In this document: piece by piece, positions 1 through 64,000 of the stretch
Numbering within the stretch: position 1 is the first letter of the stretch
How the letters are laid out: each line of letters begins with the position of its first letter
The notes under the pieces: generated by a model
Database searches by the model: none
What the model was told of the DNA's origin: nothing
Seen by the model: the letters and a program-made list of their open reading frames with translations, nothing else
Assembly (NCBI RefSeq): GCF_038957035.1
Contig: NZ_CP152412.1
Location: 5,390,501-5,454,500, forward strand
Length of the DNA: 64,000 bases
Direction: 5' to 3'
DNA from: Bradyrhizobium sp. B097
Lineage (GTDB): Bacteria; Pseudomonadota; Alphaproteobacteria; Rhizobiales; Xanthobacteraceae
Program-made: the position numbers and the translations under genes

Positions 1-15
1 CGAGATCGAGGCCGT

Positions 16-57
16 GCATCCTTCGAGGCTCGCTCCGCTCGCACCTCAGGATGACGG
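16..57. repeat. Dispersed intergenic repeat, family A
   Basis: This stretch matches, in inverted orientation, the left part of the long inverted repeat at 4818-4919: both carry CATCCTTCGAGG followed by a CGCTCCGCTCG palindrome and a CTCAGGATGACGG end. It is intergenic, downstream of pssA. I recognise it as a common type of bradyrhizobial dispersed palindromic repeat; that assignment is from memory and was not searched. Confidence 0.7.
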
Positions 58-75
58 GTCAATCAGTGGGCGCGT

Positions 76-957
76 TCAATGCAGATGCGTCGGACGATCG
101 TCGTTGTCAGCATCCGCGACCGGCGCTGCATAGGGAGCCGCAGCCGATGCCGGCGAGGTCACACTTGCGCCGTGCGTCTGGGCCGCAAGCTGGCGCTCCT
201 GGTCGCGGTAGGACTTCCAGCCCCAGGGCAGGCTGATCAAATAAGCGACCGAACCCGCCGAGAGGATGTGCCAGGGATAGCCGATCAGCAGCGCAACGAA
301 GAACACCACCGAGACGAACACCGGCAGCACCATCTCCGGCGGCACGCGCATCTTCACAGTCTTGCCGGAGAACACCGGCAGCCGCGACACCATCAGGAAG
401 GCGATCAGGAGCGTGTAGAACGCCGTCAGCGTCGCCGGCGGCATCGGCACACCGAGGAAGGCGAGATAGATCGGCAGCAGCACGGTGATCGCGCCGGCCG
501 GTGCCGGCACGCCGGTAAAGTAATTCGCGGCGAAAGCCGGCTTGTTCGGATCGTCGATCGAGGCATTGAAGCGCGCCAGCCGCAGGCCGCCGGAGATCGC
601 GAACACCATCGCGGCGATCCAGCCGCCATTGTTCAATTCATGCAGCTGCCAGAAATACAGGATCAGGCCCGGCGCGACGCCGAAATTGACGAAGTCGGCG
701 AGGCTATCGAGCTCGGCGCCGAATTTCGACTGGCCCTTGATCATGCGGGCGACGCGGCCGTCGATGCCGTCGAGGATCGCGGCGAACACGATGGCGGCGA
801 CCGCCAGCTCCATCCGCCCTTCCGTCGACAGCCGGATCGCGGTCAGGCCGGCGCAGATCGCCAGCAGCGTGATCATGTTGGGCACGAGCATCCGCACCGG
901 GATCGGGCGGAACCGGCGGCGGCGAGACTCGGTGGAGTTGGGATCAAAGGGCATCAT
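76..957 (-). CDS. pssA: CDP-diacylglycerol--serine O-phosphatidyltransferase
   Basis: Makes phosphatidylserine from CDP-diacylglycerol and serine in the inner membrane, the step before Psd in phosphatidylethanolamine synthesis. With the start at 957 the protein has 293 residues. It shows the complete CDP-alcohol phosphotransferase motif DGx2ARx8Gx3Dx3D (D66, G67, A70, R71, G80, D84, D88) and several hydrophobic helices, with a basic N-terminus (SRRRRFRPIP). An in-frame TTG/ATG start six codons upstream is possible, but the MMPFDP start is more typical. It lies downstream of psd on the same strand, separated by a repeat-bearing spacer, so the two probably form a phospholipid operon. The Ala/Pro-rich C-terminus is not conserved. 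Confidence 0.93.
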   Translation of the reverse strand: MMPFDPNSTESRRRRFRPIPVRMLVPNMITLLAICAGLTAIRLSTEGRMELAVAAIVFAAILDGIDGRVARMIKGQSKFGAELDSLADFVNFGVAPGLILYFWQLHELNNGGWIAAMVFAISGGLRLARFNASIDDPNKPAFAANYFTGVPAPAGAITVLLPIYLAFLGVPMPPATLTAFYTLLIAFLMVSRLPVFSGKTVKMRVPPEMVLPVFVSVVFFVALLIGYPWHILSAGSVAYLISLPWGWKSYRDQERQLAAQTHGASVTSPASAAAPYAAPVADADNDDRPTHLH

Positions 958-1018
958 GGTCTTGCAATATAGCAAGCATGGCCCGGCTCCGCCATTGGCG
1001 CCGGAACCAGCTGGTTAA

Positions 1019-1116
1019 AGCGTTTTCCAGCGAAGTGGATACCGGTTCGCGTTAAGAAAACGCGTCAAAATGGAAATCTGGAGCTCCCGTTCCGATTCCG
1101 AGCGGAACGGGAGCTC
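1019..1116. repeat. Intergenic repeat with 14-bp hairpin between psd and pssA
   Basis: The spacer carries a segment typical of Bradyrhizobium/Rhodopseudomonas genomes (GGATACCGGTTCGCG followed by AAGAAAACGCGTCAAA) and ends in a perfect hairpin, with arms 1081-1094 and 1103-1116. There is no T-run on either side, so I read it as a mobile palindromic repeat rather than a classical terminator. It could still stabilise or process the psd-pssA transcript. Confidence 0.65.
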
Positions 1117-1134
1117 CGGCCTGCCGAAACAGCG

Positions 1135-1833
1135 TTAATCGGCGCGGTAGGTGCGGCCCGGGTCGGCGTTGCGGAAATCCGCAAGAATCGTCTCGCCGGC
1201 AACCGCGGTCTGCCCCTCGGAGACCAGGGCCTTGGTGCCCTCGGGCAGGTAGACGTCGAGCCGCGAGCCGAAGCGGATCAGGCCGAAGCGTTCGCCCGCG
1301 CCGATCGACTGGCCTTCCTTGACGAAGCAGACGATGCGGCGCGCCACGAGGCCGGCGATCTGGACCACGCCGATGCGGCCATTGGCGCCGGAGATCACCA
1401 GCGAGTTGCGCTCATTGTCCTCGCTCGCCTTGTCGAGCTCGGCATTGATGAAGGCGCCGGGCCGGTAGGCGATACGGTCGATGCGGCCGGCAACCGGGCT
1501 GCGGTTCACGTGGCAGTTGAACACGCTCATGAACACCGAGACCCGCGGCAGCGGCTTGTCGCCGAGGCCAAGCTCGGCCGGCGGCAGCGCCTGCACCACC
1601 ATGGAGACGCGGCCATCGGCCGGCGACACGACGATGCCGTCGCGCAGCGGCGTCACGCGGACGGGATCGCGGAAGAACAGCGCGCACCAGACCGTGAGCA
1701 GCGTCCCGATCCAGCCCAGCGGGGTCCAGATCCAGAACAGGATCAGGCTCGCCAGGGCGAAGCCACCGATGAACGGATAGCCCTCTGGGTGGATCGGCGG
1801 GATCTGCGCGCGGATGGAATTGGCGATCGACAT
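1135..1833 (-). CDS. psd: Phosphatidylserine decarboxylase, short type
   Basis: Decarboxylates phosphatidylserine to phosphatidylethanolamine. The 232-residue length fits the short bacterial/archaeal class of the PSD family. A hydrophobic N-terminal stretch (about residues 20-52) anchors it to the membrane. The self-cleavage Gly-Ser that generates the pyruvoyl group is visible as FGS at G189-S190, followed by RLDVYLPEG, and the conserved FNCHVNRSP segment lies at 105-113. It is upstream of pssA on the same strand, so consecutive steps of one pathway are adjacent. Family assignment is firm; operon structure is inferred. Confidence 0.93.
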
Positions 1834-1876
1834 CAGAGCTCGCTTGCGTTTCCCCGCCCTGTTTGGCGGGAGAGGC

Positions 1877-1979
1877 CTAAAGCGCGATGAGATTAGGTCG
1901 AAGCGTCATCGCGCTTTAGTTCATTGTTTAAGCATGATCTTTTCGGAAAACCGCTTCGCACTTTTCCGGATCATGCCCT
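1877..1979. repeat. Double palindromic repeat between the ABC exporter and psd
   Basis: Two hairpins lie side by side: AAAGCGCGATGA at 1879 pairs with TCATCGCGCTTT ending at 1917, and GCATGATC at 1932 pairs with GATCATGC ending at 1976, around a GGAAAACCGCTTCGCAC core. The second half is a very common alphaproteobacterial intergenic repeat. It fills most of the gap between the two genes, so transcription of psd must start in or just after it, or read through it. Confidence 0.65.
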
Positions 1980-1986
1980 AAATCGA

Positions 1987-3975
1987 CTATTCCGCGGCGG
2001 TCGGCAAGGGTTTCTCACCCGCGTCAGGGGTGGATTCCTCCGAGGAATCGGTGACCACGGGCGGCAGGCGATTCGGCGCGCCGCCGTCGTCATCGACCTG
2101 GGCGAGCCGTTCGCGGGCCTCCTCGGCCTCGCGCTGCCGGTTCCACATGCTGGCATAGAGACCGCCCGAGGCCAAAAGCCGCGCGTGGGTGCCGCGCTCG
2201 GCGATCCGGCCCTGGTCCAGCACGATGATCTCGTCGGCGCCGACGATGGTCGACAGCCGGTGCGCGATCACCAGCGAGGTGCGGTTGCGCGAGACCCGCT
2301 CCAGCGCGCCCTGGATCTCGTGCTCGGTGTGGCTGTCGAGCGCCGAGGTCGCTTCATCCAGCACCAGGATCGGCGGCGCCTTCAAGACGGTGCGCGCGAT
2401 CGCGACGCGCTGCTTCTCGCCGCCGGAGAGTTTCAGGCCGCGCTCGCCGACCTGCGTCTCGTAACCCTGCGGCGACATCCGGATGAAGCCGTCGATCTGC
2501 GCCAGCCGCGCCGCCTCCTCCACCTCATCATCGCCGGCATCCCAGCGGCCATAGCGGATGTTGTAGCGGATGGTGTCGTTGAACAGCACGGTGTCCTGCG
2601 GCACCATGCCGATCGCCGACCGCAGCGAGGTCTGCGTCACATTCTTGATGTCCTGGCCGTCGATCAGGATGCGGCCGCTCGAGACATCGTAGAGCCGGAA
2701 CAGCAGCCGCGAGATCGTCGACTTGCCGGCGCCGGAGGGACCGACGATCGCGACCGTCTTGCCGGCCGGCACCTCGAAGCTCAGGCCTTTCAGGATCTGG
2801 CGGTCGGGCTCGTAGGCGAAGCGGACATCCTCGAAGCGCACGCTGCCTGTGGACACCACGAGCGGCTTGGCGCCCGGCACATCCTTCACCTCGGGGTCGC
2901 GCGCCAGCACGTCGAACATCTTCTCGATGTCGATGATCGCCTGCTTGATCTCGCGATACACCATGCCCATGAAGTTCAGCGGCTGGTAGAGCTGGATCAT
3001 CATCGAATTGATCAGCACGAAATCGCCGACGGTGTGGGTGCCGTTGCGGATGCCGAATGCGCACATCAGCATGGTCGCGGTCAGGCCCGCGGTGAAGATG
3101 ATCGCCTGCCCGGTGTTGAGCACGGCGAGCGAGGTGTAGGTCTTCACGCTGGCCTGCTCGTAGCGCTCCATCGAGCGGTCGTAGCGCCTGGCCTCGCGCT
3201 CCTCGGCGCCGAAATACTTCACCGTCTCGTAGTTGAGCAGCGAGTCGATAGCCTTGGTGTTCGCCTCGGTATCGGAATCGTTCATCTTGCGGCGGATCTC
3301 GATCCGCCACTCGGTCGCGATGTAGGTGTAGTACATGAACACGACGACCGTGATCAGCACCGCGAGCACGTAGCGCCAGTCGAACTGCCAGAGCAGCACC
3401 GCCGCCAGCAGCGCGACCTCGACGATGGTCGGGATCAGCTGCAGGATCACCATCCGCACGATGGTCTCGATGCCGGAGCGGCCGCGCTCCAGCACGCGGG
3501 TCAGGCCGCCGGTCTTGCGCTCGAGATGGAAGCGCAGCGACAGCTCGTGCATGTGCACGAAGGTGATGTAGGCGAGCCGCCGCACCGCATGCATCGCGAC
3601 GCGGGCGAAGATGCCATCGCGCCACTGCGTCAGCACCGCCATGATGATGCGCACCGCGCCGTAGCTGATCGTCATCAGCACCGGCGAGGCGATTAGCCAG
3701 ACCATCCAGTTCGAGGCCGCGACCGGCGCCGAACCCGTGCCGTTCAGCGCATCGATCGCCCATTTGAACGTGAACGGCACCGACAGCGTCGCGAGCTTGG
3801 CGAACAGCAGCAGCACCACCGACCAGATCACGCGCATCTTCAAATCGGCGCGATCGCCGGGCCAGATGTAGGGCCAGAGATGAACGAGAGTGCCGAGCAG
3901 CGTCCCCCTCTCGGCGGCGGGCGCCGTGGCCGTGGGCTGATCGGCCGCGGTCACAGTCTGTTGCGGCGGCACCAT
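1987..3975 (-). CDS. ABC transporter, Atm1/heavy-metal exporter type (fused permease-ATPase)
   Basis: A half-transporter of 662 residues: an N-terminal ABC transmembrane domain (about 45-345) with several predicted helices, then a nucleotide-binding domain. Walker A is GPSGAGKS (412-419), the signature LSGGE (516-520) and Walker B ILVLDEA (536-542). The NYETVKYFGAEERE segment at 248-261 is characteristic of the Atm1/HMT1 branch, whose members export glutathione-linked sulfur or metal species as homodimers. Substrate cannot be read from sequence. The C-terminus (about 610-662) is charged and low-complexity. ATG start at 3975; the neighbours do not suggest an operon partner. Confidence 0.9.
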   Translation of the reverse strand: MVPPQQTVTAADQPTATAPAAERGTLLGTLVHLWPYIWPGDRADLKMRVIWSVVLLLFAKLATLSVPFTFKWAIDALNGTGSAPVAASNWMVWLIASPVLMTISYGAVRIIMAVLTQWRDGIFARVAMHAVRRLAYITFVHMHELSLRFHLERKTGGLTRVLERGRSGIETIVRMVILQLIPTIVEVALLAAVLLWQFDWRYVLAVLITVVVFMYYTYIATEWRIEIRRKMNDSDTEANTKAIDSLLNYETVKYFGAEEREARRYDRSMERYEQASVKTYTSLAVLNTGQAIIFTAGLTATMLMCAFGIRNGTHTVGDFVLINSMMIQLYQPLNFMGMVYREIKQAIIDIEKMFDVLARDPEVKDVPGAKPLVVSTGSVRFEDVRFAYEPDRQILKGLSFEVPAGKTVAIVGPSGAGKSTISRLLFRLYDVSSGRILIDGQDIKNVTQTSLRSAIGMVPQDTVLFNDTIRYNIRYGRWDAGDDEVEEAARLAQIDGFIRMSPQGYETQVGERGLKLSGGEKQRVAIARTVLKAPPILVLDEATSALDSHTEHEIQGALERVSRNRTSLVIAHRLSTIVGADEIIVLDQGRIAERGTHARLLASGGLYASMWNRQREAEEARERLAQVDDDGGAPNRLPPVVTDSSEESTPDAGEKPLPTAAE

Positions 3976-4188
3976 CAGGAGCCCGCTCGCGACGTCATGG
4001 CGCGGCAGTCCGCGGCCACATCTTTTCCACGATTTGCCATTGTGCCCGTCATATAGATCGTTTCAACGTGGCGTACAGGCTTATGGCGAAAATTGTTCGC
4101 GATTCGCGGGAATTTACGAGATTTTTTGGCCCTCAATGCCCATATGCGAGTCTTGACCCTGTTTACGCTGCAGTGCCACAAGGATCGT

Positions 4189-4794
4189 ATGAACCAAATC
4201 AAGACTGTCTGTGTTTATTGCGGCTCCGGCCCCGGTAACAATCCCCGTTTCGTTGAAGCTGCCATCGCGCTCGGCAAGGCCTTTGCCGAAAACAACGTGC
4301 GCCTGGTGTACGGGGGCGGCTCGATCGGCCTGATGGGCGCGGTCGCCAAATCCACCCTCGATCATGGCGGCTCCGTCACCGGCATCATTCCGGAATTCCT
4401 GCGGGCGCGCGAGAATGCGCTGACCTCGGTTCAGGAGATGATCGTCACCCCTGACATGCATGAGCGCAAGCGGCTGATGTTCGAGCGCTCGGATGCGTTC
4501 GTCGCACTGCCCGGCGGCATCGGCACGCTGGAGGAGTTGGTCGAGCAGCTGACCTGGCAGCAGCTCGGCCGTCACTCCAAGCCGATCCTGCTCGCCAACA
4601 TCGATGGTTTCTGGGAACCCCTGCTCTCGCTGCTGAGCCACATGCGCACGACCGAGTTCATCCGCGCGACGCTGCCGATCAACGTGCTGATGGCCGACCG
4701 CGTCGACGACATTTTGCCGCGGCTGCGCTCCGCGGTGGCCGGCAAGCCCGCGGCCGCGAAGGAGCTCGCCCCCGAAGTGGCGCGGCGGCTCTGA
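4189..4794 (+). CDS. LOG/TIGR00730-family Rossmann-fold protein
   Basis: A 201-residue protein of the LOG family, whose characterised members are cytokinin riboside 5'-monophosphate phosphoribohydrolases (release of free base from nucleoside monophosphate). Visible motifs are the nucleotide-binding GGGSIGLMG (42-50), MHERKRLMF (90-98) and PGGIGTLEE (108-116). I chose the ATG at 4189 because AAGGA lies about 6 bases upstream and homologues start with a similar short lead; the upstream in-frame extension is not conserved in character. Whether a bacterium like this uses it for cytokinin release or nucleotide salvage cannot be told here. Confidence 0.9.
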   Translation: MNQIKTVCVYCGSGPGNNPRFVEAAIALGKAFAENNVRLVYGGGSIGLMGAVAKSTLDHGGSVTGIIPEFLRARENALTSVQEMIVTPDMHERKRLMFERSDAFVALPGGIGTLEELVEQLTWQQLGRHSKPILLANIDGFWEPLLSLLSHMRTTEFIRATLPINVLMADRVDDILPRLRSAVAGKPAAAKELAPEVARRL

Positions 4795-4817
4795 TCGTTC
4801 GAGCGCGCGAATCCATC

Positions 4818-4919
4818 CCGTCATCCTGAGGTGCGAGCGGAGCGAGCCTCGAAGAATGAACGGCCCGGCCGCTGGCCGTGCATCCTTCGAGACGCGCTAC
4901 GCGCTCCTCAGGATGACGG
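4818..4919. repeat. Long inverted repeat, family A
   Basis: A palindromic element: CCGTCATCCTGAGG at the left end and CCTCAGGATGACGG at the right end, with inner GAGCGGAGCGAGC and ACGCGCTACGCG palindromes. The left half recurs inverted at 16-57. It lies between the convergent LOG and VOC genes, where it could also act as a bidirectional transcription barrier. Confidence 0.75.
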
Positions 4920-4948
4920 ATTGAGAGCGGCGCTCGTCCTAGTCCCAA

Positions 4949-5326
4949 TCACTCGCTCGGAAACGTCACGGCCTCGATGCGGTTGCCGTCGGGATCGAGC
5001 ACGAAGGCGGCGTAGTAGCGCACGCGGTCGTGCGGGCGCAGGCCCGGGGCGCCGTCGGAGAGGCCGCCTGAAGCCAGCGCGGCGGCGTGGAACGCATCGA
5101 CCTCGGCGGTGGTCTTCGCGCGCAGGCAGATATGGGTGCCGCTCTCATGCGCGACCTGCGCCATCGTGGCGCGGAGATTGATCCAGAATTCGGGATAGGC
5201 CTTGCCGAAGCCGATCGTCGCCGGCCGCGTGACGAGGCGGCTCAGGCCAAGCGCGGCCAGCGTCGGCTCATAGAACCGCGCGGCGCGCTCGAGATCGCGG
5301 ACGCCGACGGAGACGTGGTCGATCAT
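4949..5326 (-). CDS. VOC-superfamily protein (glyoxalase/bleomycin-resistance fold)
   Basis: A 125-residue single vicinal-oxygen-chelate domain: it opens with IDHVSVGVRDLERAARFYEPTLAALG and ends with DPDGNRIEAVTF, the paired beta-alpha-beta-beta-beta signatures of the family. Potential metal ligands are H4 and the C-terminal glutamate in GNRIEAV. The start at 5326 gives the canonical M-I-D-H opening; the longer frame upstream has no family character. The substrate is unknown; the family includes glyoxalases, dioxygenases and resistance proteins. It stands alone between convergent genes and cimA. Confidence 0.8.
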   Translation of the reverse strand: MIDHVSVGVRDLERAARFYEPTLAALGLSRLVTRPATIGFGKAYPEFWINLRATMAQVAHESGTHICLRAKTTAEVDAFHAAALASGGLSDGAPGLRPHDRVRYYAAFVLDPDGNRIEAVTFPSE

Positions 5327-5396
5327 GGGCCTACCCTTCCCGGTTGTCGTTCCGGGTTCGGTCCAGCGGACCGCCCCGGAATGACGGATCAATCAC

Positions 5397-6995
5397 TCAC
5401 GCCTGCGCGCCCGACTTCACCAGCTTGTAGAACACCGAATCCATCAGCGCCTGGAACGAGGCGTCGATGATATTCGGCGAGACGCCGACGGTGGTCCAGC
5501 TCTCGCCGGTCTCGTCCTCGCTTTCGATCAGCACGCGCGTGACCGCCTCGGTGCCGCCATTGAGGATACGCACGCGATAGTCGATCAGCTTCAAGCCATC
5601 GATGTATTTCTGGTACTTGCCGAGGTCCTTGCGCAGCGCCACGTCGAGCGCATTGACCGGACCGTTGCCCTCGGCGGCCGAGATCAGCCGCTCGCCGTCG
5701 ACATCGACCTTCACCACCGCGAGCGCCACCGTGACGCGCTGGCCGTTGGCGTTATAGCGCTGCTCGACATTGACGTCGAACTGCTCGACCTTGAAATATT
5801 CCGGCACCTTGCCGAGCGTGCGACGCGCCAACAGGTCGAACGAGGCATTCGCCGATTCATAGGCAAATCCCGCGGCCTCGCGCTCCTTCAGCTCCTCGAC
5901 CAGGCGCGTCAGCCGCGGATCGCCCTTGTCATAGACGATGCCGGCGCGGTCGAGCTCGGCTATCACATTGGAGCGGCCGGCCTGATCCGAGACCAGCACC
6001 TTGCGGTGATTGCCGACGGAATCCGGCAGCACGTGCTCATAGGTCTGCGGATCCTTCATGACTGCGGAGGCATGGATGCCGGTCTTGGTGACGAAGGCGC
6101 TCTCGCCGACGTAGGCGGCATGGCGGTTCGGCGCCCGGTTCAGCATGTCGTCGAGCGTGCGCGACACCTTCATCAGCGTCGCCATCTTCTCCGTGGTGAC
6201 GCCGATCTCGAACTTGTCGGCAAACTCCTGCTTCAGCTTCAGGGTCGGGATCAGCGAGCAGAGATTGGCGTTGCCACAGCGCTCGCCGAGGCCGTTGAGC
6301 GTGCCCTGGATCTGCCGCGCGCCCGCCCGCACCGCGGCGAGCGAATTGGCCACCGCCTGCTCGGTGTCGTTATGGGCGTGAATACCGACATGAGCGCCGG
6401 GCACCTGCTTGACGACATCGCCGACGATGGTCTCGATCTCGTGCGGCATGGTGCCACCATTGGTGTCGCACAGCACCACCCAGCGCGCTCCCGCCTCATA
6501 GGCCGCAATGGCGCAGGCAAGGGCATAGTCGCGGTCCTCCTTGTAGCCGTCGAAGAAATGCTCGCAGTCGACCATCACCTCGCGGCCGAGCGCCTTCGCG
6601 GCCGCGACGCTGTCGCGGATCGAGGCGAGGTTCTCCTCGTTGGTGGTCTCGAGCGCGACCCGGACCTGGTAGGAGGAGGATTTTGCGACGAAGCAGATCG
6701 CGTCCGCCTTGGCCTCGAGGATACCTGCGAGCCCGGGATCGTTCGACGCCGAACGGCCCGGCCGCCGCGTCATGCCGAACGCGGTGAAGCGCGCGTGGTC
6801 GAACGCAGGCTTCTTGCTGAAGAACTCGGTGTCGGTCGGATTGGCGCCGGGATAGCCGCCCTCGACATAGTCGATGCCGAGCGCGTCGAGCATGCCGGCG
6901 ATCACCTGCTTGTCCTGCAGCGTGAAGTCGACGCCGTTGGTCTGCGCACCGTCGCGCAGCGTGGTGTCGAACAGATAGAGGCGCTCGCGGCTCAT
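5397..6995 (-). CDS. cimA: (R)-citramalate synthase
   Basis: Condenses pyruvate and acetyl-CoA to citramalate, feeding 2-oxobutyrate and isoleucine synthesis without threonine deaminase. The 532-residue length matches CimA of the TIGR00977 type: an HMGL-like TIM barrel opening with LYLFDTTLRDGAQ (6-18), the metal-binding HAHN, the NGLGERCGNAN loop, and a C-terminal LeuA-type allosteric domain (about 400-525). 2-Isopropylmalate synthase is the main alternative, but the LYLFDTTLRDGAQTNGVDF start favours citramalate synthase. The ATG at 6995 overlaps the upstream acetyltransferase stop by four bases (ATGA), so translation is probably coupled. Confidence 0.88.
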   Translation of the reverse strand: MSRERLYLFDTTLRDGAQTNGVDFTLQDKQVIAGMLDALGIDYVEGGYPGANPTDTEFFSKKPAFDHARFTAFGMTRRPGRSASNDPGLAGILEAKADAICFVAKSSSYQVRVALETTNEENLASIRDSVAAAKALGREVMVDCEHFFDGYKEDRDYALACAIAAYEAGARWVVLCDTNGGTMPHEIETIVGDVVKQVPGAHVGIHAHNDTEQAVANSLAAVRAGARQIQGTLNGLGERCGNANLCSLIPTLKLKQEFADKFEIGVTTEKMATLMKVSRTLDDMLNRAPNRHAAYVGESAFVTKTGIHASAVMKDPQTYEHVLPDSVGNHRKVLVSDQAGRSNVIAELDRAGIVYDKGDPRLTRLVEELKEREAAGFAYESANASFDLLARRTLGKVPEYFKVEQFDVNVEQRYNANGQRVTVALAVVKVDVDGERLISAAEGNGPVNALDVALRKDLGKYQKYIDGLKLIDYRVRILNGGTEAVTRVLIESEDETGESWTTVGVSPNIIDASFQALMDSVFYKLVKSGAQA

Positions 6996-7498
6996 GCGTG
7001 GCCTCCGGGCACGGCAACGCCGTCGAGCGTCTTCTGCATCGTGGTGTTGGCGAGCCATTCGTCGTTGACGGTGATCGTATTGCGCTGCTGCGCGACGTAG
7101 CCGCGCTTGCGGAAGAATTCGAGCGCAGTGTCGCTGGCATCGACCTTGAGAGCCTTGGTGCCGCGGGCACTCGCGATCCTCTCCAGCGCATCGCACAGCG
7201 CGCTGCCTGCACCCTGCCCGACCGCGCTCGGATGCACATAGAGCATGTCGATGTGATCGGCCCCCTTCAGCGAGGCGAAGCCGACCGGCGCGCCCTGCAA
7301 TGTCGCGATCAGGGTCAGCTGGCCGGCGAGCTTCTTGCCGAAGGCCTCCTCGTCGTCGGCGGCCATCGCCCAGGCTTCCTGCTGCGCCTCGCTGTAGTCG
7401 TCGCCGGTCAGGTCCATGATCGACGCCGCGAAGATCGCCGCCAGCAGCGGCGCGTCGTCAGGCAGATAGGGACGCAATGCGGGTGCGGATCGGCTCAT
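6992..7498 (-). CDS. GNAT-family N-acetyltransferase
   Basis: A 168-residue Gcn5-related acetyltransferase. The acetyl-CoA-binding region is recognisable around [20 protein letters not shown] (motif A, with the Q/R-x-x-G-x-G/A pattern as GQGAGS), followed by [11 protein letters not shown], the family's motif B. It is sandwiched between cysS and cimA with four-base overlaps on both sides, so it is the middle gene of a translationally coupled operon. The acceptor is unknown. The neighbours suggest an amino-acid-related substrate, but that is only inference. Confidence 0.85.
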
Positions 7499-8910
7499 CG
7501 CGCGACCTCCCAGGTCGTGATCGGCTTTCCTTCGGCATCCTTGCCGTCCTTGATCGCCACGCCCATCGCGGCGAGCTGATCGCGGATCCGATCGGATTCC
7601 TTGAAGTCCTTGCGCGCACGCGCCGCGGTGCGCTCGGCGATCAGCGCCTCGACCGCGGCAACATCGACGCCACTGGCTTGCTCCTTGCGACCCTTCCACG
7701 CCGCCGCGCTCTCCGACAGGAAGCCGAGGAGCCGCAGCGAACCGGCAAATTCCTTGCGGCTTGCTTCATTGCTCGCGGCAGCATTGCGCAAGCTGTGCAG
7801 CACGGCCATGGCCTGCGCCGTGTTGAGATCGTCGTAGAGCGCCTCGACCATCGCCGGCGACGGCGCTCCGGACTCGGCGTCGGCCGCGACCGCATACCAG
7901 TCGTCGAGCGTCCTTGCGGCTTCTTCCGCGCTCTTCAGCGTCCAGTCGAGCGGCGACCGGTAATGCGTCCTGAGCATGCTGAGACGCAGCACCTCGCCCG
8001 GCCAATCGGCCAGCAGATCGCGGATCGTGAAGAAGTTGCCGAGCGACTTCGACATCTTCTCGCTTTCGATCTGCAGGAAGCCGTTGTGCATCCAGACATT
8101 GGCCATGCGGTCGGTATGGAACGCGCAGCAGGTCTGCGCGAGCTCGTTCTCATGGTGCGGGAACACCAGGTCGATGCCGCCGCCATGGATGTCGAACTTC
8201 TCACCCAGATGCTTCCAGGCCATCGCCGAGCACTCGATGTGCCAGCCGGGCCGGCCCTCGACGGCAATGCCAGCCGGTGACGGCCAGGACGGCTCGCCCG
8301 GCTTCGACGGCTTCCACAGCACGAAGTCGGTGTTGTCGCGCTTGTAGGGCGCAACATCGACGCGGGCGCCCGCGATCATCTCGTCGAGCGAGCGCTTCGA
8401 CAGCGCGCCGTAGCGCGGCAGCGTGGAGTTAGCCGCGTTCATCGCCTGCGGCGAAAACAGCACGTGATCCTCGGCGACATAGGCAAAGCCGCCGGCGACC
8501 AGCTTCTCGATGATCGCGCGCATCTCCGGGATGTGCTCGGTGGCGCGCGGCTGCACGGTCGGCGGCAAGCAGCCCAGCGCAGAGACATCGTCCTGGTACT
8601 GCTGATAGGTCTGCTCGGTGACCTTGCGGATCGCCTCGTTCAGCGGCACGCCGGGATAGTCCCGCGCGGCGCGCACGTTGATCTTGTCGTCGACGTCCGT
8701 GATGTTGCGGACATAGGTGACGTGACCTGTGCCATAGCGATGGCGCAGCGCGCGGAACAGCACGTCAAAGACAACAGCCGCCCGGCCGTTGCCGATATGC
8801 GCGAAGTCGTAGACCGTCGGTCCGCAGGCATACATGCGGACGTTATCGGCATCGAGCGGCACGAACGGCCGCTTCTCCCGGGTCAGCGTATCGTAGAGGC
8901 GCAAATCCAT
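7495..8910 (-). CDS. cysS: Cysteinyl-tRNA synthetase
   Basis: Charges tRNA-Cys. The 471-residue class I synthetase shows the HIGH-type motif HIGN (38-41), KMSKS (285-289) and the zinc ligands that also recognise cysteine: C29, C227, H252 and E256, spaced as in the family. The C-terminal half holds the helical anticodon-binding domain and ends at TTWEVAR. It is the first gene of the cysS-GNAT-cimA operon; its stop overlaps the next start by four bases. Confidence 0.96.
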
Positions 8911-9205
8911 GGGTACCCATCCCTTGCGGCCGGGCGTCCAGTGATCTCAGGGTGATTGAGAAAAGACGGCCTCAGCCAGCGAATCGCTAGCTCATAATCT
9001 CGCGGCAAATGCTGCAGATGGCGAGGTGGCCGTTCATGGTTCCATCGTGTCTCACGGCCCCCTGATCGCGTCAAGGGGCTGTTTTCGGGCGTTATGCAGC
9101 CCGCGCCGCACCGAAATCACGCCAACGCCCTCATGGTTAATCATTATTAAGGAATTGGGCGTACGGGAGGGCCTGCGGATTCCCCGCCGTTTTCACTGGT
9201 GCACC

Positions 9206-9514
9206 ATGCGGCCCATTTCATCATTAATTGCCTCTACGTTCGTCCTTGTCTCCTCGGCCGCCTTGGCCGACAGCCGCGTTTTCATCGTCGCCAACCAGGC
9301 CGACGGATACGGCATCGATCAGTGCCTCGCCCACGGCGACCGCTGCGGCGCGTCCGCCGCCCGCGCTTACTGCCGGTCACGCGATTTTGCGCAGGCCACC
9401 AGTTACCGGCGCGTCGATCCCGACGAGATCACCGGCGCGGTTCCGCACGCCGCCAATGAGACATGTACCGGCAACAGCTGCGGCGAATACGTCGCCATCA
9501 CCTGCCAACGCTGA
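9206..9514 (+). CDS. Small secreted six-cysteine protein, unknown function
   Basis: A 102-residue protein with a clear signal peptide (MRPISSLIASTFVLVSSAALADS, cleavage predicted after ALA). The mature part is about 80 residues and has six cysteines (CLAHGDRC, AYC, ETC, NSC, ITC), enough for three disulfides in the periplasm. The RVFIVANQADGYGIDQCL opening and alternating pattern resemble small periplasmic proteins of Bradyrhizobium annotated as hypothetical. The ATG at 9206 is chosen because the signal peptide starts there. I do not recognise a named domain. Confidence 0.75.
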   Translation: MRPISSLIASTFVLVSSAALADSRVFIVANQADGYGIDQCLAHGDRCGASAARAYCRSRDFAQATSYRRVDPDEITGAVPHAANETCTGNSCGEYVAITCQR

Positions 9515-9671
9515 GCCAAGCCGCTGGATAAGCGGGGTTATTGCCACACCGGCGCCCCGGAAACGACGTGACGCTGCCGCGAGAAACGGCTATTGCAGGC
9601 GGCCTTTGCAGGTGGTCCTGGCCGCGCGCTTTGGCGTTGATCGCCGCGCGGCGTCGTTTTAATGGCCGGAT

Positions 9672-10820
9672 ATGCCCAATAGCTCCCGTTCTCGCTTCTC
9701 CCGTTGGTTCTTGGCTTGCGCCGTGTTGGCCGGCATCGCCCTGCCCACCACGCATGCCCTGGCGCAGGTGCCTCCGGGCCCGCCCGGCCCGGCTCCCCAA
9801 GGCGCGCAGGCCAATCCGATGTGCGCGCGCCTGGAGGGCCAGCTGGCCGCGATCGATCGCGGCGGCGGCGACCCGGCCAAGGACGAGCAGATCCGCCGCT
9901 ATCAGGACGCGGCAACCCGGCAGCAGGGTGAACTCGATCGCGTGACCGCGCAGGCCCGGCGCATGGGCTGCGACAGCTCGGGATTCCTTTCGCTCTTCAA
10001 CAACAACTCGGCGCAGTGCGGACCGGTCAACAACCAGATCCAGCAGATGCGCGCCAATCTCGACCAGATGACCGGAAATCTCGAGCGGCTGCGCACCGGC
10101 GGGCTCGGCGGCGCCGATCGCGAGAACCAGCGCCGCTCGGTGTTGACCGCGCTGGCGCAGAACAATTGCGGCCCGCAATACGCGGCGGCCGCGCGCGGCC
10201 CGGGCAATTTCATCGAGAACCTGTTCGGCGGCGGCGGTGGCGGCAATCCCAGTCCGCTGCCCCCGCCCGACGCGCAATATGGCGGACAGTCCGGCACCTT
10301 CCGCACCGTCTGCGTCCGCACCTGCGACGGCGCCTACTTCCCGATCTCGTTCGCGACCTCACAGGCGCGCTTTGCCGCCGACGAGCAAATCTGCAAGGCG
10401 CAGTGCCCGGCCGCGGAGGCCAGCCTGTTCGCCTACCGCAATCCAGGCGAAGACATCAACCAGGCGGTCTCGATCAGTGGCCAGTCCTACTCGTCGCTGC
10501 CGAACGCGTTCAAGTACCGCACCGAGTTCAATCCGTCCTGCTCCTGCAAGGCAGCCGGCCAGAGCTGGGCGGACGCGCTGAAGGCGGTCGACGACCAGGC
10601 GTCCGCCGCGCAGCAGGGCGACATCATCGTCACCGAGGAGAGCGCGCGGAAGATGCAGCAGCGCGCCCAGACCAAGTCCGCGGCCGGCAAGAAGGGCGCG
10701 CCGGCAGCGGCGGCTCAACCGCAGCAGCCCGCCGCCGCCGAGGCCACGGCGCCGGCAGCGCCCGCGAGCGACGGCCAGATCCGCACGGTCGGCCCGACCT
10801 TCATCCCGAAGAGGCAGTAG
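9672..10820 (+). CDS. DUF2865-domain exported protein
   Basis: A 382-residue protein with an N-terminal signal peptide (cleavage near ALAQ, about residue 32), a coiled-coil-prone segment (about 48-135) and a cysteine-rich C-terminal domain. The FRTVCVRTCDGAYFPISF block, then CKAQCPAAEASLFAYRNPGEDI and CSCKAAGQSW, matches DUF2865, a family restricted to Bradyrhizobium-like bacteria. The tail is Ala/Pro/Gln-rich. The function is unknown; export plus cysteine pairs suggest a periplasmic or cell-envelope role. It is preceded by the small cysteine-rich exported protein on the same strand, 157 bases away. Confidence 0.85.
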   Translation: MPNSSRSRFSRWFLACAVLAGIALPTTHALAQVPPGPPGPAPQGAQANPMCARLEGQLAAIDRGGGDPAKDEQIRRYQDAATRQQGELDRVTAQARRMGCDSSGFLSLFNNNSAQCGPVNNQIQQMRANLDQMTGNLERLRTGGLGGADRENQRRSVLTALAQNNCGPQYAAAARGPGNFIENLFGGGGGGNPSPLPPPDAQYGGQSGTFRTVCVRTCDGAYFPISFATSQARFAADEQICKAQCPAAEASLFAYRNPGEDINQAVSISGQSYSSLPNAFKYRTEFNPSCSCKAAGQSWADALKAVDDQASAAQQGDIIVTEESARKMQQRAQTKSAAGKKGAPAAAAQPQQPAAAEATAPAAPASDGQIRTVGPTFIPKRQ

Positions 10821-10845
10821 CGACAGCCCATCCGCGAACTCCCTG

Positions 10846-10975
10846 CACCTCTCCCGCTTGCGGGGGAGGTCGTATCGCATCGAAGATGCGATACGGGTGG
10901 GGGCTTTCTCCACATTGGTGGTCCGACTCGCGGCAACACCCCCACCCCGCCCTCCCCCGCAAGCGGGAGAGGGAG
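10846..10975. repeat. Dispersed intergenic repeat, family B
   Basis: An outer inverted repeat, CCTCTCCCGCTTGCGGGGGAGG at the left mirrored by CCTCCCCCGCAAGCGGGAGAGG at the right, flanks an inner GTATCGCATC-GATGCGATAC palindrome. A related element with the same CTCTCCCCGCAAGCGGG core lies at 21244-21366. It sits between the convergent DUF2865 and nadE genes. Confidence 0.75.
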
Positions 10976-10993
10976 AGCGGTCTCGCTCCAGGC

Positions 10994-12745
10994 TCAGCCC
11001 TCGAACGCTTCAGCCGACGCGCGCGAGCCGCGCGTCACCAGCTTCTCGTCCGGCTCCGGCAGCGCCTTGCCGAAATCGCGGAAGCGGTTGGTGATGGGAT
11101 AGCGGCGGTCGCGGCCGAAGTTTTTCCGCGTGACCTTCACCCCCGGTGCCGCCTGCCGCCGCTTGTATTCGGCGATGTTGAGCAGGCGATCGACGCGGGT
11201 CACCACATCGCGGTCGAAGCCGGCCTCGATGATGGTCGCAAGCGGCTCCTCGCGCTCCACCAGCCGTTCGAGGATCGCATCCAGCACCTCATAGGGCGGC
11301 AGCGAATCCTGGTCGGTCTGGTTCTCGCGCAACTCCGCGGTCGGCGGCCGGATGATGATGTTGACCGGGATCACCTCGCCCGACGGCCCGAGCGCGCCGT
11401 CCGGTTTCCATTCATTGCGCAGGCTCGACAGGCGGAACACCTCGGTCTTGTAGATGTCCTTGATCGGGTTGAAGCCGCCGTTCATGTCGCCGTACAGCGT
11501 GGCGTAGCCGACCGACATTTCCGACTTGTTGCCTGTTGTCACCACCATGGCGCCGGTCTTGTTGGAGATCGCCATCAACAGCGTGCCACGGGCGCGCGCC
11601 TGCAAATTCTCCTCGGTGATGTCGCGCTCCATGCCGGCGAACACCGGCGCCAGGATCTTCTCGAACCCGTTGACGGCGTCGGCAATCGGCAGGATCTCGT
11701 AGCGGATGCCGAGCGCGGCGGCGAGCTTGGCGGCATCGTCGAGCGAGACCTGCGCGGTGTAGCGGAACGGCAGCATCACGCCACGCACCTTGTCGGCGCC
11801 GAGCGCATCGACCGCGATCGCCGCGCACAGCGCCGAGTCGATGCCGCCGGAGACGCCGAGCAGCACGCCGGGAAAACCGTTCTTGCGGACATAGTCGCGC
11901 AGGCCGAGCACGCAGGCCGCGTAATCCGCCTTGTCGCCCTCGAGCTGCGCCGTGATCGGCCCGTTGCAGCGCCAGCCATCCGCGGTCTTGCGCCAGGTCA
12001 GCGTCGTGATGTTCTCCTCGAACGCCGGAAGCTGCGCCGCGACGGAGAGATCGGCATTCAGCGCAAACGAGGCGCCGTCGAAGATCAGCTCGTCCTGGCC
12101 GCCCATCTCATTGAGATAGATCAGCGGCAGCCCGCTCTCGGTGACGCGCGCCACCACGATCGACAGCCGCAGATCGGTCTTGTCGCGGGCATAGGGCGAG
12201 CCGTTCGGTACGATCAGGATCTCGGCGCCGGTCTCGGCCAGGCACTCGACGACGTTCTCGTAGTCCTCGGATTCCTCGAGCCAGATGTCCTCGCAGATCG
12301 GCACGCCGATGCGCACACCGCGCACCGTCACCGGGCCCGATGCCGGGCCGCGCGCGAACAGCCGCTTCTCGTCGAACACGCCGTAATTCGGCAAATTGGC
12401 CTTGAAGCGCAGCGCGGCGATGCGTCCGCCGTCGAGCAGCGCGCAGGCGTTATAGAGCTTGCCGTCTTCGACCCAGGGCGTGCCGATCAGCATCGCCGGG
12501 CCGCCGTCTTTGGTCTCGCGCGCCAGCTCCTCGATCGCGGCGCGGCAGGCCGACTGGAACGCCGGCTTGAGCACCAGATCCTCCGGCGGATAGCCGGCGA
12601 TGAACAGCTCCGACAGCACCACGAGGTCGGCACCGTCGGCCTTCGCCTTGTCGCGCGCGGCACGCGCTTTCGCGGCGTTGCCGGTGACGTCACCGACCGT
12701 CGGATTGAGTTGCGCCAGGGTGATCTTGATCTGTTGTTCGCTCAT
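10994..12745 (-). CDS. nadE: Glutamine-dependent NAD+ synthetase
   Basis: Amidates deamido-NAD+ using glutamine in the last step of NAD synthesis. Two domains in 583 residues: an N-terminal nitrilase-type glutaminase with catalytic E46, K115 (FKANLPN) and C151 (ICEDIW), and a C-terminal synthetase with the ATP pyrophosphatase P-loop SGGIDS (298-303). The ATG at 12745 places the conserved IKITLAQLNPTVGD strand at the N-terminus; a longer in-frame reading upstream lacks family features. Monocistronic in appearance. Confidence 0.95.
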   Translation of the reverse strand: MSEQQIKITLAQLNPTVGDVTGNAAKARAARDKAKADGADLVVLSELFIAGYPPEDLVLKPAFQSACRAAIEELARETKDGGPAMLIGTPWVEDGKLYNACALLDGGRIAALRFKANLPNYGVFDEKRLFARGPASGPVTVRGVRIGVPICEDIWLEESEDYENVVECLAETGAEILIVPNGSPYARDKTDLRLSIVVARVTESGLPLIYLNEMGGQDELIFDGASFALNADLSVAAQLPAFEENITTLTWRKTADGWRCNGPITAQLEGDKADYAACVLGLRDYVRKNGFPGVLLGVSGGIDSALCAAIAVDALGADKVRGVMLPFRYTAQVSLDDAAKLAAALGIRYEILPIADAVNGFEKILAPVFAGMERDITEENLQARARGTLLMAISNKTGAMVVTTGNKSEMSVGYATLYGDMNGGFNPIKDIYKTEVFRLSSLRNEWKPDGALGPSGEVIPVNIIIRPPTAELRENQTDQDSLPPYEVLDAILERLVEREEPLATIIEAGFDRDVVTRVDRLLNIAEYKRRQAAPGVKVTRKNFGRDRRYPITNRFRDFGKALPEPDEKLVTRGSRASAEAFEG

Positions 12746-12835
12746 AGCTTTATGTTGTCCCGCACAACGGCAAACTGCAATGGTCGTCCGATCATGGTGC
12801 GATTGCAGAAATCGCACTGGGATCGCCGGCGGCGG

Positions 12836-13981
12836 TCAGGGGGCAAGCTCTGCCCTCACCTCGCCGAGCAGCGCCATGCCACCCAGCCGGCCCAATTCGT
12901 CCGAACATTTCGCGCTCTTGCCATAGCAGCCGAATGCGACCGTAACCCGCTCGGAAAGCGGTCCGATGCTGGGCAAGCCGGTGTCGCCGAAGGTGGTCAT
13001 GCAGGGCACGACGCGGCGTTCCTCGAATTTGAGGTCGCGAATGCGGTCAAGGATCTGGGATTGCAGCCGATCGGCGATGTCAACCGATCCGCCCGACCGG
13101 AACCAGTCCTTGATCTCAGCCTCGCTCTCGAGCGCACGATCGACCGGATCGCCGCCGAGCTTCAGCCAGCTCTGGCCGTCCGGATATGGGATCGGCGGCA
13201 GAATGTAGGGATTGTCGCCCTTCGGCCCGAGACAACGCATCGACGGCATGCCGGCCAGGCGTTGCACCTCCGCCGCACCGAACCGAAACAACGCCGCGGT
13301 CCGCGCATAGACGGTAAAGCCCAACGAGCGACCGAGCAGCGATTGGGTGTGCCCGCCCGCCGCAACCAGCACACGCTCGGCCGCGACGCTGCCCGATCGC
13401 GTCCGGATGGTCACACCGGAGCCGCTCTCGGAAATCCCGAGCGCCGGTTCGCCGATCACCCGGGCGCCTGCGCGCTCCGCCGCGATCGTCTGCGCCCGGA
13501 CCAGGCGGCGCGGTGAGATGTATCCGGCATTGCGCGGCTCGAAATAGCCCAGCATTCCCGCCGTCGATTTCAGGAACGGAAACCGCTCCGCCAGCGCCGC
13601 GTCCTGATAGGCTTCACAACCGATCCCCTCGTCGGCACAGACTTTGCCGACCGAGGCGACATCGGTGGTTTCGCGATGGCCGATGTGAAGCGCACCGGCT
13701 TCGCGGTAGAATTCGACACCGCTTTCCGCCGTGATCTCGCCGTAGCGCGCAATCGCAGCGCGGTTCATCTGCCGCCAGAACGGCTGCGGATCGTAGGTCC
13801 GCGAGATGCGGCCCTCGTCATAGTGGCTGCCGAAGACGCCGCTGTGCTGCGCAAAATCCGCCGGCTCATCGGGGCCGATCAGCGCAACCTCATGGCCCAT
13901 CTTGCTCAGATGGCGCGCGGCCGCCGAGCCGATCAGTCCACGTCCGATCACCGCAAGCTTGATCGGCCTGTTGGCGCTCAC
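12836..13981 (-). CDS. FAD-dependent oxidoreductase, DAO/MSOX type
   Basis: A 381-residue protein with a dinucleotide-binding N-terminus (VIGRGLIGSAAARHL, G13-x-G15-x2-G18) and the layout of the D-amino-acid oxidase/sarcosine oxidase family, including the catalytic-domain segment ERVLVAAGGHTQ and a C-terminal GLPSIGPL. It probably oxidises an amine or N-methyl amino acid, but the substrate is not evident. The first Gly-x-Gly is GRG instead of the usual GxG with a small residue, which still fits. Its start overlaps the stop of dgkA by four bases, so the two are coupled, an unusual pairing. Confidence 0.82.
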   Translation of the reverse strand: MSANRPIKLAVIGRGLIGSAAARHLSKMGHEVALIGPDEPADFAQHSGVFGSHYDEGRISRTYDPQPFWRQMNRAAIARYGEITAESGVEFYREAGALHIGHRETTDVASVGKVCADEGIGCEAYQDAALAERFPFLKSTAGMLGYFEPRNAGYISPRRLVRAQTIAAERAGARVIGEPALGISESGSGVTIRTRSGSVAAERVLVAAGGHTQSLLGRSLGFTVYARTAALFRFGAAEVQRLAGMPSMRCLGPKGDNPYILPPIPYPDGQSWLKLGGDPVDRALESEAEIKDWFRSGGSVDIADRLQSQILDRIRDLKFEERRVVPCMTTFGDTGLPSIGPLSERVTVAFGCYGKSAKCSDELGRLGGMALLGEVRAELAP

Positions 13982-14337
13982 GACGAGAATGCGCCCAGGC
14001 GTTCGGCGAGAGCGAACAGCCAGAACAGCCCGGCCATCACAAGCGCGACGCCGACGGCGGCGGAGCCCATGTCCTTGACCCGCCCGATCTGCGGATCGTG
14101 ATCCATGGTCAGGCGGTCGGCGAGCTTCTCGATCGCGGTGTTGAGCAGCTCGATCACGAGCACCAGCACCACGGTCGCGACCAGCTCGACCCGCCGCATC
14201 ACGGTGGCGCCGACCAGCCAGGCCAGCGGCACCGACAACACCAGTGCCACCACCTCCTCGCGAATCGCCTGCTCCGAGCGAATGGCGAAGGCCAGCCCGT
14301 TGCGCGAGTTGATGGTGGCTCGCCAGAACCTCAGCAA
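13978..14337 (-). CDS. dgkA: Diacylglycerol kinase
   Basis: A small integral-membrane kinase (119 residues, the usual size) that recycles diacylglycerol to phosphatidate. It has three predicted helices and the family signature ELLNTAIEKLAD followed by IGRVKDMGSAAVG, which carries the catalytic Glu and metal-binding residues. It is upstream of the FAD oxidoreductase with a four-base overlap. It may support phospholipid turnover or osmoregulated glucan synthesis, as in other proteobacteria; the context here does not show which. Confidence 0.93.
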   Translation of the reverse strand: MLRFWRATINSRNGLAFAIRSEQAIREEVVALVLSVPLAWLVGATVMRRVELVATVVLVLVIELLNTAIEKLADRLTMDHDPQIGRVKDMGSAAVGVALVMAGLFWLFALAERLGAFSS

Positions 14338-14380
14338 GTCACTGCCCTCAAGTCACCGCCCTCAAGTCACCTGCCCCAAA

Positions 14381-15769
14381 TCACAACCCTGCGGCGGCCG
14401 GCATCGGTTTGACCTTGCCGGCGCGCTCCTGCTTCAGCAGCTCGGCGATCAGGAAGGCCATGTCGATCGACTGTTCGGCGTTGAGGCGGGGATCGCAGAC
14501 CGTGTGGTAGCGGTCGTTGAGATCCTCATCGGTGATGGCGCGCGCGCCGCCGATGCACTCGGTGACGTCCTGCCCGGTCATCTCCAGATGCACGCCGCCG
14601 GCATGGGTGCCCTCGGCCGCATGGATCTGGAAGAACGCCTTCACCTCCGACAGCACGCGGTCGAACGGCCGCGTCTTGTAGCCCGAGGTCGAGGTGATGG
14701 TGTTGCCGTGCATCGGATCGCACGACCACACCACCTTGCGGCCTTCCCGCTGCACCGCGCGGATCAGGCCAGGGAGATGATCGCCGACCTTGTCGGCGCC
14801 GAAGCGGTTGATCAGCGTCAGCCGGCCCGGCTCGTTGTCGGGGCTGAGCACGTCGATCAGCTTCAACAGCTCGTCCGGCTTCAACGACGGACCGCATTTC
14901 AGGCCGATCGGGTTCTTGATGCCGCGGAAATATTCAACATGGCCGTGATCGAGCTGCCGGGTGCGGTCGCCGATCCAGATCATGTGGCCGGAGGTCGCGT
15001 ACCAGTCGCCGGTGGTGGAATCGACCCGCGTCATCGCCTGCTCGTAACCGAGCAAGAGCGCCTCGTGGCTGGTGTAGAAATCGGTGGCGCGCAGCTCCGG
15101 GTGGCTTTCGAGATCGAGGCCGCAGGCGCGCATGAAATTCAGCGCGTCCGAGATGCGGTCGGCCAGCTCCTTGTAGCGGCGGGACTGCGGCGAATCCTTC
15201 AGGAAGCCGAGCATCCACTGATGCACGCTGCCAAGATTGGCGAAGCCGCCGGTCGCGAAGGCGCGCAGCAGGTTCAGCGTCGCAGCGGATTGGCGGTAGG
15301 CCATCAGCTGGCGCTGCGGATCGGGAATCCGCGCTTCCGGCGTGAAGGCGATGTCGTTGACGATGTCGCCGCGATAGCTCGGCAGCTCGACCTCGCCCTG
15401 CTTCTCGGTCGGCGACGAGCGCGGTTTGGCGAATTGGCCGGCGATGCGGCCGACCTTCACCACCGGCAGCGCGCCGGCATAGGTCATGACCACGGCCATC
15501 TGCAGCAGCACGCGGAAGAAGTCGCGGATGTTGTTGGCGCCGTGCTCGGCAAAGCTCTCGGCGCAATCGCCGCCCTGCAGCAGGAAGGCCTCGCCGGCAG
15601 AGACCCGCCCCAGCGCCTTCTTCAGGTTGCGCGCCTCGCCCGCGAACACCAGCGGCGGAAAGGTCGCAAGCTGGGCCTCGACATCGGCCAATGCCTTGGC
15701 ATCGGGATAATCGGGCACCTGCAGCACCTTCTTGGCGCGCCAGCTATCGGGTGTCCACCGCTCGGACAT
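14381..15769 (-). CDS. 3-Deoxy-7-phosphoheptulonate synthase, class II
   Basis: Joins phosphoenolpyruvate and erythrose 4-phosphate as the entry step of the shikimate pathway. The 462-residue length and sequence are those of class II (plant/AroA-II type) enzymes: it starts [17 protein letters not shown], carries the metal-binding cysteine in GGDCAES (C69), and later DPMHGNT and [15 protein letters not shown], which supply the remaining metal ligands. No class I enzyme is seen in the window. The ATG at 15769 gives the expected N-terminus. Symbol withheld because aroA, aroF and aroG are used inconsistently for this class. Confidence 0.94.
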
Positions 15770-15915
15770 GAGGTCAACTCCTGAGCAAATACCGCGACTT
15801 AATCGACGGGAAAGGTGGGCTTATACACAGCCGCCCGCCCCGCCGCTAGGAGGATTCCTGCAATCCCGTCAAACTCTTGCAGGAAAATACGAATTCGCAT
15901 TTGCTGGACCATACC

Positions 15916-16842
15916 ATGAATGCCAGGGAAATTGCCGCAGCCGCCACAGTGCTGGACGACGTTTTTAGCGACGACATCGTCGTGCCGGCCGCCGATGGCT
16001 ATCCGCTCGCGGCGACGCTGTTCCTGCCGCGCGGCAGGAAGCGCCACGCCGTCCTGATCAACTCGGCGACCGCCGTGCCGCGGAAGGTCTATCGCGGCTT
16101 TGCCGGCTACCTCGCCCGCCGCGGCGCGGCGGTGCTGACCTACGACTACCGCGGCACCGGCGACTCGAGGCCGATGGCGGCAACCGGCCTCAACAAGCCG
16201 AAGTCGCTGGCCGGCTTCAAGGCCACGATGGCGGACTGGGCCGCGCTCGACACCACCGCGGCCGTGAACTGGATGCGCGACCGCTACCGCGACCTGCCCT
16301 TCGCCTATGTCGGCCACTCCTTCGGCGGCCAGGCGCTCGGGCTCCTTGCCAACAACGCTGAAATTCCGCGCGCGCTGCTGGTCGCCTCGCAGGCCGCCAC
16401 CTGGAAGCTGATGGCCTCGCCGGAGCGCTACCGCGTCGTCGCCTTCATGAACGGCATCGGCCTGCCGCTGGCGCGCGCGCTCGGCTATGTGCCCGGCTGG
16501 GCCGGCCTCGGCATGGACCTGCCGCGGGGCGTGTTCGAGCAATGGCGCGGCTGGGTGATGCGCGAGCGCTATCTGCTCGACGATGCCACGCTCGCGGCGC
16601 GGGAGAACTTTCCGAAGTTCAAGGGCAAGCTCCGCGCGCTTGCGATCACCGACGACACCTGGGCAACGCGGCCGGCAGTCGAGCTGCTGTGCTCCGCCTT
16701 CACCTCGATCACACCGGAGATCATCTCGATCCGCCCCGCCGATGCCGGCGCGAAAGCGATCGGCCATTTCGGCTTCTTCCGCAGCGAGCACCGCGACGCC
16801 CTGTGGCGCGGCGCCGCGGAGTGGCTCGAGGCGGAGGGATGA
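15916..16842 (+). CDS. Alpha/beta hydrolase, serine aminopeptidase-like
   Basis: A 308-residue hydrolase with the nucleophile elbow GHSFGG (serine about residue 135), the oxyanion region VLINSATAVPRK and the YDYRGTGDS strand-turn. The histidine of the triad is probably in AIGHFGFFRS near the C-terminus. Proteins of this type are annotated as S33-like or lysophospholipase-like hydrolases; the substrate is unknown. A TTG start 13 codons upstream is possible; the ATG at 15916 has only a weak GGA-type ribosome site, so the start is uncertain. Confidence 0.78.
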   Translation: MNAREIAAAATVLDDVFSDDIVVPAADGYPLAATLFLPRGRKRHAVLINSATAVPRKVYRGFAGYLARRGAAVLTYDYRGTGDSRPMAATGLNKPKSLAGFKATMADWAALDTTAAVNWMRDRYRDLPFAYVGHSFGGQALGLLANNAEIPRALLVASQAATWKLMASPERYRVVAFMNGIGLPLARALGYVPGWAGLGMDLPRGVFEQWRGWVMRERYLLDDATLAARENFPKFKGKLRALAITDDTWATRPAVELLCSAFTSITPEIISIRPADAGAKAIGHFGFFRSEHRDALWRGAAEWLEAEG

Positions 16843-17652
16843 GCGCGAACTCTCACCACCGTCGTCCCTGCGAAAGCAGGGACCCATAACCACCGAATTC
16901 ACTTGTGAACGCGATCGTGGCCCCGGCGTCGAGCGCCAATTGAGATTTGGGGTAATGGGTCCTGGCTTTCGCCAGGACGACGATGAGGATGGTTCTCGCG
17001 CGATCCAACGCACCGTGATTGCGCACCTCATCTCGGTGTCATCGCCCGGCTCGACCGGGCGATCCAGTATTCCAGAGGCAGTCATTGTTGAACCGAGAAG
17101 CCGCGGCGTACTGGATCGCCCGCATGCGCGGGCGATGACAGAATGTGGTGGAGGCGCAGCTTCGTATTCTCGCGACACGATCCGTCCGAGCTCTGCTCTT
17201 CGTTTCGCGCTCTCTCGAAACAGAGGGCGCAGGGAAAGCCGGGTGCCGATCGCACCCATGGGTCCGGTGCAACAGAAAGCACCGGAGGTCGGACCACAGG
17301 TGTAACCGGAAACATCCCGGCTTTCCCTGCGCGATGGGTTACGGCTTATACGTGCTCTCCCCGGTGAGACTGGGCTTGCTTGTCACCGCCTTCGCAAAAC
17401 GCTTCCGCATCTCGCGACGAGACACCTGCCGCTAGGGCGTCAGGACCACACGATTTCGCCGTCCGCCTCGCATGCACGTCGTCTCGCGCATGCTCAGCGT
17501 CCACCGCATCTCACCGCAACACTCCTGACGATGCGCAGCGCCCCTCGATCGGGTGAGACGGGCTAATTGAACATCTGAGTTGGGGAGCGCGTCAAGAGAA
17601 AATTCCGAAAAAACGAAACTGCCATCGCAGGGGATTGTTGGGTCATACAGTC
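16843..17652. repeat. Gene-free 810-bp repeat mosaic
   Basis: No convincing gene lies here. Three blocks can be told apart. First, 16860-16983: GTCGTCCCTGCGAAAGCAGG mirrored by CCTGGCTTTCGCCAGGACGAC. Second, 17037-17141: TCATCGCCCGG with CCGGGCGATCCAGTA mirrored by TACTGGATCGCCCG. Third, 17190-17640: a longer block with GCAGGGAAAGCCGGG mirrored by CCCGGCTTTCCCTGC. All three resemble recurrent Bradyrhizobium intergenic elements, recalled from memory and not searched. The region separates the convergent hydrolase and cupin genes. Confidence 0.7.
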
Positions 17653-18006
17653 TCACACCACCTTCCGCGGCGCCGCCGTCGCGGCATCGCCCGTGTTCGG
17701 CGTCCCCGTTGGCTCGATCAGCAGCAGATGCACCTCTTCCCTTGCGACGGGCCGATGCTCGACGCCCTTCGGCACGATGTACATCTGGCCTTGCTTCAGC
17801 GTCACCGTCCGATCGCGCAGCTCGATGTCGAGCACGCCTTTCAGCACCAGGAAGAAGTCGTCGGTGTCGTCATGCTTGTGCCAGACGAACTCGCCCTGCA
17901 CCTTCACCACCATCACGTCGCAGGCGTTGAATTGTGCCACGGTGCGCGGCGACCAGTGGTCGGAGAACGTCGACAGCCTCTCGGAAAGATCGATCGCGTC
18001 GCTCAT
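17653..18006 (-). CDS. Cupin-domain protein
   Basis: A 117-residue single-cupin protein. The first cupin motif is clear (GEFVWHKHDDTDDFFLVLKG, with metal-ligand H-x-H and a downstream acidic residue), and the second is VPKGVEHRPVA. It probably binds a divalent metal and may be an isomerase or small-molecule sensor; no substrate can be read. The ATG at 18006 gives the SDAIDLSERL start typical of relatives. It precedes the repeat mosaic and follows the DUF2934 gene on the same strand. Confidence 0.83.
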   Translation of the reverse strand: MSDAIDLSERLSTFSDHWSPRTVAQFNACDVMVVKVQGEFVWHKHDDTDDFFLVLKGVLDIELRDRTVTLKQGQMYIVPKGVEHRPVAREEVHLLLIEPTGTPNTGDAATAAPRKVV

Positions 18007-18063
18007 GATGCCTCCGGGTCCCGGCCAGTCTGCCGGGCTCGTTAGCTCAGCCCCGCGACGCAC

Positions 18064-18273
18064 TCAATGCACGCCCCTCAACTTCTCCGGATACGTTGTC
18101 GGCCCGTTGTGCCCGTTGATATCGCAAGGCGCTTCGCCGTTGGCGGCCTTGCGCGCCAGCAGCTCGCGTTCGGCCTTGTACCAGAGCTGATCCATCTGGC
18201 CCGGCGGTTCGCCGGCGTCCTTCCATAATTCGTAGGCGCGGGTCCGAATCTCCTGCTCGGTTGGGCCTCTCAT
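18064..18273 (-). CDS. DUF2934-domain small protein
   Basis: A 69-residue protein whose N-terminal half (GPTEQEIRTRAYELWKDAGE) followed by DQLWYKAERELL is the DUF2934 signature (R-A-Y-x-x-W-x-x-x-G and W-x-x-A-E). The function is unknown; many rhizobial genomes carry several copies, often near stress genes. The ATG at 18273 is chosen over one five codons upstream because family members begin close to the conserved block. The next gene downstream on the strand is the cupin, 57 bases away. Confidence 0.8.
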   Translation of the reverse strand: MRGPTEQEIRTRAYELWKDAGEPPGQMDQLWYKAERELLARKAANGEAPCDINGHNGPTTYPEKLRGVH

Positions 18274-18704
18274 GGGCGGCTCCCTCAATTTGAGACATCA
18301 AACTGTTTGGAGTGGAACTGCCAGCATAGCGCAAGGTTCCAACTTGCGCGAGATCGCCGCGCTGTCCATGGCGCGCCATCTGTGCACAAGCGCCGCGGCG
18401 CAGGCCATTTGCCGGACGCTGGATCTGATTTGAGCGCCCGCGAAGAGCGGCCTATGCATGTCAACAAGGGTGCCCTAGTTCCTCGGCACCAAATGCGGGC
18501 GCCGGCAGCGCGCAGGTCTTGTGGAAGCAACCTACCCCTTCAGAGGTATGAAACCTTTGCGCCCCTCCCGCAGACCTAAACACATCAGGATTTTGCCAAC
18601 CTTCCTGGGGCTAGAGACAGCGCCGCTCGCATGTATTTTAAGCGGGCGGCGTTGCGCTGTCAGGCAGGGCTCGCTCTCAGTTCTCACCAGGCCGCCGCGG
18701 CTGC
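18274..18704. other. Non-coding gap of about 430 bp
   Basis: I see no supported gene here. It contains the promoter region of the DUF2934 gene and the 3' flank of the hydrolase ending at 18705. Frames in it lack start-site context and family resemblance. A short CGCCGC-TCGCATGTATTTTAAG-CGGGCGGCG hairpin-like stretch lies near 18622-18651. Confidence 0.6.
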
Positions 18705-19790
18705 TCAGCGCAAATTTGCAATGAAGAAATCGAGCGCAAGGCCGATCGTCTCGGCATGGACCGCCTCGCGGTCGGTGCCCTCAGGATCGCGGCATACGGC
18801 CCCGATCACCAGACGCCCTACCGCAGTACAGGTATCGAAGAAGACGAAATGGCCCGCGCGCGGAAACAGCTTCAGCGGCGCGTGGGGAATAGCCTTGCCG
18901 AGCGCCTCGGCGCCCGAGGCCGGCGGCGTGATCTCGTCGGCGCCTCCCGCGACGATCGCGACCGGGATCGATATGGCGCCAAGGCTCTCCGGCGTGAAGG
19001 CCGGCACCGGCCCCGGCGCCATCGCGAACACGGCGCGAACGCGCTCATCGCGATAGGACTGGCCACCAAGGCTGTAGCGCTGCCGGAAATCGGGATCGGT
19101 GGTCAGGCGTATCACGCTCTGCTGGCGCAGCTCCGTCGCGCCAGGCTGCGACGTGCACAACGCGTCAGCGGCGGGCGAGCGGCAGAAAGCCTCTGTCCGC
19201 TCCGGATCGGTGATGCCGCCGGCGATGGCGATGACGGTGTAGCCACCGTACGAATGGCCGACAGCGCCGATCCGCGCCGGGTCGATCTGCTCGCCGAAGG
19301 TCCGGTCGGTGCGCATGGCGTCGATGACCCGGCTGAGGTCGACGGCGCGCAGCCACTTCAGCGCATAACCGTCGACTGTCCTGTCCTCGGATCGATTGTT
19401 GCCGGGGTGGTTGACCGCAACGGCGATGAAGCCGTGCGCCGCAAGCCCCGCGCCGAGCCAGGCGAGATCGGTCGCGATGCCGCCGAAGCCATGCGACAGC
19501 AGAACGAGCGGACGTGGTGCCCCCTCTGCCGGCGCCGCATCAGGCGCGGCGCGTCCGGTGCTGACCAGCGGGACGAGGCGTGGCCCGATCCATTGCGGCT
19601 GCTCGTGCGCATCGGCCGCAGCCGGATACCAAATCACGGCGCGGAGCACGTGCGCGCTGGCGCCGCGCCAGTCGTAGGGTTCGGCCGGAACGAAATCGCG
19701 CGTGGTAACGCCGACCTTGAATTCGGCGTCCTCGGCAAATGCGAGATCCGGCGCCGCGAGCATGATCAGCAAGAGCGCCAGAAACCACAT
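18705..19790 (-). CDS. Exported alpha/beta hydrolase, PAF-acetylhydrolase/dienelactone-hydrolase-like
   Basis: A 361-residue protein with a signal peptide (cleavage near AFAED, about residue 19), then a hydrolase fold: LLSHGFGG oxyanion loop (98-104), nucleophile elbow GHSYGG (S180) and a late PRAGHFVFFD that supplies the histidine. Similar proteins are annotated as dienelactone-hydrolase-like or platelet-activating-factor acetylhydrolase-like. Cysteines (FCRSPAADALCTS) suggest a periplasmic disulfide. Substrate unknown. It is followed on the other side by gor, 46 bases away on the same strand. Confidence 0.82.
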   Translation of the reverse strand: MWFLALLLIMLAAPDLAFAEDAEFKVGVTTRDFVPAEPYDWRGASAHVLRAVIWYPAAADAHEQPQWIGPRLVPLVSTGRAAPDAAPAEGAPRPLVLLSHGFGGIATDLAWLGAGLAAHGFIAVAVNHPGNNRSEDRTVDGYALKWLRAVDLSRVIDAMRTDRTFGEQIDPARIGAVGHSYGGYTVIAIAGGITDPERTEAFCRSPAADALCTSQPGATELRQQSVIRLTTDPDFRQRYSLGGQSYRDERVRAVFAMAPGPVPAFTPESLGAISIPVAIVAGGADEITPPASGAEALGKAIPHAPLKLFPRAGHFVFFDTCTAVGRLVIGAVCRDPEGTDREAVHAETIGLALDFFIANLR

Positions 19791-19836
19791 CGGAAGCTCT
19801 CCCTCCGGGAGGCAGGATCGCCCCGGGTGGCGCGCC

Positions 19837-21222
19837 CTACTCCGCCGCCTGGCGCACGTGGCGCGCGGTTGGCGTCCGCATCGTCACCAGTTCCTCCGCC
19901 GCGGTCGGGTGCAGCGCGACGGTGGCGTCGAAATCGGCCTTGGTCGCCTTCATCTTCACGGCGATCGCGATCGCCTGGATCGTTTCCGCGGCGGCATCGC
20001 CGACGATGTGGCAGCCGAGCACGCGGTCGCTCGACCCGTCGACCACGAGCTTCATCAGCACGCGGGTGTCGCGGCCGGACATCGTTGCCTTGATCGGGCG
20101 GAAATCGGTCTTGTAGATGTCGACGTGGCTGTACTGCGCCCGCGCCTCTTCCTCCGTGAGGCCGACGGTGCCGACCTCCGGCTGCGAGAACACTGCGGTC
20201 GGAATGGTCGCGTGGTCGACCTGCACCGGGCGCTTGCCGAACACGGTGTCGGCGAAGGCATGGCCCTCGCGGATCGCGACCGGGGTCAGATTGGTGCGGT
20301 GGGTGACATCGCCGACCGCGTAGATGTTGTCGACCGAGGTCTTCGACCAGCCGTCGACCTGGATGCCGCCATTGGCGGGATTGATCGCGACGCCGGCGGC
20401 CTCCAGCCCGAGACCCTTGACATTGGGATGCCGGCCGATCGCGAACATCACCTGGTCGGAGGCGATGCTCGAGCCGTTCGACAGATGCGTGGTGAAATCG
20501 CGGCCGTGCTTGTCGACCTTCGCGACCGTGCAGCCGGTGATGATGGTGATGCCGCGCTTCTCCATCTCGGTGCGGACATGCTTGCGCACGTCCTCGTCGA
20601 AGCCGCGCAGGATGTTGTCGCCGCGGTAGACGACGGTGACGTCGGAGCCGTAGCCGGCGAAGATGCCGGCGAATTCCAGCGCGATATAGCCGCCGCCCTG
20701 GATCACGATCCGCTTCGGCAGCTCCTTCAGGTGAAACGCCTCGTTGGAGGAGATCACATGCTCGATGCCAGGAACCGCCGGCCCGTGATTGGGCGCGCCG
20801 CCGGTCGCGATCAGGATGTATTTCGCCGTCACCTTCTCGCCGGCGGCGAGCCCGATGGTGTGGGCGTCCTCGAGCACCGCGCGGGTCTTGACGATCCTGG
20901 CGCCCGACTTCTCGACATTGGTGGTGTAGGCGCCCTCGAGCCGGGCGATCTCCTTGTCCTTGTTGGCGACGAGCGTCGCCCAATCGAACGAGACCTGGCC
21001 GATGCTCCAGCCGAAGCCGGCCGCGTCCTCGATCTCCTGGTGGACGTGGCTGCCGATCACGAACAGCTTCTTCGGCACGCAGCCGCGGATCACGCAGGTG
21101 CCGCCCATCCGGTACTCTTCGGCGACCATGACCTTCGCGCCATAGTTAGCGGCGATGCGGGCGGCACGAACGCCGCCCGAACCACCACCGATGACAAACA
21201 GGTCGACGTCAAACTCGGCCAT
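19837..21222 (-). CDS. gor: Glutathione-disulfide reductase
   Basis: Reduces oxidised glutathione with NADPH. The 461-residue flavoprotein has the FAD-binding IGGGSGGVRAAR (11-22), the redox-active disulfide in GGTCVIRGCVPKK (C43 and C48), an NADPH-binding GGGYIALEFAGIFAGYGSDV stretch and the C-terminal active-site HPTAAEE. The GTCVIRGC spacing and the VPKK that follows are typical of glutathione reductase rather than dihydrolipoamide dehydrogenase. It is downstream of the DUF2059 gene, with repeat family B in the spacer. Confidence 0.93.
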   Translation of the reverse strand: MAEFDVDLFVIGGGSGGVRAARIAANYGAKVMVAEEYRMGGTCVIRGCVPKKLFVIGSHVHQEIEDAAGFGWSIGQVSFDWATLVANKDKEIARLEGAYTTNVEKSGARIVKTRAVLEDAHTIGLAAGEKVTAKYILIATGGAPNHGPAVPGIEHVISSNEAFHLKELPKRIVIQGGGYIALEFAGIFAGYGSDVTVVYRGDNILRGFDEDVRKHVRTEMEKRGITIITGCTVAKVDKHGRDFTTHLSNGSSIASDQVMFAIGRHPNVKGLGLEAAGVAINPANGGIQVDGWSKTSVDNIYAVGDVTHRTNLTPVAIREGHAFADTVFGKRPVQVDHATIPTAVFSQPEVGTVGLTEEEARAQYSHVDIYKTDFRPIKATMSGRDTRVLMKLVVDGSSDRVLGCHIVGDAAAETIQAIAIAVKMKATKADFDATVALHPTAAEELVTMRTPTARHVRQAAE

Positions 21223-21243
21223 GGCAACCTTCTTTCTTCCTGC

Positions 21244-21366
21244 TCCCTCGCCCCGCTCTTGCGGGGAGAGGTTGGGGTGAGGGGCATCTCCGCGAGTCAG
21301 GCCAGCGGAGAGTCCCCCTCACCCGGCACTACGTGCCGACCTCTCCCCGCAAGCGGGGGCGAGGTG
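21244..21366. repeat. Dispersed intergenic repeat, family B
   Basis: An inverted repeat: CCCCGCTCTTGCGGGGAGAGG at the left and CCTCTCCCCGCAAGCGGGG at the right, with inner GAGGGGCATCTCCGC and TCCCCCTCACCC segments. It is related in its arms to the element at 10846-10975. It lies between the DUF2059 gene and gor, within a same-strand gene pair, so it probably sits in or at the end of a transcript. Confidence 0.75.
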
Positions 21367-21375
21367 ACAAAGACC

Positions 21376-21909
21376 CTAGATGTCCTTGCCGCGCTTCTTC
21401 ATCTCGGCCTTGAACTGGCCGTTGACGATCACGCCGAACTGCTGCGCCCACTGCTGCATATATTGCAGCGATCCGTTGATTGCCGTGGGCTCCGCGGTCA
21501 AAAGCTTCTGACCGAGCGGGGTCTTGTAGAACGTCACGAGGTCCTTCAGCTCCTGCTCGGTGAACTCGGCGGCGTAGATTTGCGCCATGCCGTCGCCGAT
21601 CTCCTTCTCGCCGCCCGCGAACTGCTTGGCGACGATCACCGCCACCTCGTCGAGATCTTTCTGGTAGTTCAGGTACTGCTGCAGCAGGCCGGTTTTGGTC
21701 TTCTCGATGATTCCCGGAACGGCGCCGGAATACATCACCGCCACGTTCTTCATCGTCAGGATTTCCTTGGCAGCCGCAACCGCCGCGGGGGTCGACTGCT
21801 TGACCTTGGGCATGGGAGGCAGCTGCTGCTGCGCCATGGCCGGTGCGGCCGCGAGCGCCAGTCCAGCCGCCAGGGCCACGGCCGACAAAAGTCCCGAAAA
21901 ACGCTTCAT
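21376..21909 (-). CDS. DUF2059-domain exported protein
   Basis: A 177-residue protein with a signal peptide (MKRFSGLLSAVALAAGLAL, cleavage at AMAQ) and an alpha-helical DUF2059 domain. The FTEQELKDLVTFYKTPLGQKLL segment is the family core. DUF2059 proteins are periplasmic with no agreed function. It lies directly downstream of rpiA on the same strand (23 bases), so the two are likely cotranscribed. Confidence 0.87.
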   Translation of the reverse strand: MKRFSGLLSAVALAAGLALAAAPAMAQQQLPPMPKVKQSTPAAVAAAKEILTMKNVAVMYSGAVPGIIEKTKTGLLQQYLNYQKDLDEVAVIVAKQFAGGEKEIGDGMAQIYAAEFTEQELKDLVTFYKTPLGQKLLTAEPTAINGSLQYMQQWAQQFGVIVNGQFKAEMKKRGKDI

Positions 21910-21932
21910 TCCAAGTCTCCTTGCTTGCGGCG

Positions 21933-22631
21933 TTAGCGCCGTTCAACAACCCGAATTCCCTGTGCGCCGGCCAGAACGGCGACGCTGCCGAGCCCGATGA
22001 ACAGACCATGTTCAACCACGCCCGGGATCACGCTGAGCAAACCGGCGAGACGCGGCGGGTCGCCGATCCGGCCGAGATGGGCATCGACGATCCAGTGGCC
22101 GCCATCGGTGACAAAAACGTGACCGTCCTTGCCCTTGCGGATGATCATTTGGCCGGACACGCCGGCCTCGGCGAACGCCCGCGCCATCGCCGCCTGGGTC
22201 GCGGCGAGCCCGAATGGGATCACCTCGACCGGCAGCGGAAAGCGGCCGAGCACCTCGACCCATTTGCTGTCGTCGGCGATCACGATCATGCGATCACTGG
22301 CGGCTGCCACGATCTTCTCGCGCAGCAGTGCGCCGCCGCCGCCCTTGATCAGATTGAGCGCGGGGTCGATCTCGTCGGCGCCGTCGATGGTGAGGTCGAG
22401 GTGATCGACCTCGTCCAGCGTGGTCAGCGGGACGCCGCAGCGGATCGCGTCCGCCCGGGTCGCCTCCGAGGTCGGCACGCCGATCACCTTCATGCCGGCG
22501 CGGACCTTCTCGCCGAGCAGCTCGACGAAATGCTTGGCGGTCGACCCGGTGCCGAGCCCGAGCTTCATGCCGTCGCGCACCTCTTCGAGCGCGCGCGCCG
22601 CCGCCTGGCGTTTCAGTGCGTCCATGTCCAC
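21933..22631 (-). CDS. rpiA: Ribose-5-phosphate isomerase A
   Basis: Interconverts ribose 5-phosphate and ribulose 5-phosphate. The 232-residue length is normal, and the active-site motifs are present: GLGTGSTA phosphate loop (about 26-33), TIDGADEID with the catalytic Asp/Glu, and [11 protein letters not shown]. It begins [14 protein letters not shown]. It leads a probable two-gene operon with the DUF2059 gene. Confidence 0.95.
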
Positions 22632-22737
22632 GGCCGATAGCCCCTCGGTTGTCCGTTACGGGCGCGCCATCGGCCGCCCGGCGGGCGCATATCTAGCCTC
22701 GATTCACGGGCAGGAATAGCGCCATCCGGGGCCGTCT

Positions 22738-23571
22738 TTAGGCCGAAACGGCATCCATCGCGGCCAAAATCGCCGCAAAACGGTCCTCGACCTCGGCCCG
22801 CATCCCGGGATGGGTGAAAACGTAAAGCTGGTCGTCGTGAATCGCGCGCACCACGCGGGCCGCGACCGAGGCCGGATCGAGACCGGCTTCCAGGCGGCGC
22901 GCGATCTCGGCGACGACGGCGGCCATCGGGCTCGCCGGATCGAGCTGGCGGCGCGGTCCGTAGCGCTCGGGGCGGTTGCGCCCGCTCTCGCCGATCCGGG
23001 TCCGCACATAGCTCGGACAAAGTACGCTGACGCCGATCCCGAGCGGCTTCAGTTGCGCCGAAAGCCCTTCGGAGAGGCTGACGACGGCGAATTTGGTCGC
23101 CGAATACGGGCTCACGCCGAGCCCGGCATTCATCCCGGCCATCGAGGCGGTGTTGACGATATGGCCGCCTTCGCCGTGCGCGCGGATGTGCGGCAGGAAG
23201 CTCCTGATGCCATGCACGACGCCCATCAGGTTGACGTCGATCACCCAGCGCCAATCATCGACCGAGATCTGGTCGATGCCGCCGCCACCTGCGACGCCGG
23301 CATTGTTGCAGACGACGTGGACGTTGCCGAAGGCGCGGAACGATGCCTGTGCCGCGCGATCGACGCTTGCGGGATCGGCGACGTCGCAGACCACGCCATG
23401 GACGTCCGCGCCGCCGACGCGCAGCGCATCGATGGCCTTGTCGAGCGCGCCGGTTTCGATGTCGGCGAGCATCACCTTCATACCCTCGCGCGCGAACGCG
23501 GTTGCCATCGCCAGCCCGATTCCGCTGGCTCCTCCGGTGACAAAAGCGGCTCTTCCGGCGAGTTCCCGCAT
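22738..23571 (-). CDS. Short-chain dehydrogenase/reductase
   Basis: A 277-residue classical SDR: NAD(P)-binding TGGASGIG (12-19), NNAG, and the catalytic S143, Y156 and K160 (YSATK). An acidic residue after the second beta strand (MLADIE) favours NAD(H) over NADP(H). I prefer the ATG at 23571 because GGGGAGG lies five bases upstream; an ATG 11 codons earlier lacks a comparable site. The substrate is unknown. It is divergent from the phosphatase gene at 23648. Confidence 0.86.
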   Translation of the reverse strand: MRELAGRAAFVTGGASGIGLAMATAFAREGMKVMLADIETGALDKAIDALRVGGADVHGVVCDVADPASVDRAAQASFRAFGNVHVVCNNAGVAGGGGIDQISVDDWRWVIDVNLMGVVHGIRSFLPHIRAHGEGGHIVNTASMAGMNAGLGVSPYSATKFAVVSLSEGLSAQLKPLGIGVSVLCPSYVRTRIGESGRNRPERYGPRRQLDPASPMAAVVAEIARRLEAGLDPASVAARVVRAIHDDQLYVFTHPGMRAEVEDRFAAILAAMDAVSA

Positions 23572-23647
23572 CCCGGCCTCCCCAATTTCACGACGCGCCG
23601 ACATCTACTCTTGCATCACGGCGCGCGGCCCGATAGCCAAAAGCGTG

Positions 23648-24328
23648 ATGTCCGCCTCCTCTCCCCCCATCATCGTGTTCGATCTCGACGGCACGCTGGT
23701 CGACACCGCGCCTGACCTGATCAGCGCGCTCAATTATGTGCTCGACCGCGAAGGTCTGCGGCCGGTGCCGCTGTCGGCCGCCCGCAACATGATCGGCGCC
23801 GGCGCGCGCAAGCTGCTCGAGCGCGGGCTCGAGGTGGACGGACGCGTGGTCAGCCTCGCGGACCTCGACCGCCTGACCAAGGATTTCATCGACTATTACG
23901 CCGAGCACATCGCCGACGGCTCGCGCCCGTTCGACGGGCTCGAAGCCGCGCTCGACCGGCTGGAGGCCAAGGGCCATCGCTTCGCAGTCTGCACCAACAA
24001 GCTGGAATGGCTGTCGAAGCTGCTGCTCGACCGGCTCGGTCTGACGCCGCGCTTTGCCGCGATCTGCGGCCAGGACACATTCGGCGTCGCCAAGCCCGAT
24101 CCGGCGTTCCTGCGCGAGACCGTCGCCCGCGCCGGGGGCAAGCTGCCCGGCGCCATCATGGTCGGCGATGCCGGTCCCGATGTTGGGGTCGCCCGGCGCG
24201 CAAGCGTCCCGGTGATCGGCGTCGATTTCGGCTACACCGACGTCCCGATGACCGAGCTGAAGCCGGACCGGCTGATCAGCCATATGCGCGATCTGCCGGA
24301 CGCCGTCGCCAGCCTCGGCGTCGCATAA
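23648..24328 (+). CDS. gph: HAD-superfamily phosphatase, phosphoglycolate phosphatase-like
   Basis: A 226-residue HAD hydrolase with the nucleophile motif FDLDGTLVDT (D12, D14), motif II in VCTNK, motif III lysine in VAKPDPAF and motif IV GDAGPDV. The helical C1 cap of the Gph/PGP group follows motif I. It probably removes 2-phosphoglycolate, but sibling families act on pyrophosphate or other sugar phosphates. The ATG at 23648 is preceded in frame by GTG; both give the same reading. It is divergent from the SDR gene. Confidence 0.82.
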   Translation: MSASSPPIIVFDLDGTLVDTAPDLISALNYVLDREGLRPVPLSAARNMIGAGARKLLERGLEVDGRVVSLADLDRLTKDFIDYYAEHIADGSRPFDGLEAALDRLEAKGHRFAVCTNKLEWLSKLLLDRLGLTPRFAAICGQDTFGVAKPDPAFLRETVARAGGKLPGAIMVGDAGPDVGVARRASVPVIGVDFGYTDVPMTELKPDRLISHMRDLPDAVASLGVA

Positions 24329-24383
24329 AATCTCTGCAACACATTGATATTACTTGGTAATATTTTGCCATGCGAATTTTTCG

Positions 24384-24399
24384 TTAACCATCCTTTAAC
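24384..24399 (+). promoter_or_regulatory. CtrA-like binding site (TTAA-N7-TTAAC)
   Basis: TTAA at 24384-24387, seven bases, then TTAAC at 24395-24399: an exact match to the alphaproteobacterial CtrA full-site consensus. It is 90 bases upstream of the lipoprotein start at 24489, in an AT-rich intergenic stretch. The match is seen directly; its use by CtrA is inferred. Confidence 0.55.
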
Positions 24400-24488
24400 G
24401 AACAGACCTCCCCCTGTTGCACCCCTGTTCCGACGCTCCTATGGTCGGCCCGGGGATTGTGGCTGATTGCCGCAGTAGAGTGTGGATC

Positions 24489-24971
24489 ATGCGTCGTATC
24501 ATCGTGATTGCGGCCGCCGGGCTGAGCCTGGCCGGCTGCTCTTCGTTCTCATTGGATTCGTTCAAGTCGGCACCGCCGCCGATGCAAGTGCAGCTGGATT
24601 CGGCCCCGCAAGGCGCCGACGCCGTCACCTCGATCGGGCCGGGTTGCAAGACGCCCTGTTCGGTGTCGATCCCGGCGCCCGAGGCCAACTTCACCGTCAC
24701 CTTCAACATGCCGAAGTTCCAGCCGGCGACGGTGCCGGTGACGGTGACCCGCTCGCCGGGCGACTTCACCAGCCCGGCCACCACCACGCTCGATCCGAGC
24801 CCGGTGTTTGCCGAGCTGCAACCCGCCGGCCCGCCGCCGCGCGGGCACAAGGCGATGCGACCGAAAAAGAAGAAGCCGAAGCCGGCTGCCGCTGCGGCTC
24901 CTGCCGCTCCGGACGCGGCGTTCCCTGCCCCGAGCGCGGCACCGCCGCCGGCCGCCGCGCCCACGCGCTGA
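24489..24971 (+). CDS. Lipoprotein with a PEGA-like domain
   Basis: A 160-residue lipoprotein: the signal sequence ends in the lipobox LAGC, with the acylated cysteine at residue 18, followed by SSFS. The central part (about 32-100) resembles a PEGA-like beta domain with a conserved disulfide (PGCKTPCSV). The C-terminal third is rich in Pro, Lys and Ala (RPKKKKPKP), which may contact peptidoglycan or acidic polymers. The ATG at 24489 is the start that gives the signal peptide. It is preceded by a CtrA-like site and followed by a terminator. Confidence 0.75.
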   Translation: MRRIIVIAAAGLSLAGCSSFSLDSFKSAPPPMQVQLDSAPQGADAVTSIGPGCKTPCSVSIPAPEANFTVTFNMPKFQPATVPVTVTRSPGDFTSPATTTLDPSPVFAELQPAGPPPRGHKAMRPKKKKPKPAAAAAPAAPDAAFPAPSAAPPPAAAPTR

Positions 24972-25218
24972 CGCGCAACGCTGCGCGCGTCTGATCGAGA
25001 TTGCACTGCACAAGAGCCCGGCCAAAAGCCGGGTTTTTGTATTTCGTGGAGACACATCGGCGATTGCGATCATGCATCGCACGATCTGTCTCACCTATCG
25101 CGCGCGATCAGCTTTGCATGTTGCGGATCATCCTTAGGGACGCATTGTGACGGCGCGCCAACATGCATAGATTGTGGGCCTGGAGCCGGGCTCGGCTCCG
25201 CACGCAGGGACACATTTC
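24972..25218. other. Intergenic region with terminator and hairpin
   Basis: No gene is supported. It holds the terminator at 25017-25038 and a second hairpin at 25182-25199 (GGAGCCG-GGCT-CGGCTCC). The second has no T-run and may be a repeat remnant or part of the moaA leader. The tandem repeat before moaA begins at 25219. Confidence 0.6.
25017..25038 (+). terminator. Rho-independent terminator after the lipoprotein gene
   Basis: CCCGGC (25017-25022) pairs with GCCGGG (25028-25033) across a five-base loop and is followed by five Ts. It lies 46 bases downstream of the lipoprotein stop, in the right orientation to end that transcript. Confidence 0.8.
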
Positions 25219-25309
25219 AAGACTTGAGTTGAGGTCTTGAGTTAAGGTCTCGCCTTGAAGGCTTGGCTTAAAGGCTTGGCTTAAAGGCTTGGATTGAAGG
25301 CTTGGGTTG
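25219..25309 (+). repeat. Seven 13-bp tandem repeats abutting the moaA start
   Basis: Seven consecutive 13-bp units fill 25219-25309, ending one base before the moaA ATG at 25311. The consensus is AAGGCTTGGSTTR. Units 4 and 5 are identical, units 6 and 7 differ at one position and units 1-3 are more diverged, so the array appears to have grown from the gene-proximal side. The AAGG of the last unit (25297-25300) lies about 10 bases before the ATG and is the only ribosome-site candidate. Confidence 0.85.
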
Positions 25310-25310
25310 A

Positions 25311-26345
25311 ATGAACGGATCCACGCAGGCGCATTCCGACACGCTGTTTCGTCCGATGACCGATCCGTTCGGCCGGACGATCCGTTACCTGCGGGTCTCC
25401 GTCACCGACCGCTGCGACCTGCGCTGCTTCTACTGCATGTCGGAAGACATGACCTTCCTGCCGAAGGCCGACCTGCTGACGCTGGAAGAGCTCGACCGCC
25501 TCTGCTCGGCCTTCGTTGCTAAGGGCGTGCGCAAGATCCGCCTCACCGGCGGCGAGCCGCTGGTCCGCCGCAATGTGATGGGCCTGGTGCGTTCGCTGTC
25601 GCGCCATCTTTCGACCGGCGCGCTCGACGAATTGACGCTGACCACCAACGGTTCGCAGCTGGCACGCTTCGCGCAGGAGCTGGCCGATTGCGGCGTGCGG
25701 CGCGTCAACGTCTCGCTCGACACGCTCGACCCCGTAAAGTTCCGGGCCATCACCCGGTGGGGCGACATCGACAAGGTGCTGTCGGGCATCGAGGCGGCGC
25801 GATCGGCGGGACTTGCGGTCAAGATCAACGCGGTCGCGCTCAAGAACATGAACGAGGACGAGATTCCCGCGCTAATGGAATGGGCGCATGGCAAGGGAAT
25901 GGGCCTGACCTTGATCGAGGTGATGCCGATGGGCGACATCGGCGAGGGCCGCATCGATCAGTACGTTCCGCTGTCGCTGCTGCGCGCGCGGCTCGAGAAG
26001 CACTACACGCTGACCGACCTTGCCGACGACACCGGCGGCCCTGCCCGCTATGTCCGGGTCGCGGAGACCGGCGGCAAGCTCGGCTTCATCACGCCGATGA
26101 CCCACAATTTCTGCGAATCCTGCAACCGGGTGCGGATCACCTGCACCGGCACGCTGCACACCTGCCTCGGCCACGAGGACGCCTCCGACCTGCGCCGGCC
26201 GCTGCGCGCCTCCGACGACAATGATCTGCTGTCGGCGGCCATCGACCGGGCCATCGGGCTGAAGCCGAAGGGGCACGATTTCATCATCGACCGCCGCCAC
26301 AACCGCCCGAGCGTCAGCCGCCACATGAGCGTCACCGGCGGCTAG
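25311..26345 (+). CDS. moaA: GTP 3',8-cyclase (molybdenum cofactor step 1)
   Basis: A radical-SAM enzyme that rearranges GTP in the first step of molybdopterin synthesis. The 344-residue protein has the N-terminal cluster motif C35-x3-C39-x2-C42 ([10 protein letters not shown]), the SAM-binding TGGEPLVR, and the C-terminal second cluster in [19 protein letters not shown]. It ends in the required Gly-Gly (SVTGG). The ATG at 25311 directly follows the tandem repeats; an internal ATG at 25356 (MTDPFGR) is closer to the start of many homologues but lacks any ribosome site. No moaC or other moa gene is adjacent. Confidence 0.94.
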
Positions 26346-26694
26346 TTCGAAGCCCGCTGCCGACACCTGCGCCGTCTCCCGATTACCAAGGCGGGACAAC
26401 GATTTGCCGCGCCGTCAATTTGCCCATTTTCCGATTGACGGCGTTCGACGGCGCTGATTTGGTGCCCCGGCTTTCACGCTCGCCCGGCCGGATAGGCCGC
26501 TGCCCCCTGTCGGCTCGCTGCCGACGATCCGGCAGCCAAGAGCAACGAACAACGGCGGAAGCGGATTTCGGGGGAGGATGAACGTTTGCAACTGCTCCTG
26601 AAGGTGAGCCGTGGCTCCGTGCGCGTGCGTGCGGCGGCCAGATGATGCTTGAAAAGATATTCGGCGCGCAGATCGCGCGGCCGTGGAGATCGTG
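26346..26694. other. Intergenic region upstream of the TRAP permease genes
   Basis: No supported gene in 349 bases. GGGGAGG runs straight into an ATG at 26578 that opens a seven-codon frame with two cysteines, but the spacing is too short for a normal ribosome site. The region presumably carries the promoter of the permease pair; no DctP remnant is visible. Confidence 0.55.
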
Positions 26695-27234
26695 ATGCGC
26701 CCATTGTTGGCACTCAGTCAGGCCATCGACCGACTGAACGAGAAGATCGGATACGTCTGCAACCTCCTCGTCCTGCTCGCCTGCCTGGTCAGCGCCGGCA
26801 ATGCCATGATCCGCTACGCGTTCAGCTACTCCTCGAACGGCTGGCTCGAGGCGCAGTGGTACATGTTCGCGATCCTCGTGATGTTCGGCGCCTCCTACAC
26901 CTTCAAGCGCAACGAGCATGTGCGCGTCGAGATCCTCTATCTGATGCTGTCCGAACGCGGCCAGCTCTGGCTCGACTTGATCGGCACCCTGTTCTTCCTG
27001 ATCCCCTCCTGTCTGCTGCTCGCCTATCTGTCCTGGCCGTTCTTCCACCAGGCCTACGCGGTCGGCGAGATGAGCGGCAATGCCGGCGGGCTGCTGCGCT
27101 GGCCGATCAAATTCGTTATCCCGTCCGGCTTCGTGATGCTTGCGTTACAGGGCGTCTCCGAGGTGATCAAGCGGATCGCCGCGCTGCAAGGCTATGTGAC
27201 GATCGACGCGAAGTACGAGAGGCCGACGCAATGA
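26695..27234 (+). CDS. TRAP transporter small permease subunit (DctQ type)
   Basis: A 179-residue membrane protein with four predicted helices, the layout of TRAP small permeases, including the conserved FKRNEHVRVEILY segment. It would pair with the large permease encoded just downstream (ATGA overlap) to form the membrane part of a binding-protein-dependent, ion-driven carboxylate transporter. I chose the ATG at 26695 because GGAGA lies five bases upstream; a GTG four codons earlier is less likely. No binding protein gene adjoins it. Confidence 0.86.
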   Translation: MRPLLALSQAIDRLNEKIGYVCNLLVLLACLVSAGNAMIRYAFSYSSNGWLEAQWYMFAILVMFGASYTFKRNEHVRVEILYLMLSERGQLWLDLIGTLFFLIPSCLLLAYLSWPFFHQAYAVGEMSGNAGGLLRWPIKFVIPSGFVMLALQGVSEVIKRIAALQGYVTIDAKYERPTQ

Positions 27235-28835
27235 CCATTACGCTGGAGATGATGCCGTCACTGATGTTCGGCGGCCTGATCATTGCAATGCTGATCGGCT
27301 ACCCGGTGGCGTTCACGCTCGCCGCGGTCGGCCTGTCGTTCGGGTTCCTCTCGATCTATCTCGGCTTCTTCGACCTCAACTTCCTGCAGGCGATCCCGGG
27401 CCGCATCTTCGGCAGCGTGCTGTCCAACGAGCTCCTGCTCGCGATCCCGTTCTTCACCTTCATGGGCGCGATATTGGAGAGATGCGGGCTCGCCGAGGAC
27501 ATGCTGGATTCGATGGGCCAGTTGTTCGGCCCGATCCGCGGCGGCCTCGGCTATTCCGTGATCATCGTCGGCTTCATCCTCGGCGCCATCACCGGCACGG
27601 TGGCGGCGCAGGTGATCGCTATGGCGCTGATCTCGATGCCGGTGATGATCCGCTACGGCTACAACATCCGCTACATCACGGGCGTGCTCGCCGCCTCCGG
27701 CACCATCACGCAACTTGTCCCTCCATCCCTCGTCCTGATCGTGCTCGCCGACCAGCTCGGCAAATCGGTCGGCGACATGTATCTCGGCGCCTGGGGCCCG
27801 TCGGTGTTCCAGATCCTGCTGTTCGCCGGCTACACCTTCCTGCTCGGCATCTTCAAGCCGAGCCATGTGCCCGCGGTGCCGATCGATGCCCGCACGCTGA
27901 CCGGCTGGGCGCTGTGGAAGAAGTGCCTGCTCGGTATCATCCCCTCCGCGGTGCTGATCTTCGTCGTGCTCGGCACCATGATGATGGGCCTTGCGACCCC
28001 GACGGAGGCCGGCGCCATGGGCGCGGTCGGCGCCATCGTGCTCGCCGCGATCCACCACAAGGATTTCAGCGCGACCGGCCGCAAGGTGCTGATCGCAGGC
28101 GTGATCGCCGGCGGCATCGGCACCATCATCGCGATGCTCTACAGCGAGAACCTGATCTTCAGGCTCGCCTTCGCGATCACCTATCTCGCAGTGGTCTGGA
28201 TCTGCCTCGAGGCCGTCAAGATCCCGGACCTGCGCGACCTGATCAAGCAGGGCTACGAGACCACCATGCGCATCACCTGCATGGTCACCTTCATCCTGAT
28301 CGGCTCGACCTGCTTCTCGGTGGTGTTCCTCGGCGTCTCCGGCGGCGTCTGGCTCGAGCACCTTCTGACCTCGCTGCCCGGCGGCGTCTGGGGCTTCCTG
28401 ATCTTCATCAACCTCTTCATCTTCTTCCTGGCGTTCTTCCTCGATTTCTTCGAGATCGCCTTCATCATCCTGCCGATGATCGCGCCGATCGCGCAGAAGG
28501 TGCTGGCGCCGGTGGTCGGCCCCGACGCCGCGCTGATCTGGTTCGGCGTGATGCTCTGCGTCAACATGCAGACCTCGTTCCTGCATCCGCCGTTCGGCTT
28601 CGCGCTGTTCTATCTGCGCGGCGTGGCGCCGAAGGAAGTGAAGAGCTCCGACATCTATTGGGGCGCAATGCCCTGGATCGGGTTGCAGGCGATCATGGTG
28701 GCATTGGTGATCGCATTCCCGGTCGTCGTCACCGGACTGCTCGACAAGCCGCTCGATGTCGACCTCAACAAGGTCAAGATAGAGGTGCCGCAGATCGAGC
28801 TGCCGCCGCTCGATTTCGGGCAACCGAAGCAGTAA
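27231..28835 (+). CDS. TRAP transporter large permease subunit (DctM type)
   Basis: A 534-residue integral membrane protein with about a dozen hydrophobic helices and DctM features such as GGLGYSVIIVGFILGAITGT, TPTEAGAMGAVGA and FFEIAFIILPMIAPIA. The length is that of the longer DctM subtype linked to mannitol/chloroaromatic-type transporters. Its ATG overlaps the small permease stop by four bases. A conserved hairpin (28852-28882) follows the stop. The substrate cannot be told; two orphan binding proteins of the matching subtype occur at 39903-42326. Confidence 0.9.
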   Translation: MTITLEMMPSLMFGGLIIAMLIGYPVAFTLAAVGLSFGFLSIYLGFFDLNFLQAIPGRIFGSVLSNELLLAIPFFTFMGAILERCGLAEDMLDSMGQLFGPIRGGLGYSVIIVGFILGAITGTVAAQVIAMALISMPVMIRYGYNIRYITGVLAASGTITQLVPPSLVLIVLADQLGKSVGDMYLGAWGPSVFQILLFAGYTFLLGIFKPSHVPAVPIDARTLTGWALWKKCLLGIIPSAVLIFVVLGTMMMGLATPTEAGAMGAVGAIVLAAIHHKDFSATGRKVLIAGVIAGGIGTIIAMLYSENLIFRLAFAITYLAVVWICLEAVKIPDLRDLIKQGYETTMRITCMVTFILIGSTCFSVVFLGVSGGVWLEHLLTSLPGGVWGFLIFINLFIFFLAFFLDFFEIAFIILPMIAPIAQKVLAPVVGPDAALIWFGVMLCVNMQTSFLHPPFGFALFYLRGVAPKEVKSSDIYWGAMPWIGLQAIMVALVIAFPVVVTGLLDKPLDVDLNKVKIEVPQIELPPLDFGQPKQ

Positions 28836-28851
28836 CCGGCCCCGGCTTCTT

Positions 28852-28882
28852 CAGCGTGCCCTTGCGGAAGCGGGGCACGCTG
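28852..28882 (+). terminator. Perfect 10-bp hairpin after the TRAP permease genes
   Basis: CAGCGTGCCC (28852-28861) pairs perfectly with GGGCACGCTG (28873-28882). No T-run follows, so termination would need to be atypical; an RNA-stabilising role is an alternative. Confidence 0.5.
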
Positions 28883-28957
28883 GAACCGTTGACGGCGGCG
28901 TCGAGTCCTGTGAAGACGCGGGGGTACGGATCGCCCTCCAACGCACAGACCGCCGCC

Positions 28958-30247
28958 ATGCCCCAATCGCATCCCGCCCGCTCGTTCGTTCGCCCGCTCA
29001 TCGCTTCCGTCAGCCTGGCGTTTGCCGCTGCCACAGCGCATGCGGCGCCGGCGGCCGACATTCCCGCACTGGCGCAACAGGAGCAGCAGCCGCTGCTCGA
29101 TACCCTGCGCGACCTCGTGCAGATCGAATCCGGCAGCAAGGACATCGAAGGCCTCAACCAGATCGCCGCGCGCATCGCCGGCCAGCTCAAAGAACTCGGC
29201 GGCGCGGTGGACATCCTGCAGACCACCGACATCTACCGGCTGGACGACACGCCGGAGAAGATCGGTCCCGCCGTGCAGGCCGTCTTCAAGGGCACCGGCA
29301 GCGCGAAAATCATGCTGATCGCGCATATGGACACGGTGTATCTCAAGGGCATGCTGAAGGATCAGCCCTTCCGCGTCGATGGCGACAAGGCTTACGGCCT
29401 CGGCATCGCCGACGACAAGCAGGGCATCGCCACCATCATCCACAGCGTGGCGCTGCTGCAGAAGCTGAACTTCAAGGATTACGGCACGCTCACGGTGCTA
29501 ATCAATGGCGACGAGGAGATCTCTTCGCCCGGCTGGCGCAGCACCATCACCCGCGTCGCCGCGGAGCAGGATGCGGTGTTCTCGTTCGAAGGCAGCGACG
29601 CCAGCGGCACGCTCCGCCTCGCCACCAGCGGCATCGGCTCGGCCTATCTCACGGTGCACGGCAAGTCGTCGCATGCGGGCGCGAGGCCCGAAGGCGGCGT
29701 GAATGCGCTCTATGAGCTGTCGCACCAGGTGCTGCAGATGAAGGACCTGTCGAAGCCCGAGCAGGGCCTGAAGCTGAACTGGACCGTTTCCAAGTCCGGC
29801 ACCAACCGCAACGTGATCCCCGCGGAAGCCACGGCCCAGGCCGATGCGCGCGCGCTCAAGGTGTCCGACTTCGACGAACTCGAGACGGCGCTGCAGGACA
29901 AGATCAAGAACCGCCTGCTGTCCGATTCCAAGGTGGACGTGAAGTTCGAGGTACGCCGCCCGCCGCTCGAAGCCAACGACGCCTCGCGCCGCGTGGCCGG
30001 CCACGGCAAGACGATCTATCAGGACCTCGGCATGCCGCTGAACGTGGCCGAGCGGGCCACGGGCGGCGGCACCGACGCTGCGTTTGCCGCCCTCAAGACC
30101 AAGGGAGCCGTGGTTGAAGGCATGGGCCTCTCGGGCTTCGGCGCACACTCCAACGATGCCGAGTACGTGCAGATCAACAGCATCGTGCCGCGCCTGTATT
30201 TGACCACGCGCATGATCATGGACCTGTCCGACGGCAAGCTGAAGTAA
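28958..30247 (+). CDS. Exported M20 metallopeptidase, glutamate carboxypeptidase-like
   Basis: A 429-residue zinc peptidase of family M20. A signal peptide (SFVRPLIASVSLAFAAATAHA) precedes the catalytic domain. Zinc ligands and catalytic acids are visible in IAHMDTVY, GLGIADDKQG, NGDEEISSPG and, late, GFGAHSNDAEYV; the dimerisation domain holds TVHGKSSHAGARPEGG. The closest characterised relative by layout is carboxypeptidase G2, which removes C-terminal glutamate from folates and peptides. The substrate here is unproven. It follows the TRAP permeases by 122 bases on the same strand, which could link import and periplasmic hydrolysis. Confidence 0.87.
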   Translation: MPQSHPARSFVRPLIASVSLAFAAATAHAAPAADIPALAQQEQQPLLDTLRDLVQIESGSKDIEGLNQIAARIAGQLKELGGAVDILQTTDIYRLDDTPEKIGPAVQAVFKGTGSAKIMLIAHMDTVYLKGMLKDQPFRVDGDKAYGLGIADDKQGIATIIHSVALLQKLNFKDYGTLTVLINGDEEISSPGWRSTITRVAAEQDAVFSFEGSDASGTLRLATSGIGSAYLTVHGKSSHAGARPEGGVNALYELSHQVLQMKDLSKPEQGLKLNWTVSKSGTNRNVIPAEATAQADARALKVSDFDELETALQDKIKNRLLSDSKVDVKFEVRRPPLEANDASRRVAGHGKTIYQDLGMPLNVAERATGGGTDAAFAALKTKGAVVEGMGLSGFGAHSNDAEYVQINSIVPRLYLTTRMIMDLSDGKLK

Positions 30248-30259
30248 GCCGGCCCGCCC

Positions 30260-30278
30260 GCGGCACGACAGGTGCCGC
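30260..30278. terminator. Short hairpin between convergent genes
   Basis: GCGGCAC (30260-30266) pairs with GTGCCGC (30272-30278) between the convergent M20 peptidase and histidine kinase genes. It has no T-run on either strand, so it is a weak bidirectional terminator candidate. Confidence 0.4.
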
Positions 30279-30290
30279 AGGCAGAGCCGC

Positions 30291-31625
30291 TCAGGCGGTC
30301 GCCGGCTCTGTCCTGGCGAGGCGGAAGCTCAGCGTAAACTGGGCACCGCCGGACGGCAGGTTCTCGACCTTGATCGTCGCGTCGTGATCGTCGACGACGC
30401 CGCGGACGATCGAGAGCCCGAGCCCCGCCCCGTCCGTGCGCTGGCGCTGACGATCGCCGCGCCAGAAGCGCTGGAACACCAGGCCCTGCTCGGCTGGCGC
30501 AATCCCTGGCCCGCAGTCGCGCACCTGCACCGAACCGTCCTCGTGCACCTCGACATCGACCGAGGTCGCGTCGGCGGTGTACTTGATGGCGTTCTCCGCC
30601 AGATTGAAGATGGCGCGCTGCAGCATCTCGGCATTGCCCTTGACCCGCACCGGACCGTCGGTGCCGCGCAGCGCGATGTCTTTCTGCTGCGCCAGCGCAT
30701 AGGGCGCGATCGAGCCGACCACCTCGGCGCACACGGCGCGCAGATCCGCGGTTTCGCCGGGGTCCAGCACCAGCGTATCGAGCTCGGCAATCTCGAGCAG
30801 CTGGCTGACGATACGGCTCATGCTCTCGATGTCGGCATGCAGCTCCTTGGTCCCCCTGGCTACATCCAGCGTCTCGATCCGGGTCCTCAGGATCGCGAGC
30901 GGGGTGCGCAGCTGGTGCGCAGCATCGGCGGTGAATTGGCGCTGCACGTGAAATCCGTCCTCCAGACGGTCGAAGGCCTGGTTGACGGCGGTCACCAGCG
31001 GCAGGATCTCGCTGGGAATCCCCTCCGTCGGCAGACGGATGTCGGTCCTGGCTGGTCCGATGCTCCTGGCCTCCTCCGAAGCCCGCAGCAGCGGAATCAC
31101 GGCGCGGCGGAAGATCAGGATGTCGGTCGCCAGCAGAATCAGGAGGATCGGGATGGTGATCCAGCCGACCCGCCGGAAGAAGTTGGAAACGATGTCATCG
31201 ATGATGACGTCGCGATGCGACAGGTCCTCGGCGACCTGGATGCGCAGCGTCTGGCCGCCGACGAGCTTGGTGGCGCTGGCGCCGGAAATCCGGTCGGCCA
31301 AGGCCGGCAGTCGCGGCGCTCCGCGATGCGACGAAAACAGCAGATTGTCGTCCGCATCGTAGATGTCGTAGCGATAGCGGCCATAGGCGTCGGAATAGAG
31401 CCCCCTCAGGCTGTCCGGCAGGTTGAGCTGTACCTTGCCGGCGGAATCGACCACCAGGTTCTGGCCGAGATCGTCGGCCTGATCGCGCATCGCTTCGCGA
31501 TGCAGCTGGTTGATCTCCGAGTTCAGCAACCACAGCAGCAGCAGCGGCAGGAAGATCGCGGCGACCGCGACCGCCACGATGTGCAGGAACACGATCCGCG
31601 AGGTCAGCGACGTGAAGCGGAACAC
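30291..31625 (-). CDS. Two-component sensor histidine kinase, envelope-sensing type
   Basis: A 444-residue kinase with transmembrane helices at about 13-35 and 153-172 flanking a periplasmic domain of roughly 120 residues. The cytoplasmic part has the H box FTADAAHQLRTPL (H237), an N box (NLAENAIKYT), and G boxes (DCGPGIAP, GAGLGLSIV). The layout is that of kinases paired with OmpR-type regulators controlling RND efflux. It is encoded just downstream of its regulator, with a GTG start at 31625 and a two-base gap. Confidence 0.9.
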   Translation of the reverse strand: MFRFTSLTSRIVFLHIVAVAVAAIFLPLLLLWLLNSEINQLHREAMRDQADDLGQNLVVDSAGKVQLNLPDSLRGLYSDAYGRYRYDIYDADDNLLFSSHRGAPRLPALADRISGASATKLVGGQTLRIQVAEDLSHRDVIIDDIVSNFFRRVGWITIPILLILLATDILIFRRAVIPLLRASEEARSIGPARTDIRLPTEGIPSEILPLVTAVNQAFDRLEDGFHVQRQFTADAAHQLRTPLAILRTRIETLDVARGTKELHADIESMSRIVSQLLEIAELDTLVLDPGETADLRAVCAEVVGSIAPYALAQQKDIALRGTDGPVRVKGNAEMLQRAIFNLAENAIKYTADATSVDVEVHEDGSVQVRDCGPGIAPAEQGLVFQRFWRGDRQRQRTDGAGLGLSIVRGVVDDHDATIKVENLPSGGAQFTLSFRLARTEPATA

Positions 31626-31627
31626 CC

Positions 31628-32302
31628 CTATTTCTCCTCCGCCATCAGATAGCCGACGCCGCGAATGGTGTGGATGATGACCTTGGCGCGGTGCTCGGTG
31701 AGCAGCTTGCGCAGCCGCGACACGTAGACCTCGACCGCATTCGAGGCGACCTCGCCCGACAGACCGAAGATGTGGTCCTCGACGTTCTTCTTCGGCACCA
31801 CCCGCCCCTGCCGCCGCAGCAGGATCTCGAGCACCGACGTTTCACGCGCTGAGAAAACGTGCGGAGCACCGTCGACGAACACCTGCTTGCTCTCGGTGTC
31901 ATAGACCAGATTGGCGAGCTTCAGCGACGAGCCGAGCAGCTGGCCGGGCCGGCGCAGGATGGCTTCGAGCCGCGCCACCAGCTCTTCCAGCGCGAACGGC
32001 TTCGCCAGATAATCGTCCGCGCCGCTGCGCAGGCCGTTGACCCGATCCTGCAGGCCGTTGCGCGCAGTCAGCACCAAAACCGGCAGCGGGTCGGTCTTGC
32101 GGCGCAGCTCCGACAGCACCGACAGGCCATCACCGTCAGGCAGACCGAGATCGAGGATCATGGCAGCATAGGTGACGCTGCGCAGCGCATCACGCGCCTC
32201 GGCAACACTGTTGACGATATCGGACTCATATCCCGCCGCCACCAGCCCGCTCGCGAGCAGCCGCGAGAGCTCGAGATTGTCCTCGACGATCAGAAGGCGC
32301 AT
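31628..32302 (-). CDS. OmpR-family response regulator
   Basis: A 224-residue regulator: receiver domain with the phospho-acceptor D51 (MILDLGLPDGDG) and conserved K101 (YLAKPF), then a winged-helix DNA-binding domain (about 125-220) ending VYVSRLRKLL and HTIRGVGYLM. The ATG at 32302 is the one that places the receiver at the N-terminus. It is divergent from the RND adaptor gene (start 32628) across a 325-base region, so it probably controls the efflux operon and itself from there. Confidence 0.92.
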   Translation of the reverse strand: MRLLIVEDNLELSRLLASGLVAAGYESDIVNSVAEARDALRSVTYAAMILDLGLPDGDGLSVLSELRRKTDPLPVLVLTARNGLQDRVNGLRSGADDYLAKPFALEELVARLEAILRRPGQLLGSSLKLANLVYDTESKQVFVDGAPHVFSARETSVLEILLRRQGRVVPKKNVEDHIFGLSGEVASNAVEVYVSRLRKLLTEHRAKVIIHTIRGVGYLMAEEK

Positions 32303-32627
32303 CGCAGCAGTCCTGTTTTCATTCGATCGGTCTTCCGATTGCACACCTTGTTGCGATGCGCCAGCCAAGCGACAATTCCGCAACAGATCGCGCGTTGAGC
32401 AATCCCGACGTGCAAACGAAACGCATTTAAGCACAACGCCGGGATTGTCGCTAACCGCACGATGTTTTGGCTATGCGCCGCGGCTCGTATTCCCACGCAA
32501 AATAGATAAACCGGCCTCCACCGCAATCAAATTCGCGCACCGCGGCGCGCTCTTGAAAAGGGCAAATGTAAGGCTGGCGTCAGCTAGCCCTGATAATCGT
32601 TCATCCGCTCTCACCGGGAGATCGACG
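32303..32627. promoter_or_regulatory. Divergent promoter region, regulator versus RND efflux operon
   Basis: No gene is supported in these 325 bases. They separate the response-regulator start from the adaptor start and should carry both promoters and the regulator's binding sites. GGCTGGCGTCAGCTAGCC near 32573-32590 is an imperfect dyad about 40 bases before the adaptor start; it could be an operator, but the match is weak. GGGAG at 32616-32620 is the adaptor ribosome site. Confidence 0.5.
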
Positions 32628-33893
32628 ATGGCCCACCATGCGGCAGGACCTCGTCTCTCGCGCGAGACTTTCATGCAGTATTGGCGGCGGGCGATGTCAT
32701 TTCGAATGAAGTATATGGGCTTTGCGGCGATGCCGGTGCTGGCGGCACTTCTCGTCGGCGCGTGGCTCACGACGCGCGCCGACGGTGTCGTGAGCGCCAG
32801 GGCCGCGCAGGAGACCGCGCCGCAGGACGTCAACGTCGAGCAGCAATACGTCGCGCTGAGCGACAAGCAGGCGGCCTCCCTGAAGACCATGGCCGCGGAG
32901 CAGCGTTCGTTCCGGACCCTGAAGAACGCGGTCGGCTCGATCGACTTCAATCAGAACATGCTGGTGCAGGCGTTTACCTCAAATCCCGGCCGGATCGTCG
33001 ACACGCCCCTCAATGTTGGTGACGAGGTTGCGAAGGGCGACAGGCTGTTCACGATCGACAGCCCCGATCTGCTGCAAGCCGAGTCGTCGCTGCTCGCCGC
33101 GGCCGGCGTGCTCGAGCTGCAGACCAGGACGCTGGCGCGGGTCAGGCAGCTGCTGAAGACCGGCGGCGGCGCTCAAAAGGACGTCGACCAGGCGACGTCG
33201 GATCAGCAGACCGCCGAGGGCAACTACAAGGCCGGGCGCGACGCGGTGCGCATCTTCGGCAAGACCGACGCGGAGATCGACCGCATCGTCGCCGACCGCA
33301 AGGTCGATTCCATTCTGGTGGTGCCGAGCCCGATCTCCGGCCGGATCATTGCGCGCAATGCCGCGCCGGGACTCTTTGTGCAGCCCGGCAATGCGCCGGC
33401 GCCCTATTCGCTGGCCGACATCTCGACGATGTGGATGGTCGCCAATGTGATCGAGACCGATGCCCCCGCCTACCGGATCGGCCAACCGGTCGAGGTACGG
33501 GTGCCGGCCTATCCGAACGAGGTGTTTCGCGGCCGCGTGACGACGCTCGGCCTCAACATCGATCCGAACTCGCACCGCCAGCTGGTGCGTTCGGTGATCG
33601 ATGATCCCCAGCACAAGCTGCGCGCCGGCATGCTGGCGAGCTTCACCATCGAAACCGAGCCGCCAAAGCTGTCGGTGAGCGTTCCGCTCGACGCCATCGT
33701 GCGCGAGGGCGACGGCACGATGACGGTGTGGGTCACGACCGACGGCCGCAAGTTCGACCGCCGCACGGTAACGATCGGGATGGAGCAGGACGGCTGGCGG
33801 CAGATCCTCAACGGCCTCGCAGCCGGCGAGAAGGTCGCTTCCACCGGCGCGATCTTCCTCAGCAACAAGTTCGCCAACGCGGCCACCGGCTAG
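32628..33893 (+). CDS. RND efflux periplasmic adaptor, CusB/CzcB type
   Basis: A 421-residue membrane-fusion protein. After an N-terminal membrane anchor (about 30-46) come the barrel-sandwich and helical hairpin regions (LLAAAGVLELQTRTLARVRQ), the lipoyl-like SPISGRIIARNAAPG and a C-terminal membrane-proximal domain. It links the inner-membrane pump to the outer-membrane channel. The ATG at 32628 has GGGAG seven bases upstream. I see no His/Met-rich metal-chelating segment, so a metal substrate is not proved by this subunit. Confidence 0.9.
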   Translation: MAHHAAGPRLSRETFMQYWRRAMSFRMKYMGFAAMPVLAALLVGAWLTTRADGVVSARAAQETAPQDVNVEQQYVALSDKQAASLKTMAAEQRSFRTLKNAVGSIDFNQNMLVQAFTSNPGRIVDTPLNVGDEVAKGDRLFTIDSPDLLQAESSLLAAAGVLELQTRTLARVRQLLKTGGGAQKDVDQATSDQQTAEGNYKAGRDAVRIFGKTDAEIDRIVADRKVDSILVVPSPISGRIIARNAAPGLFVQPGNAPAPYSLADISTMWMVANVIETDAPAYRIGQPVEVRVPAYPNEVFRGRVTTLGLNIDPNSHRQLVRSVIDDPQHKLRAGMLASFTIETEPPKLSVSVPLDAIVREGDGTMTVWVTTDGRKFDRRTVTIGMEQDGWRQILNGLAAGEKVASTGAIFLSNKFANAATG

Positions 33894-33949
33894 CGCGCCA
33901 GCCGCAACGCTGACCGCGCCCTCGTCCGCTCAAGAGTAAGTGCAGCACC

Positions 33950-36900
33950 TTGATCAAGAGCCTCCTTCAATTCGGTCTGACCCGAAGCGCCGTCATCGTG
34001 CTCGGCCTCGCCGTGTTCTGCGCCGCCGGATTCGCCGCGTTCACCAAGCTGAACATCGAGGCCTATCCGAACCCGGCGCCTGTCATCCTCGAGATCACGG
34101 CGCAGGCCGCCGGCCTCTCCGCCGAGGAGATGGAGAAGTACTATACGATCCCGATGGAGGTCGGGCTGTACTCGACGCCGGGCGTGGTCAACATCCGCTC
34201 GACCTCGTTCTACGGCCTGTCGTTCGTGCGGGTCACCTTCAAATACGGCGTCGACTATTATTTCGCGCTCTCGCAGGCCACCAACAATCTCACGCAGAAC
34301 GTCCAGCTTCCCGGCAATCAGATCCCGCAAATCCAGCAGTCCAGCCTGGTCGGCGAGATCTATCGCTACCAGCTCGTCGGTCCGCCGAATTTCGGCCTGA
34401 CCAATCTCAGGACCTTGCAGGATTACGTCGTCGCCCGCCGGCTGATGACGCTTCCAGGCGTGGTGCAGATCAATGCCTGGGGCGGCACCACCAAGCAATT
34501 CAACGTCGACGCCGATCTCGCCAAGCTCGAAGCCTACAACATCACCGTACCGCAGCTGATCAGCGCGCTCGGCAACGCGAACATCAATGTCGGCGGCCGC
34601 GAGATCGCGATCGGCCAGCAATCCGTCAACATCCGCGGCATCGGCCTGATCAACTCAGGCGGCGATGACGATATCACCAAGGGCTACAGGGTCCGGGACA
34701 TCGAGAACGTCGTCCTGACCCAATCCAGCGGACTGCCGATCCAGATCAAGGACGTCGCCAAGGTCTCGGTCGGCTATGTGCCGCGGCTCGGCATCGCCGG
34801 CAAGGACAGGAACGACGACGTCGCCGCGGCGATCGTCGTGATGGGACGCACCCAGCACACCAACGACATCGTGCCGAAGGTCGAGGAGGAAGTCGCCAAG
34901 ATCAACAGGGACGGCACCCTGCCTGCCGGCGTCAAGGTAGTCCCCTACTACGACCGCACCTCGCTGGTCAGCGTCACGACCCACACCGTGCTGCACAATT
35001 TGATGTTCGGCTGCCTGCTGGTGTTCGTGATCCAGTGGGTCTTCCTCGGCGACCTCAGAAGCGCGCTGATCGTCAGCGCCAACATCCCGTTCGCGCTGTT
35101 CTTCGCGATCATCATCCTGGTGCTGCAGGGCGAGGATGCCAATCTGCTGTCGCTCGGCGCCGTCGACTTCGGGATCATCGTCGATTCCGCCGTCATCATG
35201 ATGGAGAACATCTTCCGCAACTTCCAGTCCAGCCCGGAGAACCGGCTGCGGGTGCTGAAAAACCTCGCCGAGGGATACTGGGGTGGCGATCCCACGACGC
35301 GAAACGGCCAGCCCGCGCCGGGCTGGACCGAGCGGCTGCGCATGATCTTCGTCAGCGCATTGCAGGTCGACAAGGCGGTGTTCTTCACCGCGGCCATCAC
35401 GGTCACCGCGTTCGTGCCGCTGTTCACCATGCAGGGCGTCGAAGGCCAGATCTTCGGGCCGATGGCGCGAACCTACGGCTACGCGCTCGCCGGCGCGCTG
35501 CTCGCGACATTCACGGTGACGCCGGTGCTGGCATCGCTGCTGCTGCCGCGGCATATCGAGGAAACCGAAACCATCATCGTGCGCTCGCTGCGCAAGGCCT
35601 ACACGCCGGTGCTGCGCTGGTCGCTGACGCATCTGCGGGTCGCGGTCGCGGCCGGCATCATTTTCCTCGTACTGAGCGGCCTTGCCGCAAGCCAGCTCGG
35701 CAGCGAATTCCTGCCCGCGCTCGAGGAAGGCAATTTCTGGATCCGCGCCTCGATGCCCCCGACCATGTCGCTCGACGCCGGCACCGAGCCGACCCGCAAG
35801 ATGCGCGAGATCCTGTTGCGTCACCCCGAGATCATCACGGTGGTGTCACAGCATGGCCGCCCCGACAATGGCAGCGACGCCTCTCCATTCTCGAATGTCG
35901 AGCTGTTCGCGCCGATCAAGCCGTTCGACCAGTGGCCGCCCGGCCTGACCAAGGAGAAGCTGACCGAGGAACTGCAGCGGGAGTTCGACGAGGAACTGCC
36001 CGGCGTCACCTTCAACTTCTCGCAATACATCCAGGACAACGTCGAGGAGGCGCTGTCGGGCGTCAAGGGCGCGAACTCGGTCAAGATCATCGGCCCCAAC
36101 CTCGCCGTGCTCGAACAGCTCGCGACCAAGGTCGCGCAGGAGATGGCCAAGATCCGCGGCGTCGCCGATCTCGGCATCTTCCATCTGGTCGGGCAGCCCA
36201 ACCTCAACATCAAGGTGAACCGCGAGAAGACCGCGCGCTACGGTCTCAATACCGGCGACGTGACGACCGTGGTCCAGGCCGCGCTCGGCGGCACCAGCGC
36301 GACGACGGTGCTGGAGGGCGACCGCCAGTTCGGCGTGGTGGTGCGGCTCGATCCGAAATTCCGCCAGAGCATCGACGAGGTGCGCGAGATCAAGGTGGCC
36401 TACCAGACGCCGTCCGGCACCAACGCCTACATCCCTTTGAGCGAGCTTGCCGACATCTCGCTCGATACCGGCGCGTCGTTCATCTACCGCGAGCGCAGCC
36501 AACGCTACATCCCGATCAAGTTCAGCGTGCGCGGCCGCGATCTCGGCAGCACGGTGGCGGAAGCGCAGACGCGCGTCGCCGAGGCGGTGCAGCTTCCGAC
36601 CGGTTACCGAATGATCTGGTCCGGCGAATTCGACAATCTCGAAGCCGCCAAGGCGCGCCTGATGATCGTGGTGCCGGTGACGCTGCTGCTGATCTTCGTG
36701 CTGCTCTACAGCCTGTTCAACTCGCTGCGCGACAGCCTGCTGGCGCTGGCCGGCATACCCTTCGCGGTCGGCGGCGGCCTGATCGCGCTGTACCTCGCCG
36801 GGCTCGATTTCTCGATCTCGGCCGCGATCGGCTTCATCTCGTTGTTCGGCGTCGCGGTCATGGACGGCATCCTCAACATCACCTATTTCCGCGAATTGCG

Positions 36901-37207
36901 GGCCTCAGGCATGAGCATCGCGGAGGCGGTGTTCAACGGCGCCGAGCAGCGTATGCGGCCGATGCTGATGACCGCGCTGTCCGCGGGCGTCGGCCTATTC
37001 CCCGCCGCGCTGTCGCACGGCATCGGCAGCCAGGTGCAGCGGCCGCTCGCGACCGTGGTGGTCGGCGGCATGTTCATCGGCCCGCTGCTGCTGCTGATCG
37101 TGGCGCCTGCGCTGCGCAAGATCTTCCTGTCGCGCGAGCCTGTCGCCTCTCCCGACCAGGCGGCTGCCACGGCACCGCCCGAAGCGGCGCATGAAGGGGG
37201 CGCCTGA
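33950..37207 (+). CDS. RND efflux pump, heavy-metal-efflux (CusA/CzcA) subfamily
   Basis: An inner-membrane proton antiporter of 1085 residues (TTG start at 33950). Its fourth helix carries VDFGIIVDSAVIMME, with D406, D412 and E419 in exactly the spacing of the proton-relay residues (D402, D408, E415) of CzcA. That places it in the HME subfamily rather than the drug pumps, which use a DD pair. Substrate metals cannot be read from this alone. It is in the middle of the adaptor-pump-channel operon and overlaps the channel gene by one base. Confidence 0.9.
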   Translation: MIKSLLQFGLTRSAVIVLGLAVFCAAGFAAFTKLNIEAYPNPAPVILEITAQAAGLSAEEMEKYYTIPMEVGLYSTPGVVNIRSTSFYGLSFVRVTFKYGVDYYFALSQATNNLTQNVQLPGNQIPQIQQSSLVGEIYRYQLVGPPNFGLTNLRTLQDYVVARRLMTLPGVVQINAWGGTTKQFNVDADLAKLEAYNITVPQLISALGNANINVGGREIAIGQQSVNIRGIGLINSGGDDDITKGYRVRDIENVVLTQSSGLPIQIKDVAKVSVGYVPRLGIAGKDRNDDVAAAIVVMGRTQHTNDIVPKVEEEVAKINRDGTLPAGVKVVPYYDRTSLVSVTTHTVLHNLMFGCLLVFVIQWVFLGDLRSALIVSANIPFALFFAIIILVLQGEDANLLSLGAVDFGIIVDSAVIMMENIFRNFQSSPENRLRVLKNLAEGYWGGDPTTRNGQPAPGWTERLRMIFVSALQVDKAVFFTAAITVTAFVPLFTMQGVEGQIFGPMARTYGYALAGALLATFTVTPVLASLLLPRHIEETETIIVRSLRKAYTPVLRWSLTHLRVAVAAGIIFLVLSGLAASQLGSEFLPALEEGNFWIRASMPPTMSLDAGTEPTRKMREILLRHPEIITVVSQHGRPDNGSDASPFSNVELFAPIKPFDQWPPGLTKEKLTEELQREFDEELPGVTFNFSQYIQDNVEEALSGVKGANSVKIIGPNLAVLEQLATKVAQEMAKIRGVADLGIFHLVGQPNLNIKVNREKTARYGLNTGDVTTVVQAALGGTSATTVLEGDRQFGVVVRLDPKFRQSIDEVREIKVAYQTPSGTNAYIPLSELADISLDTGASFIYRERSQRYIPIKFSVRGRDLGSTVAEAQTRVAEAVQLPTGYRMIWSGEFDNLEAAKARLMIVVPVTLLLIFVLLYSLFNSLRDSLLALAGIPFAVGGGLIALYLAGLDFSISAAIGFISLFGVAVMDGILNITYFRELRASGMSIAEAVFNGAEQRMRPMLMTALSAGVGLFPAALSHGIGSQVQRPLATVVVGGMFIGPLLLLIVAPALRKIFLSREPVASPDQAAATAPPEAAHEGGA

Positions 37208-38802
37208 TGTCCGAGATCGTCGCAAGGATCGTTGCCGCGCTCGCGCGGTGCGGAGGGCGCGCCCTGCGTCCGGCGCTCGGCGCCGGCGCCGCCGGGCTGT
37301 TGCTGGCAAGCTGCGCCGTCGGCCCGAATTTCGTGCCGCCGGCCGCCCCCGACGTCGATCGCTACACGCCGGAGAAGCTGGCCTCCCCGAGCTCGAGTGC
37401 CGGGGGCCCCAGCGTGCCCAAGCAGCACTTCGTCAGCGGTGAGGACGTATCGCTGCGGTGGTGGACGGCATTTCGCTCAAAGCCGCTCCACGAGTTGATC
37501 AAGATGTCGGTCGAGCACAACCCGTCCCTGCAGGCGGCCGAGGCGTCGATCAGGATCGCGCAATACAACGCGCTGGCGCAGCGCGGGCTGTTCTTCCCGC
37601 AACTCGGCGCAAATTACACGCCTGCCCAGCAGCAGATTTCCGGCGCATCGGGTTCGGGCCCGGGCGGCCAGTCGCCTTCGGTATTTTCGCTTCATACCGC
37701 GCAATTGAACGTCAGCTTCGTGCCGGACATCTGGGGCCAGAATGTTCGCGCGGTCGAAAGTCTCGACGCGATCTCCGAGCAGCAACTGTTCCAGCTGGAA
37801 GCGGCCTACCTCACCCTGACCGCCAACGTCGTCACCGCGGCGATCCAGGAAGCATCGCTGCGCGGCCAGATTGCCGCGATCCAGCGCGTCGTGAAGATCG
37901 AACGCGGCATTCTGGAGATCGTGAAGAACCAGTTCAACGCCGGCGGCGCCGCCCAGGTCGACGTGCTGGCGCAGGAGGCCGCGCTGGCCCAGTCCGAGCA
38001 ACTGCTGCCGCCGCTCGAAAAGCAGCTCGCGGTTCAGCGCGACCTGCTGACGTCGCTGGCCGGGCAATTCTCGGCCGACGAAATCCTGCAGACGTTCACG
38101 CTCGACCGCCTGGCGCTTCCCGCACACCTGCCGGTGAGCCTGCCGAGCAAGATGATTGCCCAGCGTCCGGACGTCAGAGCCGCGGAAGCGCTGCTGCACT
38201 CGGCCAACGCCCAGCTCGGTGTGTCGATCGCGGCGCGGCTGCCCAACATCACGATCACCGGCAACGCCGGCGCCGCCGGCTTCAGCCTGGCCGAATTGTT
38301 TACGCCGGGGACCAGCTTCTACGTCATCGCGGCGAGCGCGACCCAGCCGCTGTTCGACGGCCTGACGCTCTACCACAAGCAGAAGGCCGCGGAGGCCGCG
38401 GTGGACCAGGCGGATGCGCTCTATCGCCAGGCTGTCGTCACCGCGATGCAGAACGTCGCCGACGCCTTGCGCAGCCTGCAGGCCGACGCGCGCGCCTTGC
38501 AGGCTGCCGTCAGGGCCGAGCTCGCCGCCAAGGCCAGCCTCGACATCATTCAGAAGCAGCTTGCGCTCGGGCAGGTCAATCAGGTGGTCGTGCTCAATGC
38601 CCAGCAGGTCTATCTGACGGCGGCAGTGGTCCGCGTGCAGGCCCAGGCGACGCGCCTCTCGGACAGCGCCGCCCTTTTCATGGCGCTCGGTGGCGGCTGG
38701 CCGACCAATTGTGCATCCGACGACTGGCGCAAATGTGCCCTGGAGGATTTACCCGCCAGCGCCCCGCAGCGCGTCAGCGAAAACGGGCCGCCCGCCCGCT
38801 GA
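37207..38802 (+). CDS. Outer-membrane efflux channel, NodT family lipoprotein
   Basis: A 531-residue TolC-like channel. The signal sequence ends in the lipobox LLASC (C36), typical of NodT-type RND outer-membrane factors. Two repeated outer-membrane efflux domains follow, with helical segments such as QAAEASIRIAQYNALAQRGL and RPDVRAAEALLHSANAQLG. The start shares one base with the pump stop (TGATG), so expression is coupled. The C-terminal tail has two unusual cysteines (NCASDDWRKC). Confidence 0.9.
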   Translation: MSEIVARIVAALARCGGRALRPALGAGAAGLLLASCAVGPNFVPPAAPDVDRYTPEKLASPSSSAGGPSVPKQHFVSGEDVSLRWWTAFRSKPLHELIKMSVEHNPSLQAAEASIRIAQYNALAQRGLFFPQLGANYTPAQQQISGASGSGPGGQSPSVFSLHTAQLNVSFVPDIWGQNVRAVESLDAISEQQLFQLEAAYLTLTANVVTAAIQEASLRGQIAAIQRVVKIERGILEIVKNQFNAGGAAQVDVLAQEAALAQSEQLLPPLEKQLAVQRDLLTSLAGQFSADEILQTFTLDRLALPAHLPVSLPSKMIAQRPDVRAAEALLHSANAQLGVSIAARLPNITITGNAGAAGFSLAELFTPGTSFYVIAASATQPLFDGLTLYHKQKAAEAAVDQADALYRQAVVTAMQNVADALRSLQADARALQAAVRAELAAKASLDIIQKQLALGQVNQVVVLNAQQVYLTAAVVRVQAQATRLSDSAALFMALGGGWPTNCASDDWRKCALEDLPASAPQRVSENGPPAR

Positions 38803-38840
38803 CAAGCACCTACGAGACCACTGACTGGAGGAACCGACGA

Positions 38841-39041
38841 ATGAAGAACATGCTCCCCCTGGCGGCAATTCTCCTTGCGATCTCTGCGGGATCCGCGGCC
38901 GCGCAAAGCGCGGTCCGCGGTCCGAAAAAGCCAAGCAATCTCGGCGGTCCCTCCGAGCAGAAGAACCCGGTGGTTCGCACGACGCAAGGTGCCGTATCAA
39001 CGCCTCCAGCATCGCCGCCAAAGCGATCGCCAAGGAAATAG
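38841..39041 (+). CDS. Small exported protein, unknown function
   Basis: A 66-residue protein with a signal peptide (MKNMLPLAAILLAISAGS, cleavage at AAAQ) and a short Pro/Lys/Ser-rich mature part. GGAGGAA begins 14 bases upstream of the ATG, a strong ribosome site. It is 38 bases after the channel gene on the same strand and probably belongs to the efflux transcript. I do not recognise a family. Confidence 0.65.
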   Translation: MKNMLPLAAILLAISAGSAAAQSAVRGPKKPSNLGGPSEQKNPVVRTTQGAVSTPPASPPKRSPRK

Positions 39042-39104
39042 CGGCACGCTCCCGCAATTGAGTTGGCTTCCGGAATTCACGCTGATCGGCTCGATGAGAC
39101 CCAC

Positions 39105-39437
39105 ATGAAAAACACAACGCGTCTGCTTCTCATCGCTGCGGCTGCTGCCATGATGGCGTCGGTATCCTGCGCGGCGCCTGTTCAGGTGACGCCGCCGTCG
39201 TCGCGAGGCCCGGCAAGCATCGTTCGGGTCCGGCTCGCTTGTGACCAGAACTGCCATTGCTGGCAGACGCGCTATCAGCAGCGAAGCTATCGCCGGACAA
39301 TCGACGATCAGGAGCGTCAGGATCCGAACTACTGCCCAAATGGAGGGCACTATAACGGCCATTACCGCACCGGACCGGCCACCGGATTGAGCTTCGAGAG
39401 TCGCGTTCCCGTGCGCTCATTGCCGTTTCCATTTTGA
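39105..39437 (+). CDS. Small exported protein, possible lipoprotein
   Basis: A 110-residue protein with a signal peptide; the ASVSC junction near residue 22 could be a lipobox, or simple cleavage may occur at CAA. The mature part holds a C-x3-C-x-C cluster (CDQNCHC) and a later Cys, plus GGHYNGHY, which could bind metal, though its His content is low. It is 63 bases downstream of the 66-residue gene and lies in the efflux neighbourhood. No family recognised. Confidence 0.65.
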   Translation: MKNTTRLLLIAAAAAMMASVSCAAPVQVTPPSSRGPASIVRVRLACDQNCHCWQTRYQQRSYRRTIDDQERQDPNYCPNGGHYNGHYRTGPATGLSFESRVPVRSLPFPF

Positions 39438-39488
39438 TCGACGGGGCTTGCACGATGATTGCTGGGCCGCCGCGATCACCGACGGCGC

Positions 39489-39761
39489 CTACCAGATGAC
39501 GACCGCGCATACCAGCGCCAACGGCACCGCGGCGCCGCCGATTACGACCCACCTGCGCATATCAGCGGGATCTCTGGAATACCTGAAGATCTGGACGGCG
39601 ACGAAGAGGCAGACCGCGGCGCCCAGGATGATGCGAAACAAATCCGATGGCGTCTCGTAGGCCGACCAGATGGTTTCGTTTTGCGGGCTTGCGACGCGAG
39701 CAGTGATGACCACCACAAGGGTCAGAAACAGCGTCCGCAGGATAAGACCGAGGAAACGCAT
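39489..39761 (-). CDS. Small membrane protein, unknown function
   Basis: A 90-residue protein with three predicted membrane spans (about 5-24, 43-60 and 70-89) separated by short charged loops. It is convergent with the preceding small exported gene. No family recognised; the regular alternation of helices and charged loops supports a real gene. Confidence 0.55.
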   Translation of the reverse strand: MRFLGLILRTLFLTLVVVITARVASPQNETIWSAYETPSDLFRIILGAAVCLFVAVQIFRYSRDPADMRRWVVIGGAAVPLALVCAVVIW

Positions 39762-39849
39762 ATGGCGTCCTGATTCACACTCCTGAGCAATGCTAGCACG
39801 AATCGTGCCGAAAAGTATTCATTTGGCGGCCCTCTTCCAGCTCCAGACG

Positions 39850-39876
39850 AAAATCCCGGAGCTTTGCCCCGGGATT
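39850..39876 (-). terminator. Terminator of the first TRAP binding-protein gene
   Basis: On the minus strand AATCCCGG (39876-39869) pairs with CCGGGATT (39859-39852), followed by a run of Ts at 39853-39850. It lies 26 bases beyond the stop of the gene ending at 39903. Confidence 0.75.
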
Positions 39877-39902
39877 GTTGCTTGCGCTGAAGGTCAGTGG
39901 CG

Positions 39903-40991
39903 TCAGGCCTGAGAGTGGCGTGCCATGAAATTGTCGTAGCCGACTTCGGCGACCTGGAACCACTGATAGCCGTTGTTGGAGAACGTCGTCAGCGAGTCAT
40001 AGACCTTCTTGAAATTGGCATTGGTCGCCGAAACCTCGGCATGCAGCTCCTTGGCGGCCTTGAAGGACGCTTCCATCACAGCAGACGGGAACGGGCGCAG
40101 CTTGGTGCCGGCCGCGAGCAACTTCTTCAGTGCAAGCGGGTTGGCCTGGTCGTAGCGCGCCATCATCCAGTTGTTGGCGAGATGACCGGCCTGCTCGAGC
40201 ACGAACTGATAGTGCTTCGGCAGTGCGTTCCACTTGTCGAGGTTGATCATCGCCACCAGCATCGGGCCGCCTTCCCACCAGCCGGGGAAATAGTAGTTCG
40301 GCGCGACCTTGTAGAAGCCGAGCTTCTCGTCATCGTAGGGACCGACCCACTCGGCCGCATCGATGGTGCCTTTTTCCAGCGCCGGATAGATGTCGCCGCC
40401 GGCGAGCTGCTGCGGCACCGCGCCGAGCTTCTGCATCACCCGTCCGGCAAAGCCGCCGATGCGGAATTTGAGGCCCTTGAGATCGTCGACGCTGTTGATC
40501 TCCTTGCGGAACCAACCACCCATCTGGCAGCCGGTGTTGCCGGCGAGCAGCGAGGTGACGTTGTAGCTCTTGTAGAACTCGTTGAGCAGCTCCTTGCCGC
40601 CGCCCAGCATGAACCAGGCCTGATTGAGCCGCATGTTAGGGCCGAACGGCACCGAGGAGCCGAAGGTGAAGGTCGGGTCCTTGCCGAAATAGTAATAGGG
40701 CGCGGTATGCCCCATCTCGACCGTGCCGTTCTGCACGGCGTCGAGCACCTGCAGGCCGGGCACGATCTCGCCGGCGGCAAAGGTCTGGATCTGGAACTTG
40801 TTGTCGGTGGCTTCCCCCACCGCCTTGGCCATCAGCTCGGCGCCGCCGTGCAGCGTGTCGAGCGACTTCGGCCAGCTCGTCGTCAGGCGCCATTTGAGCT
40901 CCGGCATCGACTGCGCGATCGCGGGAGCTGCGACCGTTGCCGCGCCTGCGACGCCGAGCCCCGTGACCTTGATGAAATCTCTGCGCTTCAT
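39903..40991 (-). CDS. TRAP transporter binding protein (DctP type), paralogue 1
   Basis: A 362-residue periplasmic binding protein of a TRAP transporter. It begins with a twin-arginine signal (KRRDFIKVTG, hydrophobic core to APAIAQ), implying folding in the cytoplasm before export. The binding domain has LKFRIGGFAG (the conserved arginine region) and [17 protein letters not shown], features of the mannitol/chloroaromatic (DctP7) branch. It is clearly paralogous to the next gene, sharing long identical stretches. No permease genes adjoin it; the nearest pair is at 26695-28835. Confidence 0.9.
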   Translation of the reverse strand: MKRRDFIKVTGLGVAGAATVAAPAIAQSMPELKWRLTTSWPKSLDTLHGGAELMAKAVGEATDNKFQIQTFAAGEIVPGLQVLDAVQNGTVEMGHTAPYYYFGKDPTFTFGSSVPFGPNMRLNQAWFMLGGGKELLNEFYKSYNVTSLLAGNTGCQMGGWFRKEINSVDDLKGLKFRIGGFAGRVMQKLGAVPQQLAGGDIYPALEKGTIDAAEWVGPYDDEKLGFYKVAPNYYFPGWWEGGPMLVAMINLDKWNALPKHYQFVLEQAGHLANNWMMARYDQANPLALKKLLAAGTKLRPFPSAVMEASFKAAKELHAEVSATNANFKKVYDSLTTFSNNGYQWFQVAEVGYDNFMARHSQA

Positions 40992-41152
40992 TTGCTTCCC
41001 ACCCTGTATGATTGTGTTTGTCCGAGCGTCGACTGCTTGCGATCGTCGCGCTGCGTTTCTTTGCCGCCATGACCGGTGACCGATCAGGCGCCGCCTTCGT
41101 GCTGAGGCTTCGGACGCGAGCATGGAACATCCCCTCGGCGAACGCCAGACGC

Positions 41153-41183
41153 AAAAAACCCGGCCTCCTTGCGGGGGCCGGGC
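41153..41183 (-). terminator. Terminator between the two TRAP binding-protein genes
   Basis: On the minus strand CCCGGCC (41182-41176) pairs with GGCCGGG (41165-41159), followed by six Ts at 41158-41153. It lies 55 bases after the stop of paralogue 2, so the two binding proteins are expressed from separate transcripts. Confidence 0.8.
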
Positions 41184-41237
41184 TACTTAAGTCGAAGCTT
41201 TGGGCGCGTTCTCTTCTCGCGAACGCTCGAAGCGCTG

Positions 41238-42532
<1,295 letters not shown>

Positions 42533-42650
42533 GCGGGCTCAGGCTGGGGCGACGACGGCTTGCCGCGGCTCGCGGACCATGTCCCCGTCACGCGGTAAAT
42601 CGCCGCGTGCGGGCCGCCCGGCCGGCGCTCAACCACCGGGCTCCCGAGGC
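42533..42650 (-). pseudogene. Decayed duplicate of the mrp 3' end
   Basis: About 118 bases match 43094-43212, inside and just past the 3' end of mrp, with roughly one indel: the GCGGGCTCAGG block, then ATCGCCGCGTGCGGGCC, then CAACCACCGGG. The translated copy reads SPVVERRPGGPHAAIYR against NPVVESEPDGPHAAIYR in mrp. After that the reading diverges and no mrp-like end is made. It is a remnant of a duplication; the HTH gene (42653-42889) lies between the two copies. Confidence 0.75.
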
Positions 42651-42652
42651 AA

Positions 42653-42889
42653 TCAGCGCCGCGTCGCCTCTCGCGCCTTCTTGGCTTTATCGGCCAAATG
42701 CCGCCCACGCCGGATCCAGCTTTGCGCGGTCGTCTTGCTGACGCCAAAGGTCTTGGCGATCGCGATCGCGGCCTCGCCGATCGAGTCGGATTTCTTCGCA
42801 AGGTTGAACGCCGCCCGGGAGGCCTCTTCGCGCTTCTCCCGCGTCAGATGCTTACGGCGTTGTTTGTTTGCTTCGCGTGATGCTGCCAT
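42653..42889 (-). CDS. Small helix-turn-helix protein
   Basis: A 78-residue, strongly basic protein. GEAAIAIAKTFGVSKTTAQSWIRRGR forms a clear helix-turn-helix, with the GVSKTTAQSW turn and recognition helix, flanked by Lys/Arg-rich ends. It may bind DNA as a small regulator; no named family is certain. The ATG at 42889 opens the basic N-terminus. It lies between mrp and the decayed copy of the mrp 3' end. Confidence 0.65.
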   Translation of the reverse strand: MAASREANKQRRKHLTREKREEASRAAFNLAKKSDSIGEAAIAIAKTFGVSKTTAQSWIRRGRHLADKAKKAREATRR

Positions 42890-43099
42890 GTCGCTGGTCG
42901 CCTCACGGCCCCTCCCCGCATTACGGATACCCGTGCCCGCCTTCAATTGACGGCACGGCGGTACGATTCGGCCAGTGCTGGACAAACATACAGGCCGGAC
43001 GCGATTCAGCAATCATCCAAGGGCGACAGGCCTGTGAAGAAAGGCCGCGGGGATCCCGGCCTTTGAGGCGCACCGGCTGACCGGGACACCAGCGCGGGC

Positions 43100-44230
43100 T
43101 CAGGCGGCGGCGATGACGCCTTGCAGCTGCTCACGGACCTTGCTGCCGATCGCGCGGTAGATCGCCGCGTGCGGGCCGTCCGGTTCGCTCTCGACCACCG
43201 GGTTGCCGGAATCGGAGGCGGCGCGGATGGCGATATGCAGCGGGATCTCACCGAGGAACGGCACCCCGAGCTTCTCGGCCTCGTGGCGGGCGCCGCCATG
43301 GCCAAAGATGTCCGAGCGCGTGCCGCAATGCGGGCACTGGAAATAGCTCATGTTCTCGACAATGCCGAGCACCGGCACATTGACCTTCTTGAACATCGCC
43401 AGTCCCCGCCGCGCGTCGATCAGCGAGAGGTCCTGCGGCGTCGAGATGATGACGGCGCCCTTGAGCGGGACGTTCTGCGCCAGCGTGAGCTGGGCGTCGC
43501 CGGTGCCGGGCGGCATGTCGACGACCAGCACATCGAGCGTGCCCCAGACGACGTCGCGCAGCATCTGGGTGATCGCCGACATCACCATCGGCCCGCGCCA
43601 GATCATCGCGGTGTCTTCTTCGACCAGGAAGCCGATCGACATGATCGACAGGCCGAAGCGCTGCAGCGGGATCATCTTCTTGTCGTCGTTGAGCTTCGGC
43701 TTCTCGCGGATGCCGGTCAGCCGCGGCACCGATGGGCCGTAGATGTCGGCGTCAAGCAGCCCGACGCGCAGGCCGATGTCGCGCAGACCGAGCGCAAGGT
43801 TGAGCGCCGTGGTCGACTTGCCGACCCCGCCCTTGCCGGAGGCAACTGCGATGACGGCGGAGATGCCGGGGATCTCGGCCTGGCGCGCCATCGGCGATTG
43901 CGCACCAGGCGGGTGTGGATGTCGGTGCGCGGATGCAGGCGGGACACCGCCGGCCGGTCGCGGCGCGGGCGCCGCACCGCCGGCCTTGCGCTCCGCGGTC
44001 AGCGCGATCATCGCGACGCTGACGCCGGGAATGGCACGCACGGCATTCTCGGCCTGCGCACGCACGCTCTCCCAGGCGCGGGCTTCCGCGGCATCGACAT
44101 TGATCGAGAAGAACACCTTGCCGTCGGTGACCGTGATCGCCGACAGCACATTGGCGTTGGTCAAGGCCGTGCCGCGCGGCGACATCACCTTGGCAAGACA
44201 ATCGAGAACCTGTTGCTGCGTCACGCTCAC
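43100..44230 (-). CDS. mrp: Mrp/ApbC-type iron-sulfur carrier ATPase
   Basis: A 376-residue P-loop ATPase that carries and delivers Fe-S clusters. An N-terminal MIP18/DUF59 domain (1-80) joins, through a Pro/His-rich linker, a nucleotide-binding domain with the deviant Walker A GKGGVGKST (132-140), DMPPGTGDAQLT, and the cluster-binding CPHC near residue 300. GTG start at 44230. The C-terminal tail ends GVIAAA; a decayed copy of this end is at 42533-42650. Confidence 0.92.
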   Translation of the reverse strand: MSVTQQQVLDCLAKVMSPRGTALTNANVLSAITVTDGKVFFSINVDAAEARAWESVRAQAENAVRAIPGVSVAMIALTAERKAGGAAPAPRPAGGVPPASAHRHPHPPGAQSPMARQAEIPGISAVIAVASGKGGVGKSTTALNLALGLRDIGLRVGLLDADIYGPSVPRLTGIREKPKLNDDKKMIPLQRFGLSIMSIGFLVEEDTAMIWRGPMVMSAITQMLRDVVWGTLDVLVVDMPPGTGDAQLTLAQNVPLKGAVIISTPQDLSLIDARRGLAMFKKVNVPVLGIVENMSYFQCPHCGTRSDIFGHGGARHEAEKLGVPFLGEIPLHIAIRAASDSGNPVVESEPDGPHAAIYRAIGSKVREQLQGVIAAA

Positions 44231-44286
44231 CGCGCATCTCCTGGAAAGTTCAAGAGACCTCCCATAGAGCGTTGCAGCGCAAAAGG

Positions 44287-44724
44287 CTACCTCGCTCCGA
44301 CGTCGTCCCGCCGCTCGGCCGGCGCTGCGGCGCCACCCTCCTTGGCGGCCTCGTAATTCAGTTCGATCATGACCCCGTTGGGGTCGTTGACGAAGATCTG
44401 CCAGAGATCGCCGCCGGGAACCTGGCGCGAGTCGAACTCCATGCCCTTGGACTGCAGCCGCTTCCGCATCCCGTCAAAACCCTGGCTGGCAAAGGCGACG
44501 TGATGGACAACGCCCGAGTCAGGCTTCTGCGCCTCGTCGGTCGCGGAAATATCGACCAGATGCACGACCGCCTTGCCCTCGCTGTACATCCACGCACCGG
44601 GGAACGCGAAGTTCGGCCGCGCACCCTTTTCCAGGCCCAGAACGTCCTCATAGAACCGCACCGTGGCGGCGAGATTCCGGGTCCGGATATTGAAATGATC
44701 GAGCACACCGACGCTCATGCCCAT
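44287..44724 (-). CDS. VOC-superfamily protein (glyoxalase fold)
   Basis: A 145-residue vicinal-oxygen-chelate protein: LDHFNIRTRNLAATVRFYED at the N-terminus, a central HHVAFAS with a metal-ligand His, and DPNGVMIELNYE at the end with the ligand Glu. The ATG at 44724 has GGGAG eight bases upstream; the second ATG two codons on is an alternative. Members range from glyoxalase I to dioxygenases and fosfomycin resistance; the substrate is unknown. It is upstream of mrp on the same strand and divergent from the dehydrogenase gene. Confidence 0.82.
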   Translation of the reverse strand: MGMSVGVLDHFNIRTRNLAATVRFYEDVLGLEKGARPNFAFPGAWMYSEGKAVVHLVDISATDEAQKPDSGVVHHVAFASQGFDGMRKRLQSKGMEFDSRQVPGGDLWQIFVNDPNGVMIELNYEAAKEGGAAAPAERRDDVGAR

Positions 44725-44926
44725 GCGAGACACTCCCTTTTTTGTGAGGTTCTTTGGTGGGCCGATCCTAGCACAAAACCGGGGTCTGCCATCCAACGAA
44801 GCCGTTGCCCTCCGCTGCGCAGGGGGTATGGTGCGGCTCCTTCCATGGACGGAATGCCCTGCCCGCCGCGACGTTTTCCGGCGGTCCCAAGGGGCGATCA
44901 CCACGGCAAATTACAAGGTAACAGAC

Positions 44927-45799
44927 ATGGCTAAAGTCGCTTTCCTCGGTCTCGGCGTAATGGGTTTCCCGATGGCGGGACATCTCGTGAAAAAGGGCGG
45001 CCATGAGGTCACCGTTTACAACCGGACCGCGGCGAAGGCGAAGGAATGGGCCGACAAGTTCGGCGGCAAGACCGCGCCGACCCCGAAGACCGCGGCCGAA
45101 GGCCAGGATTTCGTGATGTGCTGCGTCGGCAACGACAACGACCTGCGCGCGGTCACGATCGGCCCCGACGGCGCCTTTGCCGGCATGAAGAAGGGCGCGA
45201 CCTTCGTCGATCACACCACCGCCTCCGCCGAGGTCGCCCGCGAGCTCGATGCCGCCGCCACCAAGGCCGGCTTCAAGTTCGTCGACGCGCCGGTGTCCGG
45301 CGGCCAGGCCGGCGCCGAGAACGGCGTGCTGACGGTGATGTGCGGCGGCAGCGAAGACGCCTATGCCGGCGCCGAGCCGATCATCACCGGCGCCTATGCG
45401 CGGATGTGCAAATTGCTCGGACCGGCAGGCGCCGGCCAGCTGACCAAGATGGTCAACCAGATCTGCATCGCAGGCCTCGTGCAGGGCCTGTCCGAGGGCA
45501 TCCACTTCGCCAAGAAGAGTGGCCTCGACGTCGCCGCCGTGATCGAAACCATCTCCAAGGGCGCAGCGCAGTCCTGGCAGATGGAAAACCGCTACAAGAC
45601 CATGAACGAGGGCAAGTACGATTTCGGCTTCGCGGTCGAGTGGATGCGCAAGGACCTCTCGATTGCGCTGGCGGAAGCCCGCCGCAACGGCGCCACCCTC
45701 CCCGCCACCGCGCTGGTCGACCAGTTCTATGCCGAGGTCGAGAAGATGGGCGGCAAGCGCTGGGATACGTCGAGCCTGCTGGCCCGGCTGCAGCGCTAG
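44927..45799 (+). CDS. 3-Hydroxyisobutyrate dehydrogenase-family oxidoreductase
   Basis: A 290-residue beta-hydroxyacid dehydrogenase: N-terminal Rossmann GLGVMGFPMAGHL (7-19), the substrate-binding DAPVSGGQAGAENG, and the catalytic lysine in GAGQLTKMVNQ. Reactions in the family include 3-hydroxyisobutyrate, tartronate semialdehyde and glyoxylate/succinic semialdehyde reduction; the sequence alone does not decide. AAGG lies nine bases before the ATG at 44927. It stands alone, divergent from the VOC gene, with a hairpin after its stop. Confidence 0.87.
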   Translation: MAKVAFLGLGVMGFPMAGHLVKKGGHEVTVYNRTAAKAKEWADKFGGKTAPTPKTAAEGQDFVMCCVGNDNDLRAVTIGPDGAFAGMKKGATFVDHTTASAEVARELDAAATKAGFKFVDAPVSGGQAGAENGVLTVMCGGSEDAYAGAEPIITGAYARMCKLLGPAGAGQLTKMVNQICIAGLVQGLSEGIHFAKKSGLDVAAVIETISKGAAQSWQMENRYKTMNEGKYDFGFAVEWMRKDLSIALAEARRNGATLPATALVDQFYAEVEKMGGKRWDTSSLLARLQR

Positions 45800-45814
45800 C
45801 TCATCGCATTGGCA

Positions 45815-45840
45815 CGGTGACCCGCGTCGGCGGGTCACCG
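45815..45840 (+). terminator. Perfect 10-bp hairpin after the dehydrogenase gene
   Basis: CGGTGACCCG (45815-45824) pairs with CGGGTCACCG (45831-45840) across a six-base loop, 15 bases after the stop. No T-run follows, so it is a terminator only in the loose sense, perhaps acting with Rho. Confidence 0.5.
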
Positions 45841-46256
45841 GCCATGCAGCGTCGTCTGGCGAAGGAGAATTCCCCTTTGAAGGTGCGCGCTGCCAAAATA
45901 TCGAAAACAACCCCATGCAAAGGAGCTGACCGGCCGCCGGCAGTCGATTTGTCAACTTGACATGTCGGGCAAATCAGGGGCACATTTCCATTATTCCGAA
46001 ATCATGTGGACGTGGCTAGCGTCTGGGGTTCGCAGGCTGTCACACAATAGATGTATGCCGAAACATGCCGCCTTTCGTTGCAGTCCTCGAAAGCCGTGGC
46101 TCTCCTCGGACCAACGGCGCGGCGCCTGCACAAAGGTTAATTTAACCTCCGGTTAACGCCTTTCTTTAGCTCTTTAAGGTAACGCTTAATGAATTAGCGT
46201 CACAGATAGACAATGCAAAAGGCGCGCGCGGTTCGCGCGCAGGATTTGTGTTGTTG
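45841..46256. promoter_or_regulatory. Long leader of the histidine kinase gene
   Basis: No gene is supported. A TGTCAA-C-TTGACA dyad lies at 45950-45962, a CtrA-like site at 46142-46157, a near-match with an eight-base spacer at 46174-46189, and a GCGCGCG-GTTC-GCGCGC hairpin near 46223-46240, just before the start codon. The last may hinder or modulate ribosome access. Confidence 0.55.
46142..46157 (+). promoter_or_regulatory. CtrA-like binding site (TTAA-N7-TTAAC)
   Basis: TTAA at 46142-46145, seven bases, then TTAAC at 46153-46157: an exact match to the CtrA full-site consensus, about 100 bases before the kinase start. Another TTAA begins five bases upstream (46137), and TTAA-N8-TTAA lies at 46174-46189. 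Binding by CtrA is inferred. Confidence 0.6.
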
Positions 46257-47861
46257 ATGAGTAATCCCGCAGAAAAGCCTGAAGTTGTGCAACTTCCGGC
46301 AGGACCTCAGGTGACGGTGCCGGTCAACAGCCGGCGCGTCGCAGCACAGCGGGTGCGCGAGGCGCGGGATCGGTTAACGTCAACCAGTGGAACCCGCCCG
46401 GCGTTCGACGCCGAACTGCTCCGGCAATACGCCCAGACCCGGATCTCGGCGTCCTACGTCGTGATGCTCCTCGTGGTGGCGACCGGCGTCCTGTTTGGCC
46501 TCTGGATGAAGCCGATCGTGGCCGGCGCCTGGACGGTCGGCATCCTCGCTGTCCATCTCGCGATCATCCGCAGTTGCGCCCGCTTCCTCGCCGAGCCGAC
46601 CTCCGTCGCGGTGACCCGCAAATGGCGGACCCGCTTCGTGCTGCTCGACCTGCTGTACGGCCTGTGCTGGACCGCGATCCTGATCCACCCCGCCGGGCGC
46701 GATCTCTCCTCCAACACGCTGATGATGTTCCTGATGCTGCTGGTGATCGCGGTCTCCAGCATGCTGGCGGCGAGCCTGCCGATCGCAGCACTCGCGGCGA
46801 CCGTTCCGGTGACGGTCGGGATCGCGCTCGACCTCGTGCTCAACGGCGCGTTCGACAATTACGTGCTGGCGCTGCTCGCGCTTGCCGCCGAGGGCTATTT
46901 CGCGCTGCTCGCCCACCGCCTGCATTCGACCACGCTGGCGACGCTGGAAGCCCGCGCCGAAAAGGACGCGCTGATCGGCGAACTGGAACAGGCCAAGGCG
47001 ATCTCCGACGAGGCGCGGCACCGCGCCGAATCCGCCAATGTCGCCAAGTCGCGCTTCCTGGCCCAGATGAGCCACGAGCTGCGCACCCCGCTCAACGCCA
47101 TCCTCGGCTTCTCCGAGGTGATGAAGAGCGAGATCTTTGGTGCGCACGCGGTGCCGGTCTACAAGGAATATTCCGCCGACATCCATAACTCCGGCGTGCA
47201 CCTGCTCAATCTCATCAACGAGATCCTCGATCTGTCGCGCATCGAGGCCGGCCGTTACGAGCTGAACGAAGAGGCCGTGGCGCTGGTGCATGTCGTCGCC
47301 GACTGCCACCATCTGCTGAAGCTGCGCGCCTCCAGCCGCGGTATCACCATCCACGAGGTGTTCGAGCATGGCATGCCCCGGATCTGGGGCGACGAGCGCG
47401 CCATCCGCCAGGTCGTGCTCAACCTGCTCTCCAACTCGATCAAGTTCACCCCGCAGGGCGGCGAGATCTGGCTGAAGGTCGGCTGGACCGCGTCGGGCGG
47501 GCAATATCTGAGCGTGAAGGACACCGGAAGCGGCATCGCCGAGGACGAGATCCCGGTCGTGCTGGCCTCGTTCGGCCAGGGATCCAACTCGATCAAGTCG
47601 GCGGAACAGGGTGCGGGCCTTGGACTGCCGATCGCCAAGAGCCTGATCGACATGCATGGCGGCACCTTCACGCTGAAATCGAAGCTGCGCATCGGCACCG
47701 AGGTGATCGTGACCTTGCCGCCGGAGCGGGTGATGAGCGCGCTGGCGCCGATGACGGAAGAAGCGCCGCCGATGCAGCCGGAGCCCGCCGAGCCCTCGAT
47801 GGGCGCCGACCGGAAACGTGTGCGCCGCAAGTCCATCATGAGTGCCGGCACCGGATTGTAG
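46257..47861 (+). CDS. Membrane histidine kinase, DivJ/PleC/PdhS-like
   Basis: A kinase of about 534 residues with roughly six membrane helices (about residues 55-220), a coiled segment and then a HisKA domain with H box FLAQMSHELRTPLNAILGF (His about 273) and ATPase boxes NLLSNSIKFTPQGG, DTGSGIAEDE and GAGLGLPIAKSL. The block between H box and N box (EYSADIHNSGVHLLNLINEI) is shared with the DivJ/PleC/PdhS kinases that phosphorylate or dephosphorylate the single-domain regulator DivK. No dedicated regulator gene is adjacent, which fits that group. GTG/TTG starts at 46248-46254 are alternatives. Confidence 0.82.
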   Translation: MSNPAEKPEVVQLPAGPQVTVPVNSRRVAAQRVREARDRLTSTSGTRPAFDAELLRQYAQTRISASYVVMLLVVATGVLFGLWMKPIVAGAWTVGILAVHLAIIRSCARFLAEPTSVAVTRKWRTRFVLLDLLYGLCWTAILIHPAGRDLSSNTLMMFLMLLVIAVSSMLAASLPIAALAATVPVTVGIALDLVLNGAFDNYVLALLALAAEGYFALLAHRLHSTTLATLEARAEKDALIGELEQAKAISDEARHRAESANVAKSRFLAQMSHELRTPLNAILGFSEVMKSEIFGAHAVPVYKEYSADIHNSGVHLLNLINEILDLSRIEAGRYELNEEAVALVHVVADCHHLLKLRASSRGITIHEVFEHGMPRIWGDERAIRQVVLNLLSNSIKFTPQGGEIWLKVGWTASGGQYLSVKDTGSGIAEDEIPVVLASFGQGSNSIKSAEQGAGLGLPIAKSLIDMHGGTFTLKSKLRIGTEVIVTLPPERVMSALAPMTEEAPPMQPEPAEPSMGADRKRVRRKSIMSAGTGL

Positions 47862-48009
47862 AGCATGTCGCGGGTGACGCGGTTTTCGCTGCCAATGAAT
47901 CCGAGGCGTTCGCGCCGGGACCATGCTCGCGACAAAAAGCCCGGGCGTGATGGCGCATCCCGATTCGACCGACTTGCACCGGCGGCCGAAACGGTTCAAC
48001 AGTCGAACA

Positions 48010-48213
48010 ATGAGCTCAGAAACGCCGTGTATCGCAGTCTGCATGATCGACCCCAGGACGAAGCTCTGCTTCGGCTGTGGTCGCACGCTTCCGGAGATCG
48101 CACGCTGGCACAAGATGGACCGCGCGGAGCGGCTGTCGGCCATGGCGAATTTGCCGGCGCGGATGGCCGAGGCCGGGCTCGAACGCATGGAGCCGCGTCC
48201 CAAGCGCGCGTGA
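48010..48213 (+). CDS. DUF1289-domain small protein
   Basis: A 67-residue protein holding the DUF1289 signature PCIAVCMIDPRTKLCFGCGRTLPEIARW, with four cysteines placed to bind zinc or an iron-sulfur cluster. The family is widespread in proteobacteria and of unknown function. The ATG at 48010 starts just before the signature. It is followed 25 bases later by the retropepsin-like gene on the same strand. Confidence 0.87.
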   Translation: MSSETPCIAVCMIDPRTKLCFGCGRTLPEIARWHKMDRAERLSAMANLPARMAEAGLERMEPRPKRA

Positions 48214-48238
48214 CCACCGGAGCGACCGGAGCCGTACC

Positions 48239-48823
48239 GTGACCCGCATCCTCCTTGTCATCGTGCTCTTGATGGCAACCGCGGGCGCCGTTGTCACGTA
48301 CGGCGATCCCGACCAGATCGCGCGCGCCAGACAGAATCTGACCCAGATCTTCGGCCGCAGCATCGCCGCGCCGGCATCCGCCCCTGCCCCCGCGGTGCAG
48401 ATTGCGCGCGGTCAGGGCGGCGAGTTCGCGTTCCGCGCCAAGATCAACGGCATCAGCGCACCGATGGTGATCGACACCGGCGCGACCTCGGTCGTGCTGA
48501 CCTGGGAAACCGCCAAGGCGATCGGGCTGCCGACCGACATGCTCGAATACAATGTCGACCTGGAGACCGCCGGCGGTCACACCAAGGCGGCGCGGCTGAC
48601 GCTCGATCGTCTCGCGGTCGGCAAGCTGGTCGAGAAATCGGTGCCGGCGCTGGTGGTGCAACGCGGGCAGATGAAGACCAACCTGCTCGGCATGAGCTTC
48701 CTCGACCGGCTCGAAAGCTGGAGTGTCCGCTCCGACACGCTGAGCCTCACCGGATACCCCGACGTCACCGGCAGCATCAGCACCTCGGCCCGTCACCGCC
48801 GCCCGCGCACAGTTGTCGACTAG
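48239..48823 (+). CDS. Retropepsin-like aspartic protease, membrane-anchored (TIGR02281 type)
   Basis: A 194-residue protein: an N-terminal membrane anchor (about 4-20), a Pro/Ala linker, then a retropepsin fold with the catalytic VIDTGATSVVL (D79) and the later LLGMSFLDRLESW that closes the half-pepsin. These single-domain proteases act as dimers in the periplasm. GTG start at 48239 with GGAG about nine bases upstream. The natural substrate is unknown. It lies downstream of the DUF1289 gene on the same strand. Confidence 0.85.
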   Translation: MTRILLVIVLLMATAGAVVTYGDPDQIARARQNLTQIFGRSIAAPASAPAPAVQIARGQGGEFAFRAKINGISAPMVIDTGATSVVLTWETAKAIGLPTDMLEYNVDLETAGGHTKAARLTLDRLAVGKLVEKSVPALVVQRGQMKTNLLGMSFLDRLESWSVRSDTLSLTGYPDVTGSISTSARHRRPRTVVD

Positions 48824-48825
48824 CC

Positions 48826-49116
48826 CTAGCGGTCGTCGTCGTGGATCGACGACGGATGCCGGCACAGCGGCGTGACCTGGATCTCCATGAACGGAAACAG
48901 CGGCAGGCTGGACAGGATGTCGTGCAGTTGCTGCGCGCCGGATACGTCGAAGATGCTGACATTGGCGTAGCGTCCGGCCACCCGCCACAGATGGCGCCAG
49001 GCGCCGGTGCGTTGCAGCTCCATGGCGCGGGCACGCTCGGCCTGCTTCAGCGCATCGACCTTCTCGGCCGGGAGATCGTGCGGGATCCGCACGTCCATTT
49101 CGACGTGAAACAGCAT
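48826..49116 (-). CDS. catC: Muconolactone delta-isomerase
   Basis: Isomerises muconolactone to beta-ketoadipate enol-lactone in the catechol branch. The 96-residue length is normal for CatC, and the sequence has the family's opening MLFHVEMDVRIP and the catalytic-region WRVAGRYANVSIFDV, then LHDILSSLPLFPFM. It lies downstream of the HpaB-type oxygenase on the minus strand, apart from the dioxygenase and cycloisomerase genes on the plus strand. Confidence 0.93.
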   Translation of the reverse strand: MLFHVEMDVRIPHDLPAEKVDALKQAERARAMELQRTGAWRHLWRVAGRYANVSIFDVSGAQQLHDILSSLPLFPFMEIQVTPLCRHPSSIHDDDR

Positions 49117-49225
49117 GATGGTGAACTCTCTCTGCGAGGATGAAGCAGCAGCGTGAAAACGGAATGGAGCCGCCGTGCGTTGCGGCGGCTCCATTGATCT
49201 CTCTACCAGATCGTCAGCCCTGTCG

Positions 49226-50803
49226 TCAGCCTTGCACCAGACCGCGGCTGACCAGGTTGATGTCATCCGGATTGATCAGATCCTTCGCCGTCCAACCGGA
49301 GACGTCGTAATCGCTCATGCAGTTGCGCACGAAATCCTGCATGGCGCCGAGGTCGCCGGTCGCGCTCGCGGCCATCAGCGTCTCGACGCGAAGGTTCTCG
49401 TAATTGCCCGCGTAGTTGCGCTCGTAGAGCTCGTGCCGTCCGCCGAACTCGGAGCCGACCGCGTCCCAGAGCAGCTTGAGCAGCTTGATCCGGTCGATCG
49501 CGGCATAGCCGTTGGAGCCGCGCACGAAGCGGTCGAGATAGGGCCTGATTGCCTCGCTCTCGAGGTCGGCCGAGCTCGACGGCAGGTAGATCAGGCCGCT
49601 CGCAACATGGCGTTCGATCAGCTCCTTGATCCGCGGATAGGCCATCGGTGCGAACACGCGATAGGCCAGCCCGTAATTCAGGTTGGGCAGATTGTAGCCC
49701 TCGGTCCCCTGCCAGGCGATCGGCGATTTCACCATCGCATCCGAAATGCCGTGGAACAGATTGCGCCACGCGATCACCTCGCCCACCGCCGTCTGCACGC
49801 CGCGGAAATCCTTGGATCCGGTCGCCTCCACCGCCATCGAGAACAGGCCGGCAATGAAGTCGAGCTTGACGGCAAGCCGCGTCACGCCATGCAGCGTGAA
49901 GCGCGGGATGAAGCCCGACGCCGGGAAGAACTGGTTGATCTTGTCGACGTCGCCATAGATGAAGACGTTCTCCCAGGGCACCAGCACCTTGTCGAACACG
50001 AGGATCGAGTCGTTCTCGTCGAAGCGGCTGGACAGCGGATAGTCGAACGGCGAGCCGGTCGCAGCCGCCGTGAACTCGTAGGACGAGCGGGCGATCAGCT
50101 TGACGCCCTTGGCGTCCATCGGCGCCGTGAAGATCAGCGCGAACGACTTGTCCTTGATCGGGATGCCGTAGTGGGCGATGAAATTGTAGTGAGTCAGCGC
50201 CGAACCGGTCGCAACCACTTTCGCGCCCGAGACGATCAGGCCGGCGTCGGTCTCCTTCTCGACATGCATGAAGACGTCACGCACGTCCTCGATCGCGCGG
50301 TCGCGATCGATCGGCGGATTGACGATGGCGTGATTCCAGAAATCGAGCCGCTCCTGGGTCCGGGCATACCACCTCTTCGCATTGCCTGCGTACTCGCCAT
50401 AGAAGCCCGAATTCGCGCCCAAGGTCCCAAGGAACGCCGCCTTGTAGTCCGGCGAGCGGCCCATCCAGCCGTACGCAACCTTCTGCAATTCGGCGATCGC
50501 ATCGCGGCCCTTGATCAGATCGTCGGCCGTGCGCGAGCCCAGGAAGAACGGATGGGTCAGCTGTCCGGAGCCGGTGTCGGTCAGGACGCCGATCTGACCC
50601 TTCTTTTCGTGGAAGCGGTCGTACCAGCGCGCCACCATCCGCGCCGAATTGCGGAAGGCCGGATGCTGGGTAACGTTCTTGACACGCTCGCCGTAGATGT
50701 AGATCTCCCGGCCGTCCTGGATGCTGTCCAGGAATTCCGCACCGGTATAGACGCTGGTGGTTGACGCAGGCACATCGGCCCGCAGGGCAGCTGCTGTAGT
50801 CAT
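49226..50803 (-). CDS. Flavin-dependent aromatic hydroxylase, HpaB/phenol-hydroxylase type
   Basis: The oxygenase of a two-component FADH2-dependent monooxygenase, 525 residues as in the HpaB family. Family features include [13 protein letters not shown], the flavin-site [21 protein letters not shown] and [18 protein letters not shown]. It should hydroxylate a phenol to a catechol, with reduced FAD from the reductase at 51664. Relatives act on 4-hydroxyphenylacetate, phenol, resorcinol or chlorophenols; the cat genes around it favour phenol or a substituted phenol, but this is inferred. It starts at 50803, divergent from the FAD-synthetase gene. Confidence 0.88.
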
Positions 50804-51055
50804 GGGTTTCTCCTCCGCTTGTGTCGTTGGACCGGCGGGCGTTGCCACACCGGCCCGGACCATCCCGTCACGCTCTTGGTCGGCGTGACATCGGAGGAAA
50901 AGCTACGCGCCCAGCCTGCGCGGGCGAAAGGTATCACACCATACCGCGCGCACCGCCGCCGCTCGGGCTATGACTCAGGTGGCACGGACCAGACGGCAAT
51001 GATCGTCCGGCCGATGCGGCGCCGCAGCTGACGCTGCACGGCAAGGGAGCGAACC
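50804..51055. promoter_or_regulatory. Divergent promoter of the aromatic-degradation locus
   Basis: This 252-base region separates the oxygenase and FAD-synthetase starts. It holds two perfect dyads: GTCACGC-N9-GCGTGAC (50867-50889) and GGTAT-N6-ATACC (50930-50945). Both could be operators for the LysR regulator at 54564; the second resembles the T-N11-A-type half-sites of that family. Confidence 0.5.
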
Positions 51056-51667
51056 ATGGGCAAGGGTTTTGACAGCGCTGCTGTCGCTTTCCATCGCGAT
51101 GGAGAATTGGCCCTCGACGCCAGCGTCGTGACCATCGGCGCGTTCGACGGCGTCCACCGCGGCCATCAGGAACTGCTCCGGCAGACCATTGCGGCAGCGC
51201 GACGCCGCGGCATTCCGGCCGTGGTCTACACCTTCGATCCGCCGCCGAAGGTATATTTCGGCCAGGCCGAGGCGCTGATCTCGCTGCACGAAAAGCTCGA
51301 GCGCATCGCAACATTCACACCGGACCATGTCATCGTCGCCGATTTCAACCAGATCTATGTCCGGCGCACCGCGGCTGACTTTCTCGCCGAGTTGCAGCTT
51401 CTGCAACCGCGTGAGGTGATCGTCGGCGAGGATTTCCGCTTCGGGTCCTGCAAGGGCGGCACCGCGCAGCTGCTGCGTCAGCACTTCAACACGCGCATCC
51501 TGCCGCCGGTGCGCTGCGGCAAGGGCGAGATCGTCTCCAGCAGCCGGATCCGCACGCTGCGGCGATCCGGCCTTGCGGCCGCCGCGTCGGCGCTTGAAAA
51601 TTGGCGAGACATCGTGACCGCGTCGCCAGCCAACCGATCCGCCCAACTCGAGGTCATCAACCCATGA
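51056..51667 (+). CDS. Stand-alone FAD-synthetase (FMN adenylyltransferase) domain
   Basis: A 203-residue protein with only the N-terminal half of bifunctional RibF. Visible motifs are GAFDGVHRGH (28-37, the nucleotidyltransferase HxGH-type motif), YTFDPPPKVYF, VGEDFRFGSCKGG and the late ISSSRIR. The riboflavin-kinase half is missing, so it would convert FMN to FAD but not make FMN. It overlaps the flavin reductase start by four bases and is divergent from the FADH2-consuming oxygenase, so it likely supplies FAD to this pathway. Confidence 0.8.
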   Translation: MGKGFDSAAVAFHRDGELALDASVVTIGAFDGVHRGHQELLRQTIAAARRRGIPAVVYTFDPPPKVYFGQAEALISLHEKLERIATFTPDHVIVADFNQIYVRRTAADFLAELQLLQPREVIVGEDFRFGSCKGGTAQLLRQHFNTRILPPVRCGKGEIVSSSRIRTLRRSGLAAAASALENWRDIVTASPANRSAQLEVINP

Positions 51668-52188
51668 CCGCCATCGATCCGCGCGAGCTGCGCAATGCCT
51701 GTGGCCAATTCGGCACCGGCGTCACCATCATCACCACGCATTGCGAGGGACGCGACCATGGCATGACGGCCAACGCCTTCATGTCGGTTTCGCTCGATCC
51801 GCCACTGGTCGCGATCTCGATCGCGAAAAGCGCGAAGATGCTCTGCAACATCCAGAACACCGGCCGCTTTGCGGTCAGCATTCTGGCTGAGGGAATGGAG
51901 GATCTTGCCTGGCATTTCGCGGGCAAGCCCAGGCTCGACCTCTGCGACGTCTTCGAACGCCGCAACGAGCTGCCCGTCATCGCCAACGCTGCAGCTTACT
52001 TCGTGACCGATCTTGCGGATGAGATCGTCGCGGGCGACCACACCATCTTTCTGGGGCACGTCCGCGAGATGTCGCTGGAGCCTGGCAAAAAGCCGCTGCT
52101 GTTCTGCCGCGGCCGCTTCGGCGGCCTTGCCGATCCGCACCCGGCGCCCGCGATGCTGGAGAATGCGGCTTACGAATTTGTCTGGTGA
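51664..52188 (+). CDS. Flavin reductase component, HpaC/PheA2-like
   Basis: A 174-residue NAD(P)H:flavin oxidoreductase: the FGTGVTIITT start, GMTANAFMSVSLDPPLVAISI flavin-binding segment and GDHTIFLGHV are the family's hallmarks. It should provide free FADH2 to the oxygenase encoded divergently at 49226-50803. Its ATG overlaps the FAD-synthetase stop by four bases, so FAD synthesis and FAD reduction are coupled in translation. Confidence 0.88.
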   Translation: MTAIDPRELRNACGQFGTGVTIITTHCEGRDHGMTANAFMSVSLDPPLVAISIAKSAKMLCNIQNTGRFAVSILAEGMEDLAWHFAGKPRLDLCDVFERRNELPVIANAAAYFVTDLADEIVAGDHTIFLGHVREMSLEPGKKPLLFCRGRFGGLADPHPAPAMLENAAYEFVW

Positions 52189-52260
52189 GACCGCCAGGAG
52201 ATATTCCCGAAAACGGGGATGCAAGTTTGATCCAAACTGCAAGAAAAGGAGGAAACGACC

Positions 52261-53130
52261 ATGCTGAACGTCAACAAGGACACCATCACCGACCACGTGA
52301 TCGCCGCGCTCTCGAACGACATTCCTGATCGCAACCGTCAGATCATGACGAGCCTGATCCGCCACATGCACGCGTTCTGCAAGGAGGTCGACCTGACCTT
52401 CGCCGAGTGGTTCGCCGCCTGCGAATTCCTGCGCCGCGCCGGCGACATCTCGGACGAGAAGCGCAACGAGTTCATCCTGATCGCCGACATTCTCGGCGTC
52501 GAGGTGCTGGTCGACATGCTCGACCACCGGGTCACCGATGGTGAGAGCGAGTCCACCGTGCTCGGGCCGTTCTATCGGGAGAACCCGCCGGTGCTGCCCA
52601 AGGGCGCCTCCATCATCAAGAAGACGTTCGACAACGCGCAGACCGTCAAGGTCAGCGGGCGCATCAGCGATACCGCGGGCCGGCCGATCGAGGGCGTCAC
52701 CATCGACGTCTGGGAAGACGCGCCGAACGGGCTCTATGACCTGCAAGACCCCGAGCAGCCAGCCTATAATCTGCGCGGGCGGTTCACCACCGACGCCAAC
52801 GGCGAATACGCCTTCGTGGCGCTCCGTCCCGAGCCCTACCCGATCCCCTATGACGGCGCCGGCGGCGAGCTCTTGAAATACATGGGCCACCATCCCTGGC
52901 GCCCGGGCCACATTCACTTCATGCTGTCGAAGGACGGCTATCAATCGCTGATCTCGCAGATCTACGATTCCGAGACCAAGTATCTCGACAATGACTCGGT
53001 GTTCGCCGTGAAGCAGAGCCTGATCGGCAAGTTCGCCAAGGCGCCGGCCGGCGCCGACACCGATCTCGTTCTCGATTTCGACTTCAAGCTCAAGAAGGCG
53101 GCGGTCGAGCGCCTCGTCGCGGCCGAATGA
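52261..53130 (+). CDS. Intradiol ring-cleavage dioxygenase (catechol 1,2-dioxygenase type)
   Basis: A 289-residue non-haem iron(III) dioxygenase. The four iron ligands fit the family spacing: Y159 (NGLYDLQ), Y193 (EPYPIPY), H217 and H219 (RPGHIHF). An N-terminal dimerisation/linker domain (1-90) precedes the catalytic beta-sandwich. The HHPWRPGHIHFML segment resembles hydroxyquinol 1,2-dioxygenases, whereas the adjacent catB/catC genes imply a catechol substrate; the assignment as CatA is contextual. AAGGAGG lies eight bases before the ATG. Confidence 0.88.
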   Translation: MLNVNKDTITDHVIAALSNDIPDRNRQIMTSLIRHMHAFCKEVDLTFAEWFAACEFLRRAGDISDEKRNEFILIADILGVEVLVDMLDHRVTDGESESTVLGPFYRENPPVLPKGASIIKKTFDNAQTVKVSGRISDTAGRPIEGVTIDVWEDAPNGLYDLQDPEQPAYNLRGRFTTDANGEYAFVALRPEPYPIPYDGAGGELLKYMGHHPWRPGHIHFMLSKDGYQSLISQIYDSETKYLDNDSVFAVKQSLIGKFAKAPAGADTDLVLDFDFKLKKAAVERLVAAE

Positions 53131-53141
53131 TCCACACCACG

Positions 53142-53170
53142 CCCTGCCAGGCCGGGAAGGCCTGGCAGGG
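53142..53170 (+). terminator. Perfect 12-bp hairpin between dioxygenase and cycloisomerase genes
   Basis: CCCTGCCAGGCC (53142-53153) pairs perfectly with GGCCTGGCAGGG (53159-53170) around a five-base loop. Only a weak T-rich stretch follows, so partial termination or transcript-end protection of the upstream genes is more likely than full termination. Confidence 0.6.
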
Positions 53171-53198
53171 TTCACTTTGAACTGACCTGCGAGGACCT

Positions 53199-54377
53199 AT
53201 GAGTCGTGCCGTGATCGAAATCGCCGAGCCCGTGGAGCAAGTGCGGAACTTCGCAAGGGACACTGCGATCCGCAGTATCCGCGCCACCATCGTCGAAGCG
53301 CCGACCCGCCGGCGGCACAAGCTTTCGAACACGGAGGTCACGCATCAGGGCTACGTTCTGGTGCGCGCGCTGCTCGACAACGGCGTGACGGGCATCGGCG
53401 AAGCCTCGACGCTCGGCGGACCGCGCTGGGCCGAGGAGAGCGTGGAATCGATCAAGGCCGCGGTCACGAATTACCTGGCGCCGGCGCTGCTCGGGCAGCC
53501 TGCCCTCGCCTTCGAAGCCAATGCCTTGCGCATGAGCAAGGCCGCGACCCGCAATTTCGCCGCCAAGGGCGCCATCGAATCCGCCCTGCTCGACGCCGCC
53601 GGCAAGACGCTCGGCCTCCCCGCCAGCGCGCTGCTCGGTGGTGCAGTTCGCCAGCGCATGGAAGTGATCTGGGCGCTGGCCTCGGGCGACAGCGGCCAGG
53701 AACTGGAGGAAGCAAAGGAGAAGCTGCGCCGCCGCGAACATCGTCAGTTCAAGATCAAGTTCGGCTTCAACCGCCCACCGGCCGATCTGAAGCGGTTGCA
53801 GACGCTGCGCGCCGGCCTCGGCGACGAGGTGCGCCTGATCGTCGATGTCAACCAGGGCTGGACCGAAGCCGAATGCATCCGCTTCATGCCTGCGCTGGAG
53901 GAACTGGACGTCGCGCTGGTCGAACAGCCGGTGTCGGCACTGCAGCTGGAAGCCATGGCGCGTGTCGCGGCGCGCACTTCCATTCCGTTGCTTGTCGACG
54001 AAGCGGCCTTCACCAAGGAGGAAATCGCCCGCGTCGCCACGATGGGTTGCGGCAGCGTCTATTCGCTGAAGCTCGTGAAGAGCGGCGGCCTGTTCGAGAT
54101 GAAGCGTGCCGCCGCGGTCGCCGGCGCCCACGGCCTCGAGCTCTACGGCGGCTGCCTGCTCGAGAGCAGCATCGGCGCGGCCGCGCATCTCGCCGCATTC
54201 GCCACCCTGCCCAGGCTCGAATGGGGAAGCGAGCATTTCGGCCCGCGGATCCTCGTGGAAGACCTCGTCGTCAACCCGATCAGATTCGACGCGTTCGAGA
54301 TCTGCGTGCCCGATGGCCCGGGCCTCGGCGTCGAGGTCGACGAGGACAAGATCCGCGCCTTCGCCCGGAAGGACTAG
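53199..54377 (+). CDS. catB: Muconate cycloisomerase
   Basis: Cyclises cis,cis-muconate to muconolactone. A 392-residue member of the enolase superfamily with the muconate-cycloisomerase layout: the catalytic K-x-K (K185 and K187 in FKIKFGF), metal ligands D216 (VDVNQGW), E242 (VEQP) and D267 (VDEAAF), and K291 (KLVKSGG) on the opposite face. Dipeptide epimerases share these residues, but the neighbouring catC and intradiol dioxygenase decide for CatB. It lies after the hairpin behind the dioxygenase gene. Confidence 0.9.
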   Translation: MSRAVIEIAEPVEQVRNFARDTAIRSIRATIVEAPTRRRHKLSNTEVTHQGYVLVRALLDNGVTGIGEASTLGGPRWAEESVESIKAAVTNYLAPALLGQPALAFEANALRMSKAATRNFAAKGAIESALLDAAGKTLGLPASALLGGAVRQRMEVIWALASGDSGQELEEAKEKLRRREHRQFKIKFGFNRPPADLKRLQTLRAGLGDEVRLIVDVNQGWTEAECIRFMPALEELDVALVEQPVSALQLEAMARVAARTSIPLLVDEAAFTKEEIARVATMGCGSVYSLKLVKSGGLFEMKRAAAVAGAHGLELYGGCLLESSIGAAAHLAAFATLPRLEWGSEHFGPRILVEDLVVNPIRFDAFEICVPDGPGLGVEVDEDKIRAFARKD

Positions 54378-54563
54378 CCAGATGACGTCGTCCGCGCGGA
54401 CAATTGACAATCCAGGGATGCCCGCACAGTCTTCCCGCCGGAACCACCGTCTCGATCATGCGCCGATGACCACGCGATATCAAACCCGGCAGGCCTTTCC
54501 CGCAGCTTCCGCGGAAGCGCGCGGACAAACGCTCGGCTGACCGTGACCGATCGCGACGACGTC

Positions 54564-55460
54564 ATGGATCTGAGGCGACTGGTCTACTTCGTCGCCGTCG
54601 CCGAGGAATTGCATTTCGGCCGCGCCGCATCACGGCTCGCGATCGCCCAGCCGCCGCTCAGCCGGCAGATTGCGCAGCTGGAGAGCGATCTCGGCGTCGT
54701 ACTCATCGACCGGAGCCGAAGCCAGATCCGTTTGACCCAGGCCGGCAGCGTTCTGCTGGAACGTGCGCGCGATGTGCTGGAGCGGCTCGATCGGACGCAC
54801 CGCGAGATCAAGCGGATCGGCGAAGGCTTTTCGGGGCACCTGCGCGTCGCCTTCGTCGGATCGGCGACCTATGGCGTGCTGCCCAATGTGATCAAGGCGT
54901 TTCGCTCGGCCTATCCCGACGTCGAGCTCGCGCTGTCGGCGATGAACAACGCCGAGCAGAAGCGCGCGGTGATCCAGCGCGAGATCGATATCGCCGTCGC
55001 CCGGCCCTCGCTCGACGACGAGGAATTGAAGTCGGAGCCGCTGCTGCAGGAGCCGTTGATCCTCGCGCTATCAGACACCTCGCCCTTGCTCGAGCAGCAG
55101 GTCACGCGGCTGACTGCGCTGAAGGCCGAGACCTTCGTGCTCTACCCGCGCAAGCCGCGCCCGAGCTTCGCCGACCACATCCTCAATATCTGCCTCGAAG
55201 AGGGCTTCATTCCGAAATCGCAGGTGCTGGCCCAGGACTATCAGACCGCGATCAGCCTGGTGTCGGTCGGCGTCGGCATCGCGCTGGTGCCGCAATCGGT
55301 CTCGCAGGCGGACCGGCCCGGTGTCGCCTATCGCGCCTATGAGGGACATAATCCCGGCACCGCGCTGTCGCTGAACTACCGGCGCGACAACCGGATGCCG
55401 CACCTCTTCAACTTCCTGAAAATCGCACAAGACGTCGTGCGGCGTCAGCGCAAGCAATAG
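54564..55460 (+). CDS. LysR-family regulator, CatR/BenM-like
   Basis: A 298-residue LysR-type regulator. The N-terminal winged helix is plain (MDLRRLVYFVAVAEELHFGRAA to QPPLSRQIAQLE), followed by an effector domain. Members with HFGRAA and QPPLSRQI are typical of the CatR/BenM/CbnR group, which respond to muconate. It is the last gene on the plus strand of the locus, so it is a plausible regulator of both arms through the divergent promoter at 50804-51055. The ATG at 54564 is preferred to a GTG at 54543. Confidence 0.87.
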   Translation: MDLRRLVYFVAVAEELHFGRAASRLAIAQPPLSRQIAQLESDLGVVLIDRSRSQIRLTQAGSVLLERARDVLERLDRTHREIKRIGEGFSGHLRVAFVGSATYGVLPNVIKAFRSAYPDVELALSAMNNAEQKRAVIQREIDIAVARPSLDDEELKSEPLLQEPLILALSDTSPLLEQQVTRLTALKAETFVLYPRKPRPSFADHILNICLEEGFIPKSQVLAQDYQTAISLVSVGVGIALVPQSVSQADRPGVAYRAYEGHNPGTALSLNYRRDNRMPHLFNFLKIAQDVVRRQRKQ

Positions 55461-55462
55461 CC

Positions 55463-56458
55463 TCAGGCCGCGACCGCCGCAGGCGCGCGGTCGTCGACGC
55501 GTGCGATCGCCTCGCGCAGCACATCGGTCCCGGCGCCCGGCCGAACGCCGTTCTCCGCGAGATGCCTGCGGAAGGCGCGCGCGCCTGGCACGCCGTGGAA
55601 AGCACCGACGAAATGGCGCGTGATCGAATGCAGCCGCGTGCCTTCAGCCAGTTGCCGCTCGATATAGGGCAGCATCGCCGCGAAGACGTCCTTCATCGTG
55701 GCGTGCGGCGGCGTTTCACCGAACAGCTCGGAATCGACGGTCAGCAGCCGCCACGGCTCCTGATAGGCCGCCCGCCCCAGCATCACGCCATCGACCTGTG
55801 CCAGATGCTGCTTCGCTTCGGCGATACTCGTGATGCCGCCGTTGATGATGATGGGCACGTTCGGCAGCACCGCCTTGAGGCGATAGACGCGATCGTAGTC
55901 GAGCGGCGGGATGTCGCGGTTCTCCTTAGGCGACAATCCGTTGAGCCAGGCCTTGCGCGCGTGCACGACGAGCGCATCCGCGCCTGCGGCAATCACGCCG
56001 CGCGCCAGCGTATCGAGCGCGACTTCCGGATCCTGGTCGTCGATGCCGATCCGGCACTTCACCGTGACGGGAATCTTCACCGCGCGCTTCATCGCCGCAA
56101 CGCCCTCGGCAACCAGCGCGGGCTCCGCCATCAGGCAGGCGCCGAACCGGCCGTCCTTCACCCGATCGGACGGACAGCCGACATTGAGATTGATTTCGTC
56201 ATAGCCGAAGTCCTCGCCGATCTGCGCGGCAGTCGCGAGATCGCGCGGATCGGAACCGCCGAGCTGCAGCGCCACCGGGTGCTCGCTGGCATCGAAGCCG
56301 AGCAACCGCGCCCGGTCGCCGTGGATCACCGCACCCGTCGTCAGCATCTCCGTATAAAGCCGCGCCCGCCGCGACATCAGGCGATGGAAGACCCGGCACT
56401 GCCGGTCGGTCCAATCCATCATCGGGGCCACGGAAAAGCGATAATCTTGCGATTTCAA
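55463..56458 (-). CDS. dusA: tRNA-dihydrouridine synthase A
   Basis: Reduces uridine in the tRNA D-loop using FMN. The 331-residue protein opens with APMMDWTDRQCR, the DusA hallmark, and continues with LNVGCPSDRVKDGRFGACLM (flavin site and catalytic cysteine region) and VHARKAWLNGLSPKENR. The gene appears intact: the start at 56458 lies only about 135 bases from the integrase start and the N-terminus is normal. The dusA 5' end is a known integration site of a specific integrase family, which fits the element next to it. Confidence 0.94.
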   Translation of the reverse strand: MKSQDYRFSVAPMMDWTDRQCRVFHRLMSRRARLYTEMLTTGAVIHGDRARLLGFDASEHPVALQLGGSDPRDLATAAQIGEDFGYDEINLNVGCPSDRVKDGRFGACLMAEPALVAEGVAAMKRAVKIPVTVKCRIGIDDQDPEVALDTLARGVIAAGADALVVHARKAWLNGLSPKENRDIPPLDYDRVYRLKAVLPNVPIIINGGITSIAEAKQHLAQVDGVMLGRAAYQEPWRLLTVDSELFGETPPHATMKDVFAAMLPYIERQLAEGTRLHSITRHFVGAFHGVPGARAFRRHLAENGVRPGAGTDVLREAIARVDDRAPAAVAA

Positions 56459-56592
56459 TGATTTACCTTATGCTTCAATGGGATGAAACACGAACGTGTG
56501 CACTCCAAACTAGCCGAATTTGCACACGTTTGTACCCGTTTTGACCTGCCAGTGCACACGTAGCGCACACGATTTGGGGAGTGCACACGACC
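56400..56592. other. Island left junction (putative attL) and integrase leader
   Basis: The junction between dusA and the island. The integration core of dusA elements is in the first part of the gene, so attL should lie within or just before 56400-56460, with the island beginning nearby. No second copy of the core is in this window, so the exact att sequence cannot be set. The DNA here and in the integrase is visibly richer in A and T than the flanking chromosome. Confidence 0.6.
56495..56589. repeat. Cluster of TGCACACG octamers before the integrase
   Basis: TGCACACG occurs at 56521-56528, 56553-56560 and 56582-56589, an inverted copy (CGTGTGCA) at 56495-56502 and a one-base variant (CGCACACG) at 56564-56571: five in 95 bases. 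Start-to-start spacings on the plus strand are 32, 11 and 18. They could be arm-type integrase or excisionase sites, or autoregulatory operators. The last copy overlaps the first possible integrase start codon. Confidence 0.75.
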
Positions 56593-57693
56593 GTGGCCAG
56601 TTTCACTCAGTTGCCGTCCGGGAGTTGGCGTGTCCAGGTCCGCCGCAAGAACCGCTATGTGGCGGAGACCTTCCGTCGCCGTAAGGATGGCGAGGAATGG
56701 GCGCTCGACATTGAGCGCAATATCGATCGCTGCGGGTCACCCAGGCCCCGAGCCGCTGTAAAGGCCAAAACCTTCGGCGACATCATCGATCTTCATATCG
56801 AAGACATGCTCGAAGTCGGTCGTCCTCCCCGCCGATCCAAGGCGGCTGTCCTGGAGGCTCTGAAGGAGGATCTCGGAACCGTAAAGCTTCCCCGTCTCGA
56901 CCGTGAGAGGTTGATCGAATACGGCAGGAAACGCGCGAAGGAAGGTGCCGGCCCAGCTACCCTTGCAATCGATATGTCGTTCATCAGAACCATCGCAACG
57001 CATGCAGCAGCTGTTCACGGAATCGAAATTTCTGCCGAAGAGGTGCGCTTGGCACGTTTCGCGTTGAAGCATTTAGGTCTCGTCGGAAAGTCCGATGAGC
57101 GAGATCGACGTCCCACTCAAGATGAGCTCGACGAGCTCATCGAATATTTCGAGAGCAATCCGCGACAGGTCATCCCGATGGGCCGCATCGTCCGATACGC
57201 CGTTGCAACCACAATGCGGCAAGAGGAGATTTGCCGGCCTGACTGGCCGGACGTCGACATGGCGAAGCGGATTCTCACGATCATGGACCGCAAGGATCCG
57301 AGAAAGAAGGATGGTAACAATCAGAAAGTCCCGCTTCTCAATCTGACCGGCTATGACGCCTGGGAAATCATGCTCCAGCAGCGCATCATCACCAAAGGAC
57401 AGGGGCGCGTATTCCCGTATAATCACAAGTCAGTAAGCGCGGCATTTACGCGCGCCTGCGACGAGTTGAAGATCGAGGATCTGCATTTTCACGACCTGCG
57501 GCACGAAGGTACAAGCCGCTTGTTCGAAGCTGGGCTCACGATCGAAAAGGTCGCGCTGGTCACCGGTCACAAAGATTGGCGCACGTTGCGGCGCTACACG
57601 AAATTGAGGCCCGAAGAGCTTCACAAGCTGCAAACTAAGCCACAGCCAACTCTGGAAGAGTATCTCCGGACACTAGATACCGTACAGGCGTAG
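56593..57693 (+). CDS. Tyrosine recombinase, dusA-type island integrase
   Basis: A 366-residue site-specific recombinase. The C-terminal catalytic domain shows the first Arg in TTMRQEEI, HFHDLRHEG (His-x-x-Arg), TGHKDW (second His) and the nucleophile tyrosine in RRYTKL. The N-terminus (FTQLPSGSWRVQVRRKNRY) is an arm-binding domain of the AP2-like type. The position at the dusA 5' end matches the described dusA-associated integrase family. I chose GTG at 56593 because GGGGAG lies 11 bases upstream; a GTG at 56581 would overlap that site and an octamer. Its stop is one base from the convergent DUF2274 stop. Confidence 0.88.
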   Translation: MASFTQLPSGSWRVQVRRKNRYVAETFRRRKDGEEWALDIERNIDRCGSPRPRAAVKAKTFGDIIDLHIEDMLEVGRPPRRSKAAVLEALKEDLGTVKLPRLDRERLIEYGRKRAKEGAGPATLAIDMSFIRTIATHAAAVHGIEISAEEVRLARFALKHLGLVGKSDERDRRPTQDELDELIEYFESNPRQVIPMGRIVRYAVATTMRQEEICRPDWPDVDMAKRILTIMDRKDPRKKDGNNQKVPLLNLTGYDAWEIMLQQRIITKGQGRVFPYNHKSVSAAFTRACDELKIEDLHFHDLRHEGTSRLFEAGLTIEKVALVTGHKDWRTLRRYTKLRPEELHKLQTKPQPTLEEYLRTLDTVQA

Positions 57694-57694
57694 A

Positions 57695-57931
57695 TCAGGA
57701 TTGTCGTTCGGCCTGCGAAGAGCTGGCACCGCCGATTCTCATTTTCTTGAATGCCGCGTCGGTGTCGATAAATGCTTGCAGCATAAACGGAATCAAATCC
57801 GCAATTTCCTCTCGTGTGCCGTACGTCTGCGCATAGAAATCGGCGTACTCACGTAGGTGCTTGGCTAGGCTTGGCGCAAGTACGAGATTCATTTTCACCG
57901 GAGTTCGGTCGGGCAGCTTCGCGAGCTTCAT
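57695..57931 (-). CDS. DUF2274 protein at the end of the trb operon
   Basis: A 78-residue protein with the DUF2274 pattern (PVKMNLVLAPSLAKHLREYADFY, then EIADLIPFMLQAFIDTDAAF). Such genes commonly follow trbI in chromosomal trb-type conjugation clusters; the role is unknown. It starts three bases after trbI stops on the same strand. A ribbon-helix-helix-like look is possible but not certain. Confidence 0.82.
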   Translation of the reverse strand: MKLAKLPDRTPVKMNLVLAPSLAKHLREYADFYAQTYGTREEIADLIPFMLQAFIDTDAAFKKMRIGGASSSQAERQS

Positions 57932-57934
57932 CTC

Positions 57935-59224
57935 TCACCTACCCTTAGCCACTGCCTGAACATCCCGGTAGGGTTTCAATACCAGATCCTTCGAAACAAT
58001 CACCCGCAGCGGCCATCCCGGTCGCACCGTGATCGTCGGCTGCACGTCGAGCTGGCGTTCCACCAGTCGTTGACCAGCACGATTGGTCGTCTGCTGCGTG
58101 CTTTCCCGCAGTGCCTTCACGAGATCGCTCTCGTCATGACCGATCGATAATTGCGTCCCTACTCCGATCAGTGTCGCCAAGGCCACGCCCTTGAGCAGTT
58201 GCCAGGTATGGAAGTCCACCTCATCCTCGAGCCCGGCGTAGCCCGCAACATCAGTAGCTGGAAGGTTCTCGATCACCATGGAATTGCCATTCGGCAGGAC
58301 TAGGCGCGTCCAGACGACAAGCGCCCGCTTCTGGCCGAAGGCTACCACGCTATCGTATTTGCCGATGAGCCGCGTCCCCTGTGGCACGAGCAGATGCTCG
58401 CCCGTCACGGTGTCGTAGACGTTCTCCGTGACCTGAGCGATCGTGGCGCCGGGCAAATCCGAGTTCAGCCCCGTGACCAGGCTCGCTGGTATAATCGTCC
58501 CCGCCATCACGGCGTAGGTGGAGGGCGCCGGCAGAAGCGCATGCGGATTAATGGTCTCGGTGTCAGCTTTCGCTCCCACAAAGGCGAGCTTTCGCGCCTG
58601 CGACGAGGGCACGATCTCGTCTGACCGATCGAGCATCGCCCGCGCAGCTTTCGCGAGCTCAGCCGCGGACGGCCCAGGATCGGCTGCCTGTGGCCGGAAG
58701 GAGGACGGTGGGCTGACGGCCACTTCCGTAACATCAGCGCGTCTGCGCTTGTCCTGCTTTTCCGACAGACGGAAGAACAGGCCCGACTCCCTTGCCTGTT
58801 GCGCGACACGCACCTGGCGAATGCGTTCGGCTCTCTCGGCATCCTCTTCCGGGTTGGTGCGGAAGCCTGGATCCGATGATGACGCGGTGCCGACTTTCTT
58901 TTCATTCTCGGCAAAAGCCCGGCCGATATCGCCCGGAGATGGCGGTCCAAGCCGCGGCGTTGACGGCGATAGCTCTTCGTAAGATTTGGGCAGCTTGCTC
59001 AGCCCCTCCGCTGTTTGCTTCCGGTCTGTGTTGTATAGCTCTGGCCGGTCCGCCTGCTTCAATGACCGCAGCGGCCGGAGCGCCAAGATCGTCGCACCGG
59101 CAATGAACAATGCAGCGACCGCGCATCCGATCATGAGTGCGCGCGTGTTCAACCGGCGAATAGGCCGCGGCCGTGCCCGCAGCTCCAGAGGCTCCGGCGG
59201 CTCCCGATCCACCCCGCTTGTCAT
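57935..59224 (-). CDS. trbI: Conjugal transfer protein TrbI (VirB10-like)
   Basis: A 429-residue inner-to-outer-membrane bridging protein of the type IV secretion channel. It has a short cytoplasmic N-terminus, one helix (about 30-50), a long proline-rich periplasmic linker and a C-terminal VirB10 domain with LVPQGTRLIGKYDS and FHTWQLLKGVALATLIG. Its ATG overlaps the trbG stop by four bases. Confidence 0.92.
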   Translation of the reverse strand: MTSGVDREPPEPLELRARPRPIRRLNTRALMIGCAVAALFIAGATILALRPLRSLKQADRPELYNTDRKQTAEGLSKLPKSYEELSPSTPRLGPPSPGDIGRAFAENEKKVGTASSSDPGFRTNPEEDAERAERIRQVRVAQQARESGLFFRLSEKQDKRRRADVTEVAVSPPSSFRPQAADPGPSAAELAKAARAMLDRSDEIVPSSQARKLAFVGAKADTETINPHALLPAPSTYAVMAGTIIPASLVTGLNSDLPGATIAQVTENVYDTVTGEHLLVPQGTRLIGKYDSVVAFGQKRALVVWTRLVLPNGNSMVIENLPATDVAGYAGLEDEVDFHTWQLLKGVALATLIGVGTQLSIGHDESDLVKALRESTQQTTNRAGQRLVERQLDVQPTITVRPGWPLRVIVSKDLVLKPYRDVQAVAKGR

Positions 59225-60246
59225 GAGGCACTCCCGGCGTTGACGGCTTGCGACACCGGCCGCGCATCAATGCGGATGATCCGGACGATGCGCTGGGGAT
59301 CCTCGCCCAGACGGAGCTCGGCGGCGCCAAACATGCGGTCAACAACGTAGTAGGTGCCCCGGACGCGATAGTTCACAAGATTTGGACGACCGTCGGCGCC
59401 TGCAACAAACAAGGGCGGCGCCTCGCCCTGCGACAGGCCTGATGGCATCTGGATGAAGACCTTGCGGCCATCGTCGAACGCCCGCAGGGGTCGCCATGGC
59501 GGATCATCGCCTTCGATGCGGTAGCGGAAGTTAAGGCTGTCGAGCCGAACGCCGCGATCGGCGACCCGTTCCTCGTTTGCCTGGGCGGTCGCGTTCTGCT
59601 TGTGAAGGGCAACCAGAGTATCCGTCGGATATGTCCAGGAGATCGAAGCCATATAGGTCTGCTTGGTCGAGACGAGCTCTAGATGGTAGGCGCGCCGGTC
59701 GGTCAGGATCACCAGATTGGTCTGGACATCCGGAAGCGTCGGTTTGACGAGGATATGGACCCGCCGGCTGCTACCCTGACCGCTCGAGGTATCGCCGACC
59801 ACCCATCGAACGGTGTCGCCCGTGGAGACGTCGATCAGTTCCTCACCAGGCTGAAGCGCGATAGTCGAGACCTTCTCGGGGCTGGCATAGAGCCGATAGA
59901 GGGCCCCTTCAGTCCACGGATAGACCTGAATCGCGTTGATGTAACCGGCCCGGGTCGGCTCCATCCGCGCAGCCTTGTTCGCCTTGGCAATCGCCTGCTC
60001 AGGCGGCACCTTTTCTTCCTTGGCGCCCTTCTTCGGATAGGGCTTGAGCTGGCCAGGCAATGGCAGGACCTTGGGCGCCTCGACAATTTCGACGGGCTTC
60101 GGCGGATCTGCCTCCGGGAGCGCTTGCTCGAATGTCAGCTCATCATAAGGTGCTTCGAGGTTGAGCTTTGTGGCGCATCCGCAGAGCACAAGCGACAGGA
60201 CCAGGACGCTGGCCGACGCGAGCTTGGTTGTGGCAGCAGAATTCAT
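59221..60246 (-). CDS. trbG: Conjugal transfer lipoprotein TrbG (VirB9-like)
   Basis: A 341-residue outer-membrane component. The lipobox LVLCGC is in the signal sequence, followed by a Pro/Lys-rich region and VirB9/TrbG domains with IQVYPWTEGALYRLYASPEKV and NFRYRIEGDDPPWRP. I set the start at 60246, which overlaps the trbF stop by four bases; the open frame runs further upstream but without family resemblance. Both overlaps indicate tight translational coupling. Confidence 0.9.
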   Translation of the reverse strand: MNSAATTKLASASVLVLSLVLCGCATKLNLEAPYDELTFEQALPEADPPKPVEIVEAPKVLPLPGQLKPYPKKGAKEEKVPPEQAIAKANKAARMEPTRAGYINAIQVYPWTEGALYRLYASPEKVSTIALQPGEELIDVSTGDTVRWVVGDTSSGQGSSRRVHILVKPTLPDVQTNLVILTDRRAYHLELVSTKQTYMASISWTYPTDTLVALHKQNATAQANEERVADRGVRLDSLNFRYRIEGDDPPWRPLRAFDDGRKVFIQMPSGLSQGEAPPLFVAGADGRPNLVNYRVRGTYYVVDRMFGAAELRLGEDPQRIVRIIRIDARPVSQAVNAGSAS

Positions 60247-60947
60247 TTGGCGTCTCCGATGAGGTCGCGCGACCAGTTGAGGGAATGAACGTAGAGGCCG
60301 AGCGGATTCTTGCGCAGCGTCTCGGCGTCCGCCGGCGGTTTGAGAACCGTGGTGACGAGACCAGTGAATCGCTCGGTCCTGGCGATCGTGCCGTTCTCGA
60401 AAGCGTTCTCCTTCCAGCGGATTTCGAAGCTGTCGCCGGATGCACGCACCACCGAGGTAACTTCGGCGGTGACGGTCCTCGAGCCGATTTTCGCGAACGG
60501 ATCGGTTTCTCGCGCGTAGTCGTTCAGGGCTTGCGCGCCGCGATCGGTGACGAAGTCGTAGGCCCGCAGCCAATTCGTGCGGACAATCACGGGGTCGATC
60601 GACAACGAACGAACGTTCTCGATGAACCGCGCCAGAAAGTGCGCGATCTGCGCATCCGAGGGCTGATACGCTTCCATCGCAGGTCCGACGGCGCGGACCT
60701 CGCCCAACCGGTCGACTTCGACCACATAGGGGACGACGCCTGAGCGGGCGATCACGGTGAGCAGCGCTAACCCGAGAACACCGGACACAGCGGTGATGCC
60801 CAGCGCCGCGAGCCGCCAATTGCTCGCCTGAACTCGCGCGGACCCCAGCCGCTCGTCCCAGACCTGGCCCGCTTTCTGGTAGGGCGTCACGGGCTCTGGC
60901 GTCTCTCCGTAGCGAACGGATACGCGTTGAAAGGGATGACCGGCCAT
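60243..60947 (-). CDS. trbF: Conjugal transfer protein TrbF (VirB8-like)
   Basis: A 234-residue bitopic protein: cytoplasmic N-terminus, one helix (about 47-66), and a periplasmic VirB8-like domain with VVEVDRLGEVRAVGPA and DPFAKIGSRTVTAEV. It nucleates the inner-membrane channel. The FQRVSVRYGETPEPVTPYQKAGQVWDERLG start is typical of TrbF of this type. Confidence 0.92.
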   Translation of the reverse strand: MAGHPFQRVSVRYGETPEPVTPYQKAGQVWDERLGSARVQASNWRLAALGITAVSGVLGLALLTVIARSGVVPYVVEVDRLGEVRAVGPAMEAYQPSDAQIAHFLARFIENVRSLSIDPVIVRTNWLRAYDFVTDRGAQALNDYARETDPFAKIGSRTVTAEVTSVVRASGDSFEIRWKENAFENGTIARTERFTGLVTTVLKPPADAETLRKNPLGLYVHSLNWSRDLIGDAK

Positions 60948-60950
60948 GTG

Positions 60951-62105
60951 TCAGTCCTCCCCGAGCTTCGGACCCGAGGAATGACCGCCCTTGTCCCCAT
61001 CCTTCAGGGTATGGGCAGCAATCTGCGCTGCCTCCCGGGCGTGCAGTGCCGAGGCCGCAACGCGCGAAGAGCCGGGGGCCGCGGCCCCGCTCGCTGCTCC
61101 GACGCTTCCGACCGCAGACGGCTCGGCAGCGGCAGCATGTGCTGCACCGCCGCCGACCGACGATGCTCCGCCCAGCGACGCCGCGGAACGGACCGCTGTC
61201 ATCGACCCACTCGCGGCCATGCGGAGCCCGCCCACAGCAACCGCGCCGCCTCCGATCGCAACAGCAGCCGCACCAGCGACTGTACCCGCCGCAGACCCGG
61301 CCCCCAATTGAGGCGCACCCGACACAAGGCCGGCGGCAATGCCCGGACCAAAGATTCCAAGTCCAAACAGGGAGAGCGCCGCAAGCAGCAAGCTCATGGC
61401 CGACGCAATATCGACCGGTCGCGTCAGCGTGCTTGCGAGTTGACCGAAGATGGTCGAACCGATGCCGACAATGATCGCCAGCATCATCACCTTGACGCCG
61501 GAGGCTACGACATTGCCGAGCGTCTTTTCGGCGAGGAATGCAGTCTTGCCCCAAAGCGCGAACGGCACGAGGATGAAGCTCGCAAGTGTCGTCAGCTTGA
61601 ACTCGATCAGCGTGACGAAGAGCTGAACCGACAGCACGAAGAACGCGAGCACGATCACGATCCAGCAGAACAAGATGATCAGGATCGTTGGCAGGTTCGT
61701 CAGCACATCGAGGCCGGAAAACTGGCTCACCTCTTCCAGAAGCGGATGCGCTGCAGTAAACCCGGCGGCGGCAACGAAGCCCGGCCGGGCCAAATCAGCC
61801 GCGCTCAATGTGCCGCCTGACGCTTTCAGGCCGATTCCCGAAAACGAGTTGAAGATGATGTTGGCAAGGCTCTTGAAGTTGCCGATGATGAAGGCGAACG
61901 CACCGACGTAGAGGATCTTCTTGGCAAGCGTCACCAGGATCTGGTCGTCGGCCCGCATGCTCCAGGCAAGTCCGGCAAGCGTGAGATCGATGACGACGAG
62001 TGTCGAACTCAGGAACGAAACTTCGCCCGACAGAAGACCAAAGCCCGAGTCGATATAGCGCGAGAAAGTCTCGGTGAAGCGATCGATGACGGAGAGATCA
62101 GCCAT
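60951..62105 (-). CDS. trbL: Conjugal transfer protein TrbL (VirB6-like)
   Basis: A 384-residue polytopic membrane protein. The N-terminus MADLSVIDRFTETFSRYIDSGFGLL, multiple helices between about 25 and 260, and an Ala/Gly/Ser-rich C-terminal tail fit TrbL. It is a channel subunit at the inner membrane. It starts 11 bases after the trbJ stop, with no room for a trbK gene between them. Confidence 0.9.
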   Translation of the reverse strand: MADLSVIDRFTETFSRYIDSGFGLLSGEVSFLSSTLVVIDLTLAGLAWSMRADDQILVTLAKKILYVGAFAFIIGNFKSLANIIFNSFSGIGLKASGGTLSAADLARPGFVAAAGFTAAHPLLEEVSQFSGLDVLTNLPTILIILFCWIVIVLAFFVLSVQLFVTLIEFKLTTLASFILVPFALWGKTAFLAEKTLGNVVASGVKVMMLAIIVGIGSTIFGQLASTLTRPVDIASAMSLLLAALSLFGLGIFGPGIAAGLVSGAPQLGAGSAAGTVAGAAAVAIGGGAVAVGGLRMAASGSMTAVRSAASLGGASSVGGGAAHAAAAEPSAVGSVGAASGAAAPGSSRVAASALHAREAAQIAAHTLKDGDKGGHSSGPKLGED

Positions 62106-62116
62106 GGCGCCCTCTC

Positions 62117-62869
62117 CTATCTGCCGCCGGCGTAGGCATGGCCATCGCCGATGAAGCGGATGAAGCGCTCCTGGGCGGCCGCCGCGGATGCGCGCTCCTC
62201 GGCCGCCCTCAACGTGTCGGCGCGGGCCTGGGTCGCCAGCAGCGTCTGCATCTGCATTGCTTGCTTGATCTGTAGAGCCAGCAACTCGTTGCCGGACTGC
62301 TGGGCCTGCAAGGAGCCGACCGCGGCTGACGAATTAGTCATCAGCGTGCGAAGCGTCTGGCCGTCCTGGTCCAGGTTACTGACGATGGCCGACTGCATCG
62401 TCAGCGCCTGCTTGAGCCCCTCATAGCTGTTGTTCCAGCGTGCGGTTGCATCCAGCACCATCCTGTCCGACGTTGTCGCGGCGCCATACTGACGAGGATA
62501 GAGCTGCGCAAAATCCTGCTGCGTCCTCTGAACGTCGAACGAAATGCCTTTCGCTTGAGCGATCAGGCTGTTCATCTGACTGATCGTCGAGGTCAGCTGA
62601 CCGACGACGCTGGTCGGAAGGCTCGCCAGATGCTTGGCCTGATTGAGAAGCGACTGGGCCTGATTTTCGAGGCTCCTGACCTGGTTGTTGATCTGCTCCA
62701 ACGTGCGAGCGGCAGTCAGAAGATTCTGGCCGTAGTTTGAGGGGTCGAACACGATATCGAATGCCCCAACCCGTCGCGATCCATTCACGGCGACGACTAT
62801 AGATAGTGCTACGGTCACGAAGATTCTTGTAGTTGTACGCGCAGATAAGCGGCCGATACTTTCGAGCAT
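62117..62869 (-). CDS. trbJ: Conjugal transfer protein TrbJ
   Basis: A 250-residue exported protein with a signal peptide (cleavage near VGAFD) and a long helical coiled-coil region (LEQINNQVRSLENQAQSLLNQAK). TrbJ is VirB5-like and may form part of the pilus tip. The ATG at 62869 has GGAG six bases upstream; a TTG four codons earlier is unlikely. Confidence 0.88.
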   Translation of the reverse strand: MLESIGRLSARTTTRIFVTVALSIVVAVNGSRRVGAFDIVFDPSNYGQNLLTAARTLEQINNQVRSLENQAQSLLNQAKHLASLPTSVVGQLTSTISQMNSLIAQAKGISFDVQRTQQDFAQLYPRQYGAATTSDRMVLDATARWNNSYEGLKQALTMQSAIVSNLDQDGQTLRTLMTNSSAAVGSLQAQQSGNELLALQIKQAMQMQTLLATQARADTLRAAEERASAAAAQERFIRFIGDGHAYAGGR

Positions 62870-62895
62870 AGGAAACTCCAAAGATTGAGGTCGGG

Positions 62896-64000
62896 TCAGG
62901 CCCTGTGGGCCTGTTCAAAGGTGCTGATCAGATTGGCGGCCCAGTGCAGATCGCGTTCAGCGAAATAGCGCTCGGCAAAATGGTAGGGCCCCGAGCGGGC
63001 TAAGACCTCGTCAATGGCGCGCTGATCCTCCGGCGAGGACGCCCCGACGAGCGCAAGCGCGGCCGGTCCAAGACCAAGTTCGAACAGGCGGTTGCCGGCA
63101 CGCGACTGCAGGTAGTAGTCGCGCTTGGGAAAGGCCTCGGCGATCAGGCGCACTTGCGTGTCGTTCAGGCCGAAGCGCCGATAGGTTTCGGTCTGGGTCG
63201 GCTCAAGGGCACGGGGATTGGGCAGGAATATCCGGCTCGGACAGGACTCGATGATCGCGGGCGCAATCTCGCTCTCCGCGATATCGGCAAGCGATTGAGT
63301 GGCAAACACCACCGCCACATTCTTCTTGCGCAACGTCTTCAGCCATTCACGAATCCGGCTCGAGAACAATGGATCGTCAAGGAAGACCCAGGCTTCATCG
63401 AGCACCAGCAAGGTCGGGCGCCCATCGAAACGCGCCTCCAGAGTGTGGAAGAGATAGGTGAGCACGGGTGCGACCAGCACCGGCAGCGCCATCAGCTCTT
63501 CCATTTCGAAAGTCAGGACGTCGGCACTCGAAAGGCGGTCGGCGTCCGCATCGAGGAAACGACCGTAAGGTCCCTCCAGCGTATAAGGCTGAAGCGCCTG
63601 ACGCAGGGCGTCTCGTGCGAGCAAGGCCACAAGCCCCGTCATCGTGCGCTGGGAGACCGGCGCCGTACCGAGGCTCTTGAGCGCCGACCAGAGGGTCTCC
63701 TTGACCTCGGGCGTCACGCTGACGCGCTCGTGGGCAAGCACGCCGCAGAGCCAGTCGAGCGCCCAGAGCCGCGCGCCCTCCTCGGCTACATCCTTGAGCG
63801 GCTGGAACGCGATGCCACCCTTGGCCCCGAGCTCGTACCACGCACCCGACAGCGCAAGGGTCGTGGCGCGAGCGGAACGGCCCTTGTCGAATATGATCAG
63901 CTGGGCATTCGGATAGCGCCGAAACTGCAAGGCCAGCATCGACAGCAACACCGACTTGCCGGCGCCAGTCGGGCCGACGACGATGGAATGCCCGACGTCG
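62896..64000 (-). CDS. trbE: Conjugal transfer ATPase TrbE (VirB4-like), partial
   Basis: The C-terminal part (about 367 residues) of the TrbE/VirB4 ATPase that powers the secretion channel; the gene continues beyond the window's right edge. The frame holds the Walker A GPTGAGKS near 63951-63976 and Walker B LLVLDEAWVFLDDP, then ATQSLADIAESEIAPAI, typical of VirB4. The start cannot be seen here. The stop is 27 bases before trbJ. Confidence 0.93.
   Translation of the reverse strand, partial: DVGHSIVVGPTGAGKSVLLSMLALQFRRYPNAQLIIFDKGRSARATTLALSGAWYELGAKGGIAFQPLKDVAEEGARLWALDWLCGVLAHERVSVTPEVKETLWSALKSLGTAPVSQRTMTGLVALLARDALRQALQPYTLEGPYGRFLDADADRLSSADVLTFEMEELMALPVLVAPVLTYLFHTLEARFDGRPTLLVLDEAWVFLDDPLFSSRIREWLKTLRKKNVAVVFATQSLADIAESEIAPAIIESCPSRIFLPNPRALEPTQTETYRRFGLNDTQVRLIAEAFPKRDYYLQSRAGNRLFELGLGPAALALVGASSPEDQRAIDEVLARSGPYHFAERYFAERDLHWAANLISTFEQAHRA

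Follow-up and report, generated by a model that had tools for sequence, protein, structure and literature searches.

Elements inserted at the dusA gene are among the closest described systems to the locus analysed here. The dusA-associated integrase (DAI) islands combine an integrase at the dusA 5′ end with semi-conserved direct repeats, reach up to 184.8 kb and, in the accessible parts of the study that describes them, supply the dusA 5′ end themselves and in some cases carry conjugative cargo (Farrugia et al., 2015, PMC4482086). Excision as a circle and Rci as the nearest recombinase family also characterise them. The dusA islands of Vibrio share the target gene and include one tandem pair, and ICEs at dusA in Mesorhizobium share the target as well; the former differ in being mobilised by IncC plasmids, and no array is described in the accessible text of either report (PMC8409611; PMC8627217). 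Predicted conjugative dusA elements have already been mentioned in Bradyrhizobium (PMC8409611, in the text available), and an ICE at this gene alone is therefore not new. Accretion is likewise familiar from other targets: as far as the available text goes, ICE-CIME accretion of the Streptococcus type places att-keeping elements without integration or transfer genes in tandem with an ICE, typically at the 3′ end of a gene, the CIMEs being decayed ICEs or IMEs open to cis-mobilisation by a neighbouring ICE (PMC5704250), and excision has been shown for PAISt of Streptomyces turgidiscabies (PMC4057263).

The locus of Bradyrhizobium sp. B097 resembles these systems in kind and departs from them in arrangement. 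DAI islands, in the parts of that study available, are single islands for which accretion is merely possible (PMC4482086), and right-end arrays and a recurrent half-site, here called X, set the B097 case apart. Compared with the accessible account of ICE-CIME accretion (PMC5704250), the difference at dusA is that X is a common left half-site marking integrase-less modules genus-wide, and next to PAISt (PMC4057263, in the text available) the B097 sequence offers two internal sites, each with arms. No description of right-end arrays at dusA in Bradyrhizobium was found in the accessible parts of the open-access literature (PMC4482086, PMC9174649, PMC8627217, PMC7656271, PMC11476347, PMC5704250, PMC8409611, PMC4057263). 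Accretion is of a known kind, and the new part is a genus-wide array of same-oriented sites with X as their common half-site. We consider it probable that a Trb-type ICE in the 5′ coding end of dusA heads an array that dusA-associated integrases have assembled by accretion at the dusA core.

The conjugative element at dusA

The window, that is, the whole stretch of 64,000 nucleotides analysed, covers positions 5390501-5454500 of the single 9252481-base chromosome, so that a chromosome position equals the window position plus 5390500. Within it, dusA (55463..56458, minus strand) is an intact open reading frame scoring 516.7 bits against NF008774 (cut-off 269). The adjoining dusA-associated tyrosine integrase (56581..57693, plus strand; PF00589, 77 bits, E 2e-21) starts 122 bases beyond the dusA start codon, in agreement with the initial annotation, which had placed a tyrosine recombinase within 135 bases of the intact dusA 5′ end. 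Residues R212, H303, R306, H329 and Y338, the RHRH/Y set of tyrosine recombinases, are invariant across seven integrase relatives, and a search of the B097 genome with the integrase returned the integrase itself as the sole match.

The association with dusA extends well beyond this strain. Among the best 80 of 251 GTDB relatives of the integrase, three were left out for having too little upstream DNA, and 73 of the remaining 77 adjoin the dusA 5′ end; the pairing of integrase and dusA is therefore beyond chance. In the same best 80, trbI or trbG lies downstream of the integrase relative at 7 of the 65 loci with at least 3 kb of downstream sequence. The 20 closest named relatives all belong to Bradyrhizobium (79-91% identity), and an integrase relative, partial in three cases, stands beside dusA at 19 of 30 dusA loci of the genus, these being the best dusA matches of 60 genomes with B097 included.

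At the left end, a 13-bp att core lies inside dusA (56410..56422, plus strand; chromosome 5446910-5446922) and recurs identically at a distant site, R3. The left end itself, comprising the dusA leader and the integrase-upstream region with GTGCACACG-type arms (56406..56569, plus strand), is 82% identical over 165 columns to the DNA right of R3. Judged from this arrangement, the present dusA leader and first codons appear to be those of the inserted element, which would bring a new leader and first codons with it, and dusA therefore stays intact.

Behind the integrase follow, on the minus strand, a gene for a DUF2274 protein (57695..57931; PF10038, E 2.3e-21) and, in reverse order, the trb operon that the initial annotation had recognised: trbI (VirB10-like, 57935..59224; PF03743, E 7.4e-61, under the NCBIfam cut-off with the Pfam cut-off passed), trbG (VirB9-like, 59221..60246; TIGR02775, 267.5 bits, cut-off 180.85), trbF (VirB8-like, 60243..60947; NF010446, 345.4 bits, cut-off 152), trbL (VirB6-like, 60951..62105; NF010449, 462.5 bits, cut-off 442), trbJ (VirB5-like, 62117..62881; NF010448, 260.5 bits, cut-off 225) and trbE, encoding the VirB4 ATPase (62896..64000), which is cut by the window end and at full length outside it scores 1306.4 bits against NF010447 (cut-off 1020). 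To the right of the window, where gene limits come from a simple codon-usage caller, the full trbE is followed by trbD, trbC, trbB and a gene for a 185-aa protein without a Pfam match; TrbB reaches 388 bits against a cut-off of 304, and TrbC and TrbD were assigned by Pfam. The relaxase, traG and cargo that had been expected beyond the window are indeed there: traG at 5458157-5460184 (TraG, 1109.6 bits, cut-off 674) with a RES-domain gene next to it, and an RlxS/DUF3363 relaxase at 5462006-5463976 (RlxS, 903 bits, cut-off 850). Beyond the relaxase lie a DUF736 gene, a helix-turn-helix gene and a LuxI/LuxR pair for which TraI/TraR are nearest, with scores under the NCBIfam cut-offs. The cargo further right comprises an acyl-CoA ligase, a thiolase, a serine recombinase, a 3952-aa protein without a Pfam match, and a 3654-aa protein with RTX-type repeats (2506 N-terminal residues scanned) beside a C39-peptidase ABC exporter and an HlyD protein. 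The set of trb, traG and RlxS genes is complete. Together with the integrase gene it lies between att sites and covers secretion, coupling and relaxase functions, as in a Trb-type ICE, and by gene content the element at dusA is predicted to be one.

Right-end sites and the modules between them

The R3 core, at chromosome position 5562771, lies 115.9 kb from the dusA core and matches it in all 13 positions, and the 21-bp direct repeat of dusA is identical there in 18 of 21 positions, as in the semi-conserved repeats of DAI islands. To the left of the core stands a right end with two GTGCACACG arms, a motif that also precedes the integrase gene; to its right lie a dusA leader, now displaced, and an integrase-upstream region, and a similar left end was therefore present there earlier. 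No relative of the integrase was found right of this displaced leader. The initial annotation had staked its island on a duplicated dusA core to the right, and both that core and the displaced leader bear out integration at dusA.

Two further right ends lie between dusA and R3. R1 (5523827-5523921, core at 5523906) is 77.0 kb and R2 (5549664-5549758, core at 5549743) 102.8 kb from dusA; their profile E-values of 6.4e-28 and 1.5e-28, respectively, derive from a profile of 32 sites in which the B097 sites are themselves included. Both have paired arms plus a core in one common orientation, and both are followed by half-site X with no dusA leader. Each core is identical to that of dusA in 12 of 13 positions; this one-base departure speaks against reading the locus as an array.

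Read outwards, the locus thus consists of dusA, the core, the leader, the integrase and ICE (77.0 kb), R1-core-X, a 25.8-kb module, R2-core-X, a 13.0-kb module, R3-core-old dusA leader and the flank. With three right-end sites, of which R1 and R2 adjoin a half-site foreign to dusA, the locus is a composite array and not a single island. Of the island with one far att site that had been proposed earlier, the far dusA core at R3 holds and the singleness does not; the ICE proper may measure only 77 kb. GC content is 0.617 in the ICE and 0.621 and 0.614 in the two modules, compared with 0.652 in window positions 1-56400 and 0.648 right of R3, and the step from 0.61-0.62 to 0.65 is located at R3.

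The 25.8-kb module (R1-R2) carries a formate dehydrogenase-like operon, here called the fdh block, a name derived from its molybdopterin, Fe-S and cytochrome b561 domains. The module also encodes an NHLP bacteriocin export set for which three models score above cut-off, together with small proteins that by eye resemble double-glycine-leader peptides, one with a PF10439 match below cut-off. The 13.0-kb module (R2-R3) encodes a porin, an MFS transporter and S15-type hydrolases. Each module has att sites at both ends, R1-X to R2 and R2-X to R3, as a CIME does; no relative of the ICE integrase occurs in either, and no integration or transfer genes are among the 12 genes of both modules that were scanned with Pfam.

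The fdh block is widespread. About 13-14 kb of it is common to G069 (94%), G139, G043, G003 and G009, and its start is matched in 110 of 146 genomes of the genus, weak matches included. A core site lies about 0.25-0.85 kb before the fdh match in G043, G003, G012, G092 and G115, with R as its left half, and in G021, with another left half; in G009 a decayed core-leader precedes the block, by eye. Fourteen genomes among G000-G059 have a strong fdh match on the dusA contig, and by a hand count 12 of these 14 carry the block to the right of dusA at a distance of 56-354 kb, the exceptions being G016 and G024. No site was found beside it within the stretches fetched from G069, G139 and G127. This absence and the position right of dusA mean that the fdh block could be old local DNA instead of a module acquired by capture.

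Half-sites, orientation and relatives across the genus

Sites of the same build recur throughout Bradyrhizobium. The R-core-X query matches 103 of 146 genomes (at most five candidates per genome scored), compared with 8 of 297 genomes at the level of the order, six of them in the genus and two outside it with weak matches (two candidates per genome scored). The X 22-mer, with at most three mismatches allowed, was found 61 times in 39 of 146 genomes, against nine matches in nine genomes for a backwards control. Among 30 such loci inspected, R arms precede X at 18, a core without recognised arms at nine, and neither at three. The same half-sites occur with different partners: R is joined to X or to D, the dusA leader half, and X to R and to other left halves. 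D is under-counted, the unclassified right halves including leader variants missed by the leader probe. Some X sites are far from dusA, which, like the lack of a site beside the fdh block in the three genomes just named, is a point against the array reading. Measured from an X site to the site that follows, the eleven spacings range from 4.3 to 56.9 kb, except for one of 0.4 kb in G043.

The right half of a site is also linked to whether an integrase follows. A relative of the integrase was found downstream of none of 41 X sites (32 R-X, 9 other-X), compared with 20 of 30 dusA-D, 1 of 15 R-D and 1 of 13 R-unclassified sites. These counts, like those of orientation below, come from a plain mismatch scan. 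They cover deduplicated sites with at least 1.2 kb of downstream sequence, 13 shorter X sites being set aside, and concern relatives of seven integrase queries of 33-100% identity, so that integrases of other families may be present; the sites were drawn from the R-core-X, X and dusA searches and are not a random sample.

Orientation is equally regular. In seven regions read outwards from dusA, all 21 non-dusA sites kept lie on one strand (G000 three, G053 four, G004 five, G020 four, G026 two, G009 two and G120 one), and the reversed sequences of nine regions yielded no classified site. One kept site, at 73804 of the G009 region, is doubtful, with two core mismatches and a weak left half. Sites were excluded from the 21 when they combined more than one core mismatch with a left half of no recognised class and a leader-like right half, namely a weak minus-strand site in G026 and a weak plus-strand site with an integrase remnant in G120. 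These two sites and the doubtful one in G009 count against the array reading. The regions of G118, G043, G069 and G139, whose strand was chosen by the analyst, and those of G137, G107, G144 and G003, which have no dusA anchor, are uninformative on orientation to dusA.

No universal empty dusA site emerged: seven relatives without a detected integrase beside dusA share no mutual right flank within about 14 kb, and only G041, G120 and G043 are therefore usable as local comparators. In G120, whose dusA is 94% identical in DNA, R3 and 1.5 kb of its right flank are present as well (85%). The left end also recurs there (85%, 295 columns), continues for about 110 bp into the integrase gene and is then fused to 13.1 kb of ICE-terminal cargo (95.5% identical to B097), as if the conjugation genes had been deleted. 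In G118 and G120 this cargo runs into a decayed right-end-like sequence, recognised by eye, at the point where B097 departs towards R1. The flank right of R3 is found over 11.2 kb in G041 (92%), where it is situated 1.8 kb from the dusA core behind another core-leader site, and the common stretch stops about 110 bp before a further site in that genome. From about 5574.4 kb, B097 is collinear with G043, in which that DNA lies 10.6 kb from dusA. Block order differs between these two species, a 0.6-kb homologue of the R2 surroundings (81%) lying left of the fdh block in G043 and right of it in B097. The initial annotation would have counted an identical gene order at dusA in all relatives against an island; the order beside dusA in fact differs between relatives.

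Readings of the locus and their implications

In the probable account, an accreted array headed by the ICE, the ICE would have been inserted by its own dusA-associated tyrosine integrase at the 13-bp core in dusA. The enzyme would recombine the core of an incoming circle with either the dusA core or the core of an existing right-end site, elements would thereby line up head to tail, all facing the same way, the integrase would be lost from those displaced, and integrase-less modules with the common left half-site X would be captured in trans. The sequence itself shows the genes, the sites and their orientation, like half-sites with unlike partners and an altered block order in a relative; from these we infer the recombination steps, the capture in trans and conjugative transfer.

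The perfect core and displaced dusA leader occur at R3 alone, and GC is even over the whole span from dusA to R3, as would be expected of a single ordinary 115.9-kb ICE within which R1 and R2 are silent internal right-end copies with no role in recombination. The full arms, the core and the genus-wide half-site X at R1 and R2 argue against such an element, as does the right-end-like sequence that terminates the ICE cargo in G118 and G120 too, and we regard it as unlikely. The displaced leader at R3 and not R1, together with low GC as far as R3, weighs in turn against confining the element to the 77 kb from dusA to R1 and taking the DNA right of R1 for ordinary chromosome with chance-surviving older sites. 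The flank right of R3 is present both in G041, which lacks an fdh match, and in G120, for which no such match is listed. What speaks for so short an element is the fdh block, which 110 of 146 genomes match when all match strengths are counted, which 12 of the 14 genomes checked have to the right of dusA, and which comes close behind a core site in G043, G003, G012, G092, G115 and G021; we judge this reading quite improbable. Finally, many copies per genome, some far from dusA, would suit an R-core-X repeat dispersed through transposition or gene conversion and not by an integrase, but half-sites swap partners at the core, the sites in the regions inspected keep a constant orientation to dusA and the arm motif also precedes the integrase gene, so that we give this explanation very little credence.

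Building on the accreted array, a broader and more tentative idea, which we think could well be wrong, likens dusA in Bradyrhizobium to a giant integron made up of islands: a dusA-associated integrase at the head site would recombine the standard sites (arms, 13-bp core, X) found at the ends of modules that lack an integrase and measure about 4-57 kb, and bacteriocin export and fdh-like blocks would be captured, shuffled and carried off with the resident ICE. A true integron with a cassette array was considered and rejected, as no integron integrase model reached its cut-off; the likeness concerns a possible mode of working and not the family. If movement of modules in trans does occur, a large share of the variable dusA-side DNA in the genus would stem from one testable engine that pairs a single type of integrase with a single type of site. 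Furthermore, pangenome studies could use R-core-leader and R-core-X sites to split such arrays into their modules, and the sites would reveal how an ICE lends mobility to cargo that lacks an integrase.

Two smaller observations concern X itself. A tRNA origin, suggested by tRNA-like flanks of X seen by eye, was rejected, ARAGORN finding no tRNA in 14 loci. In addition, an intact dusA abuts X at none of 30 dusA loci, which counts against the array reading, and the neighbour of X in G137 is a remnant of dusA about 25 codons long; X would remove the usual dusA start, which may explain why X and an intact dusA never adjoin.

A long reading frame and export genes right of the window

The cargo of the ICE, which in the preferred reading extends from dusA to the right-end site R1, holds a reading frame of 3952 aa at chromosome 5510676-5522534, outside the window. 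Scanning this frame against Pfam returned no match, and its region is present at 95-96% identity in two further genomes of the genus, G118 and G120. The first integrase-less module (the 25.8 kb between R1 and the next right-end site, R2) likewise lies beyond the window; at chromosome 5538982-5549361 it carries genes for NHLP-type bacteriocin export, accompanied by three small candidate precursor peptides.

Core junctions and dusA fragments at other loci

Junctions between the att core and the dusA leader were also observed with a different left half, here termed S, and without paired arms, at loci L166 and L167 and in genome G053 (position 132448 of its region); S may be the right end that belongs to a different subfamily of dusA integrases. 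At locus L175 of genome G137, some 25 codons of dusA persist as a remnant, and the core forms the junction between this remnant and X, the half-site right of the core that R1 and R2 share. Genome G030 carries a dusA 5' fragment (C1:2188551-2188607) approximately 408 kb from its full dusA.

Surroundings of dusA and a distant repeat

Adjoining the dusA 3' end, window 51601-55460 holds an apparent aromatic-compound breakdown cluster, judged by eye from ORF translations only, with flavin reductase-like, intradiol dioxygenase-like, muconate cycloisomerase-like and LysR-like genes. Self-matches further revealed a unit of about 489 bp in some 15 tandem copies at chromosome 5665289-5672578, outside the window.
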